Assembly (NCBI RefSeq): GCF_010093535.1
Contig: NW_022985197.1
Coordinates: 200,777 to 264,776, forward strand
DNA from: Lindgomyces ingoldianus
Lineage: Eukaryota > Ascomycota > Dothideomycetes > Pleosporales > Lindgomycetaceae
Reading direction: 5' to 3'
Length of the DNA stretch: 64,000 nt
A model generated the notes under the pieces. The model worked only from the letters and a program-made list of their open reading frames with translations, did not search any database and had not been told where the DNA came from. The position numbers and the translations under genes were made by a program. Positions 1 through 64,000 of this stretch are shown here, piece by piece; within the stretch, counting starts at the first letter, position 1, and each line of letters starts with the position of its first letter.

Positions 1-813
1 CTGGTCGCGCATAGGGCTAGTGCGCGAGGGACTCGGATCGGCAGAACAAAAAGCCGAGCAACACGAGTAGAGCAAAAAAGGATTGATAAATAAAACACAA
101 TCAACACAATCAATCAATCATCCCATACATCATATCTAAACCCATCATTCATCTCAGGAAGCCTAGAAACAGTGCTTAAATCTGACAAGTCTATAGGCTT
201 GTTAGAGCTTTTAACATGTTAATCTTATTATTCTAGTACTTTAGGCTAGTCTTATTCTGTAATGTTACCTCTAATATCCCTATGTCCTTTGTAAGTTATT
301 TATATAATAAAAATTATTTCTTGTTTTTTCTATTATTACATAGAGTTGTTAGTTGCTAATAAGATTTTATTATAATAGTATAGTTAATTACTTTTCTAGT
401 AAATTATGCAGGTACTGCTATTATCTAGCTGCTAGGTTGTGCAGCTTTAATAGCTTTAGTGTGCGCCTTACACTATCTTTTCTTTACTTTATACAGTAGC
501 AGAGCTTGCTGTGCAATGTAAAGGATTAATGTGCTATTATCTAGCTACTAGGTTGTGCAGCTTTAGTAGCTTTAGTGTGCGTTTTACACTATCTTCTTTT
601 TACTTTATATAGTAGCAGAGCTTGCTGTATAATGTAAAGAATTAATCTACTATCCTAAGGGATAAGTAACTAAATAAAGTACCTTGTAGGGTGTAGGTAC
701 TCTGCTGTTACTCTTTTTAAAGGATAAGTAACAAAATAAAGTACCTTATAAAGTGTAAGTACTTTATTATTACTCTTACTAATTTATAGTTAATTAAATT
801 AACTACTAATTAG
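1..813. repeat. AT-rich RIP-degraded DNA with nested tandem duplications
   Basis: This stretch holds no supportable gene. A short GC-richer piece at 1-60 looks like the cut end of a repeat. Two tandem copies of a ~118-bp unit lie at about 418-535 and 536-653 (both run from the ATTATCTAGCTRCTAGG motif to the TGTAAAGRATTAAT motif) and differ mostly by C/T and G/A. A second tandem pair with a ~63-bp unit (GGATAAGTAACWAAATAAAG start) lies at about 657-780. The differences fit RIP acting on duplicated DNA. Confidence 0.7.
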
Positions 814-1093
814 TGTTAAATAGGCTCTAACAGCTAGCTGCTTATAGTATAAGCACTTAAGTAGTAAGAGTAAGAGTAGTGTACAGTGTGCACAGTGTAC
901 AAGGTAGGTAAAGTAAGGGCAACATGTTTCTAGTTCTATTGCTCTTGTCTTTCCTCTGTACAGAGGAAAAGGGGGATATCTAGATGTTCGCGCACAGAGG
1001 TTCGCGCACGAGCATCATGTGACATAGATACGTGATCCTGCTCGTGCGCGATCGCTCGTATCCAGGCCGCGACGCTGCTGCTGCGTACAGACA
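814..1093 (+). repeat. Repeat family A, copy 1 (280 bp, nearly intact, LTR-like ends)
   Basis: The unit starts TGTTAAATAGG and ends TACAGACA, so it has the TG..CA ends of an LTR. It contains a perfect 20-bp palindrome at 950-969 (arms TTTCCTCTGT/ACAGAGGAAA), a direct repeat of GTTCGCGCAC around 985-1010, and a GC-rich 3' half ending in GCTGCTGCTGCG. Copies occur at 2840-3105 (+) and 5121-5401 (-). This is the least mutated copy. Sequence shared with copy 2 also extends upstream of 814, so the real element boundary may be further left. No coding capacity is seen and no target-site duplication is clear. Confidence 0.7.
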
Positions 1094-2839
1094 GATAAAG
1101 CATTACTTTAATTATATAAAGAACTATAGTCTAAATAATCCTTTATATTCTTTTAAGCTTCTTCTACATTATTAATAGCTATATGTACGTAGTAAGCTAT
1201 ATTGCCTATTAGTGTAGTATACATTTTAGGATTTATTTATAAATGCATTATTCTATTAATTAATTATAACCTAAAGTGCTAAATAGAGGTTACTATATAG
1301 TGCCTTATATATAGGCTTAATTAAGAACATTACTTATTTAAGTTTAAGTTACCCTTAGCATGCTTATATAATAGCAGTATAAAGCAGTATCTTGCCTTAG
1401 AATTATAGACTAAGAGCTTTTTATATAAAAGTAAGTTTATTAATTATAGCTTTAAAAGCTTTATATAAAGTTTTTATAAAGTTTTTTTACTTACTTTATG
1501 TAAAGCTTATTATTATCTAATCTGTCTAATACTAGTTATAGTTTATGTTAGTATTAAAGTAATTACTAAGCTGCTTATATAGTAACTTCTATAATTATCC
1601 TAGACTAATATTATAAAAGTAAAACATATGTGCGTGCTTTTTAAAGATATTAGAAAAGATGCTTACATATAATGCTTTAAAAATAGTAAAGTGTTAGTAA
1701 AGCTTAATAAATACTATAGCTTTATTAGCTAAAATATTATATAGTTACTTTATATAGTTATTCTTCTTTCTCTATGCCTTCTAGAATTATATAACCTTCT
1801 TAGGTGTAAGGTTCTCTGCTGTAATATCTTATATAAGTAGAAGTTAGTATAAATTGTATAGTAATTAAATTATATATAGTAGGTACAAGCTTTAGAGAAT
1901 CTTATATAGAGCTATAGCTACAGGAACATGTAGCTGCCTAGTTATGCTCTTATATAGTAAGCTATTATAAGGTAGTTATACTAATTATAGAGAAAGTATT
2001 AAGTCTATAAGTAATTTATATAGAGACATTCTCTATTGCATTAAAACTAGTAATAGTAGTAATAGTTTTATATAATGCTTTAGTAAAATAGTAAATGTGT
2101 GTTCTTTTTTTATAAGTCTATATAGTGTAGTAGCCTTTATTATGTCCTTTTTAAAGCTAATGCTTTTATTCTGCAAGGTAGTAATTAGTTCTTATAGAAA
2201 TAGTTAGCTAAGATTTTTAAAGTGTATAAGCTTCTACTTTATAAAGTTATTCTAAAAGTTCTTAAGTGTACATATATCTATTATGCTTAACATGTAAAGT
2301 TCTATAATTAAGTTAGCTGTGTATAAATTAAGCTTTTTTTTAAGTATATTATTTAATAGTTTAATTTTATTTACTTAATTTTTAATATTTATCTACTTTA
2401 CTAGAGTCTTTACTAAGATGCTTATAAAAGGTACATATTAGTTATACATTAATATGTTATGCTAGCTAGTTATAAATAGAGCTAGCGTTGCTTATTACTC
2501 TATAGTAGTTAGTTATGCGTTGTTGCGCGCTATCTTACTTCTTGTTGTACGCTACCTCTAAACAGCCTTATGTAAAAAGATAAAATAGACCTCTTAGTGT
2601 TAAACAAGCACTACTATTTATATAATACCTCTAAACAGTATTATATAGATAGGTTTTTTACTTTTGCTTAAGTAACTAAATAAAGATTTATAGCTACTTA
2701 TATATAAATTAAACTCTATCTTTACTTTTACTAATTTATAGTTAAAGTAGTAAAGAAAAGAATTTTTCTTATACATAAACTTTTAAATAAAAAAGTATAA
2801 AAAAAGCTTTTTTTTTATAGTATTTAAACTACTAATTAG
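1094..2839. repeat. RIP-degraded AT-rich DNA, no recognisable gene
   Basis: The stretch is very AT-rich with dense TA dinucleotides and no open reading frame of interest. I see no motif that allows family assignment. Probably ruined transposon sequence belonging with repeat family A. Confidence 0.55.
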
Positions 2840-3105
2840 TGTTAAATAGACTCTCTGCTAGCTAGCACTTAGTGTTAGTAAATGTGTACAAGACAGAGAG
2901 GTTTGCACAGTGTAAATATTACATAGGGGTGTTAAGTAACTAGTGTTAATTACTTCTTATTTTTCCTCTGTACAGAGGAAAAGGGGGATATCTAGATGTT
3001 CGCGCACAGAGGTTCGCGCACAAGCATTATGTGACATAGATACGTGATCCTGCTCGTGCGTGATCGCTTGTATCCAGGCCGCGACGCTGCTGCTGCGTAC
3101 AGACA
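2840..3105 (+). repeat. Repeat family A, copy 2 (266 bp, partly decayed)
   Basis: Direct copy of 814-1093, again TGTTAAATAG..TACAGACA. The 3' 150 bp is almost identical to copy 1, including the TTTCCTCTGT/ACAGAGGAAA palindrome at 2962-2981. Differences in that half are C-to-T or G-to-A (for example CGAGCATCATG read as CAAGCATTATG). The 5' half is more diverged. About 20 bp upstream (ending CTACTAATTAG) are also shared with copy 1. Confidence 0.7.
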
Positions 3106-3637
3106 TATACCTTTATTTCTATCTTTATAGATTAAGTTTGCTAGCTTCCTATACAGCTGCTAGGTTAAACTACAACCTGCCTTCTTTATCCTGCTAACCC
3201 TACACTCTGCTTAACAGACTGTACACCTGATCCAGCTAAGTTTATCCCCTTCTATCGCTAACATCACCTTAGGCTGTTGTACTCCTGAAAATACTATTTT
3301 ATTAGAGTAAGGATTGTAACAGACACTAGAGCCTTTAGGGCTAAAACTTAATAAAGCAGCTTAGTATTCTAGTAGAACAAGGCTACCTAGACGCTAGCTG
3401 TAGGAAGACTAGCTTCCTAACTCTTTATAACCTACGCTACCTACGCTAAGTTCTAAGTAAACTCTAAAATAGCATTAAAAGCTTTTTTTTTATCTTTTTT
3501 ACTCTTTATATTTTAGGCTGCTGCCTATAGATTAAGATAGCTTTAAAAAACTAAAATTTTCTTTTTATAATATAAAAGAACTTATGTGTGTGTTAGTAAA
3601 CTATACCCTAGCTATATTAAACTATATTTATATAAAG
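3106..3637. repeat. AT-rich RIP-degraded DNA around a solo LTR
   Basis: No supportable gene. This is degraded repeat DNA that served as the target for the clean solo LTR at 3638. Confidence 0.5.
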
Positions 3638-3865
3638 TGTCCGAACGTTAATCACAGGTATATTGATCCAACTCTGTGTGGATATCACGTAAGCTTATCT
3701 CACGTGATATCTGTGCGGGCTTGGCAGGGGGCCAGTATAAAACCAGCCATCCCAACGTACTTAGGATGGCAGCCGTCACCAGAATCAATACATTGTGTTG
3801 CCTGCTCACCTCTTGGTACGCCCCTTGGGCGTACGTTCGTTCGATCGAACCCAGGTCAACCGACA
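3638..3865. mobile_element. Solo LTR (228 bp), not RIP-mutated, 5-bp target-site duplication
   Basis: A GC-normal island in AT-rich surroundings. It starts TGTCCGAACG, ends AACCGACA, and is flanked by TAAAG at 3633-3637 and again at 3866-3870, the 5-bp duplication expected of LTR-retrotransposon integration. Inside are a TATA box (TATAAAA at about 3736-3742), an inverted repeat with GATATCACGT/ACGTGATATC arms at 3681-3711, and a hairpin with 8-bp arms GTACGCCC/GGGCGTAC at 3816-3834. The small reading frames here are by-products. A size below the usual RIP length threshold and recent insertion both fit its lack of mutation. Parent family (Copia or Gypsy) is not determinable. Confidence 0.85.
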
Positions 3866-3870
3866 TAAAG

Positions 3871-5120
3871 TTACATTTTTTATTATGTAAAGTGTAATAT
3901 TTACATTTCTTTAATTTAAAAAACTAATAAAAAAACTTAACTTAAAAGCTATAAGTAAGAGCGTAGGTAGCCTAAAAGTAGATAACTTAAAACACTTCTA
4001 AAAAGGCTCTAGAAGGGAGGTAAAGCAGCATAGTAAATTTCTTTAATACTATAATTAGTTAGTAGACTAAGCTATAAGATATTAAGTGCATAATAATACT
4101 TATAAAGTAAAAATTTAAATAATAGCTAAAAAAGAAACTAATAACATTAACTAAACTATATAAGTAAAGTAAGTAAACACTTATTACTATAAATAATAAA
4201 TTTACTATATTAATAATAACTACACTACTAGTTACTACTAAATAAAAACATTATAATAAAGGCATTATATTAGTATTAGGTTTTTAGTTTATTTTTTAGT
4301 AATAAAAATTTTTAGTTAAGATAGTTATACTTATTATATTTTATTTAAATTAGTTTTAAAGCATTTTTAAATACTTTTTAAATACTGCAGATAAAGACTA
4401 TTAGCTTATAAAAAAGAGAGTAGTGTAATAATTTTATAAATTATTCTATCTTAGGTTGCTTAGATCCTATCTAAAGGGTCTCTATATTAGCTCTAACTAT
4501 AACTTAACCTAGTCCCCTACAGTTACCTCTATTCCCTTATGTATTTAGTTGCACCTTGCCTCTGTAGCTAGCTTAGTAGTTTTCTAATATCCTTTTATAC
4601 AAGGCCTATAGGTGTTAATAGCATTCCTAGGTTTAGAGTCCCTACGCACTCCTATATGCTTCTGAGTGGATTCCCACCGCATTTAGACCTATTGTCTTGC
4701 CTGCGCCGTTACATCTGTCTAGATAGAAGCATCTGTAGACTAGCTAGATCCTGTGCACAAAGATGCTTTAAACTAACTAGACTAATAACACCTTTATATA
4801 AGGCTTATTTTCTTTTATTTTCTTTTTTTTATATTATATACACTTATTTTTTTTATTATAAGGATCTGTCACTGCTAGCACTATATAAAAAGAAAAAAGA
4901 GCTAGGGAATTATATAGTAGAGCTTAGAAAGTAAAAGATAAAGAAAAGAAAAGCTATTTACATAGCACAACTAGCCTATTCTAACGCACAGCATTACTAG
5001 GGGCAAGTCTTAATAAATAGGGTAGAGTAAAGGCAAAATATAATTAAATAAACTTATATAAACAGAAGGGAAGTAACACGTATAAAAAGTAACTTTTTAA
5101 ATAAAAAGAAAAGTTGCTAG
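3871..5120. repeat. RIP-degraded AT-rich DNA, no gene
   Basis: Mostly very AT-rich. A slightly GC-richer patch near 4440-4790 contains a short open frame of 92 codons with no recognisable domain, which I do not call. Nothing else is supportable. Confidence 0.5.
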
Positions 5121-5401
5121 TGTCTATATACAGCAGCAGTGTTACAGCCTAGATATAAGTAATTACGCATAAGCAGGATTATATATCTATGTTATATAAT
5201 ACTTATGTGTAAACCTTTATACATAAATATCTAAATATCCCCTTTTTTTTTCTATATAAAGGAAAGATAAGAGTAATAGAACTAGAAACATGTTGCCTTT
5301 ACCTTACCTACTGTATACGCTGTGCACACTGTACACTACTCTTACTCTTGCTACTTAAGTGCTTATACCATAAGCAGCTAGCTGTTAGAGCCTATTCAAC
5401 A
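5121..5401 (-). repeat. Repeat family A, copy 3 (281 bp, inverted, heavily RIP-mutated)
   Basis: Reverse-strand copy of 814-1093, 281 bp against 280 bp. Its outer ~170 bp (5228-5401) still matches 814-986 well. In its inner half nearly every C and G of copy 1 has become T or A: the GTTCGCGCACAGAGG stretch of copy 1 is read as ATTTATGTATAAAGG. Comparing the copies displays the RIP process directly. Together copies 1 and 3 form long inverted repeats 4 kb apart, which could also be the ends of one larger element. Confidence 0.7.
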
Positions 5402-5795
5402 AATATAGCTAATTCTTTGCACACTAAGTATAATCTAGGCTATATTAGTATAAACTAGCCTAGTCTGTTTATAAAGTGTTTTTTAAAGCTTAAAGTAAAG
5501 TTTTAAGTATAAGTATAGTTAATAGATATTTAGCTTATAACAAAGCTTATTTTACTAAAGTTATACATGTTATTATTTTAAATACTATACTTAGCTTTAA
5601 TATTCTTTATAAGGCTAAACTTACTCTAAATTACTCTAAGACTTTTATAAAAAGCTTTTTTATAGTTATACTATGCTTAAATGTTACTTTAAGCTTTAAA
5701 TAATGCTTCTTAAATATACTAGGCTATTTTATACTAATATAGCCTAGATTACGCTTAGTGTGTAAAGAATTAGCTATATTAGCTATAAATGCTAT
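5402..5795. repeat. Inverted-repeat element (arms ~125 bp, MITE-like or DNA-transposon remnant)
   Basis: Bases 5402-5530 are matched in inverted orientation by 5670-5795: AATATAGCTAATTCTTTGC at the left is found as its reverse complement at the right end. The ~140-bp centre is AT-rich and non-coding. The right arm is part of a longer sequence repeated at 12.1 kb. RIP-type differences blur the arms. It may be a MITE or the folded remains of a DNA transposon. Confidence 0.5.
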
Positions 5796-6140
5796 TTTAA
5801 AAAAAATCCTTGCGCATATAGCTTAAGTATAGTTTTAATAATTACTTATTTTTTATTACTACCTAGCTTTTAAAAGTTAGCTATAAAATTAGCTTATAAA
5901 AGTTATTTAGTGCTATAGTTATTTATTATCTTTTAAAGAGCTTTATACATAGCTATAGTATGTTTTTTAAGAGTTTTATATTTTATTTAAAAGCTTAAAG
6001 TGTAAGCTATATCTAATGTTCTTTTAGCACATTTAAGTAGTGTTATTAAAAATGCATTAGTGTAGGAAAAGTAGTTTAGTAGGGTCTTAGTAAAAGTAAG
6101 TAACTTAGGTGTGTAAGCAACTTGCCTGTAAAGTATGTTA
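5690..6140 (+). repeat. Repeat family B, left copy (~450 bp)
   Basis: Direct repeat of about 12100-12560. Both copies run from an ACTTTAAGCTTTAAATAA motif through TAGCCTAGATTAYGCTTAG to GTGTGTAAGCAACTTGCCT. Differences are mainly transitions. The two copies bracket the Gypsy element, whose target-site duplication shows independent insertion. Confidence 0.65.
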
Positions 6141-6196
6141 ATAACATATATAGCTTTAATAAAATAGGCTTTATAGTAGGCTAGATATTTACTAAC

Positions 6197-6514
6197 TGTC
6201 ACGGTATCCTCCCCGGATCCCAGACATAACTGTATTAGACGCGTACTAGAGTATTATTAGTGCACGTCTAACACAAACACAACATAACACAGACATAAAC
6301 TTAAGCACAAACTGCCTTAACACTAACTAAACCTAAAATAGGCTTAATTTATACCTAAAGCGCTTAGACTTCTAAGCTAAGTATTTAATTACTAATTTTC
6401 TTCTAAACCTTTTTATTTCTTACATAATGTTTTATACTTACTATAATACTTTATGTAGTAATTAAACTAGACCTCTGTAAAGCTCTATAACCTTACTTAT
6501 GCATAATTATAACA
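6197..6514 (+). repeat. 5' LTR of the Gypsy element
   Basis: 318 bp, starting TGTCACGG and ending TAACA after RIP. It keeps more C/G near its start (CCCCGGATCCCAG) than the 3' copy does, while the 3' copy keeps more near its end, so each LTR was mutated in different parts. Confidence 0.85.
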
Positions 6515-8030
6515 TTATGTTGTGTTAAAACTCTAGCTAAAAATAGCCTCTAAATCTAATTTAATAAGCTTAGTACTTACATAACTTTAAGCTATTAGAG
6601 TAAGCTAAGAAGCCTTTTAAAAAGCGCTTACTTTATAAAAAAGCTGCTATATTGTAAGCTTTAAAGCTTTTTAAAAGAACTTTAAAAAATAGCTTTATGT
6701 TATTAAGTAGTCTGTTTTTACTTTAACTTTTATTATAGTAGTAGAAACTAAAAACTTACTAGCCTTAAAGCTTACTTAGAAGTCTAGAGATAGCTTAACT
6801 TTTTTCTACTTAACACTACCTACAACCTGTAACCTTTCTAACTTAGTAATAAAATCTAACTAACTCTCTAATCCTTTACTATTTAATAGAAAATAGAAAG
6901 ACCTACTTTCTTTTTTACATAAGCTTTAATATAAACTTAAAGAAAATATAAACTAATTTCTCTTTAAACACTCTTAGTTACTATATACTTACTTTTAACT
7001 TAACTATAATATAACAGCCTTAATTAACTTACTAATAAATAAAAATATTATTAACCTAGATTAATTTATAGTGTTTTTATAAGTAACTTATAAAGACTTA
7101 AATAAAAAGTTAACAGCCCTAAGTTACCTAAACACCTTATAATAAAAAAAAAAAGCTTTACTTTACACTTTACTAAGTTCTACTAACTTGCATTTAATAT
7201 AGGCCTAAATAAGATAAGTCTAATTATAGCCTTATATAACTCCCTCTTAACTAAACTGTAACGCGCTATAGTAGGAGAACCCCTTTTAAATAACCTTAAC
7301 GCGTATACAAACCTAATTACTACCTATAATAATAACATAAGGTTCCTCTCTATACAAGCCCTAATACGCCCCTAAACTAGCGCAGTTATAAATAAAAACT
7401 CTAATATAATAAAAATTAATTTAAATTATGCTTTAGTTAGTTCTAAAAAGTGTAAAAATTATAAAAAAAAAAGTTAATACTTTAAGTGCAGTAAGCATAG
7501 TTATATTTTTTAAAACTACTTTATTCCTCTTTTTTAAGTCTATGTAAGTAGTGCTGCTAGCACTTATTAAAAATTCTTACTATTTTAATCTTATTTTTAT
7601 AAGAGCTTTAACTTATATTTAAGCCCTAATCTTTCTTACTACTCTTAACATAGCTGCAGCTATAGCAGTAGAAGCCTGTAAAAAGGCTTGTTCTAGGGCT
7701 AAGTTGCCCCTTAGAACTAATTTAACACTAGATCTCTACTAACCTATAGGCTAAGTCCCTTACTAATAACTAAAAGTACTAAGTTAATATTCTTATATGT
7801 TTATAATAAGAAACTATATTAGCTTTAATATAAGCTTTTATTAACTTAGAAGTAAATAGCATAAGTTATATTAATAAAGAACTAGCATGTAAACTAAATG
7901 TAGAGGATAAAATAGCCTAGCAGTAGCTGTTTAGAAGATTAGATAAAGTAACTCTGCTATCTAAAAGAGCTAAAGGCTCTCCTTATATACACTAAGCTTT
8001 AGAACATAATATCTCTAGATCCTAAGCTGC

Positions 8031-8098
8031 GTCCTAGGCTCTAAGCCCCTAGTCCTAGGCTCTAAGCCCCAGTCCTAGGCTCTAAGCCCTAGCTAAGG
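8031..8098 (+). repeat. Minisatellite inside the Gypsy element (~21-bp unit, three copies)
   Basis: Three near-identical copies of a CCTAGGCTCTAAGCCCC-AGT unit. It is GC-richer than its surroundings and lies upstream of the reverse-transcriptase region, probably within or just after the gag remnant. Confidence 0.6.
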
Positions 8099-11000
8099 CT
8101 CTTAGTATACGCGACACTAAATTTTTAATTAACACTACTTACCTAAATAATTTACTTAACTAGATTTAATAAAAAATAACTTAAAAAAAGTTTTATCTTT
8201 TATACTATAACTATTATAATTACCTACTAACACTATAAGGAGCAGATTAAGCTCTATGTAATAAACACAGGATGTTATAACCTAATTTTAGGACAACTAT
8301 AGCTGTATTAGCATAAAGTTACCTTTAATTACTAAAAGTAAGTTCTAAACTTTAACTCTTTCTAATGCTAAAATATATGCTTACACTTACACCTAAATAA
8401 CACTTAAGTAGCACTTAATATAGAAGGTTTCTAGACCTACTTTCTAATAACTTAAAAAAGAACTACTTAAGTAAGGCTAATAAGCTAGGCCTTTTACTAA
8501 AATAAGCTATATAAAATAATTTAACAACTACTTAAACTTAAAAAAAAAAAGCTTTTAAAAAATTTTTACTTACTTAATTTAAACATAAACTAGGACTTAA
8601 ACAGTAGATAGACATCTGCTACATAAAACCTGCCTTATTTATAACCCTAGCTTAATAACTAGATTATAAAATCTACATAGTTATAATTTCTAATATAGAC
8701 TAAGCTTTAGCTCTCTAAAAACATACTAACTTAAAAATAATAGTTTCTTAAGACTACTATAACTTATTATATGTCTTTTTCTAAAATAAGTTTAATAAGC
8801 TTTTAATATAATATCTATATAATTACTAGATAACTTTTAAGCCTAGTAAACAACCTAGTTATAAGCTACTATATAAAATGTTACTAAATAAATTAAAAGT
8901 GCTCTAAAAATACCTTAATAAAAACTTAAAAAAAGGTTTATTTAAGCTAGCTTCTTACTAGTAGTATTACTTATACTATTTATAAAGAAACTTAAGAGTA
9001 GGCTTTAATTCTATGTTAACTACTAAAGACTAAACACTATTACTATTAAAAACTAATACTTAATTCTTTTTTTATAAGAAACTCTAAGCTAACTAAGTAA
9101 AGTAAAGTATTTTATAAAGTTAAATATTATTACTGCCTTTAATAAGCTAAAGATAGTAAAGAGTAATAAGTAGCTAATAGTGTTTTAGACCTAATATAGA
9201 CTATTTAAGTACCTAGTAATGCTCTTTAGCTTAGCTAATGCGCCTAGTACTTTTTAACATTTTATAAACAACTTACTTTAACCCTACCTAGATGTGTTCT
9301 GCACTATGTATATTAACAACATTCTAATCTATAGTAATAGCCTTTTAAAGCATAAATAGCATGTACGCCTAGTGCTAAAAGCTATAGAAGAAGTAGGTCT
9401 ATAACTTAATGTAAATAAATGCAAGTTCTACTAATTAAAAGTTACATATTTAGAATATATAATCTCTATAAATAGCATCTAAATAGACCCTATTAAGGTT
9501 TAGACTGTGCTAGATTAGCAATACTTAAAAAATATAAAAGATGTTTAAGCTTTTATAAAATTTACTAACTTTTACTAATAATTTATTAATAACTTTTTAT
9601 AGTAAGTAAGCCTTATAATTATACTTACTAAAAAAAAAATTTAATTTAACTTTAACTTAAATTACTAATAGTTTTTTAACTAGCTAAAGAAAGCTTTTAC
9701 TAAAGCCTTAATACTCTACTACTTTAACTTTAAACTACTAATACTTGTAGAAGCTAATGCCTTAGACTACATAGTAGCAGAAGTTCTTTCTTAGACTAAG
9801 CTAGATAGGACTATTAGGCCTATTACATATTTCTTAAAAAGAATAAGTCCTGTAGAAGGTAATTATAAGATCTATAATAAAAAATTACTTACTATAGTAT
9901 ACTACTTTAAATAATAGCAACCTAAACTAGAAAGTGCAGCGCATTTAATATAGGTCCTATCTAACTATAAAAACTTACAGTACTTTACAACTATAAAATA
10001 ACTTAGCTACTAATAAGCTTATTAGTTTAAATACTTATTTTATTTTAATTTTAAGATTACTTATTATCCTAGTTAAAATAAAAGGAAACTAAATGCCTTT
10101 ATAAAGTAATCCTAAAACATCTTTACTTAAAAAAAAGTGTAAAAAGCTTAACACTAAACTCTACTTTAACTTAAGCTATTTTTAAACCTTAACTTAAATA
10201 AAATAAATTAGATAATTAATTAAATTATTACTAATAAGTATTTAAATAATAAATTTATCTAAGAAACTTTAGACTTACTTTAAAATAGCGCTAGTTAGTT
10301 AAAGAAGGTAACACTAGCTAACTATAAAAACTAAAATAGTAAGCTATATTACTATAACTAACTTATAATTCTTAATTTTAATAAACTAAGAATTAAACTA
10401 CTCTAAATTATACATAACTTGCCTATTAAAGGACACCTAGGCAGAGGAAAAACTCTTAACCTACTATAGAGAGAGTACTACTAGCCCTGCATGTTCTATA
10501 CTATACACTAATACGTATTATGTTGCTATACTTACTGTAAAGTAAAAGCCTTTTAAAAAAAGTATAATAGCCTACTTAAACTACTCCTAATTTTTAAATA
10601 AGCTTAAAAAGATATATTAATTAATTTTATTATAAACCTACTTTTATTTAAAGGGTATATAAATATTATAGTAGTTATTAATTACTTAACTAAGTATTAA
10701 CACTTAATACTATGTTCCTTTATAACTGCCTTTAATATAGCCTAGTTATTCTACTAATACATATAAGTTTACTATAGCCTGCCTAACATAATTATATTAG
10801 ATAAAGGTACATAGTTTATCTTAGCCTTCTAAAATAAACTCTGTAAATAGCTTTAAATTATTCTCTATTTATCTACAGCTTTTTACCTAGAGACTAACAG
10901 CTAGACTAAAAACATAAACACTATAATAAAATAAGTCCTATAAGTATATATAAACTACTAGTAAAATAACTAAGTAAAATAGTTAGCTACAGCATAGTTT

Positions 11001-11763
11001 AAAGCTAATAATATAATATTTAAATTAACATAAGTATCTTTATTTTTAGTAAACTATAGATACTACTTTTAAATAAAATTTAAACTACTTTTAAATACTT
11101 CTTAACTAACTTATTAATTTATATAAGTAATAAATATAAATAAACTTATTAATAAAATCTAAAATATATCTAAATATATTTATAAAAAGCTTACATAGGC
11201 TTAAGCTTTTTAATAAAAGTACATAAACTAATTTTAAACTCTTACCCTTACATATGCAGCTAGCAAAAAAGTCTAGCTAAATGCTAGAAATATCTAAATA
11301 AACTAATAATTAAAGAAACTTAATTAAAAAAACTTTAGCTCTTTTATAGTAGCTTATATAGTCTTATTACATGCTTACTAATTAATCCTACCTAACAGCA
11401 TAAAGATACACCCTGTGTTTTACATATTATTGCTGCGCTAAGCAGCCTTTAAATCTAACTATCTACCTAAACAGCTAAACCTACTACTTAAACCTATTAT
11501 TATAAATAATAAACTAGAATATGTTATAAAAAACATTAAATAGATTTAGTTTAATAAGAAAAAACATATCTATAAATACCTTATAAAATAAACTAGATAT
11601 AATAAACTATTATAAGAACTTATAAAAGCCCTATAAAAAAACTTTATAGTAACTTAATTTTATACTTAATACTTATCTAAACTAAACTTATACTCTAACA
11701 AAAACAACCTAATACTAGAACTACTAATATAAAGGATTTCTTTCTTAATAAAAGAGGGGGTAC

Positions 11764-12081
11764 TGTTATAGTATCCTTCCTAGATCCTAGACATAACTGT
11801 ATTAGACATGTACTAGAGTATTATTAGTGCATGTCTAACATAAACACAATATAATATAGACATAAACTTAAGCATAAACTGCTTTAATACTAACTAAACT
11901 TAAAATAAGCTTAATTTATACTTAAAGTGCTTAGACTTTTAAGCTAAGTATTTAATTACTAATTTTCTTCTAAACTTTTCTATTCCTTACACAACGTCTT
12001 ATACCTACTATAATACCTCACGTAGTAATTAAACTAGACCTCTGTGAAGCTCTATAACCTTACTCGTGCACAATTGTGACA
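11764..12081 (+). repeat. 3' LTR of the Gypsy element
   Basis: 318 bp, TGTTATAG..GTGACA, the same length as the 5' LTR, preceded by a polypurine tract at about 11748-11759 and followed by the CTAAC target-site duplication at 12082-12086. Differences from the 5' LTR are nearly all C/T or G/A transitions. Confidence 0.85.
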
Positions 12082-12099
12082 CTAACTATACTTATACTT

Positions 12100-12560
12100 T
12101 AAACTTTACTTTAAGCTTTAAATAACACTTTATAAACATACTAGGCTAGTTTATACTAACATAGCCTAGATTATGCTTAGTGTGTAAAGAATTAGCTATA
12201 TTAGCTATAGCTACTAGCTAAAAGGAAAATCCTTATATATAGTTATAGCTTAAGTATATGCTTAATAATTACTTACTTTTTATTATTACTTAGCCTTTAT
12301 AAGTTAACTATAGAATTAGCTTATAAAAGTTGTTTAGTGTGTTAGTTATTTATTATTTTTTTTTAAAAACCTTACATATAGCTATAGTATGTTACTTTAA
12401 AAGTGTTACATTTTATTTAAAAGCTTAAAGCATAAGCTATATTTAATGTTTTTTAGCATGTTTAAGTAGTGTTATTAGGAATGCACTAGTATAGAAAGAG
12501 TAGTTTAGTAAGGTCTTAGTAAAAGTAAGCAACTTAGGTGTGTAAGCAACTTGCCTATAG
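12100..12560 (+). repeat. Repeat family B, right copy
   Basis: Direct repeat of 5690-6140, ending AAGCAACTTGCCT. Its end is close to the edge of the AT-rich block: base composition becomes normal by about 12.7 kb. Confidence 0.65.
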
Positions 12561-13446
12561 AGTACATTACTGTTTTAAGCTTCTTTAGGTTCTTATTAGC
12601 TAGACGTAAAGTAGAATGCTTTTACATTTTTTTTAAAAAAAACTTTAGCCTTTTTCCCTTCTGTAGACAGTAGTAAGATATATTACTCTACTTTTTTACT
12701 AAAGCTAGCGTCTCTTGTGATGTATTTCACTGCTGAAGACATATGCTCGCTGATATTTCTTTAACAGGAAGATGCGTGCCCAGTTTGCAATGGGTGCACT
12801 GATTCGCCCGGTTGAACATATGAAGACTGTAAGTCAAATGACATGGGTGTTCTGACAACAGCGCCATTCACTCCATTCATTCATGCACTCAACCTCTTTC
12901 CCCCCTCTCCCAACTTCTGATTCAACCAATGCGTGCCAAGCCTAGTCGCTAATGTATTAATCAGGCGCCTAACACTAAAGTCTAATGCGAGATCGAATTA
13001 GAATTACTATTATCAAGCTTGATTTTGGGTGAGATTACTGGTGCTCACTACTGTCAATCGTTATATTTTCTGTTAGTCTAAGCAAAGATTTTAGCTATAG
13101 CCCTTCGTTTAGGAATCAATGGTATTTTATCGGGAAACTGTCCTTATCTATTATTTCACTAAGTGTTTGAATGGAAAATGGTGAACTTAATATAGCCTTG
13201 ATGAAAGGTGTGAAATATTAATTAGATGGACGACCGTCATATTATATAAGGATATTCGAGTACATTGGCAGTGCTCGGGGTACTAAGATGACAGGTGAGC
13301 TGGAGAGATGGTAGAATCCCCCTTGTTATCCCTTGCTCTTCATAAACCCCCAAATCCAATCGCCCGATACCGACTCCAACCATACCAAAGCCTCGCTTCA
13401 TTCAGCAATAGATCTAACTCTAGAGAATATGATACACTAACACTAA
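12561..13446. other. Transition from RIP block to unique DNA; 3' flank of GCN5
   Basis: The composition shifts from about 12.65 kb. I see no gene. The GCN5 stop codon lies at 13447, so its 3' untranslated region and terminator must lie here, only ~0.7 kb from degraded transposon DNA. Confidence 0.5.
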
Positions 13447-14727
13447 TTATTTTTCAAGTAGCTCAAACCACTCTGGAATCTCTTGAATAAGTCTCCACAT
13501 GTACTTCTCCAGGCTGACCGCGCACTTGGCGTATACCGTTGTTGGTTCATTATACTGCCGGCAATTACTAAAAATTAGCTTGAGGTCATCGACGAGGTCT
13601 TTCGGAGTAGCATAAAGACCATGCTCCAATTTTTCTTCCATAGTCGTTAGATCCATTGGTGATGTAATGACATTGTAATAATCAAGGACTTCGTCTTTGT
13701 CGACTGGCTTGAGGAAGGGCCATGCTTGTTTGTGGTTTTGGATTTGATACAGAAAACGTCTAAATTCGTTGAAATGAGGCCCGCGGCGTGGCTCCCGTGC
13801 TAATTCGTCCATTTCTGGAGACCAGCCAAGTGCCCGAATGGCAGGGATAGAGAATGGGTCGATTGGAGTGACAACATCGTTGGCCCATTGACGAGGTGGT
13901 TGATGGATGATGTGGCTTTTACTCAAGCTACGAATTTTGGCTTGTACGGTTTCCTTTTGCTTCTGAAGCATACGACCAACTTCGAGATAACGTATTCGAG
14001 GAAGCATAGTGCATTGCATGAGTGTCCCTCCTTCGTAGTCCTTGATATACCCCATCCAGGCGGACTTGGGGAGAGTGATCTCTTTGGTAAATCCTTGTTT
14101 TTGAAAATACCCCGTGGCAAAATTATCGGCGTAAGTCAGAAAATGCATCACTGGGGAAGTAGCTTTGACATAATCCTTCAAATGGGCCATGAGATGTGCT
14201 CCGTATCCCTTCACCTGCTGATCAGATGAGACAGCACAAAAAACGATTTCAGCAAAATTGCGGTTTCGGAATTCTCGGAATGATATTCCGCCAATGACCT
14301 CAAGAGGCATTTTGACGATGGCGAGAGACAAATGAGTGCGATCGTAGACGAGACGTGCGATGTAATCTTTAGGCATTTTTGGAAGTTGCTTTTGAAACAG
14401 GTTTTTAAGACCTGTAAGGATAATCGTACTCTCGCTTGTGCTATTATTATTAACAACTCGGAATTCGATCTCGCCATTTCTTTCTTCTAAAACTGCAGGC
14501 TTTAGAACAATTAGAATGTTTCCTGATATTTAAAGGAGCTAGCGAACCTTCTCTAGGATAGGAATTCTCCAGGTTGTAGCTGCAGGTTGAATATCTGGTT
14601 CTTTCAACCTATTATCAATTCTTTTGGTATCAGGAGCGGAATTCGGTTCTTCGGAAGCCGTGCGCTTCGCGACGAGGATATTTTGCCCGCGGTCGGCTGG
14701 AAATGAGTGCGACTCTGCTTTGTCCAT
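13447..14727 (-). CDS. gcn5: Histone acetyltransferase Gcn5 (SAGA/ADA catalytic subunit)
   Basis: Catalytic subunit of SAGA/ADA; acetylates histone H3 tails in the nucleus as a transcription coactivator. Two exons, 14727-14548 and 14499-13447, with a 48-nt intron (14500-14547, GTTCGC..CTAAAG, CTAAT branch) give 410 aa. The intron is placed because it joins ILEK to [16 protein letters not shown], the conserved entry to the HAT domain; reading through hits TAG. The GNAT core spans about residues 70-230, with the catalytic Glu in FAEIVFCA (about residue 144) and the acetyl-CoA loop QVKGYGA (155-161). A bromodomain fills about 300-400 ([20 protein letters not shown] with the acetyl-lysine-binding Asn). 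The start is the Met of [15 protein letters not shown]; an upstream in-frame ATG at 14877 would add 50 residues unlike the family. No defect is seen. Confidence 0.93.
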
Positions 14728-16417
14728 CTGCGTTGAATGCCGGCGAACCAGATTTTGATAGGTAATATTCAAACTAGTACTAGTTAGCCTCAGGTGCTCT
14801 GAAAATATTGCGGTCCATAACCTTGTTGGATATTCGGGTGATTTGAACACGTGTCGCTCCGAAATTTCTGCATGCATGGATTACTCCAATGTCACGTGTC
14901 GAACTCTCCGACCCCGCTCGTTCACATCCGGTCCTTGGCTTATCTCACGAGCCATACCCTCTGGAGGTTCCACCGAGCGTCGGCAATAGGTAATACCATG
15001 TTATGTTATCCTTCACCTATCTCAACTAAACCCTCAGGAGATGAGTGATGCTGTATCTCTTCACAACTAAGTGGGGGGAGGCTTATTGTGCGTTAGAGAC
15101 AAACAATAGTTTATAAAGAGATATTCACAAGGTGTTAGGCTTCTATATTATTACACGTGCGTATGCAAGTAAGACAAAAAGAAATTTAAATAACTATACA
15201 GTAATAATCTAAGTGTCTAGTTGTAAGATCAGATGTCCTAGAACGGGCCTATATGGCCTCACCTGACCTGTTTGGAGGTCACATGACCTGTGCTTCGTAT
15301 ATAAGCATGAATCCTGACAAGCTCGGCTTGACAGCGATTCGTCTCCCTTACAATACACTCCTATTTGTAAGGACGGAGCTCTGTACCACTGCGCCAATAC
15401 AACCAAAAGGTGCGAATAATCAACCAACGGTTGATCTGCGTACAGAATAGTATATATACCTGTCGCGCGTAAGAACTGTAGCACAAGCCGCTTCTAGCCT
15501 TGCAGTGCATTACCCTTTTTATAAGAACTACTAGCCTTACAATTATTAGTAGTTTCTTAAGCTCTTAACTAGTTTTTATGTGTTTTAGCTAGTAAGCTAA
15601 TTTTTTATTCAACTAAATACTTTTTTAACACTTAAATTATTATAGTGTTTAAATAGTTTTAACTTTATACTTATTTTTTTAAATTAAGATATCTATTAAC
15701 GTTATTTATTATAGACTAAAAGCCTAAGGATCTATATAATTTATAGTATTAATAGACGCTAAGCATTAGGTTGATTAGGCAGCCTATTTTAGGACCCCTT
15801 CAGCCTACGCCTACTAAGCACTAAAGCATAACAGTCACTTATCCTTTACTTCCCTTAATACTTGCCCCCTCCCCCTCTCGCACGAACTTCTTCGACTGGT
15901 CACCCACTAGCCAGTCGGCATGCATAACCGTCACCTACACCTCCTTCCTCACTCTATCCGCGTTTCCCCCCTGCCTTTTGACCATAGCCACCGCAACTAA
16001 CACAAAGTAAACCCTTATTATTAGGTGAGGTATCGACTTAAAATAACCTTAGCTGTTTAACTAAAGTACAGCGGACTGTAATGAAACTGTACTACTTGAC
16101 CAGACCACGTGAGCCGTAACAGTTACAATACGTACACCTACCTGTCTCCCGTCCTCCCTACCGTACAAACGTACACACAATCCCACCTGTACAGCCATCA
16201 GAATCGCGCAATCGTACAGTACTATGCCTCGTTGAAAGCGCTAGCGGACAATCTACAACGCCATTGCTCTCAGGACGACAGACGAACCCCGGTGCTTTAG
16301 TGAGTGCTTCAAGAACGCCACACTGAAGATCCGTCGGCGTTATATTCTGGCAATGTGTGAGTTAATGAACTGGTTCAATAGGTTGTGGACTGACCAGATC
16401 CATGGCTCTGATCCGTG
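14728..16417. other. GCN5 upstream region with a possible solo-LTR remnant and an AT-rich patch
   Basis: No gene is supported. 15214-15490 is a moderately GC-rich island with a TATA-like TATATAAGC at about 15298 and a near-palindrome AGGTCACATGACCT; it begins TGT.. and ends ..GCACA, as an LTR would, but I find no target-site duplication. About 15500-15850 is AT-rich and RIP-like. 15.85-16.4 kb returns to normal composition and may include the ruined 5' part of the transporter pseudogene that follows. Confidence 0.4.
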
Positions 16418-17149
16418 CAACAGCTCTCTAGAATCACCATCCTAGTCTATTATGTCCCTCACGCCCTCACAATGGATATAGGAGTCTCATGCGACACATC
16501 TCTCAACATCAGAGCTTGATTAGCAGACAATTACTGGCTGTTAAGCTTCATCGTTATATTCTAGCTCGACCGAATGGGCCGCTGTCAGCCTTTGATCTGG
16601 ACGGCCCTGGTCTGCTTCCTATGCTTTCTGATGGTCGTAGTACTTCGGATTAATCCTAAGCAAGCTCATAGATCGGCTCCAACTCCGTTCTTCTTCCCCT
16701 GCGAGTCTAACTCTGTAGTTGGCTGCTACCGATTCTGTAGCTATATGCACTCGAGATTATGTCCCTTCGGCATTGGTCACATAGTGCAGCATAGCTACGG
16801 CGAGCGACTGAATGTTTAACTACTTAACGGCCCAAATTACATATATTTCCACTAGGAACATCCAGTGGAAGATTTACCCGATATTCTTCGTTTTCAATGT
16901 CGGTTTTGAGTCATCGTTTGGCTCTTCTACCCGAGATTTACGATTGAGGAGATAGATGATCTGTTCATGAGGAAGGACGACAGGATATTTGTTGCTGATG
17001 AGTATGAAAGGTTGTTTCCTGGGTTTACATCTAATATGGGAAGAAAGGGCCCTGTTCTTGAATTTGGAAGTGATGAAGCTTCTGATGCCATCTGGGAGGA
17101 AGACGAGAAGCTGTGGGGAAAGGGCTCTCATGTTGAGAATGTGGCATGA
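16418..17149 (+). pseudogene. MFS sugar-transporter pseudogene (C-terminal half)
   Basis: Pieces of a fungal sugar porter of the major facilitator superfamily appear in the right order but cannot be read through. From 16418: QQLSRITILVYYVP, then NYWLLSFIVIF and LDRMGR (the D-R-x-G-R loop motif) with an in-frame TGA and TAG between them, followed by a hydrophobic TALVCFLCFLMVVVL helix. After an acceptor-like CACTAG comes NIQWKIYPIFFVFN, then a frameshift to VIVWLFYP..TIEEIDDLF, where the family has a PET-x-x-RTLEEID signature; the ET-G part is lost. A 60-codon open frame at 16967-17149 is the tail. The N-terminal half is not recognisable. Confidence 0.65.
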
Positions 17150-19416
17150 AATGGCTGGCATTTTAAGCACAGTAAAGAATCAGACCTCCATTGTGCTCAT
17201 GCTGAGGCGTTAGAGATAGATATCTCCTGGCGTCAAATAACACTATATTGCTCAACAAGAGCCGCGTTAGCACCGCTCGAACGAAAGGTTACTTCCATTG
17301 GTTCGGCGATGAGTTCAAGCCAGTGATAAAGAGGGTACAATAGGGTTGGACTATCAGAAGTAGAAACAGGTGTCTTCGAGGAGAGTTGTGGGTGGGAGTC
17401 TGGTCAATGACATCTTGGAGGTAGGAAGCGAGTGCAGACACACGCAGCCTCTTTGAAGGCGCGCAGAGCTCTTCCTGTTGAGACCACCACCCTACCGTTC
17501 AGGAAGTCACATATGGTGTTGCTTTTGATACCTCCCAGTTCTACTCGGTTCACTAGGCCAATGTCCTTTCGCATTGAGAGTTTGGCATTCACCGATCGGG
17601 TTGCTCATTAGCGTCTTAGCCCATATGCCGAGTCAGGGAACTGTCAAACACCCATCAGATTTGCCCCGACGCTCACGCTCGAATGTCCATGAATTTCTAA
17701 TCTTGAAACAAAAGCACGCGACCCTTAGGTTATAGCGTAATCAACGGAAGCGCAACTGCATTACGCGAATCCGACCTCCGACTCGAGCCCAAAGAGTCAA
17801 GCCCCAAATTCCCCTTCAAGATCCCTCCGGCTTGCCGAGCCATCCCGAACGCCAGTGATCAGCAGCGGCCTGACTGATCCTAGTGTCAACTTCCCTCCCT
17901 CGAACCCAAACCGGGATTTCCTGCCTTTCAAGAAATAAATGTTCTCCAGACATGCTAGAACCAAGGGCCATGCGAATGAGCGGAGTGAAGAAATACTGGA
18001 AATTTTCACGGCATTTCTCCAAAGTTGAAGCAGTGGGTTGCTGGTTGAAGAAAGATGACTACGTGCATATCAAAACCTTGCTAAAATCCTACACTCCATG
18101 GTCCTTTGCCGAACGGATGTGGTCTAGACGTGGCTTCCACCCACCAGGCACAATTCTCGGGCATATTGACCCTGCAGCCTGCTCTTCTTCGACTCCTGGG
18201 GAAAGTCAAGGCAAGCCCAGGCTTCTTTGCGGGGTGGGGAAGCTTGGCTTGTGCAGGGGAGCACTGGACTAGGATACCGAAATGGTGGGGCAGTGTTGGA
18301 GACGTGGACACTAGTTCGGTACAAGAGGGCTGCTTGGGTTTAGGTTAGCTTGTGATATAATGCCCGAGCTTTCGGACCGGCGGGAAACAGGCATGCTGTT
18401 CTCGTATTCGGTGGTTCTAGTCAGAGGCGTTGGGGATCTTGTTTTGCAACTGGTCTCACTGCACATTCATGGCCTCCTGATAATTCGCCGTCATAATGTG
18501 AACGCCTTCCTTTGTAGGAGACTTTGTAGGAGATATCCCCGTCAGTGTCGAATTAGGGAAAGTTCGGTAAGATATGGGCACCAAATATCCCTCAGGTATA
18601 AGGCATGAATTGCTTAAAAAGTGTCAACAACGACGCCAATCCCGGCAATTTCATCACCAGAGCAGAATCAACAATGTCGTACAATATGCTAGAATTTCAA
18701 AAATGAAGTTTGGATTAGTCCAGCCACGAAACAGCCTAAGTCTCAGATCATTAGATCGTATAACGTGGAAAGACCAAAATAAGAGGCTAGTAAATGCGTG
18801 AAGCGTCTGAAATTCTGGCTGGAAGAATGTTGATATGGTGTCTTGCGACTAATATCGCGTTATATCTTACAGACGTTGAGTTCTTGGGTGTCGTGGTCTG
18901 ACTGCCTCCACAATAAAAATAATACACCGGCCATGCTTTAATCGTACATGCGATGTCCGAAGTAGGTATTGAAATGCGTAATGAGATCCGATAATATGGC
19001 TTAGGAGCATTCGACCGAAAGAGAGGGTGCTGCAAATTAAGCAACAGTTGGAGTAGTCGAGAGCTGAAGCCAGGCCACGAGGTTCCATCTCGGGTAAGAA
19101 TCGTATAATGGTGTCGTCAAGTCGTTGACGTCGCACCCAGTAACAATAAGTGGAATACCCTTACCTTCACACAGCCGGATTCAAAGCTTTTTGCAATGGT
19201 CCGTGTTTCCATTATCCATTCCATTCCATTCCGTGACGTACACTGATCGTCGAAGAAGCGCCGTAAAGCCCAGACATTGCCCTAGAATCCCATGCGAATG
19301 CCACAAACGGAGGAAATATCCCAAAGCGGTCTATCAGACTCCGGGTAAGAAAACGCGCTAAGTCAAAACCAAATCCCTGGATCGGGCAAGAATACGAATT
19401 CCATGAGGGTGCTATT
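17150..19416. other. Intergenic, no recognisable gene
   Basis: Normal base composition. Open frames up to 129 codons (17883-18272) show no family resemblance and overlap others on both strands. A short ATTCC-type tandem run lies at about 19209-19230. The part nearest 19417 must contain the 3' end of the Zn2Cys6 gene. Confidence 0.4.
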
Positions 19417-20939
19417 TCAAGCCCCCGAGTAAAATTGTTGCATGTTGTGGTGGCCATACGCCATCGATGGCCCGCCTTCCTCCTGAACTTGGTCCAAATG
19501 TCCTGGTTCCCCATACCACTGAGCGCTCATCGATCGACTTGGCAAAGGCATGTCAGGTGTTGGATTCTGTAGTCCTCCATACGGGGTCCAAGTCTGTGGG
19601 TAGCTGTACTGATGGTTTGGTAGAATCGGAGCCGAGAGAGGAGCCGAACTGCTATCTCCAAGCGTTGTGGTGTGCATAATTGCTGTATTTGTGTCTATAG
19701 TAGTTGGGTAAGGATAGGGAGAAGTCCGGCGCGGATAATCATGTTGTTGAATGCCGAGCCCTGAGCCAGGATACTGGTTGGGAATCCCTTCAATGTTTCC
19801 GTACGACATAGATCTTGTCGGCGGCTGGAGATTGGGCTGAGCCCAGCTATGGTTATCATGCTGGCCGCCATAAGACATGTTTGAAGTAGTGCTCATGGTC
19901 GCTGGGGTCTGCCCACCAGACATGTTGGTCTCGCTTCCATAGGTAGAATTAGCTGCTGAAGGTGATGGTCGCCAGTACCCAGAAGATGAGGGGGAGCTTT
20001 CTGTCACGGAAGATGAAGGCAAGAACCCAGGCGTGCTCCACTGTGTTTCTATTTGCTGGGGATATGTGTACGGGGGATGTGGCATAGGTACTTTCATAAT
20101 CAGCAAAATGTCTTCTGCACAGATACTGTAACACTCACTTGCACTCGAATGAGGCACTTGAGACGGGGCAACATCTACGTCAGGCTGCAAGCCGTATCTT
20201 GGCGTCGGAGTCTTGGTCGTCACCGTAGCGAATGGAGGACGAAATTCTTCAATCTTCTCACCAGAGGCTGAAGAAGGGTGACGGGGCGAAGATGTTGTCG
20301 AGGATGTTGGTGCGCCAGCGCTAGGCTCCTTTGCCGAGCTTGTCTGAGAGCGCTGAATCTCGGGCGTTTGCTCGACAGGATAGAAGTTGCATTCTTTCTT
20401 TAGGCGGATGCAGTTTGCGCAGCGGCCTTGAGGGTCGTCGTTGGCAACAAGACATCGAATCTTCCTGCGTCGACAGTGTCCTGGAATCGGTAAGGTCAGT
20501 GACTCACCTCAGTCACTATTAGGTATCAATGGTCCTGCTTACCACATGCGACAGAGGTTCGATGGTATCCCAACTTGTTCCGTCGTTTATCCGCTGTAGG
20601 CGACAGCTCGCCCGAAGTTGCGAGGGCCAGGTTGCGCATGTGTGGTGTTGAAGAAGAGCGCCGTATTTCAGGCGCGACCTTGCCTTTGGACGGTCGTCTC
20701 TTCTTGTTTGATTGCTGATGAAGTGAGGGCACAATCCCTTGGCCTGGAATGGTTGTGTCGAGGTCTGAGTGGTCCGTAGAGTTGTGGATAGACGCGGTCT
20801 CGGTCACGGGCAAGCCGATTCCAGATGTATGGGATAGAGTATCGAAGGGCATTGCAGTGCTTTGAATAGGACGCAAATGCAACGCGTGGTCTAGTCTAGA
20901 AGCAGCGTCTCTCACACGGTGCTCCACTCCTATAGCCAT
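19417..20939 (-). CDS. Zn(II)2Cys6 transcription factor
   Basis: Fungal-type binuclear zinc-cluster regulator, nuclear. Three exons are supported: 20939-20543, 20480-20139 and 20090-19417 (470 aa). Intron 1 (62 nt, GTAAGC..CCAG) splits the zinc cluster between C132 and C135; joined, it reads C132-x2-C135-x6-C142-x10-C153-x2-C156-x6-C163, preceded by basic residues (KKRRPSKGK). Intron 2 (48 nt, GTGAGT..CTGAT..AAAG) is a multiple of three with no stop, so a retained form would also be translatable. The rest is rich in Ser, Pro, Gln and Tyr and probably disordered; I see no fungal-specific TF domain. The 5' end is uncertain: an open frame continues upstream to about 21035 and an acceptor (TATAG) plus a donor (GTATGT at 21080) suggest another exon, but the frames do not join cleanly. 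Target genes unknown. Confidence 0.8.
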
Positions 20940-23900
20940 AGGAGGCACTATGCTGTCGCGCTTCTCGAATATCAACCCACGGGGCTGGCCAGCGCATTGA
21001 AGTGTACTAGAGTTGTCAGAATTGACGCGTCGACACTATAAGGTGCTATAGGAACAGTATTTCAGAAAAGGGCGACATACCTTGGTAGTTAGGCGCAAAG
21101 ATTTCTAAACGTTGGAGCCCGCACTAGATCTTGTCTGTAGTCGGGAGTCGCAGGCGGGGATGGACGATCAACCAGGCCATGGGATTTTAGGCGCAATCAA
21201 TTCTGCAGGTGGAAATCCGACAGCTAGGGCCAGAGAATGGCGAAGTTCTGGGTCCAGCACTGGACGAGAGCTGCTGCAGTGGAAATGATAGTTGGGGGAT
21301 TGTTCACGACAATCACACCCTTTGTAAGCTGTCTCAACCAAACCCTGGCGGGGAAACAGCCACAATCCCCAAACAAGAAACGAAGAGAGCCAAAAGCAAA
21401 GACTGCCGGGGAACGAAAAGGATTAGGAAAGGGAAAAAATTTTGGATTTTCCCCAGCGCTGTATGGTTGAGTGTCTCGATGATTAAAAGTGCCACCACAC
21501 ACTACGACCAGGACAAGATTGAGCAGCCATCCTAGCAGCTTGGCTTCAACACGACGATCTTGCGCTGGTCTGGCAGGAGGTTTGGGTGAACCCTGTCATG
21601 TTGGCGGCGCCGCAGGAGCCAACTGATGTGCGGGATGGATGAATGGCACACAGGCCAGAATGCGCTCAACATAGTCGGCCATGCACCGTCCACTGCTTCC
21701 TCGGCGGCCTTCCACCCACGGTCGCTTGGCCTGTCTGTCACAGGTCGGTGGGCAAACGTTGTGACAGGTCGATTGCTCCAGCGCCGCAGCGTCAGAGGCG
21801 GCCAGAACAGTTTTGGGTGGGCGGGTGGCAGCGAAGGGAAATTCGACGGCGGACGTGAAGCTTCACGCCATCGCGAACCCCCAAACTCTTTTCTGCACTT
21901 CGGAGGTCATCATCTGTAAGGGGTCCACCAGCCAGCATGCTGCAGGTGGCAGATGGGGCCGAGCGCTGGTGGTGGGTAATTTGGTTGTGAACGATGACTG
22001 GGGAGCATGGCGGTGAGCAGGGGCGACCCATCCACATCGTTGTAGCGATTTGAGATGATGGACACACCCATGGAGCAGTAGTGGAAGAATTCATGCTTGA
22101 ATAATTGCGTCGGCGGGTGTAGAGAGAAGGTGGCTGACACGCTGGACCAGCGGAGGAAAACGCACGAATCCCGTCGCTCTTCGTTGCTCACTGCGCCGTC
22201 GTGATGTCTGTGAGCATGACAGACTGGTGGAGAGCCAGCAATATCGCCGGCAGGGCCAGCGGCGCAGGGATGGCGGCGATGAGGATGCGTGATGCCACCA
22301 CATTTGAGCAGATATTTCTGCGACACATGGCGGCGCAACGCAGCACCCTTTCTCCACACTCTCTCATTTCGCTACAGAGGCCCTTGGAAGCCTCAGCTTC
22401 ATTTCCAGTGCAAGCCTGCCCAGTGCTCAATTGCTCCGCCGTTCCGTATAGTAGCGTGCACTCTGAGGTCGTGTTACACAACGGCAGGAGTCGCGCGCCG
22501 TCACTGGCCCACGCTGTGTGGTGGTTTGTGATAGACTGATACCTAGGAATGTGACTGACACAACATGTCGGTTGGTTAATGCATCTGCATCAGTGACCCA
22601 GTGCTGTGGCTAAGGGGACGTGCATGTGCATGACGTCCCAAAGGTTCGCAGGACCTCCACGGGTCTCCCAGCATGACGCCGCACGTGGCAGCGCTTCTCC
22701 ATGACGCTCTGTTCCACTGTCTTCGGAGGGATGCGTTGAAGGAGCTGGAGAGGCAGCGGAGGCTGGAGACGGGCGGCACACCCGGAACCGTGCATGGCAT
22801 TCTTCGAGGGCCGTCGAAGACAACAGCCCGCGCGCGGTCTCAACAGCATTCGTGAGCTGCCAGCGGGCCTCTTCCGCTAGTGACAGCCTCGCTGCTCTAT
22901 TTTTCCTTTTCAGAGCATCCCTCCGCCACCTGCGGACTGGTCGAGCCAAGATATCCCACGTTCTGCGCGCTCTTCAGGGCGTCCACCACACTACAAATGT
23001 CATTATCGCTCGTCGCTTGCATTCGACATCTCTCTGCCCACCAGCAACGACCCTGCAACGCCTGGCTCTCGCCGCATTGACTCGGTACTGGCTCTAGGAG
23101 GTACCAGGTCACCGGCGCTGGCCTCTCCATCGCCAGAAGTGAGGCTCCTGCGGTGCCTACCAGCCGGAATGGCCAGCCGGCGGCCCTGGAGAGGTGCATT
23201 CTGGCTAAATGCCGACACATCTGAAACGTGCCGTCCGATCGATCCGCATCTCACGAGGCTTCATCAGAACCAAGATTGATTGTTGATCACTAAATTCTGT
23301 GCGCCGCCGTCAGGGGGCTCATTGGCAAACAACACTCCATCGATTCAGTTCCCTGGCCACGCCCGTGAGGCTGCGTCGTGTCGGGGCGCCATCATCGACC
23401 TTGGCCCGTGGGCCGGCTTGCTTTTGCCAGGTCTGATCATTGCGAATGCGCTGCTGAACAGTAATCCGAAGAAGAAATAAATAAAAGGTGCATCCGCGAA
23501 GTTCTGCGCTCCAAAACTCATTTATCTACCCTCTGCCGGCCATTGATTGGCCGGTCGCGTGCGGGATATCGACGACTCGCCGACGGTGAGCCTTGGACAG
23601 GCCCGCATCGCTTCTCTAAAAATACTCCTGCGTCTTTAAATCCCTATCGTTCAGGCATCAAACATGATCGACTGGCACCTTCCCAATCCAGTCATGAATC
23701 GCTACATTTTTCCACCTGCATCTCTCGAATGACCACCGTACCCCCATCTTCCGCAATCGTAACTTAACTCTTGCTTTGTCGCAGCAGCTGCCTCATCGGT
23801 GATGCATGCGATATCGTCACTGACCCCAAAGGACAGCCGTCGTGATTAGTGTGCGTCACACGGATCCAGTTCGCAGACAAGGTGGCAATGTGGAATAATC

Positions 23901-26900
23901 CTAGGCCTAGTATGACGATTAGGGTATCTCCATGCTGATTCTTTTATTAAAAGCATGTGTCAATACGAAGCAAATTGTGAGCATGTCATTCCTACGGCAC
24001 CACGTTTCAGCACGTGCCTGGGCAGCTGGAGTTGTACGATGGCCGTTCGACAAATCGTTGACGGCCCTTGGCATCAACATTTCCAAGCTCCGTACGACCG
24101 GCCACGCCACAACCATGTTACTCCCAACGCTTGCATCGTCTACATGCGCGTAAGACACCATGCCGAATCAGCGCCCCCCGACGTTTACCGGGCTCTCATT
24201 GATGAAGTCGAATTAAGACTTTTCCCAATTACCCGATCCCGGAATCCCAAGAGACTTTGCACCTTAACGGTCGCCTGACCACATATTGCAGCATCTAATA
24301 TCCAGCTAATCAAAGGCCAACAGCCTTGTGAAATGTCGTCGTTCCGGACCACACCTTTTGCCCTCCGACTCAGCCTTATGATAAGTCCGGTTGCTAGTGC
24401 AATATTGGGGAGGCCCCCGCAAGAACTCTGAGTACTATATCCCCAACAGCTTTTGCTGCGGACCAAGCATCACCGTCTCAAAAATAGCCCCAAAACTGAA
24501 TAATAACTGTTTAACTAAATGTGTATCGTAGGATCTACTAGCCACATTTCCCCATTAATGGCGATCTTGCATCATTTGTTCGGAGTTGAATATTTTAGGA
24601 TGTCATACATGTTAGGCACAGTGCAGTGACACATGATCATCGGCGAAAGAAATCCCACCAGTGACCAATCATAAAGCTGAGCGATGCCACTGCAGTACCA
24701 TAAGATTTGCGTTAATGAAAAAGCATAAAGTTTCACTACGGCATCAAACCACAGAATAACGTCAGCCTTGGAATAGCTGAGCTATGTTTCAAGACGCATG
24801 TGCGAGATCGACGATGGGCAGAAGGCTGTCTCCTTCCACGGAACCTTTTGTTTCAGACTTCCATTTCCTAATCGAGTTGCTGTTGACACCTAATCTCGGG
24901 TTCGCGTCCGATTTTTAGAACTCAAGTCTGGTACACTTCGCTTCTCAATGCACACCGTCTTCACCTTGTTCTGACCACTGCTTAACTAGCCCCACCCTGG
25001 ATGGGCTACCCCCCTGCTACCACATGTTAACACCAGCCAAAAGGAGTGCTGCATGTTCTCTCACCACACGACGATCAGCACTGCTTTATCCTCTTGCGTC
25101 CTGAACCCTGAGAGTGCGACACTCGATGCCTGGTAAATGCACGTATTCAAGCCAGCTTCTATGAACATTAGACGAACAAATGACGTGTCGTAAGGACTTT
25201 ACCTCGGCGAGAATCGCACTGCAACGTCTTGAACTCGACTGCAAGGGTATACGATTCTATCAGGGTGCATCGCTCATGTCCGTGAGAGCATCTTCCCACT
25301 TTGAAGATATTGATCTAGCAATGCGTTCTAGCATCGATCTTCGGTTGTTTCCCTACAGACTTTCGCTTTCTCTTTCACATTCGATTTTCAAATTTAGCGT
25401 CATATCCATACGAGCTATACCCCTCTCACCCAATGCTGCATCGGATTATACCTCCTTTCTAGTTCTCCACCTCCTCCTTCAAAGTCATTTCAGAGCATCA
25501 CGAGTCGCCAGATGCTCACTCGACTCCTTCAAATCTGTAATGCGAAAACGAAGACACGAGATATTCTGGCCTAGCTCCTTGGCATAAAGTTTCCTCCTTA
25601 GAACTCTTCCCTACTAATTGCTTCCAATATTGGGTGTAATTGGGTGCTACAATACGAAGAGGCTCAAAAAGCTTTCGTGGTTCTGGACTGAGTCGTGAAG
25701 CGAAACTTACCAAACTCATCATTCTGACCTTCAAAGGTCACACTATCCTACCTACCGAGGTTGCTTGAAGACAAAATGCATTCCAATTGGGTATGCTAGA
25801 TATCTAACAAAGCACTCCAGGGACTAACCTTAGTGAACTTTCTCCTTTGCATCTCCCCAACAAACCTAAAAATATGGAGTAGACTTTCCCTTCGGCAACC
25901 GAGAGCCTACTGACTGTACATGACGTGCAAGTCCTACTAAGATCTTAGAATGAAACCGTTTACTTCCAAAGTCTAGTCCTTTGATACCCACGTCCTGAAA
26001 TGGAGTGGTCCCGATCTCGAAGCCGACCGAGTCATATTCCAAGCCTTCTCCGTCGACGCACCGGCACCGGCACCGGCACCGGAACCAGCATCGTTCGCCT
26101 GCGATCTAGCCCGACCCTTAAATGATCAACTGCCACGACGCCACACCCGCCCTGCCTCTTCTCTTGTTCAACAACCTCAGATGGCGACGGCAGCTCAGCG
26201 TCGAACGCCCCCCAGTACACGATGCCATTTGTTCTACGCCGTCATCCGCCCCGCTTCAAGCATAAAGTCTGACTCTGAAACATTTAGACGTTGATGAAAG
26301 TGTGGATGCTCAAGGGTCTACTAAAGTCGACATTGTGCTACTTTAAAGTTTGGACTGTAAGGCGAAACGCCAGCCCCGCTTCGTCGATATCTCTCGGGTT
26401 TGTGCGCCATGCACATCAAAAGCTATTCGGGAAGTATTGATCCTGCCGAACTGCATTGCCTCTCGTATGTAGAGCCTTCAGAGTTATTTTGTGTTGGTCT
26501 CACTCAGAGAGTTTCGGATTTCAGGTTTTTCCACCTTGGAACTTGCTCAAGTGGTCTTGACAATGAATGTTATGTAAACCCAGAAGGGTTAGACTCGGCT
26601 AGCAAGGAGAATTTTGGTATTTGCGCATGTTTTTAGGGATCTCAATAAGGGGCTAAATATCCTCTCGTCTTTGCTCTGCTAATGAAGAGAGGAAGTGTAA
26701 ATCACAAAGCTTACCTTATGAGCATTGGATTCTATTTTCTATCCCTTACTTTCCGCAACTATGACAAATTTAATCGCCTATGTTAAATACTCCACACTAT
26801 ATCCCATTAAGTGGCGAACCGGTGATATTTATGCCTGGCGTTTCCTTTCAAGAGTCCCTAGCGATAAAACGGTAGCGGTGCAGACGCTACCGTTCGATTT

Positions 26901-27344
26901 AATAATGGTATCAACAAGGCGCTGGCAAAGTTCAGTCTAGAAAAATTTCCGCACCATCAGCGATGTACTCTCTGCAGAATACCCACTGTGAGTCCAGCGA
27001 ATGTCTACTAGTGTTATTCATAAGGATCACGTGGCGCCCATTCTGGTTACACCAAACATCGCACTTTCAATGCATATATCTAATCAAGCAAGCCAACATC
27101 ATACGCCTATTTCAGTGAGTGTCGTGATGCGCATAGTGTTTCAAATACCGTTGATGGGACAAGACTGTCTTCTCACTCGCGAAGATCGGAACTTTAGGGC
27201 CGGAGCTCGGACCTTGGAACTCAGCCTCTCGTTCATCATACTGATTTTCGCACAGCGGGTTCGTCAATGCGGGGGTTTACTCCATTTTTACTACCTATAT
27301 ATATGATAAAATTAACCTTTATACCATCAATCAAAGCGTAAATC
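20940..27344. other. 6.4-kb gene-poor region upstream of the Zn2Cys6 factor
   Basis: About 21.1-23.5 kb is GC-rich with many overlapping short open frames on both strands and no recognisable product; it is most likely the promoter and long 5' leader of the Zn2Cys6 gene, and the first exon may begin near 21.1 kb. 23.5-27.3 kb is balanced in composition and empty. A short GCACCG tandem at about 26058-26085 gives Val-Pro repeats in a chance reading frame. No gene called. Confidence 0.45.
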
Positions 27345-27480
27345 GGTCGGTTAGCTCAGTTGGTTAGAGCGTAAGTTGAAATCATCATTCGAGTGGTCAG
27401 CAATCACTAATACGACGTAGGTGGTGCTAATAGCTTCTGCTGTAACGCCAAGGTCGCGGGTTCGACCCCCGTACTGACCA
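27345..27480 (+). tRNA. tRNA-Ile(AAT) with two introns, one at a non-canonical position
   Basis: Acceptor stem GGTCGGT/ACTGACC (7 bp, one G-T), T8-A9, D stem GCTC/GAGC, anticodon stem TGGTG/CGCCA with loop CTAATAA (anticodon AAT at 27429-27431), T stem GCGGG/CCCGT and discriminator A. Two insertions must be removed. 27371-27420 (50 nt) lies between positions 25 and 26, starts GTAAGT, contains ACTAATAC and ends GTAG. 27433-27444 (12 nt) lies between A37 and A38, the standard site for tRNA-splicing endonuclease. A and B boxes are intact and TTTTT at 27485-27489 is a Pol III terminator. With both removed, the cloverleaf is complete. Confidence 0.85.
27371..27420 (+). other. Spliceosomal-like intron inside tRNA-Ile(AAT) copy 1
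   Basis: 50 nt between tRNA positions 25 and 26. It has GTAAGT at the 5' end, CTAAT with the presumptive branch A 10 nt before the 3' end, and terminal GTAG. Removal restores D stem-G26-anticodon stem exactly. Sequence is unrelated to the equivalent insertion at 29169-29219 apart from these signals. I could not fit a bulge-helix-bulge motif at its junctions by eye. Excision by the spliceosome is inferred, not shown. Confidence 0.6.
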
Positions 27481-27489
27481 TATCTTTTT

Positions 27490-29142
27490 GCCATTATTTT
27501 CGATCTCTCAATTTGTAGTGACAGCCGAGCGCCAAGCTCTCTGTTCACATGTCATAGTGAAATGAAATAACGGAAAGTATATAATAATTGTTATCGGGTG
27601 TCTAAATAAAACAGACAAGTGCGCTTTATTTTCCCTTTTTGGTTCATCGATTTTGGAGTTGTGTTGGAGGAGCCTTAGTCGTGCTGCCAACGCTTCTTGA
27701 GTGATCGACCGCATTAACTATCTATCATCATGGATGAGTAACCTAGAACTCCATTCGGGTGAAAAGACCTCCCAACTGCTTCACCCATAATGGATAACCC
27801 CAGGACACAAGAAATTCAGTAATTTAAACCCTACACGGTGACAATCGAGAATGCTGACAACCTAATATCTTTGAAGCATCCATGAAGCTTAGCCGTCAAG
27901 AATACGGAAACTTACAACTGCTTTGGTGGCGACAGTGCAACGGACAGAAGGTTTGCGCTAGAAACACGACCTTTCGTTTTACATTATTCCCGAATTATTC
28001 GAGCGGTTACATTCGCCCGGCTGCAAATATGCTTCCTGAGCCGGCAATTTATTCGCACTTGCGAAAATGAGCTCAGCTAAGGAAACAACCGGCACAGGAC
28101 CCGACAGCGAAAATTCCTGTCTATATCGGTACAGGCACCGAAATAGAAGAAGTTGCTAACAGTATCAACATGACCGGTATCCTTAGTTCGACCGGCCATT
28201 TCTGGTTGTGATGCAGAACAGCGGGCCGTAGGAGATAGTATCGGCACTTGATTTACAAACAAAACCTCTAAACGTCAGTTGTCCTAAATGCATTCGGGTT
28301 GCTGAGGCTAACCAAAGACAGCTATGAATGTTGGTAGGGTATTCCTGACATTCCGCCGGAATTCACTTCTAAGGTTAAGAAGAACTGTGAGAACCTAAGC
28401 GTTGACTGAGACACGAAATGGCATAGAGAGACAAGAAATATATCGCAAGAGGGCGTATCCATGGCATGTTTGCAGAATCCCACTGCCACTCCGCAGGATG
28501 GATTATCAGAGGCTGCAGTGACGAGAGAAATAGGCCGAGTAGGTAAGTCGAATTTTCAACCTTACCTCCAGGGAAGGCCGGGAACCCGGGAACCCGAACA
28601 TGGAATACATTCGCCATTCGAACATTCCCATTGCGCGGTCATCACAAGCGCCATCACCGCTCGACGGATGTGCCAGTAGTCTGCCTTTGAATCATCTACC
28701 AACAAAGCTATGGGCTTTAACAACAGGTTTCACTTCCTCGGCAAACAGAGCCATTAGCATTGTAGTTTCGTCGGTCTTCTGAGCCCTTAGACCCCATAGC
28801 CCAACCTTTAACATAGCTGACTTCGGTATGACAAAATATGCAGAGTGGCCGACCTCGCCGCGCACTGCCAGAAATCTGCAGGTCTCGAACCTTACCTATT
28901 TCCATGAGCGAAAATGTTCAGATCTATCAATATAGCCCACTTTTATCCTAGTGTTAAAATCAAGAAGTCGTAAAATTTCAAAGGTTCGTGGCCGCATCAA
29001 GGAGTGTGTTGGTGGCCAGTGCTCAGCCCCTCTGCGGAATTTTTTTTAAATGGGTCCATCTCTTGACGAATTGTCCTTCGCCAATTGACTATAGATATTG
29101 AACTTTTTTTGAAAACTCAAAAGCAGTTCAAAAAGTAGTTCG
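27490..29142. other. Spacer between the tRNA-Ile genes
   Basis: No gene recognised. Short open frames below 85 codons only, none with family resemblance. Confidence 0.45.
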
Positions 29143-29267
29143 GGTCCCGTAGCTCAGTTGGTTAGAGCGTAAGTGACAGGAACAGCAGCCTGTAGTCCAA
29201 GATTCTAACTCACAAGCAGGTGGTGCTAATAACGCCAAGGTCGCGAGTTCGACCCTCGTCGGGACCA
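29143..29267 (+). tRNA. tRNA-Ile(AAT) with a single intron at a non-canonical position
   Basis: Acceptor stem GGTCCCG/CGGGACC (7 perfect pairs), D stem GCTC/GAGC, anticodon stem TGGTG/CGCCA with loop CTAATAA (anticodon AAT at 29228-29230), T stem GCGAG/CTCGT, discriminator A. A 51-nt insertion at 29169-29219 lies between positions 25 and 26 and starts GTAAGT, contains TTCTAAC and ends GCAG. There is no insertion at 37/38. A and B boxes are intact and T6 at 29276-29281 is a terminator. The acceptor stem differs from copy 1 by paired changes, so both copies are under folding constraint. Confidence 0.88.
29169..29219 (+). other. Spliceosomal-like intron inside tRNA-Ile(AAT) copy 2
   Basis: 51 nt: GTAAGT donor, CTAAC branch motif with its A 11 nt before the end, CAG acceptor. 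Removal gives a perfect tRNA. The same tRNA position is interrupted in copy 1. Internal short helices (CAGG/CCTG and GTGA/TCAC) exist but do not pair exon with intron as a bulge-helix-bulge would require. Confidence 0.65.
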
Positions 29268-29281
29268 CAGCGTAGTTTTTT

Positions 29282-29939
29282 GCTCTGTTAGGGCCTTGAA
29301 GGAAGGGACTTGTTTTTTTTTTTAAATTTTTTTTTAGCGCCTGTGGAACAGCCTCTCAATGGCCAAAATTAACAACGAACGGATCTTCTAGCAAGAATCT
29401 CTCATGCATAGTACCCAGACCATTGTTAACCTCGAGAGATCCACATAAAAATACCTAACTCAAGGGTAACCGCGACCTTCTATGAAGTCTTCTCTGAAAG
29501 CGCCAGCGGAATAGAGATAAGCCAGTGTTTCACGGAACAAATCTTGACATGACGTAGTTCCGAATCTACAGTGGCACACGCACGAGGTAAGTGCATCTGC
29601 CCCGGTAAACATCGTGTGGAAGAAGCAAGTACTCCACGCAAATATGCATAAAGAATATTCAAGAACTTCAATCTACATTCATGTATCTGAGAAACCCTGG
29701 TCCGACCATGTTAAGCCACGCCCGTGCAATGTGGACACTGTTGAGGCAAGAAATTGGGGTATCAACAAGTGTCAGACTACGCCGCCGTTATACGCCCCAA
29801 AGGACCACATATCCCTGTCTCTGAACCCCCCTGTTATACAACGCCCCAGCGCACCCTGAGGCCATACCCACAGAAACCTGGTAAGTCCTCACTACTCCAA
29901 ACAGTCTCGGAAGAAAGAGCCAAGAAGTCTCGCCCCATC
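29282..29939. other. Spacer between tRNA-Ile and the RRM gene
   Basis: Contains two poly-T runs (about 29311-29334) with no assigned role. No gene is seen. The 3' untranslated region of the RRM gene must lie at its right-hand end. Confidence 0.45.
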
Positions 29940-32900
29940 TCAGAAGAGAGACGGATCATCTGGGGTGGGAGACACCTTCCCAAAAACTCCATCATCGGTT
30001 GCCAACCGGTGAAAACCTGGATGTATCTGTTTGCCTTTGATAAGATCGGTGACTTCTTGGAAATCCATATCCTTCCGTGGTGACTCCGGCAGATTTCGTT
30101 GAGCTTCCCACTGTTTTTCAGCTTCCGGTTGGTATTTAGTCTCCTTGTCGTTTTGGTAGGCTTTAACTTCTTGAAGCATGAATTCCAGATTCTGTCACGC
30201 CGTTAGTAAAAGTAGGACTTATAATTGTAAAGCCTGCTTTGGCTGGTGTACTAACCTTCTCACTCTCCAGTATGGTAGGCGAAGGAGCGGCTGGCTGGAC
30301 AGGATAATACGAGACGGTTGATTTGCGTCTACTCCTGTTGTTCCCCTTAAGAACATCAACTTGTTGTATCTGATCCATGAACGGCGCATTCTCTTCCTCG
30401 GAGACATTCTCTGCCAATTTTATGTCAGCATCTTCAGCCAAGATAGAAACTCGCTTCCTAGACGAACCAGATGAAGTTTGTGGTCCACTCAGTTCAAGAG
30501 GAGCTATAACAGATGCTTTCTTCTTCTTCTTCTTGTTCTTGGACTTCTTAGCTTGTGCTTGTTCAAAGGGAGGGAGTGTAGTAGGAGCCTGGTTCGGGAG
30601 GGTACTCGGCGTCTGCATTGGTGTGAAGAAGTCGGCAGCCGTTGGGCTTGGGGAGAATGGTTCTGGTCGAACAGTGTCGGAGCTCGCAGCTGATACTGAC
30701 CCTGAAGGAGATTTTGCTGGAAGATCCTCAACATTCTTAGATTCTGCAAAGACTTCAACACTGTTAGCTTCGTGTGTCATTTCTGCGCAGAGCGACATAC
30801 CTTTTTCATTCGCACGCAACATATGTGGAAGAGCTTGCTTCATCTGTAAAATTTGACCCTCTGTCACCCCTGCCTTGTCATCTCCGTCGACGGGGCTTGG
30901 AACGGTGCTCGAGAACTTTGAATGTAATGTAGTATCACTCGCTGGGCCAGTGCCAGAAGGCGAAGGCTTACGAGCAGTGAGATTGAGTTTCGGAATGGCA
31001 ACCTTATCACGAATCGCTTTCTTTTTCTTTGCTTCTTCTTGTACTTCCATATCCTTCGCAGATGGCTCTCCTGGAGCTGAAGCTGGTGTTGGCTTTTGCA
31101 TGGCCGTAGATTTATGAGACTGCGCACTTGCCGAAGACTTTGGAGGCGATAGAGGAGTGCACTGGAGAGAGGTCTGAAGCAATAAGCGTAAAGTATCATC
31201 CTTGCTCTTAGTAGAGGGGTTGGATTCTTTACCTCCTAACACTGTATCCTCTACCTCCATGTCAAGCTGGCCAGGGTCGGTGACCGACTCACCACTGCCT
31301 CCCATCACGTCAACCTTGTCTCCAGTGACCAAGACGCCCACATCCTTCATGTGAGCCGCAAAATTTGACCCTCTCACGGATGCCAAACACCTCGAAGATT
31401 GCGGTGGAGCTGAAGGGAATTTGACCTCTTGCTCAATCGTTCCAGCTTCACTCGCAGTTGTAGCTAGAGACGAAGCACCTTTATCCTTTCCAGCATTTCC
31501 TTCGGTTGCTTTGTTGGATGAGGTGGACTTTTCAGCGGTTTTAGCCTTTGACTTCGCCTTCGCCTTTTCCTTTTCCTTCCTTTCCTTCTTCTTCTGGTTT
31601 TTGGACTTTGCCATGGGGAAAAGGGACTCGGTCTGTTTCGGTCCTGGTTTCTTCTCGAGGCTAGCTGGCGCTTGTGTAACATCAGAAGTAGGCTCTCGAG
31701 GAGTCTCCACCACGAGTGCGCCTGTAATTGCAAGTGCTTTCTGCTCGATTGCTGGCGACTTCATGGTGGATGGGGTGTCATTCGCTTGTTCGCCCAACTC
31801 GTTCTCAGCACTGGTGGACAAGGTTGGTGCCCCTGTGATGTCCTGGGGCTGTCCGTCTGTGCCCGGAAGGGCTGTGGCTTTTGCTTCGTCGTGCTTTTCA
31901 GAATCGGACAGAGACTCCTTCGCTGAATGAAAGCTAACGTCGTTCTTCGGGTCGTCGTCCGAAGCTTCCTCGCTATCTCGGACCTGGATGTCACGATCAA
32001 GCTCGTCCTGGAGGGGGCTCGCTGGAGGGGGATCCTCGACCGGTGTTGGCGGCTTTGCAAGAGACCCTTCCACAGTGGTCTCGTGATCAGAGTTATTTAA
32101 ATCGAGACGTTCGTTAGTCGGTGGGGACTTAGGTGTATGGTTGGTCGGCTCCGGTGGTGGCGGTAGAGCGCGCTTAGGAGGATCTGCTTTAATGATTCCT
32201 TCGATCTGTTGGGGAATTTCTTGGGTTGGGGAGAGTGAATTAGTCACCGATTGGGTCTCGGTATCAACTTGATGTGTCTCTTCGGCCCTAGGCGTGACAG
32301 GTGTCTTTTTCTCAACCACGGTAATGGACGGAGCCTCGGCGATTGTAGGTTGTTGCGCTGGGGTTTGCACTTTATCGGCAACATACGCACAAGAGGATTG
32401 TACCATGACGAATTCTTCTTTGTCCTTTGTAGTTAGGGCCGTTGAGGCGCTCTCCTTGACATTAATCTCTCCAGGATCTTCCTGAAAAATTTTCACCTTC
32501 GTCGGGGATGTGTATGGCTGCTTCTTCGACTTGCGCGCCTCAGGGCTGCCTCGCATCATGGGAAGGTCTTGGCTAGTTCGGCGCTGTAGGTCACTCCTCG
32601 CATCTTGCGGAGAGTAAGCTGGCCCGGGAGCATTGGGTAATCTGTCATTCTCGAGAATATTCTGTGCGCCATGCGCTGTTCGATGTTTTCCCTTGGCAAG
32701 AGATTGGGGTCCTGGCTGACGAGGCTCATAGTAGTTGGCCGTCCATTGACGCTTCGAATTCGGATCCTTCACCATGTAGAAATGTTTCGGAACCCTCACA
32801 ATTATACTCTTACCCCCAACCAGTTGGCCATTGACTTTCAGACCTTTCTTTGCATCCGCAGGGGTATTAAAGCTCCCCAAAGTTAGTAGTTGATCTAGGT

Positions 32901-34990
32901 ACGAGAAAGTAAGTTACTTACTGAACGTATGCTATCGGCATGTGTCGTTTATCAGTTAGCATGCGCACTTGGGTAACCTTGACGCCGGTGGCCTCCTCGA
33001 ATAACCTCCTAATAGCGTCATCCTTCATGTGGACAGGGAATTCCACGACCCAAAGGAAGTCGACAAAATCATTCTTGTCTCCAATGAAGCCCTCGTCGCA
33101 ACCACGCTCCCGGTCTTGAGTTATATTGAAGTCAACCTCGTCTTTGTAGCCGCGCTGGCCGTAGGGAGAATCCTGTATAACCTCCGGCTGGCGGGCACCC
33201 TGGCGCTGGAAATTGAAGTCACCTGGATCTGGGTTTTGCCCATATGCATTGCGGTTATAAGAACCAATTGAGGCCTTTCGGCCACGGTTAGGTTGATTAG
33301 AAAAACTATTACGTCCCGTCTTCCTGCTAGTGGGCTGTGCGGGAATGTGAGAGAAATCAGGCCTATCCGAGCCGTAGGGATTGTAGAGGCCTTGCTGCTT
33401 GTCGGCACGGCTACCTCGGCGAGGCATGTTTCCGCGCTGATCCATTCGTGGAGGGCCTATGAACGGATATTGTGAATTGTTGTTGGTCACATCACCAATC
33501 GGCACACCGCGCGGAGTAGAGGAGCCGTAAACGTAGTTCTGCTGGCCGGGTTCCATTGCTGGGCTACCGAATGGTGTGGTCTGTTGTACCATCATTGCGG
33601 GGTTCATCATGGGTGTGTACGGCATCTGATTCGGTCCGCTCATTGGAGGCCCAAACGTAGGATTCGGTGGAAAAGGCGCCATAGGATTCATGGAGTGCAT
33701 CACCGACTGGGAAATAGGAACTGGCTGGCTGTATCGAGGCGAGTGCACGGCTGACATGGCGCCTGAAGTCTGTCGAGACGGTTGACCGGTATGAGGCACG
33801 GGCACGTTCTCAGCCCATCCACCAGGCATGCTAGACTGTGGCATTGGGATTCCTTGGATGTACGAGCCAGACGCCGACCGCATATTCCTATTTTTTGGAT
33901 ACCTCACTTGGGGTTGGTTCATGTGGACAGGAGGCATAGGTGGTATAGTGGGCATAGTAGGGTTAATACTCATTGACCCTCCGGCTGGTTGGTTGTGATA
34001 ACCACCTCGAAGTGGTGCGTTTTGCCTAAACGGTGGAATGGGGCCGCGGATAGTAGGGGCAGCTGGCGCGAATATAGACGGATGCGTAACCGGTAGCGGA
34101 ATGGCGGGTGGCTGCATAGGGGGGGTGGCCTCTGTCAAATATGTCAGTCCAAGCCCAAAAGGACTCCCCAAGGGATTTAACTTACTTGCGACACTGCCAG
34201 ACACGGCCTGATGCTTAGAAACACTCCCGGCAGACGCCCTGGCAGGCTGGAGCACTGCCACGGCTTCTGGCGGGACAGTAATATTCTCAGCTTTCTTAGT
34301 AGCTGTCTCCGCGGCGGTAGTCTCGTGATGCTTCTGAGCTTCTTCGTGCTGCTTCCTGTTGACGTTGTGGATGCTCACCCTCATGATGTTGAAGACGTGC
34401 CACAGGAATACATGAGGGAACAAGTTGGTTTCACCACTGACGAAGACCTTATCGACAGTAGCGAGTTCACCGGCGGGATCTTGGAGCTCATTTATATCAC
34501 CGCAGACAATATTCAAGAAGCGGTCTTTGTTCGCAGTAGCCCACACATGGGCGTAACCCCGTGCGTGGTGGGTGTTTTCCCACGTGATGAATACCAGGAC
34601 CTGCTCAAGGAATGACGGTGAGTCGACGTGGATATCCCAGTCATCCCACAGGTCGTTGATGGTCCAGCCGCACAGAGGGAAGAAGCACTGGTATTGGTCA
34701 GGATATTTGCTACGCCAGAAGTGGGCATAGTCGGCGACAGCCTGCTTTTGGTCGGCATATCCACGAGCAATGACCGGTGGGTAGGGTGGCTTGAGTGTCC
34801 TTGGTGGCCGTCGGTTCAAGTCGGTCGAGAACAAGGCCTTGCCAGGGCAGTTGGACGATGCAGAGTCTGGTACAGCCATCTGCTCAGATGCCGGCGGGGT
34901 AGTAAACGGAACCACCGTCTTCTCTGAGTCGGCCGGAGATGGGGCACAGATTGCAGCTGTGGCAGTCGCTGGCGGTGACGAATTGGCCAT
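29940..34990 (-). CDS. Large RRM-domain RNA-binding protein (1627 aa)
   Basis: A long, mostly disordered protein with one RNA recognition motif; probably an RNA-binding regulator, exact role unknown. Four exons: 34990-34186, 34131-32922, 32872-30256 and 30191-29940. Introns are 54 nt (GTAAGT..CTGAC..CAG, multiple of three, open), 49 nt (GTAAGT..CTAAC..GAG) and 64 nt (GTTAGT..CTAAC..CAG). A folded N-terminal region at about 75-180 is rich in Trp and Tyr (FFPLCGWTINDLWDDWD) and unassigned. A Pro/Met/Asn/Gln-rich stretch follows to about 600. The RRM lies at about 622-700: FLWVVEFP (RNP2-like) and PIAYVHF (RNP1-like, across intron 2). Beyond it are long Ser/Thr/Glu-rich tracts, Lys-rich runs around KSKNQKKKERKEKEK and KNKKKKKK, and a charged C-terminus. 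The two long open frames look like separate genes until the 49-nt intron joins the RRM. Confidence 0.85.
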
Positions 34991-35761
34991 GAAGGGCGAA
35001 AATCCCTGGTGTCAACAATAGAGAAGTAGAGGAAGGAAGCAATGGGCTCGAGGCCGATGCAGAAGGTGCGAGGGTTCTTGAGTAGGGCAATTAGAAGCCA
35101 AGTTGACGCCCTAACGCCAAAGGAAATGGCAGTGAAGAAAAGAGGAAGTTGCAGGGGGCCCACGGGTGGGAAAAGGAAGTCGTGTTATAGAGGTCAAGGT
35201 GAGAGAGCGGGCGCCGTGTTGTGGCCGCACCTCGAGGCGGAGAGGGAAGGCACGCGCGTTAGCAACGAGGTCGTGATGTGGTGAAAGTCGCGATACTTTG
35301 AAGAGCCACACCGTCGTCTCACCGCCAACCGTCTGCTCACCTGTACTTGCGGTCACCGAGAGGCGTCACATGCCTGTGTATGCTCTTGGAGATATTCACA
35401 AATTGTATTAAGGAGAGTTAAGATGCTGACGCTATCAGCCCTCCCTCCGATGCTTGCTCAGAGTGTCTACACAAGGAGGGTGTTGTTGATTGGGAATTTT
35501 ACCTGCGAACGTGCCATCTAAGGTGCCGTCTGTAATCAGCTAACCGATGTAAAATATCGTTTTCAAAATGCTGTATGAAAGCAGTCGTTTGAGCGCAATT
35601 GCAACTACCCGTTGCTGGCGCGAACGCCGTTTGTCCCATCACTCTGGATGACCAATGGCAACAAATCAGCTCAGAGTATATCAATCTGAGAACCGCTCAA
35701 AACTAAGAATCTGATAGTACATTATAGTGGTAATACGCACAAATTACAGCTTTATTACACG
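34991..35761. other. RRM gene promoter / FMP46 3' flank
   Basis: 771 bp with no further gene. Upstream control sequence and leader of the RRM gene on the left, 3' end of the FMP46-like gene on the right. No motif is assigned. Confidence 0.5.
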
Positions 35762-36375
35762 TCATGCCTTGTCAACTTCCTTGGGAATGGATCGAAGGAG
35801 GGCTAATATCTCCGACTCATTCTCGCCGACGACTAGACGTGTTAGCCCAGGATACTCTTAAAGAGGGATTTCATAGCGCACCTGCTTTTCCTTGATGCCA
35901 GTCCACGACCTAGTCACATCATGATCAGTGAAGCGAAGCCACTAAGATTGTGAGGTCCCATACCAAAGGCCGCTGGAACGCATCAGCATCCTCTTTCAAC
36001 TTCCTCATTGCGTCTGATTCATCCACCGCACCTCTAATAACCTTCCCAGCAGCCCCAGACAATGGGCTCCCAAGATACTCGAGAATGTTCTTGAGTTGAT
36101 CGGCTGTTGGAGGGGCTTCCGTTACGTCGAGAGTGAACTCGGCCCGTTCTAGCTTACTCTGGGCCTGATGGCTGCTTGCTTGATCCTCAGTTGCATGGGC
36201 TACTGACTGCGCATTCGCTTGCTTGAGGAGGGTGAGCACGCGGGTCGATGGTTGGCTAGACGGCTTGTGGAATAGAGTTACGACGTTTTTCGCGCCGTGC
36301 TAGGGAAACCGTTAGTGTTGTGGGATTGAAGGTCAATTAAAGAGGACATACTTCTCCAAATAGTTTCTTGAACAT
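35762..36375 (-). CDS. FMP46/DUF1687 family mitochondrial redox-like protein
   Basis: Small thioredoxin-fold protein of the DUF1687 (Fmp46) family, reported from mitochondria in yeast; reaction unknown. Four exons: 36375-36352, 36299-35964, 35909-35882 and 35832-35762, with introns of 52, 54 and 49 nt, give 152 aa. It starts MFKKLFGE, then NVVTLFHKPSSQPSTRVLTLL (family N-terminus), a middle with TLDVTEAPPTADQLKNILEYLG, then DAFQRPL-VVDWHQGKA-VVGENESEILALL, which is read only when the last two introns are removed. Only the 8-residue first exon is weakly supported by itself, but its donor and frame fit. I see no CxxC pair. RPS30 lies ~0.6 kb upstream on the same strand. Confidence 0.85.
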
Positions 36376-36991
36376 AACTACTGTTCGTGGTGGTGTAATG
36401 CTCTATTGGTTCTCACTCCGGACGTGAAATGAAGATGCACGAAGAGGTGAGGTTGGGATGACGTCGATCGCATTCGCTTCCGAATCTCTTGGCTTGGAAC
36501 TCGGGCACAGCCAACCAGAGTCATCGCCAATCACTCACCGAGAATTTTATATGAACTACGCCTCACTGGGACGAAGTGGTCTGGATTGCGCGATGGGGGT
36601 CATTTGGTAAGAGTTTGCCGAAAAGAGGTGTACAGTTAGAGAACGAGAGCAGACGACATCCTCTACGGGCCACCACGAGAAGTGAACTACATGTGAAAGG
36701 ATTCTGCCAGTATCACGAGCATAAGGCAGGATCAAAACACAAGGAGCCTTGATTTCATAGTTTAGCCATGCAAAGCCGAATGTACATCGTACGCCATGAA
36801 TATGCCCCTTTCCTCCCAAAAGCTTGGGACCCTCTCTCAAGCGGACATGCGACGTCCACATCCGTCTCGAGCCAAGCATCCCGAGTTCTTTGATCTAGAG
36901 TCATAGCCATCCCGAGGAAATTGAAACCCATGACAGAAGGTTTCTAGCTGATTGTGTTCGTGCCTGCTTCATCCCTTCCAAGACGATCCGA
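36376..36991. other. FMP46 promoter / RPS30 3' flank
   Basis: 616 bp with no gene. One 107-codon frame on the minus strand (36556-36879) shows no family resemblance and is not called. Confidence 0.5.
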
Positions 36992-37389
36992 TTATGAAGT
37001 TGGGTTGGGGTTCATCTATATATACATTAGCCTCCGGCTCAAAAGTAGCACAAGATATGCTGGGAGGTTACTCACCTTCCGCTTGCCGCCAGTCATGGTG
37101 ACGTTGACGAATCGGCGAGTATAGGTTATCCTCTTCTTGGCTCGGCCCTTGGGGGTCTTCTTCTTCTCCTGGGGCTCAACCTATAAGACACGGATCGTCA
37201 GCCCTTTCTGTCCCTAAGACGCCGGCAAAAATGCTCCATTAAAAATATGGTTGTGTTCATCTTCCTAGCAAAGCAGACACCCTTCCAACGTCCGCCCACA
37301 AATGTCCGTCAAAATTCGGCTTGGCGTACCTTTGGTGTCTGAGACTTGACTTTTCCGGCACGTGCGAGAGATCCGTGAACTTTACCCAT
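36992..37389 (-). CDS. rps30: 40S ribosomal protein S30 (eS30)
   Basis: Small basic protein of the cytosolic 40S subunit. Three exons, 37389-37330, 37180-37076 and 37015-36992, encode 62 aa, the normal yeast/fungal size and without the ubiquitin-like fusion of animal genes. It reads [20 protein letters not shown], then [35 protein letters not shown] and a last exon MNPNPTS. Introns are 149 nt (GTACGC..TATAG) and 60 nt (GTGAGT..ATATAG). The longer first intron soon after the start is usual for ribosomal-protein genes and may help expression. It is divergent from the CREG-like gene. Confidence 0.96.
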
Positions 37390-38010
37390 GACTGCGGTCG
37401 GTGGATGCGGTGTGTTTGATAAGGAGTGCTTGCTGCGATTAAAGAGATTTCTATGTTGCAAATGGCTCGTCAGCGGTGGTCGCAAAAGTAGCAGAGTGTC
37501 GCAGAGGCTGTCATAATTTCGAAGTAGAGTCCTGTAGAAATTGCAGTGTGGATAGCGATGAACTTACAGGCTGCTGTTGCGTCCGTAGGTGGTGGATGAC
37601 TCTTGAGGCCCTCAACGCGGAGTTTCGAAATGTGGTTGCTAACCGAGCCAAGACTTAATCACGTGTAAGCATTAGGTAAGCTTCTCTAAGTTGCACATCC
37701 TTCGAGCTGCCACAATTCTCGTCTTCATGAATGCCTAGGTGACAGAAGGGGCTGAAAAGTGATTGAATTCTTCTTGTTCCTCACCATATTGACATATTTT
37801 CGTTCACTACTTCATGTGCATGAGGAACATCTTATCCGGAACATCCCGCTAAACACCCCTCTTCAGTCTTGTGATGCGCTACTGCGACGGAAGCTCGACC
37901 TGATACTTAGCACATCAAAATCTCAATACCACTGACCCAAACACCACACTCAAGCATAGCACCAGGTCTCTTGCTTATGCCACAGCTTCTTAGAGCGCTT
38001 TGCGCCCACA
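37390..38010. promoter_or_regulatory. Shared divergent promoter of RPS30 and the CREG-like gene
   Basis: 621 bp between the two start codons. A CACGTG E-box lies at 37660-37665. CT-rich stretches near 37855-37990 lie upstream of the + strand gene. No TATA box is certain. The split of control between the two genes is not visible from sequence. Confidence 0.5.
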
Positions 38011-38784
38011 ATGCATCCCTTAACCGCCATACTCACTCTCATTTCTCTCACATCTGCCTCTAACCTCCCTCCACTTCAACACATCTTCGAGAACGCGGCG
38101 CCACTCGAAGACTCTACCTACAAGATCCCTACCGTTCACGAATCCGCCATCCAAGCTCGCCGCATCCTACACCTCGAGACTATTGGCACCCTCTCGACTA
38201 TCTTCCCTTCTACACAGAGGGCTGAAAACCGCCCTTTAGATGTCTCTGGCACGCCCATAGGGTTGATGGACTACTTTGGGGACTGCGAGCCGAGTACTGG
38301 AAACCCAACAATTCTCGCTATTTCGATTGCAACGAGCTTCAAAAATGTCGCTGCAGGCTCGAATATTACCCTGTCGTTGAGATGGCATCCTCCGTATTCA
38401 CGTCACCGACCTTATAGCGCCGCGTCTCTACCACGTTATTCGCTCGTGGGACATCTCGAGTATCTTACGCCGGAGGAAATAAGCAGTCAACGAGTAGCTG
38501 CCTGTTTTGTGAAATATCACCCTGACGCTGCAGCATGGCTCCCTGGGAACAGAATCCATGAGAGTAAGTGGGTGAGGTTGGTCGTTGAGGACGTGTATTG
38601 GATTGGTGGTTTCGGGGATCGCGCGTATATCGGGTGGATACCGCTGGATGAGTGGAAGAGCGTGACGAAAGAGGAGATAGAGGAATGCAGGCTGCCGGGT
38701 GAGAGGAAGCACGGATGGGGTTCGTGGAGCTCATGGTTGGGTTTGGGCGCGGACGAGAGTCAAGAGGAGGCTTGGGAATTGTGA
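38011..38784 (+). CDS. Secreted CREG-like FMN-binding split-barrel protein
   Basis: Single-exon 257-aa protein of the CREG/pyridoxamine-5'-phosphate-oxidase-like split-barrel family; such proteins are secretory-pathway glycoproteins, usually without proven enzyme activity. A signal peptide is clear at 1-17 (MHPLTAILTLISLTSAS). The barrel follows from about residue 45 with the family motifs ARRILHLETIGTLSTI, PIGLMDYFGDCEP and ILAISIATSFKNV; a later VEDVYWIGGFGDRAYIGWI completes the fold. One N-glycosylation site (NITLS) lies near 118. The C-terminus is Trp-rich and acidic. No intron signal breaks the frame. Ligand and role in this fungus unknown. Confidence 0.85.
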   Translation: MHPLTAILTLISLTSASNLPPLQHIFENAAPLEDSTYKIPTVHESAIQARRILHLETIGTLSTIFPSTQRAENRPLDVSGTPIGLMDYFGDCEPSTGNPTILAISIATSFKNVAAGSNITLSLRWHPPYSRHRPYSAASLPRYSLVGHLEYLTPEEISSQRVAACFVKYHPDAAAWLPGNRIHESKWVRLVVEDVYWIGGFGDRAYIGWIPLDEWKSVTKEEIEECRLPGERKHGWGSWSSWLGLGADESQEEAWEL

Positions 38785-41700
38785 GCCTGTCTGCAGGGCA
38801 TGGAAGTATTCGGGTGGAACTTGAGGCGGAAATTCGCCTCTCGTTCCTGAGTTCTGCCCCTCGTTCCTGAATTGTGCCTTACGACACCCGATCAGAACAC
38901 CTCGAGATTGCGGAGGCTACCCCGTGGGACTTCGCTAACCCTAGAACAGTGATCATCTTCACTTACCCTGGGTTGAGTGTCTGTCGGTCGCTCAAAGCCT
39001 GCAACTTGCAATAGCATGCAGATGCCGTGGCAAACATTCTGCATATACGGAGTCGTTTTTGGCTCACGAATTATTTTTTTTTGCATTTTCGATGACCTCG
39101 ACCAATCACCGTGGATAAGAGATGCTTCTTAGCGCTCCAAACTTTAGAAAGTCATACGTAGTACCAATACAGCTGTACATTCACATCCTTCCAATCGTCC
39201 CAATAACCTGGAAACAATCTCCACATCCCAAACTACACCGCCTACTGCAGAGTCCGACATCTCATCAACAACAAGCCATCTCTATTTTCCCAATCTCCCT
39301 TCGCTTTTTCATCTGCAGCCGCTAGTCGTTCCCCACCATCATACCTTCCCAACATCGATGAACCCTGCATCCCTTCTCTACGCGAAGTCGTACCATCCCC
39401 GCCTTCCACCCAGCATCTCCGTTTTTGGCTCCCGCGGTCATCCCAACGCCAAACGTTCCGATCATCCCTCCTTTTTCCTCAGCATGCAATCTGCTAGTTC
39501 CGAGCCCGCACGCATGGAGTGCATGGAGTGCATGGAGTGCAGTGAAATGACTGATGACGTTGTGACACTAGTGAGTCCATCGGCCGAACTGAGTTGACTT
39601 GACAACGTTAGCGGATCCTCGGTCAAACGCCTTCTCCTCTTTCTGTCTTCAGGGTTCTTTAGTGCTGAATGGCAAGAGAATCATCGCATTATCGCATAGG
39701 CGTGGATATTGCGCGGCCGACTTCAGTAGTAGTATGTCGCTGGAGGAGCGAATGCTTGTGATACGTTTCGCAGGAACTATTTCCGTCCACTGAAGTGCGG
39801 ATGCTGAACACAAGGAAGGGTTGAAAGGATCCCCCAGCATATGCATGGGAAGTCTTCCAGGAACCCGACAATTCGCACAGCAATATGTAGAAATCAGCAG
39901 ATAAACGAACAATCGAAGACATCGGTCAATTCCAATAGTCCGCACTTGACCGAAAGTGACACGAAAAGGGTCATCAGCATCTTCGAAACCTTATGCGGCC
40001 ACGCGAGGCCTCCTTTCCCTCGATGATCCCTGTAGCCAAGTGGATTCCCACGTTCTCGGTGAGGAGTGGAGAAGGGCTAGAAATGTCTCTCACAAACATC
40101 GGTCAAAAGTTGAAAGAAAAGGCAAAGGTGGCGCTTTTTGAGAGGATGGGGCAGATGTCTGGTTCAGGGATGAATGCTGGACGCTGTGATGTGCGACATC
40201 GCGTGCAGCTGTGAGTCGACGCCACTCCACTAGAGACTGCATGCATTTGGCTTTCTGAATTTTGATAAGTTTGGCAGACTTTTGGTCCGATTCCAGGCGA
40301 CGCACTGGTTTTCGGCGCCCTCCTTGTCAGAAGACAGAAGCAAAGAGCGCTGGTGCAAAGAGAAGAGGGAGAGAGATGAAAGATGACGAGGACATCATAC
40401 GATGAAGTCGAAATAGGGCCTTTTGTTGCTTCTTCGGCTTGCTGCATTTCGATGAATTCAGCTACATCGGTATGTCGAAAATTGACGTGTGTGAAATAGT
40501 TCCTTTTTGCGGCCCAACAACGGGAGACAGGACCGACATCGCATTGCGCCCCTTTCCCAATTTATCGCCAGCCCCGAGCTGCACTGGATGGCGGCATACG
40601 GCGAACGGCCCCGAAGGCCCCGAGCCCGTCGCGGGGAGGAACTTGAGCGGGCTTTTGCTTTTTCGTAAGTCTGTCTCTTTGCGAGACCGAGGGCTAATGC
40701 TGGGAACAGGGCAGAGGGAGTCTGCCACAGTTGCTTTTTTGTTGCGTCGTTTCACACAGTGGGCTGTACCCGCTGCTGTTGCTTCTAAAACGGCTCACAA
40801 GCGAGCAGAGCTTAATCTTGACGTACCCTAAAAAAGCGAGTCCCGTTTGTTAGCTAGACCTGCAGGGAGGCATAGATGTTTGGAGGACTCCAAGTGTCTT
40901 CTGGATCCGTTCATGTCAGCAGTAGGCTGCACGTCATAGAATTTCGATCGATATTTATTCTGAATTCGGAAGCCAGGACGAGCCGTACCTGAGGATCCTC
41001 CGAATCGATCGTGATCGCCCTCACATCACATCTGTGATGTGCGGTGAGATGCTTGCCTTTTTCGCGAGCGCAGTGAATAGCACAATGCCCTCAACGCCAC
41101 ACAGGCCGCCACACAGGCCGCCACAAAAGTCCTCGACACTTCGCTTGCTAATCAAATGAAACGATGATCAACGGATCCGTCGGGTTCGCGTAGAGACGAC
41201 ACGAGCGCACAGTTGAATGTTGATTGTTTTTTGCGTCTTTGAATAGACGTCGTGTGGCGCGCGGGGGATAAGGCACCTAACCTTCCAAAGCTTGAATGTG
41301 TCACACATCCCGAGAGAGCTGCATTCAGCTTCACAAGACCGAGAAAGGACCGTTGAGGCAAGAAGGAATGTGTATTCGCTAAGTGGAACTCGAAGCGCGA
41401 ACGTTATTGCCGTTTGAGGACACAGATTCAGGAGTTTTCGTTTAATGTTCGAGCTTCAAGTTGGTCGGATCAAGCTATGGTATATTCACTAGCAAGGAGA
41501 GATCATGCATCGCTCGTGTATCTTCCCCATTCTTGTGGTCGAAAATACGCGTTGACAATAATTTCGTGACGTCTGTTTCATGTTGTGCTCAATCGAGGTG
41601 GTCGCGCCATTTTACTGCTTTGGTATCCTCGCGGCTGCTCCGATGATTGAAGCGGTCAAAGTTGAACGAAGATGCCTCAGAACGGCAAGATTATTCCTGC

Positions 41701-42892
41701 AGAACCGCGAACCTATATGCATTGTACTAACTGCCGTAAGAGGGGTGGCTCGGCGGGGATATCGAGGAGGGAGGCGATAAAACGAAACAGTTACGACGTG
41801 TCTAAATGCCGGATACTCTTCGAGAAAGCTAAACAGTGGTGAGCGAACGAAGACAGCATAACATACCTCATGCGAGTGAGCCTGGTGAATTCGGCTTGCG
41901 CATGAGCAGAAGTCTCTGTAAGCTCCCTGTTATTCCTGTGCCAGTCGGTCAACGCGGCTTCTGGCAAATGACATTATCAAGGGGGAGTCGATCTTGGTAT
42001 CTTTACACGAGTGCATATCGAATGGCGCTTCCTACTCTCAAGGTATACGCGTCTAAATTCAAAAAGGCTGACCAAGTATTGCCTTCAAAGGAAGGATTTC
42101 TCGCGATTGATGGGCTGGGCGTCGTAATGGTAGATATATTGTTTCCAAAGCGCAGCGGTAGGTGGAGAACGTAGCATCAATACGCGACAGCGTGGTCATG
42201 GGTCATCCATTGTTGACATTATTGCAATCAAATATAAGGCGGGCTCCGATTCAATTTCGTCCTGACAAAATCAGTTTGGAGTGCGCAAAGCATTGGCCAT
42301 ATGGAGACTCACAGTTAATGCAAACGAACTTTGTACGATACCTTATTTCACCACCTGATTCAAGAGAGTACGTACACAACCGGGATAACCCATACTGTTC
42401 ACTAATATTGATTCTGATGTTTTCACACACACGAAAAGCACTAAATGCTTATGCGTAATTCTTTATAATACATACAAAATGAAGCCATCCATAGAACCAT
42501 CCCAGCAGTCCCTTGCGGGATCTTGTGGACCATCCTCTAGGAACTTTGCGGTTAAATGCGAATAGAGTTTTTGTGAAAATAGGGAATATAAAATTCGATC
42601 AAGGGCCGAAACTGTTCGAGCAGATTTGAGGCTGAAGAATGCCTCAAAGGGTAGCCAGGAAAATCTCAATGACTCCGGTGAATATGCTGAGAAAAATGGA
42701 TTGAACGCCTCCCATAGTGAACGCCGAGTAAGGTGCCGTCCGATGGTATCACGCTGGGCAATGAATGCCAGAAACGAATGAATTCCCCCTCGCTGAATCC
42801 AGGTACATTCGCAGTCAACCGAAGCCGGACCGAACAACGCCAAAGCAGAACCTCGCCCACTTTCCGATACAATGTTGAGAATTTGATAAGTT
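38785..42892. other. 4.1-kb convergent intergenic region
   Basis: Lies between two convergent genes. Short tandem duplications occur: CCTCGTTCCTGA at about 38838-38875 and a 10-bp GCATGGAGTG unit three times at about 39512-39541. A 126-codon frame at 42463-42843 (-) abuts the FlbC-like gene's 3' end and is probably its untranslated region. Several other frames up to 130 codons lack any resemblance to known families. No gene called. Confidence 0.45.
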
Positions 42893-44098
42893 TCATGATG
42901 CCGTCGTTATGGAGGTGCTTGCTGAAGCATGGCAGCCCCGCTCATGTCGTTTCATGTTGCTGCGTACACTGAAAGCCTTCCCACAGCCAGGTTGTGGGCA
43001 CTTGTAAGGCTTCTCGCCCGTATGGCTATGGCTATGAATCCGAAGGCTGCTTGGTCGCGAAAATGCTTTGTTGCAGGTGGAACAAATATAGCGATCCTGA
43101 GATTGCGGGAAGGCCGCTTGGCTGGACGCGCTGATATAGTGGTGGTGCTGCCACGGGTTAGATCCATTTGCCGTGCCTGTTGGGACTGGTAGTGGCATAG
43201 TCTGCGGCTGGAAGTTGGATGGGAGAGGTCGCTGTCCGTACATGCCGACCGAGTTGAAGGCATGTGTTTCGGGTGAGTAGAAGGATCCAGTGGAAGCTGC
43301 GCCCGGAGAGGCGGCGTACGGAGAGTGAGAATACGCGGAAGCGTTGTAAGGAGACATTGAAGGCTGGGAAGGTAGTGAGTGGCGCTTTCCTGGTGGTGCG
43401 GATGGGACGTTCTGCCGCTGTTGGTGAGGCTCCATGTTGTTTAGAGACTGGCCCAGGAAGTACGGCGCGGAGACGGCTGAGTGACTAGATGCAGCCGACG
43501 GAGACTGGTTGCCGTCAACCACCGAGTCCGGCTGCATTGGAGGCGTAGGAGGCAGGGTCATTCTGGGGTTGCTCACGATCGCAGGACCGAAAGCATGCGC
43601 CGCTTGGTCGGGACGGCTCTCTGCCTGATGCACTTGCTGGGCTGCTCTCTGCGGCTCCTGCTTGATCTGGGGAGATGACTGCTGTTGTTGCTGGAACTGG
43701 TTTTGCTGTGACTTGGGACTTTGGCCTGCTGTAAAGCCGTTGTGAGTACTTAATGGAGTAAGCCACAATGTCATAGGAGTAGGCTCACCTGTTTCGGACG
43801 CGGCCTTCTCAGCGTCACCTGCAATGACTAGGAGACTTGATATCGAGGGCAATGAAGGCTTCTGCTCCTCGACTGGTGGCGATGGTGGGGACTGCGGGTG
43901 GCGCTGAAACTGATATTCGGTGGTCTGCAGATGGGAGTATGGGCTCGCCGCAACGCTGGTGGGTACTTCGTACACTCGCTGGAGCGGCTGCTGAGGATGA
44001 GGATAGAAATTCGAATGTTGGTGAAGATGACGATGATGAACGGGCGCCTCACGTTCCCTCCCGCTGCCGTGTACCATGCTAGCAAGATGCATAGCCAT
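42893..44098 (-). CDS. flbC: C2H2 transcription factor, FlbC-like (conidiation regulator)
   Basis: Two tandem C-terminal C2H2 fingers, at about residues 319-370 of 381, read [23 protein letters not shown] and then [21 protein letters not shown] in sequence; this pair closely resembles FlbC, which activates asexual development genes in Aspergillus. The rest is low-complexity Gln/Pro/Ser. Exons 44098-43789 and 43728-42893 flank a 60-nt intron (GTGAGC..TTTACAG) that is a multiple of three and open, so retention would add 20 residues. The start is uncertain: the frame stays open to 44137 with no ATG, and an acceptor (GCAG) at 44127 suggests an upstream 5' exon. I used the first ATG (MAMHLASM). 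Orthology is inferred from the fingers only. Confidence 0.78.
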
Positions 44099-47000
44099 CG
44101 ATGGTCCTCGGGTCACAGCAGAATATCTGCGTAACAAAAGAGGGAACGCAGAAGGGGAAAAGTAAGTGAGAGAATGAGGAAGTTAGGAAATGGGGTCAGA
44201 GGGTGGATGGGGGTGAAAAGTACGGGTACGGGCAGAGGACGTAGGGCGCCAGGACCTCGGGGCGTGATTGCAAGAGCGGGACGAATTGTCGGGCCTACAA
44301 GCGTTCAAGTAGGATGGCGAGCGGTTGGCGAGATTTCAGCACGCTGCACGCACGCTCTGCTCACTCCTAGACTAGCACCGTCGTCGTGTGGGAGAGGCCG
44401 CGGCAACCAAACCGTTGCCAGCGGGGTGGGTCAGACAGCGGCGAGGGGCCCCGGTACGTGGAGCCCTGTTTTGGTGTGGGCTGCAAATTGCTCTTGAGCA
44501 GTGGGCAGGGCGGCGGACCGTTATGTTGACGCAGCCAGAGCCCAAAGGCAGTTAGAAGGACACTCAATGCTCCCCCAACGGTAATGCAGATGATGGACAA
44601 GAACAGTTAGAAGGGAGATGCGCAAGCCCCCAAAAAATGCCGTGGCCGAGCGATCCGCTCACATCCCAGACAGCCAATCTATACCGCACCGGCTATCGAG
44701 CGCTTTTGGGGAATGAGGCCACGGAGGCATGCCAGGGGACCTGGGTAGCGCTCAAGGACAGGCTGTGATGCACCGCAGATCGGCCCTCCCCAGGAAGCGC
44801 AGGAGCACAGGCAAGAGGAGCCCTCGCCCGGTCCACTCGTCGTGCGGCTGCACGCTGCTACGAGTGGACTGTGAAAGACGCCCACGCCCGCGCAGGCCAC
44901 TGTTCAGTGCAACGGATAAATTCCTCGGCTGCAGCAGATGTTGGGAGGGCGAGGAATCTCCGTGATGCACACTCACCAGTTCCTGATGACGCAGTGCGTC
45001 TGGTGTGCGGTCTAAGTCGGCGACTTAAGCTGCTTCTAATCCTGCCCAGAGCCCGGCTCGACTTGTTGCTGGAGGGGAGTTTGAGGCAACAAGAGCACGC
45101 TCCAAGGAAGGATAGACCTGCACGCCCCTCGGGTGAGATCGATCGACGACGGGAGCCCGCGAGCACTTACTGCACGCTGCACTGTGTGTTTGAGAAAGGG
45201 GGAGAGTAGAAAGAGGGAAAGAGGACGCGTTCCTGAGTAGTGGAGTCGAGTGAATCAAGACCTGATATCCGAGGTGGGGATGCCCCCTCTACCAACCTCA
45301 CGCAGCCAGAGCAACAAACAAGGCGCCGAGACAGAGACTGAATAGGCTTACGAAGGATTACGCATTTCCCGTTGTGACAGCAGGGGGAAGTGTTTGAAGC
45401 GGAGGGACACCCTGAGGGTTTGCCGAAGGGGACTGAGACGAGCAGCGGCTGGCACGCAGTGATACACCTTCCGCACGCTTTAAGCCCCCCGGCGGCCCTG
45501 TCATGTCGCTTCCAAGAAGAAGCGGTAGGGGAGGCATTTTGTGCCGTGACGGGCGAACTTAGCTAGGATAGCACCATCGTCCCGCCAGGAGAAATAATGG
45601 GAGAGAGGACGCAGTTGAGACGCGAGCATGGCGCCGACGGCAGAGACTACCAAAGCTACCTAAACCCAGCGAGCACGGATCCAATTTGACGGCCTAACGC
45701 AGACCAGCAGCCATTAGTCGGGGGACAATTGCGAAGGCCTCGGGCGAACTGTTAGAGGGTTCTTGTCGACGATGATGCGCATGGCTGAGCAGCGGAGCGA
45801 GGTCTGTCTTGCTTCAGCGAACCGCAGCGCAGCCTGCAGTGCAGCCCGCAGCGCAAGAGGATCGCCCAGCGCTTTGGGGCATGACGATGGATATTGGGAG
45901 GCGGCCGCCAGCCAATATCATGCCTCGTCCGCCAGTACTCCCATCAGCAGCGTCGACATTGCCAGTCCCTTTGTGCTGCTTCAGGTGCTTACGCTTGTGC
46001 AACAGGAGATCGGACAGTTGAGCAGATGCTCGCCCTCATGGCCAGCGACACGGCACATTGGGCTCGCCGCAGCGCTCCTGACTCGCCGCTCGGGAAGCTA
46101 CCGGCGCTCGACCCGACGGCGGGACTCTCCTGTGGTAGCACAGAGTCATGATCACGATGTCGAGGTCGAGGGTTTGGGTCTCTGCGACGGCGTTCTCCTC
46201 TTGCTAGTCGCTCCAGAAGGCCGCGTCTTTCCCACAGCGTTTCAGCACGCAGGCAAGCGCGGAAAGGCAGCGCTGCAGCAGTGCCGGCCTCACCGCTAAG
46301 GCCTCATTCAGCAGCCGTCTCCGTTCGCACCATCGTACGCGAGGTCGAAGAGACGCCGCGAGGGCGGATGGCGGCGTTGGAGCCATGGCTTGGCCCCGTT
46401 TGTCTGTGGAGGATCTCTGAGCGACGCGGGTCGATCAGAACAAGCGCCTGCAGCTAAACCCTGGAGCCACGTTGGCCTGCTGTCACCCTTCATCCTGCCT
46501 CTCCGCCTGCACCACGGCACCCTGATGAGACCTGGTGACCTCCCGTGACCTCGCCCTGAGGCAGCCTGGCCGAGCAGCACAACCGACCGCCCCTGCCCAA
46601 CCTCTGGCCTCTCTGGCCTCTGTGCAGCCGGCGACGTCGTCCCGCTTGCTTGGCTTCTGGAAGGCCATGGGCTGAAGGAAGCCTCCCTCTGCAGCCGGGT
46701 GCGTGGAAGAGGCCAATCAACGTCGCAACTGGCCGCCACCGCTCCAATCAGCAGGGCCCGTTCATCCCCCGAGGCAATAATCATCACGATCCTCCAGCAG
46801 TTGGCCTCTAGTTCGCCATGCGATGATGCTGTTCCCTCTGCTAGTGACCTCACGCTGGGCGAGCAGCCAAGACGAACCGCCTCTCTTCGTGTCACCCTCC
46901 TCCACGTGTCCGGCCAGTCTGGAAAAAAGAGCAAATATTGTAGCAGCAGCAGGGACAGCCTGCCCAGGCGTGCAACTAGTGCGTCCGCAAGCAATACGAC

Positions 47001-50000
47001 GAACTTCGGGGTACCGTGATGACGACTTCCTCACCGCCCGCGGCCAGCATGGCAGGCAGGCACATGGTGACGCTGGAGATGAGAGATGAGCTGCCAGGGT
47101 TATCTGATGAAGGAAAATCCCCCCTCGAAGCGAATAGCCGGGCGTCGCGCGATTCGCACTCGTCCCGGCACCCTGGATCTTGCGACCACGGTGGAGATGA
47201 CAGAATGACTGCAGCCGTGGCCCCGGGAGGCACTGAATGAGTGAGCCGGTGTTGCGAATGCTCGCGGCGAGTACGATGCTCTCCACAAGGACACGTCGTG
47301 GCTGCATCGCGAGTGCGAGTGCAGAACGAGGCCGATCAAAGCAGCGGCCAGAGCGAGGCATTTCGAATCAAACATCCCGACGCAACGGACAATTTGTTGT
47401 GCAGGGCATTAGTGCATGATCTTCCGGGAGACGCACCAACGAGGCTCGCCATGGTCAGAGCGACGTGAGTTGGGCAAGGGTACCGAGGCGTGGGCCGCAG
47501 CACAAGCGGTCATGTCCCCGTCCCTGGCGAGACAAGCTTAATCCCACACGAAGTCTTCTTTGTCGTGGCCGCCAGCGATCATTCGGCTGGTCAAGTCGGC
47601 ACACTGCGGCATCCTGAGCATCGCTTGCGGCCGTGGCCAACGGCGAGTGGGACTGGAAGCCATTTCGAAGAATACGCGTCTATTTTTGTCCCAGCCCTCG
47701 GCCACGCACATGGTGTGCCCTCCTTCCTGTCTGGTAATTTTGGGGGAGAACCAGGAAGCATGTCGAGGCGTCTGTTGGCTCCTTAATGCATCACTATCGA
47801 CATGCCGGCCGTAGGGTTCTGCATCCTCTGATCTGGGCAAATCTCACGAGTCACCAGGTAACGGAGCGCCGGCACCCTGCGATGATTCCGGCTAAACAGC
47901 AAAGCGCTGCCAGTCCTCGTGGGGTAAGCCCGCCTCTTCGAGGCTTTGGTGATGAGCAACCTCACGATCTGCAGCCTTGTTGGAAGTAAACTCAGACTCG
48001 CATTGCGAAGCCGCTATTCACCACAACTGGTTTGAAAGACGAATCGAGGCCGGAAGCAGACAAGCGGCTCCGCCATCGGGGCCCTGAGGGTCCTTCCCTG
48101 CCGCCCTCACTCTCGCTTGCACGCACGTTAAGCCCACATTTGCCCTTTTGCTCTGCGCGTCGATCATCCCGGTAATAATGGCGCCTGTGCAATTGTGCCA
48201 ATGTCGGGAAAACGTTCCTAGCGCTGCCGATATCAGATGCTAGAACGGCAACATCAAGAGGGCATCGACATCCATTGAGTGAGAGCCAGCTTGAAAACTT
48301 TCAGCAGCCATCAACACTCGCTGTGCACTCCGGATGGCGCTCCAAATATGTATTGTTTCTGCATAGCATCATCAGTACGAGCTGAGCCAGTGTTCAAGCG
48401 CCCACAGCGAACCCGGCCTTGCCGAGTATTCCCATGCAGCGGCAATCGATCCTCTTTGCCAGCCACCACCTGGCAACTTGGCCATTGCTGACATGGCCAG
48501 GACTCTGGAGCTGCATACTGCAACGCGTTCGTTTTTTGGTTTCCAAAAATTCGTTCGTGCGGTCGAGGATCATAACTTCTGGAAATGAGTGCCTGGAAAA
48601 ATGAGGCTGTAGTCGGGCCGGGCTTAAGAACCGTCATGGCTCTTCTGGAGAGCAAGCAGAACCTGGCCAACAAAGCCCCTAATATATCTTCTCGGTGCTC
48701 GAGATGGAAAGCGCTGGCATTATGCCCTTCCTTTGTCATGAACTCTTCCCTCATCGAGCCATTACATTTCACCCGCCGCCACTCGCCATCATTCCCGGTC
48801 ACCGACGCCAAAAAAAGGGCCTTTTCTAGACATAACACTTGCATGAATATTGAAAGGCACATCGCCAAGGCCGTGAAGGCTACGGTTCATTAGTTAGCAA
48901 TCGCAGTCTCCCCAGGCTTCCATGTCCGCAAATTCCTGAAACACATGGCTAGTCCGTATCCCTATTCTGCACGGTGAGCCGCACAGTCACAATTCGGGCG
49001 CATCCTGGGGCTTCATGGAGCTTCATATCGCCCTTTTTGTTCATTCAATATTTGTTTTTATTTTGTCCTATTGTTCCCTGCGAGTTGCTACACCCCTTTC
49101 CTCGCCAATAATCATCGCGCTCCTTCTTCTGCTTCAGGTCGACAGCCTGAAATTGCAGGCACCACCAGCAGTTCCACTGTTCTCCACAGAAGTCATGCCA
49201 TACCCCAAACATTTTCCACCCACTCTCTACACGTCCGGTTTGCCTGGGACATGCACAAAGCTTTACCTTAATGTGGAATTAAGCTTGCACAAACAGTTTG
49301 AACCGATGTTGCACGTTCAACACAATGGCATAAACCCAAAAGAAAGTTACTCATCCTGTGTTGTGTGAGTGACCAAGAGACCAACGGCTCACTTGATTCT
49401 GCCGCTGGACAATTTGGGCCGTCATAGGCTCAATGAAGCTTTCTGCAGTAGCTCCTTTCTCGCATTGAGCAGGGGTCATGTTGTTGGAATTGGAAAATTG
49501 TGCCAAAAGCAATCCGTGCTCTGGCCGCAATAGGAACTGAACAGCCAAACGGTCGACAAAAACAGACTGACAGCGAGGAACTCCTCCAGACAGCCACACC
49601 CTGGTCCCTGCGCGGCCGTTTTCGGTCGATACTCCGACTGTCAAATCGCCACAACTTGGGCTCGGAGAACGGCTGATGTAGATCCATCTCGAGTCCTGAC
49701 CACCAACACGGAGAGGCGCTCTCGGTTGGCCGCAAAACCTCCTGGGAACAAGTTCATGGGCGCCAAGTCTCTGATCAGCCGGAATGCAAACTTGTCCATT
49801 CCGAACCTGTTCGAGTCAAGGATGGATGTTATTGCCTGGTCGCAGAACTTTCAACCCCAGCGACTAGGTTCCAACGCCGAAGTGATGTGCCGTCGATACG
49901 TGCCTCCGTTGCCTGGTACAAGGCGAAGGACGGCAATCGGTTCAAGCCCTCGATCGCCGAAAGGTTTCAGGGGTCCAAGAAAGGTGCAGCTTGATGAGCT

Positions 50001-53000
50001 TTCTGGCGGCTCGCCGTTATATCCTCTCTCGGCCATTTCTCACACGTCCTAATCTACAGCCGCACCTTTCTAACTTCGTCTCTTTGCGGGTTGCTCAGGT
50101 ACAGTCTTCAGTGATGCTACCCACTCCTGGATCCAGCTGAATCTCAGATGATCATGATTTCCAGCCATGATGTGCACCCCCTGTAAGTCTGATGTTGGAC
50201 TGGCTCGGCGCATCTGAATTATCCCTGTCAATTGGTATACCGGATCCTCTGATGTGTCAGACGTCTCACTCCAGCCTGGGGTTTTGTCCGCGATTTTTGT
50301 CCCTATCCACCAAACGGCCACGTTGTCTTGCTATCCTGACCCTTGTCACTGAAAACCCCAGCGTGTCTTGAAGATGTGCAAGGTGCCGAGGGTGATTCGG
50401 AGGCAGGCAATAATTTAGGTTTCGTCCCGCAGCCTTTGCCAAACGCAGAAGCCTCTCACAAAGCGCTGAGAGTCTGGCATAACAAGTATGAAAACCACCA
50501 CTGTATTTGAATAATACGGCCGGTTAGCTCCACGCACTTGTCTACAAAAGGCAGAAAGGAATGCCTGGAGGATGGACGGGAGGGTACCAGCAGAATGGCT
50601 CCACCGCCAGCTTGATCACACTTCCAACTGCGGATTGGCAGTGAGTGCTGATGGCGCTCTGCGCGGTAACGCAAGTCCTTGACTGTCGCTGGAAAAACAA
50701 TCAAAATCGTACGATTCTCTCAAATCTGGTCCATTTTGCCGGAACATTTCCACCAGTTATCTCGAATCAGTGCTCCGAGTCCACCCTAGCTTTGGGGGTC
50801 AGGATCGACGCGTACCCTCCCAAGCACAAGATCTGCGTCCGTGGAATACAGGGAATAGTCCTCTCGGCTAGAAGCTCTCTATTGCAACACGTGCGGGATA
50901 TCTGAGCACCTGCAAGGAGTCGTCACACTCATCAATTTTGATTCGAAATAAGTTGGACACCATTCCTGTTTAGCGGCGAAGTGCAGGACGCCTCTAAACG
51001 GACCAAATCCGAATCGGCTGCACTCCCCGCAGAAGCTGTCTTCATTCAGTTGGCCACATGAGACATCTACTATGAATGACTGCTGCATTGCGGTTGAGTT
51101 GCCTCACACTCATCTATCGATGACTACCACGACATGCACGATCTTCGTCAAACCCGTTGCTTTGTTCCCAAGCAGCGTGCGGAAATAGTCCCGGACCTGC
51201 GGAAGATGCAGTCTGTCAATCACTTCAGTCGATCATCAAGAGTGGACCGTGGCATTCTGCTCTCCACTTCTTCCGCTTGGAGAGGCCGCTGCTCCCCCAA
51301 GTTTGTTTTAGATCTTCCTCATGCGAGCAAATGCTACGTCTGGAATGCTTCTCGGTCCGTCTCTATGCCCATCTTATCCCAGTGGCATCTTCGGCATATG
51401 TCTTCGGTGCTTTTTAACTTTCGACTCGCAATTTCCAATCGACCTTCTGGAAAGAAAGGCGCCTTGGTGATCGAAGTGTGAGCTATCACTTCTTCCGGCG
51501 CTACTGTAGAAACTGGGTAACGCTAGACGAACCAAATTCAAGGGCCAAGTGGCTACGGCACACGCCGCTTTGCCTTTTTTCAGAATGAACCGCGAAAGGG
51601 GTTTTCGACGACGACCTGGCTGCCGGGCTGGTGGCTTTGGTTGGGTGACAGCTCGTAAAGGTAAGGACCCTCTATCGTAAACCGAATCTTCTGCCCACTC
51701 ATCAGTAAGAACTTTACGTGAAGATAATGCGGATTTCGTGGGGAAATTTGCGCAGTAGATACATAAGCAGGTTCATCTAGAACTGTATTGCGCTACTCAA
51801 GATTTGGGGGCTTCGTCGAAACGACGTAGACCTCTGATAGGCGTTAGAGACATGGAGCAGGAGCCATGAGAGTTAATAACAAAACGCGTAGCGTGGAAAA
51901 CCCTCACCACGTTTTCGCATGCGCATACTAATGTGCTAGAGATACTGGGGACAACCAGGTAGTTGCACCAACCCTCCTTCACCACTCATGCCCGTCATTA
52001 CAGTCAGATTGCGCATCAAGCCTCGTAGGCGTAGCACTTACTGTTATCTCTTGTCGGCCGACTACAACATTATCAGCTGTGGTTCACGAGGCACTTTCCA
52101 TTAATCCATATATTAACTGCCAACCTTTCTTCCAGGCGCGCCTCAATGAGCTCGCACCTCTTTCACGCTCGGCATTCCTTGAAGCGAGATGTTGTGAGCA
52201 ACTGAATGTCCAAGTGAAACAAAACCATGGAAGTAATCTGGAGAGCGGCGACCTCGCTACCACGGTTTTATCACCGAAGGCGTTCAAGCCTAGCATTCTC
52301 TGGATGAACATCCATGACATCAATATATTCAATCTACCTCGTATACGCACGGTCGATCACTGCCCATGTAGTGACGTTTTTCATATCACGCCCTCGTCAA
52401 ACCGCACCCCGACGTCACATTCCACGTATATTGAAAAGCATGCACTCGGACTATATGGTGTTGCGGCTTCATCTATTCAAACGAGCCTTGGATAAGAGGC
52501 TCAGAATATCCAGTGTTGATCGCTCGATTACTCGCTCACGATGTCCGACCAACCCTGCCGTTGATCGCGGATGCGTCAGCCCGAGTTTTATACAGAGTCG
52601 CGTGTAACATCGAGAGAGCGATATTTTGAATATTGGAAGGAGGCTGTGTGAGGCTCGATGAGCGGGTGGCGGGCCGAACATACCAATAGACTTCATCTGC
52701 AGTGCTTCAGATCGACATATCTGCATTGTGTAGCCGTCCACAGGTGTGTCAAGTCTTAGGCCGGCTCTCCTCAACACCGAGTTCGCAGCAATGCAGTCTT
52801 ACTGCGTATGCGAGACACGATGACGCGGAAGGAGCGGCACTTTAGCATATACTTAGTTAACTATGATAGCGTTGAAGGAACTTGCTCCGTGTGTTTACTA
52901 GTGCGCTCTGGAAACAGAACAAACTAGGTTTGGAAAACAGCTCACAATTGCATCCTGGCAACTTCTAAGCTATAGTGAGGCTCGAGATAGAGATGGTATT

Positions 53001-55178
53001 GAATGCCAAGGTTGGCTCACCGCATTCCCAATCCGCCATTGACCGCTGTGAACCCCCCAATTTGGACACTGAGATCTTTGAGGAACTTGGATGATACGGG
53101 CAATTTGTATACCTCGGACTTCAGCTTTCCCTGTCTCCCCCAACGAACAGTTCGCGAGGCGAAGTAATGGTCACTCAGAAACGTGAAGAGGTTCCCTTTT
53201 GAAGCCATTCTCTTTTGTACCATATATGCCGTGGAAGGATCATAACTCACATAACAATTGAGGCTCTTGCTTAATCAGATAGGGTCGGTTTTTGAGCAGC
53301 AAAGCACGACGGGGTACCTTCTTCACAATGGGGGGTGTCATTCGTCACTTCCCCTTGAGGTGATTACTCAGCAGCCCAATACATAACTACCTCACTGCAA
53401 GGAGAGAAGGTGCACCAAGCAACAACCAATTGCCCGGTTGTAGCTGAACGGCAAGAAGTACGAGCACCAGAAAGCCTCCTTCCTTTTTCTAAAGCCATAA
53501 CGGCGCCCACTTATCGCGTGACCATTTCTCCCGCTACTCACACGAGTATAAACCCTCCCCCTCCCATTCGTTTGCCTCATTCCCACAAAGTCATCGCTCC
53601 TCCTACAACTCTCATCTCGCCTTAGCTGCATAGCTTCGTGGTGTTGCAATGTTGCTTCATCCGCTTATCAATTGAATGAGGTTCTGCTGTCTGTTGAATC
53701 TGACGGCCCCAGTCCTAGTTTTCCACATATTATTGATTTCTTCGCCGGTAAGCATTATCACCATGCCACTGAGAGAGTTTCGACCACTGAACTTGGTAAC
53801 ATCCCGATGTATTTGGCCACTAGACGATGCGACCTGCCAAAATCTTTTGAATCCCATACTAGTGCCTATTCGCCTCCACTAAGCTCTAGTAGAACATGGA
53901 TGAAGCATTCTTCGCTGGGTTTTGGGTCTATTAACTTTTCTTTCTTCTTCGTGTGACATTTCTAACGCCCATGTTCTGGACATCAGGCCGTTTCCACAGC
54001 CCCGTCTGTTCCGAGCTATACCTCCATTCCTCCCTCGGATGCGCTATTTTGGTTTTGTACTGCCCTTATATGTTCTCTTCATGTGAACCCAGCATACCTA
54101 GCTTGTATCTTAGATATTTGCCCACTACTATCCCCAAGTTCCTTACCTCGAATCACTCCATATATCCCCCATATAGCGATAAGTTTTAGTGTGCAGAAGC
54201 TCTGTATACATCTTCCGATTTTGCTGACTTAACACTCCTGATTTGGATGGTGCCGACCCAAGGCTGGTTTGAGACTGTCTTCAGTCTGGCGTACGTACAT
54301 ATTTCATTCCCTTCAGGTGCCAATACGATAGTGTTTTGGATTTTGTGGTTTGTGCACCTTCCCTTCATTACCGAGATGTAGGAAGAAGAACTTTTAGTGC
54401 GAACACAAGATATACAGGAGATAGGAGAAACAAGAGCTATCCTTCAACCTATTCTCTTGATGGGATTGCATTTTGTGGTTCGTGTGTCTCCCCTTCAAGG
54501 GCAGGTCCTAATAAGCATGCCCAAGCTATTGAGCAAATTAATAGTGTCCATGGCAGTGCTCTCTTGACTGCCGAGTCGCAAAATGGGAAGATGAGCTTTA
54601 CTGAACCCTCACAGCTATGAGGGTTAGTAAAGAAAAAGGCTGTACCCTCTCATCTCAATGCTGGAATACAATTGGGATTAATTACGGGAACCTCGTTAGC
54701 GAAAAAAGAACCTAGAGCCTTCCGCAATTCCCGCTAAAGTTCTTTTTGGACGCTGGCTAGCTTTATTCGACAATTTCTAAGATGGAGTACAAAAATAAGA
54801 GCTTTTAACCCACACACACACAACACTAGGGGAATTAGCGGAGGGTGGTTCATTCCTGTTAACCTGTTACCGGAATGGGATATGGGTCACTAAACATGTG
54901 ATCTATCACTTTAGAATGTTCCAGTATCTGCCACAAAAAACCAAGCGAACGCTACCAGACCCCAGCAACATCTCTAAGATAGAGCACAGGGGATAAACTC
55001 AGACTATAGGTAACACTCAACAAAAAATATTCACCCTTTAAACAATGGTTAGAATAGTATAGGCATTAATTAATTAAAAACCGCTCTACCGCCCAACCCC
55101 CTTCCCTAGAGCAACTTCCCATATGCGCCCAAGATCCTAACCTGTGTTAACACCAATGCAATCGCCACCCAGACATGA
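44099..55178. other. 11-kb gene desert upstream of the FlbC-like gene
   Basis: 44.1-48.3 kb is GC-rich, with overlapping open frames on both strands up to 228 codons (46308-46994, -) that are rich in Arg, Ala, Ser and Cys and look like compositional by-products. It is probably promoter plus long 5' leader of the C2H2 gene. 48.3-55.2 kb is balanced in composition and contains only short frames with no family resemblance. A (CA)n run lies at about 54812-54824. Unannotated non-coding RNA is possible; I see no direct sign of it. Confidence 0.45.
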
Positions 55179-57035
55179 TTACTCATCATCATCACCTTGA
55201 TTCGCCTCCCTATCTTCAAACACTAAGAAGTCGCCAGCACTATCACCCATGATTTGCTGCCATATTCCCTTGACGTGATCTAAAACGGAGTCATCAAAGG
55301 CAAGATCCGTGAGTAGATCAAGAGGACGTTCGTCGGGGTCCAAGGCTAGCAAGCTGATTAAGGGTCTCGGGTGCTGTTCATATTGGAGCGTCCAAAGTAC
55401 ATTTGGTGCTGGAGTTACATCGACGGACAACAGCAGTGCCCGAACAGCTTTCTTGAGAAGTTGAAAGCCCTTTTCTCCTGTCAGAGTAGTTGAAGCATAC
55501 AAGACACCTATGGCGGTTAGCTACGGGTTCCTATGAAGGTATCAAAGCTAGAAGGGTGGAAATATAGTCGACATCAGGTTGTCAGAGGATAGTTATCGTC
55601 AATGTTGTTCAGACAATGTAGATAAGTATTCATAGTTGAATCATCATAAGAATAGGGAAATAGTGATAATTAGAGACTAGACTCACTTTGACCGGCTGCA
55701 CACTCTCCAGCATCGCTGTTGTGAATGAATATGTAGATTGGCGGCAACTCAGCGGCTTGTTCGTCGGCGTCTAGGGGTAGACTTCCAGAGGGAAAGACGA
55801 CAACAGCACAGGCTGGAGGCGGTGCGTCTTCTGCAATAGGTGGGAACAGTGGTGGAAGTGGAGAAGAGACAATGGTGATTGATTTGCAACATGTTGCGCT
55901 TGAGATTGGAGGTCGTGACAATTCGCCGACGACATGCTGTGCGGATATGGCTTCGCCATCGTTCAAGCGAAGCCTGAAGCCGCTAGTCTCCTCTTCGGAA
56001 TTATCAGCGGATGTAGGCCCGTCGATACACGAGAGACGTTTGCCAAGGACGTAGACTCCACCCCCAACCGCAGAGGCACGACAGGCTACCTGGGTGATCT
56101 CGGACATGCCGCCCCACTTGGGAATAACAGAACCAAATCCAGCGCCAAACAATCCAATGGATCGCAGATGCCTCGCTATCCGTGGGAGAGCATACTCTGT
56201 GGTGGTCTGACTTGAAACTGAGGGGGATAGGGTGAGTGCGAGCAACGGAGCATGGAGTGTGATGGGTATCTTGAACTGCTCTGAGAGAAACGTTGGAAAC
56301 GCCTTGGTTCGATGATCTTCCCACATCTCCATCTGCTCTTCGTACTCGGTGATGAACCGCAGGAACCTCATTAAGGCTCGTTTTGCCTTGAAATCGAGGA
56401 CTTGGTCTTGGAACACGTCTTCTCTTCCGTTGGGCACCTTGAGCAACCGACCATGCCGCGGGCCCGATTCAGACGAAATTGAAGGCTCGCCATTGTCCAT
56501 GTTGTCTGACTCTGCCGAGTATACCCACCAGCTTCCGACGGCGAGGAATTCAAGTTGTCTGTAGACTTTCGAAGATACCAGGTACTGGAGAAGTGTCGAA
56601 CGAGCATATATGAGTTGTGGACTCAACGCCAAACTGTACGCTCTTGAAAAAGACAACGAGGGTGTTGTTTCCGACACGGCCGATTCAGACTTAGTGATGG
56701 AGATATTCGAGAAGGCTGCAGCAGATACATCTTTTTGACCCGTTAGCATCACTTCGCAAAGCTTTTCGAGCGATCTTCATACCTTCATCTATATGCTTTT
56801 CCCACTCTTCAGCTTCTTGTAAGCTGAAAGCAGCTTCAGTACCTCCATAATAGCCGTTCTCATCGATGTGGAGGATTTTCTTTCCGGAGCGAGACAAGGC
56901 TCTTCAGGTGCTGCGTCAGTCAGACTTGCGTAGATATTAAGTGCAGCCAGAGTATACTTACAGGGCAAGAAGGGACTGCGGTAGACCTGTCCCTACGATC
57001 AGAACGTCCCATTCTGTGCCATCGAGCGTGTCCAT
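55179..57035 (-). CDS. mrs6: Rab escort protein (REP/Mrs6), GDI superfamily
   Basis: Accessory subunit of Rab geranylgeranyltransferase: binds newly made Rab GTPases, presents them for prenylation and delivers them to membranes. Four exons, 57035-56962, 56901-56783, 56730-55687 and 55507-55179, give 521 aa. Introns are 60, 52 and 179 nt. The N-terminus has the GDI nucleotide-fold signature WDVLIVGTGLPQSLLALALSR (residues 9-29, across intron 1) and DENGYYGG (38-45). The middle, about 250-290, contains IARHLRSIGLFGAGFGSVIPKWGG-type text with the conserved YG-like turn (GFGSVIPKWGG) and the GGGVYVLGK motif. The C-terminus is acidic (DREANQGDDDE). REP rather than GDI is chosen for its length and the insert-rich middle. 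Each junction restores the family frame. Confidence 0.88.
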
Positions 57036-57750
57036 GGTTGTTGGTGTGAAAAGAGGGAGTTACTCGGAAGAACTTGGGTGCCGATATTTTTCTGCCTAGC
57101 GTGGATGACTAAGACGACTCTAAATTCCTTTCCGCCCTGAATTGGACTCTTTTCCTGCAACACGCGCACGCTGAGGGCATCGCTCCACGAATGATTTTGC
57201 CCAGAACGCTCAGTATCTTCACTGGTATTGTTTGTGCGCGTGATATGGATACTCGTCCTGTATCTCCCGCTATGGATTTGATCTGAATTAGCGGGTCGTA
57301 ATGTGGCGATACATGCACACTCTTTGAATCTCGAGCACACTCATTCTTTTTGAAATTTGGCCTCTCAATGATACCCCCTACCTCTACGTCTTGGGTCTGG
57401 GTCATTCAGCTTTTTGGGCTGTACATTACATGACTGCGGAGACTGCTCCAAAGTGATTTCTAGGTCCCTCCTGACAGGGTGTTGGAGCGTTTGTTTCGTA
57501 AGGTGGTGCAGCTGGGGATGCTGAATGATGCATGATTGCAAAGCCTTTGGTAAACCTCACTTACCAATGCCTAATCAAATACCTCTTCACGCCTCATACC
57601 GTTTGTAGAATCACACCCAATCAATCCATCGGTAATAAAGCTATGAGCGACACTTGGAATCGAACTTTCAAGTCTCACCACCGTCAATTCACACTAAGCC
57701 TTTGATATATACTAAATAATTATCCCTATTCTGTCACATATTCAGCCTCA
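57036..57750. other. REP promoter region
   Basis: 715 bp. Overlapping minus-strand frames of about 100 codons (57109-57405) show no resemblance to known proteins. A tRNA-like T-loop on the minus strand near 57655 was examined and rejected. No further feature. Confidence 0.45.
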
Positions 57751-57910
57751 TCTTCCTTGGTCTAGTGGTCATGATTTCCGCTTGTCATCCAAACAATTGC
57801 TCGGCTGTTGATTGCCTACAAGCGCGGGAGACCGGGTAGGTTGAATCCATATTACATATTCCTGAATCTAGCTAACGAGTAGAAAAAAGGTTCGATTCCC
57901 TGAGGGAGAG
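57751..57910 (+). tRNA. tRNA-Asp(GTC) with a canonical intron and a T-arm insertion
   Basis: Acceptor stem TCTTCCT/AGGGAGA (7 bp with one T-G), D arm GTCTAGTGGTCATGAT typical of fungal tRNA-Asp, anticodon stem TCCGC/GCGGG with GTC at 57784-57786, discriminator G at 57910. Intron 1 (57788-57822, 35 nt) lies at 37/38. A second insertion of ~53 nt splits the T stem: CGGG before it and GTTCGATTCCCTG after it. The B box GGTTCGATTCC is whole on the 3' side, and TTTTT at about 57926 can terminate Pol III. Removing 53 nt gives the ideal CGGGG/CCCTG stem. The gene could be a pseudogene if the insertion is not spliced. Confidence 0.75.
57836..57889 (+). other. Intron-like insertion in the T arm of tRNA-Asp
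   Basis: 54 nt if cut strictly GT..AG: GTAGGT at the start, GCTAACG with its branch-like A 14 nt before the end, terminal AAG after an A-run. The strict cut leaves one G fewer than the ideal T stem; a 53-nt removal (57836-57888 or 57837-57889) restores it. It also contains GGTTGAATCC at 57839-57848, a partial echo of the real B box at 57889-57899, so a local duplication origin is possible. Confidence 0.45.
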
Positions 57911-58273
57911 AGATGTCCTCTATGTATTTTTGCTTCTCTGTTTGGAAGAGCGGTACAGCGGGAAATTGCGAGTAGCATACCAATCAAACCCAACTTTTGA
58001 GTAAAGGACACAGCCAAGTGTTTTATCTGAACTACCTTTTACTTGGTTTGACGATTCCGCGTCGGTCATCAGTGTCTTCATAGACGTCGTTGCATAGCGC
58101 TGGTGAACAAACGGATGCTCAACCAACACTGATGATTTTAGCAACCACAAGGCGCCTCACGTATCGAAAAATTCCGAGTACACAAATGGAATTGGAAAAC
58201 AAGGCTACAAACAAGGACGAAGGACTGTATCTCTCCGTTGCCAATTACTTCTACACCAACTCCCCTCAACTCT
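57911..58273. other. Spacer between tRNA-Asp and the SDR pseudogene
   Basis: Carries the oligo-T terminator of the tRNA near 57926. No gene. Confidence 0.45.
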
Positions 58274-58887
58274 CTACCTTCTCAGATGCCTCCAAACCCT
58301 GTCAACCACAACCTCACTTCCAGTCGAAAACGTCCCCTCATACCCCAAAAACACAACCGCTCTTGCAGCCTCCCCAATCCTCCTCATGGGCGTCAACTTC
58401 GCACCCTGAACCTCAAATGCAGCCAACTCCTCCTTCGAAGTTTTCACCACCCCCATTGTCGGAGTCCTATTATATCAGGGACTCACCACATTAACCCTAA
58501 CATTCATAGGCGTCAATTTCGCAGCGAGTGGATTGCAGTTTGGCTTACAGCATAGACGAACATTCCTGGGATGCCGCGACGGTTTGCAAAGGATGTTGTG
58601 AAGATAATAGCCCTGCCGGGTGTTATGAGGGGAGTGAGCTGTGGGCCTTGGCCGAAGTGGCTGGAAACTGTCTCTGCTAAGGTGGAGATAGCTAATGTGG
58701 ATGTTATATCGCATTTATGCGTAAGTGCTTTGCCACCAAGCGAATGTTTCACGGGCTAGATGTTTACCGGGTTACGGCCAGTGACTATCACCCCCGCACG
58801 TTCGGAAAGAAGGAGCTGTGCGGTTGCGAGGCCGATACCATGTGTGTCGTCGATGATGACCGACTTACCGTTCTTTATCTCTGGCAT
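58274..58887 (-). pseudogene. Short-chain dehydrogenase/reductase (SDR) pseudogene
   Basis: A minus-strand SDR gene with several lesions. It starts MPEIKNGKSV, then the nucleotide-binding loop, where DDTHGIGLATAQLLLSE stands for the expected TGGTHGIG type; VIVTGRNPVNI is followed by TAG. KALTHKCDITSTLA continues beyond the stop. About 60-70 codons that should follow SSHFGQ are missing. GRAIIFTTSFANRRGIP and YAVSQTAIHSL (catalytic Y-x-x-x-K changed to Y-x-x-x-Q) come next, then a 2-nt frameshift before AAKLTPMNVRVNVVSP and TGA. The C-terminal MRRIGEAARAVVFLG and FSTGSEVVVD remain to 58274. Stops and Gly-to-Asp changes are G/A or C/T transitions, compatible with RIP. Not functional. Confidence 0.8.
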
Positions 58888-60600
58888 GTCTAAGATGCCC
58901 TGAAAAGAATAATTAATAGAGGATGTAGAGATGAGGAGGAAGGAAGGTGTTCGGGGCTAATTGCTGTTATTCTAGTCCTACGTGCCTTCTTGACCCTCGT
59001 TGCCAACTCTCCCATTTTCTTTATAGCCATACCCATGGCGATGAAGCTGTGGCTACAGAAATCTGTGGAACTCAGCAAAGGAGTTAACAGCAGTGTGCTT
59101 ATAAGCACGTTTTCGTATTCCTCGCAATCATGATGGCTTACTTGGCGGACCTATTGGCGTTGCTCCAACATCGCACAGAATATACTAGAAAAGTTGCACG
59201 CTCGAGATGGGATATGATAAAATAGTATGGCAGATAAAATAAGAATGGCTATTCGTTCCTAAGGGTAGGATCATAAGTAGAAAAAACATAGAGAAACCAG
59301 AACAGCATGGAGTGTCACTTAGGGTGATTGAAGCCCTCAAGCTCTGGGTTAGATACCGTTATTAATGTGTAATGAAGGGTCATTGTTCCCCATGGTGACT
59401 ATGCTAGCTGTCCCAACGTCTTCTGCGGTTGTCTTTTCCATGTGGATGCATAGACATCGTACGTTCCTTGTCTAATCACCGGAACCATGGTCCTATCTGG
59501 TGACAAAATAGGTACATGATGGGGATAGGAGGGTTGCCGTTCACGTAGTGTTTAGGACTTCCTCCAACGAAGGAAATTGAGGATTACCCCTTAGCATTCG
59601 GGGAGCATTACTTTAAAAACTGGTCATTACGGTGACGCAAGTGGCTGAAAGAAATAAGACCATCAGTTGTTCCGTATTAGATCTCAAGGCTGAGAAAGGA
59701 TACTTGACTAACGAATGCTAGCGACATCCGAACTTGGTTGGACTGAGCTGACCCCTAGAGTAAAGTTCAGGAGTAGGGATTATGGAAAGCTAATCATCTT
59801 AGTAGATGAGGTGGTGGGCTAGGTGCGAATTCTGAGAATTGGGGCGACATTGTGTTAGAGTTGGTCACCTTCAGCTGAAGCCCAAGTCTGAGTAATGTGT
59901 TCCACCAGTCGTCCGGCCAGTGAGGCCAAAACCCACTAAAAATAACGAAAACTGTATCTCAAGATCTCAACAACCGCTTGAAATAACAGTTCTAGATTTA
60001 TAATACAGCCATTTTTGCGCCTCTAGAGCACACTGTAAATAAATAGAAGAGAATAATACAATTATTCCGCAGATATTTGGTTTTAGCTATATTTTAGCCC
60101 TATTTTGGCACCCAAACATGATATTTTAACAACAGTGTAAGTGTAAACTCTAAGCCTCGAATATAAATTTTAGAAGAGGTATAAAATGCTCATCTTAGAA
60201 TCATAGACCTTTCTGCTTTTCCGTTGTTGAGATGTTAAGTTGAGAATTTCGTAATTTTCAAGTAGTTTTTCGTGACTAGTGGAACACGTTAGTTAACGAA
60301 TTCAAGAGCTTATGTAACCGTGGTGTGTCAGCACATTCCCAGTTCCTTATCTTATCGGGGCTGTACTTGCCAGTGATCCACCAGCCGGTGAATTCGCTCA
60401 CAAGAGAGAGCATCATGCTTAACTTAGTTTATTCCCTCGACATCGAGGTTATCTAAACATCTAGGATATAAAAGCCTTTTGAGGTCAGATTGACTGCAGC
60501 TTCAGCTCGACCCTGGCCATGTAACTTTCTTCAAAGCTTTGAGAGAACAGCCTCGGCGCCAGAGACTTATCTCACGAGTCAGACCCTCAACCCAGAATCG
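58888..60600. other. Intergenic, no recognisable gene
   Basis: Balanced composition with no open frame over 75 codons and no family resemblance. It leads into the second AT-rich block. Confidence 0.45.
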
Positions 60601-60624
60601 CCCTTAACTTATTTAGGAATAGAC

Positions 60625-60694
60625 AGAACTTCTAAAACTTCTAAGCTAATTAAAACTTCTAAGAACTTCTAGAAACTTCTAAACTAATTAAAAC
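60625..60694 (+). repeat. AACTTCTAR minisatellite at the left edge of the second AT-rich block
   Basis: Irregular tandem copies of a roughly 10-nt AAAACTTCTA unit, with TAATTAA spacers. Its reverse complement resembles the unit at 63841-63970. Confidence 0.6.
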
Positions 60695-60916
60695 ACACTA
60701 AATAAGAGAGGGGCAATTCTGTCCTAAAAGTCTAAGAGAAAATAGTAGTTATTTATGTGTATCTTAATTTATCTATTAGCTATTAGCGTTACTATCTTTA
60801 ACAGTGTACTTTACCTCCTAATACTATGTTAAAATTCTTAAAATTGTTATTACTGTAAAGCGCTTGTCTTGCTCTATAATATACATTAAATATAAATAAT
60901 GCTAGCACTCTATCTA

Positions 60917-60961
60917 ACACGCTAGCAGACGCACTAGTAGACGCACTAGCAGACGCGCTAA
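60917..60961 (+). repeat. 12-bp tandem repeat (ACGCACTAGCAG), ~3.5 copies
   Basis: Four imperfect units with C/T differences. It is GC-richer than its surroundings and encodes Ser/Ala repeats in one minus-strand frame. Confidence 0.65.
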
Positions 60962-61814
60962 CTATAGCTTTATTTAGCAACTTTTCCCTATTATTAAGCC
61001 TACCTTCTAGGCTCTTTTAGCTAACAAGTAACTCTCTAATTAAATAAAATAAAAATATGTTTATGCTAGATTAACCTATAGACTATAATAATAATATAGG
61101 TGCCTCTAGCAACCTTACCTAGGCAGGCAGGATCTCTGGCGCCTCCACACGGCGTCGTAGTCCTATGTTGTGGCGTGAGAAGTTGCAGTACATAGTAAAC
61201 ACGTTGCAGACTGTCTAATAAAGCTTTTAAGACTTTATGCTAGAATAAGTAGATAATAAAAAGGATAATACACTTTTTTAGCATTACTAGTATTATAAGG
61301 CGTGTAACAGGCAGCACATGCTAAAGACTTTAATAGACTTACTTTTTAAAATAAAAGTCTTTTATATAGAGGATGTAATAAATTATTGCGCTTTAAAGCT
61401 AAATTAGCTAGTATAAGAGATATACTTTAAAGATTTTAATTTTAATATAGATATATTAACACTTAACTTTAATAATGCTAGTTAAACTATTTAGAATTAA
61501 GCGCTAACTTAGTATAACTTTATTATAAGCATATTACGCAATTTACGCTAGGGATATGTAAGCTACTAAGGTGCTAATAAGTCTAATGTAATTAAAAAGC
61601 GCGTGTTTACTATTACTAGTATTATGTGCTTCTTTTAGGCTAAGAAGAGATTAAACACTTTAGCATTTATGCTAGATGCTTATTTTATTAGGTCTAAAAC
61701 AAAGTGTTGTGTAATTAAAGTTTTAAGTAGACTTAGGTTATATTATTTATATTATTACACTAATAAGCTAATAAATAAGGTTGTAGAAAAAGCTTAAGTA
61801 TATATGCTATTTAG

Positions 61815-61916
61815 TACTTTTAATACTTTTAATACTTTTAATACTTTTAATACTTTTAATACTTTTAAAACTTTTAAAACTTTTAGAACTTTTAAAACTT
61901 TTAAAATTACTTATAA
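61815..61916 (+). repeat. 9-bp tandem repeat (ACTTTTAAT/ACTTTTAAA), ~11 copies
   Basis: A homogeneous run of ACTTTTAAT followed by ACTTTTAAA variants. It falls inside the degraded DUF6589-like reading frame. Confidence 0.75.
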
Positions 61917-63840
61917 ACCTTTAGGCTAATAAAAACTAATAGTGCTAAAAAAAATAAATTATAAGTTCTTATAAAGAACCTAAAGCTAGTACTTATGTAT
62001 AATAATATTAACTTTATAGATTACACGCGCTATAAGAAGGCAGGCTATACAGCTACTATGTAAAGCATAACAAACGCTGTAGCTATTTTAGCTTCTAAGC
62101 TACCTAAGTCTAGTCTTACTTAGTCTATGCATAACCTAGCAGTTCTTCTAGGTTTTAAGGACATTATACTTAGCCCTAGATTAGATAGGCTAGATAGTAT
62201 TAATAATAATATATTCTAAAGTCTTATTACTAATTTAATTAAGCGTCTCTACTTAAAAGCTATATTGCATGTCTTTAGTAGTAGAGCATTTTTTAAATAC
62301 CTAGCATTCTCTATTTTAAACTACTTACTCTTAGTTAAGACTAAGTATTATTAGTTAAGTGCTATATTTAATAAAAAAAAGTTTATTAGTAAAACTTATA
62401 AAGTTTATAATACTATTTAGCTAAATTAATTAAGTCTAAACATGCCTAACAACCTTGCTAATATTTCTAGTAATAATTTTAATAATTACTTTTAGTTATG
62501 CTATAGTAATTAGCTTACAGCGCGTAATATCTACTTAATATAAGGTAAACAGGTTTAAGCAACTTAACTGTATAATAAAAAGCAGTAGTTGCTTAGTGTT
62601 TCTGCATAGTTCTATGTGTAAATAAACCTTTTGTTAACTATTAGCTAAACACATTAAGGCCTAGTTATAGTAGATAAGGTTGCACACTATACTATTAAGT
62701 TAGATGTTGTTATGTAGTGTTAAACACAGCTTACATAAGACAATAGTAAATACTATCTACTAGAACTGTTAGTTATTTAAGGGTTTATGTCCTATGTTAC
62801 TGCACTGTTTTATACTACTATGCAACGCTAACACCTTTTTCTAGAACATACAACTAATAAGTTCTTCTTAAAGCGCCTTAGTTATATAAAGAATGCTATT
62901 AAAAATCTTTTAGTAAATAATTTCTTACAGCTAGTTAAAAACATACGCACTGTTGCCTTTAAGCGTCAGGTGTGGGGTTCTAGCGCTAGTGTAGATAATG
63001 TTGAGTTCTGTACCATGTGTTGCATGCTCTAGGAGATTAAGCTCTTCCTTGCAGTACACTATGCTATTAGGTACAGCAATATTAGCATGTTATAACACTT
63101 TATAAATCCTCTTATTATTGTTTTCTTTAGCGCTAGGTAGATAAATTATAGCTAGAAAATGCTTTAGTATTACTAGCTTCTCTTGCTAGCTAACACTGCA
63201 GAGTTATAGCATGCTATCCTTGCATCTAGTCTTATAAACTAGTATAGACAGGAAAACATGTTTAAGCTAATTAATCTAGGCCTAGAGCATCTTAACTATA
63301 GCTATAAAATTAATTTAAAAAACTATAAAAACTTTACACATAATATTAATTAAGTGTTTAACTAGACTTGCCTCTGTAATGTCTAGGTAAAGAAGGTGTA
63401 GATAGCGTTAGAGAGGGTCTTTAGTAAGAATATGCCTAGTAGTTATACTTCTGCTATTACTATTTAAAACATGTTCCTCTTAGCTTAAATACTTATTATA
63501 GATAGATTAGTAGCGCTTTAAAACTTAAATAATTTAGTAAGCTATAAGTTCTTTAACTTATTTAATATATACACTGCTAGGATAGATATGCTTAAGGCAG
63601 AGGTTAATAAATTTAACTGCGCGCATGTGCAGCTTTAAGGCTCTGTAGACCTTCTATATCTAACTGCCTAACCTAACACCACAGACAATTCTAAGTTTGC
63701 TAATATTGCTAAGTACGCGCGCGCAGTTAGAGATAAGTTTAATGTAATTATAGACCTAGCAATTACTAGTAGTGCTACTAATTAGATTAGAAGCTAATAG
63801 AAGTTCTAATAATTAATAGCCTTTTATAATTACATTAAAA

Positions 63841-63970
63841 GTTTTTAGGAGTCTACAAAAGTTTCTAGAAGTCTACAGAAGTTTCTAGGAGTCTATAGAA
63901 GTTTCTAGGAGTCTACAGAAGTTTCTAGGAGTCTGCAGAAGTTTGTACAAGTTTGTAGGAGTTTGTAGAC
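63841..63970 (+). repeat. 20-bp tandem repeat (GTTTCTAGGAGTCTACAGAA), ~6 copies
   Basis: Six units of 20 bp with single-base differences, decaying to GTTTGTAGGAGT variants at the right. It lies just past the coding remnant and mirrors, in inverted orientation, the minisatellite at 60625-60694, so the two may mark the ends of the element. Confidence 0.75.
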
Positions 63971-64000
63971 AGTAGAATTATAGAGTTATATACAACATTA

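Follow-up and report, generated by a model that had tools for sequence, protein, structure and literature searches.

Candidate spliceosomal introns in tRNA genes of Lindgomyces ingoldianus

Eighteen inserts interrupt 16 tRNA genes in the genome of the ascomycete Lindgomyces ingoldianus, in which about 50 tRNA genes were recognised by a search that is incomplete. We consider it highly probable (about 0.88) that these inserts are short spliceosomal introns of the ordinary fungal U2 type, lying within functional Pol III-type tRNA genes. They appear spliceosomal on every feature that can be seen in DNA, and what seems new, judging by the literature searched, is the tRNA gene as the class of host. 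From these features we infer both that the inserts are spliced and by which machine. Two of the genes lie in the window, by which we mean the whole 64-kb stretch of DNA analysed here. The other 14 lie outside it.

Two interrupted tRNA-Ile(AAT) genes

The window contains two matches to the Rfam tRNA model RF00005. Gene 1 (29143-29267, + strand) scores 42.8 bits with an E-value of 9.6e-6, and the model treats its extra letters as an insertion. Gene 2 (27345-27480, + strand) is the second match, at 40.1 bits. ARAGORN, run in its bacterial setting, found zero tRNAs in the 64-kb window. The window is A+T-rich at positions 1-12000 and 60001-64000 (24-31% G+C, with tandem repeats) and has 40-60% G+C in between. 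The parts of gene 1 are as follows.

29090..29093, + strand: TATA, 53 bases 5′ of gene 1 (found by the looser TATA motif only; the stricter motif misses it)
29143..29168, + strand: tRNA-Ile(AAT) gene 1, 5′ exon with acceptor strand, D arm and A box (Rfam RF00005; cloverleaf check)
29169..29219, + strand: gene 1 insert, 51 nt at 25/26, GTAAGT...CAG (sequence; cloverleaf check)
29205..29209, + strand: CTAAC within the gene 1 insert, candidate branch A at 29208
29220..29267, + strand: gene 1, 3′ exon with anticodon arm, T arm and B box (Rfam; cloverleaf check)
29276..29281, + strand: gene 1 Pol III-type terminator, T6

The insert (GTAAGT...TCTAACTCACAAGCAG) is placed after position 25. Removal of 29169-29219 leaves a 74-nt cloverleaf with the anticodon AAT, in which the acceptor (7/7), D (4/4), anticodon (5/5) and T (5/5) stems are fully paired. 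When all removals of 30-119 nt were enumerated blind to splice signals, the best score was a tie of three registers with an identical product, and one of the three is GTAAGT...CAG. The fold permits insertion at 25/26, 26/27 and 27/28 equally, and GT-AG selects 25/26. An initial annotation of this gene had given its letters and coordinates correctly, and its description of the insert (GTAAGT at the start, CAG at the end, and CTAAC 11 nt before the end) also agrees with ours, in which it is the A of CTAAC that stands at this distance. It had further reported a T6 terminator and intact stems, and concluded that the gene does not look dead; the terminator is present and pairing is complete once the insert is removed. 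The annotation went further and stated that the tRNA folds if, and only if, these 51 nt are cut out. The full cloverleaf is indeed restored by that cut, but three registers are equivalent, so the wording goes a little too far.

Gene 2 has an insert at the same position (GTAAGT...CACTAATACGACGTAG), and also an ordinary intron.

27345..27370, + strand: tRNA-Ile(AAT) gene 2, 5′ exon (Rfam RF00005)
27371..27420, + strand: gene 2 insert, 50 nt at 25/26, GTAAGT...TAG (sequence; cloverleaf check)
27407..27411, + strand: CTAAT within the gene 2 insert, candidate branch A at 27410
27421..27432, + strand: gene 2, middle exon, through A37
27433..27444, + strand: gene 2, ordinary 12-nt intron at 37/38
27445..27480, + strand: gene 2, 3′ exon with B box
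27485..27489, + strand: gene 2 Pol III-type terminator, T5

Between the mature forms of the two genes, 8 of 74 positions differ; together they make up four complete base pairs, three in the acceptor stem and one in the T stem, and all four are still paired. The interiors of the two inserts are alike only at the level of shuffled sequence (457/1000 shuffles reach the score). Because the exon changes are paired and the insert interiors are at shuffle level, it looks as if selection maintains the tRNA together with its splice signals, and the remainder of the insert is free to drift.

Census of interrupted genes

The assembly that holds the window has 68.4 Mb in 99 contigs. In a profile search with RF00005, 63 of 3779 candidates were scored, with 34 matches; this census is incomplete, since both window genes were missed. 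B-box patterns were searched as well. GGTTCGANYCC occurs at 114 places, of which 112 were inspected. AGTTCGANYCT occurs at 150 places, 59 of which were read and about six of which lie in loci already known; past the known genes, the places inspected contained a single degenerate Glu-like copy. GGTTCAANYCC is found at 128 places in the genome vs. 130 for its control. Further genes came from BLAST with the spliced forms and from one pattern for inserts after A58. The latter contains the 5′ splice site, and its nine places comprise five tRNA genes (two already known) and four that are not tRNA genes. The GT of the three genes found through it (L192, L195 and L196) is thus not independent evidence.

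The inserts were found in genes for Ile(AAT) (two), Ile(TAT), His(GTG) (two), Thr(TGT), Ser(GCT), Gly(TCC), Arg(ACG) (with two inserts), Arg(TCT), Glu(TTC) (two), Leu(CAG), Lys(CTT) and Leu(AAG) (two, one with two inserts). The total of about 50 tRNA genes is reached by adding to the 34 RF00005 matches the two genes of the window, another ten that bear inserts, and four ordinary genes (L051, L061, L070 and L122). Four of the 16 insert-bearing genes are among the 34 matches. The weak match L046 is counted, and the damaged or odd L036, L054, L126 and L135 are left out.

The insert of gene 1 is no lone oddity, as 15 further genes bear inserts. The initial annotation had read it as a spliceosomal-type intron in a tRNA gene, a reading that would have suffered if no other tRNA gene had shown the pattern. 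The 15 further genes do show it, and putative spliceosomal removal is still the best reading.

Several other tRNA-like loci were seen along the way. L126 (contig C33, B box at 263763) has the ends of a Leu-type tRNA, with an acceptor stem of 7/7, a D arm and a T stem of 5/5. Its core of about 150 nt is G+C-rich and strongly folded, and the whole 231 nt folds at -95.9 kcal/mol. We did not find a recognisable anticodon arm or intron in it, nor an Rfam family past the T arm. A reading as a cloverleaf with one intron was rejected, as the sequence does not resolve in this way. Several degenerate tRNA-Glu-like copies are clustered on contig C7 at 1699300-1700460 (L076, L173 and L174). The 5′ half of a tRNA-Ser (L135; contig C60, 187102) and a Lys-like tRNA whose anticodon arm pairs poorly (L046; contig C95, 14176) are fragments or decayed copies.

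Insert anatomy

The ends are GT-AG in 17 of the 18 inserts and GG-AG in one. Seventeen are 48-53 nt long and the other is 86 nt. All 18 contain a YTRAY motif with the A placed 9-13 nt before the 3′ end, compared with a mean of 3.2 and a maximum of 10 in 5000 shuffles; some inserts hold additional YTRAY matches, one with its A at 15 nt. The narrower CTRAY, for which distances of 6-20 nt between the A and the 3′ end were accepted, occurs in 16/18 inserts vs. 1.4 in shuffles (maximum 7 in 5000). The GG-AG insert is in L190 (contig C8, 354024 onward), the second of the Leu(AAG) genes, which bears two inserts. The first of these starts with GG, and its branch site and AG are intact. The GG start may reflect mutation of the 5′ splice site or an error of sequencing, or the intron may be of a rare GG-AG kind.

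GT-AG falls in a register that the fold allows. For the first 12 inserts, the probability of this by chance, taken as the product of the numbers of equivalent registers over 256, is 10^-23.5, assuming equal base frequencies. Eleven of these inserts were found by tRNA signals alone, and that of gene 1 was supplied by the initial annotation. Signal-blind enumeration was applied to nine genes, and in seven the top tie (2-3 registers) includes the GT-AG register. The Gly gene gave a wide tie that includes one GT-AG register, and the Ser gene gave no information because the scorer favours a short variable arm. The spliced products of all 16 genes are cloverleaves, each with an acceptor stem of 7/7 and a T stem of 5/5. 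In their GT-AG ends, branch sites and mRNA-like anatomy, the inserts have what would be expected of U2-type spliceosomal introns.

Introner-like mobile elements would share insert sequence, and such sharing is not seen. Among the first 11 inserts, blastn-short gave no match over 8 nt, and a single mobile element was rejected as the source for want of a common sequence among them. Three pairs of inserts at the same position were compared. The Leu(AAG) pair at 30/31 looks related (4/1000 shuffles reach its score), and the His pair (91/1000), like that of Ile, does not.

One mRNA intron of the window, in a Gcn5 gene, was verified by homology and serves for comparison.

14500..14547, - strand: Gcn5 gene mRNA intron, 48 nt, GTTCGC...TTCTAAT...AAG (exon homology)

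Its joined exons align to solved GCN5 chains without a gap over the junction. The branch A is 11 nt from the AAG 3′ end. With this single verified intron (n=1) the tRNA inserts agree in length and branch distance, and its unusual GTTCG and AAG ends recur in the Gly insert and one His insert. A survey of mRNA introns in the window based on ORFs was set aside; its first form gave four candidates, and its second gave two vs. four in a reversed control.

Twelve U6-like matches were found genome-wide, eight of them above the Rfam cut-off. The three copies that were fully read (L175, L176 and L177) lack an intron and differ from one another. A search for 5.8S listed one match, L189 (contig C67, 242753-242906 and flanks), a degraded rDNA copy with C-to-T changes and 32% G+C. 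It matches 5.8S and the 5′ part of the LSU (LSU positions 1-1362 over 1341 bases). Changes of this kind are as expected of repeat-induced point mutation.

Insert positions and transcription signals

The inserts are at nine kinds of position by hand-assigned numbering, none of them 37/38. They lie in the D loop (Gly), at 24/25 (Arg TCT), 25/26 (both Ile AAT genes) and 30/31 (Arg ACG and both Leu AAG genes), in the variable arm (Ser), and at 51/52 (Glu), 52/53 (Arg ACG), 53/54 (both His genes and Thr) and 58/59 (Leu AAG, Leu CAG, Lys, Glu and Ile TAT). Ordinary 37/38 introns, which do not have GT-AG ends, occur separately in several of the 16 genes, Ile gene 2 among them.

Eleven of the 16 genes have an uninterrupted B box in their DNA, because the insert lies upstream or because the intron's own AG provides positions 52-53. 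The box is broken after A58 in the five genes with a 58/59 insert. By the looser motif, a TATA is found 25-65 bases upstream of all 16. A T-run lies within 20 nt downstream of 15, and L183 has none within 60 nt. The stricter TATA motif is found at 27/29 ordinary tRNA genes vs. 9/10 of the first insert-bearing genes, and T-runs at 29/29 and 10/10, respectively. Cloverleaf, internal boxes and terminator together are those of functional nuclear tRNA genes.

These flanks bear on the possibility that the inserts are removed from Pol II precursors, made by read-through or from promoters of their own, which would be spliced as Pol II RNA and then trimmed to the tRNA. Spliceosomes do normally act on Pol II RNA, and the incomplete B box of five genes would fit. 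However, the TATA and T-run flanks resemble those of the 29 ordinary tRNA genes, and no ORF of at least 250 aa overlaps either tRNA gene of the window. Pol II origin is less likely because of the Pol III-like flanks, and we regard it as improbable.

The positions bear on a second possibility, that the inserts are ectopic introns cut by the tRNA-splicing endonuclease at bulge-helix-bulge sites and that their GT-AG ends are coincidental. Archaeal introns also occur at 25/26, 30/31 and 53/54, and the D and T arms carry introns in nucleomorph and red-algal tRNAs (PMC4090602, PMC9602550; partial texts). We did not find a bulge-helix-bulge motif in the 11 inserts tested out of 18. Nine of these form no 4-bp central helix at the cut; the other two form a helix without flanking pairs and are equalled by 29 and 36 of 300 shuffles. 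A GT start, branch site, AG and length of 48-53 nt are moreover foreign to the endonuclease mechanism. Endonuclease cutting is thus a very improbable explanation of the inserts.

Isoacceptor supply and tRNA maturation

For several isoacceptors, every intact gene found in this incomplete census bears an insert. These are His(GTG) (two genes), Ile(AAT) (two), Ile(TAT) (one), Glu(TTC) (two) and Leu(AAG) (two), and also Leu(CAG), Gly(TCC), Arg(TCT) and Thr(TGT) with one gene each. BLAST of the spliced forms found no intron-free copy of His or Ile(AAT), although other tRNAs had relatives among its hits, at 82-93% identity; it missed the diverged L036, and intron-free copies may have escaped the census. 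Intron-free genes were found for Ser(GCT) (L014) and Lys(CTT) (L009).

L036 (contig C1, 3081274 onward, minus strand) is a third Ile(AAT)-like gene, without an insert at 25/26. It has a 37/38-type intron, and its T loop is 2 nt short. L054 is an Arg-like, insert-free gene whose acceptor stem is poorly paired on reading.

The insert-bearing genes are likely to be needed by the cell. We go no further than likely because L014 and L009 are intron-free, L036 and L054 exist without inserts, and BLAST may miss diverged copies. That the interrupted genes are dead copies, with intron-free genes supplying the cell, is the least credible explanation: insertions in the arms of eukaryotic tRNAs are commonly read as pseudogenes (PMC4090602; partial text), damaged or odd tRNA-like copies occur here (L036, L054, L126, L135 and L046) and the census is incomplete, but several things speak against it. 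All 16 cloverleaves are well formed and accompanied by promoter and terminator signals, and the changes that separate the Ile genes of the window are paired. Among the genes found, no intact intron-free one is for His, Ile(AAT), Ile(TAT), Glu(TTC), Leu(AAG) or others of these isoacceptors. A branch site 9-13 nt from the AG is also not expected in all dead copies.

If the inserts are spliceosomal introns of Pol III-type genes, Pol III would transcribe the tRNA gene through the intron. The nuclear spliceosome would then join the exons after recognition of a GTRNGT-like 5′ site, a branch site and an AG. The tRNA body would fold only after this removal. Trimming of the ends and addition of CCA would follow, and the tRNA-splicing endonuclease would cut the 37/38 intron where there is one. 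This last cut is placed at the end because the endonuclease recognises the tRNA body. We think that the spliceosome is quite probably obligatory for a large share of the cytosolic tRNAs, including all tRNA-His and tRNA-Ile, and that it would constitute a second natural route of tRNA maturation. The reading of several codon families would then require that Pol III transcripts be spliced in the manner of pre-mRNA. In genes that have both kinds of intron, the spliceosome would act first and the tRNA endonuclease second.

Relation to known introns

Canonical 37/38 introns are numerous in this genome. They differ from the inserts in their site and in the lack of GT-AG, and the two kinds share some genes. 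An artificial yeast precursor tRNA that contained a pre-mRNA intron was reportedly spliced by the pre-mRNA machinery (Koehrer et al. 1990). Such a construct would be a proof of principle, but an artificial one, whereas the inserts described here are natural and occur in many genes.

Introns outside 37/38, sometimes several in one gene, are also found in archaea, nucleomorphs and Cyanidioschyzon (PMC4090602, PMC9602550; partial texts). Ectopic tRNA introns of the endonuclease type have been described (PMC4090602; partial text), and a search for non-canonical introns has been applied to archaeal candidates (PMC8450103; partial text). The archaeal and red-algal introns have a bulge-helix-bulge and are cut by the tRNA endonuclease, unlike the inserts here with their GT, branch site and AG. 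For nucleomorph tRNA introns, the removal mechanism is given as unknown (PMC4090602, PMC9602550; partial texts).

The nearest precedents are the spliceosomal introns of fungal U6, U3 and lichen rDNA. According to PMC5832005 (2017; partial text), no small structured RNAs other than U3 and U6 are known to carry introns often, and the abstract of that paper describes U3 as transcribed by polymerase III. As here, the introns of fungal U6 and U3 are normal spliceosomal introns in genes for small structured RNAs (PMC5832005; partial text), but each is one gene family, in contrast to the many tRNA isoacceptors here. Ectopic spliceosomal introns, one of them 57 bp, occur in the rDNA of Cladonia grayi and other lichens, and yeast removes one such intron from Pol I rRNA (PMC8527467; partial text). 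These are likewise short, spliceosomal and located in non-Pol II structural RNA of ascomycetes, but the RNA is rRNA and not tRNA. The initial annotation had held that a Pol III transcript in need of the spliceosome would, to its knowledge, be new. That is too broad given the introns of U6 and U3; confined to tRNA, the claim agrees with the open-licence literature searched, in which we found no tRNA gene described as having a spliceosomal intron.

Significance

The splicing of tRNA is taught as a system separate from that of mRNA. The enzymes of tRNA splicing are still described as distinct from the spliceosome in a review of 2026 (PMC13149111; partial text). If the tRNAs for His and Ile are spliceosome-dependent in L. 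ingoldianus, translation would be bound directly to spliceosome activity. The genes would also provide a natural system in which to study the route of Pol III transcripts to the spliceosome and the gain of introns by structural RNAs. Introns of this kind could explain apparent gaps in the tRNA sets of annotated genomes, because tRNA finders do not look for them.
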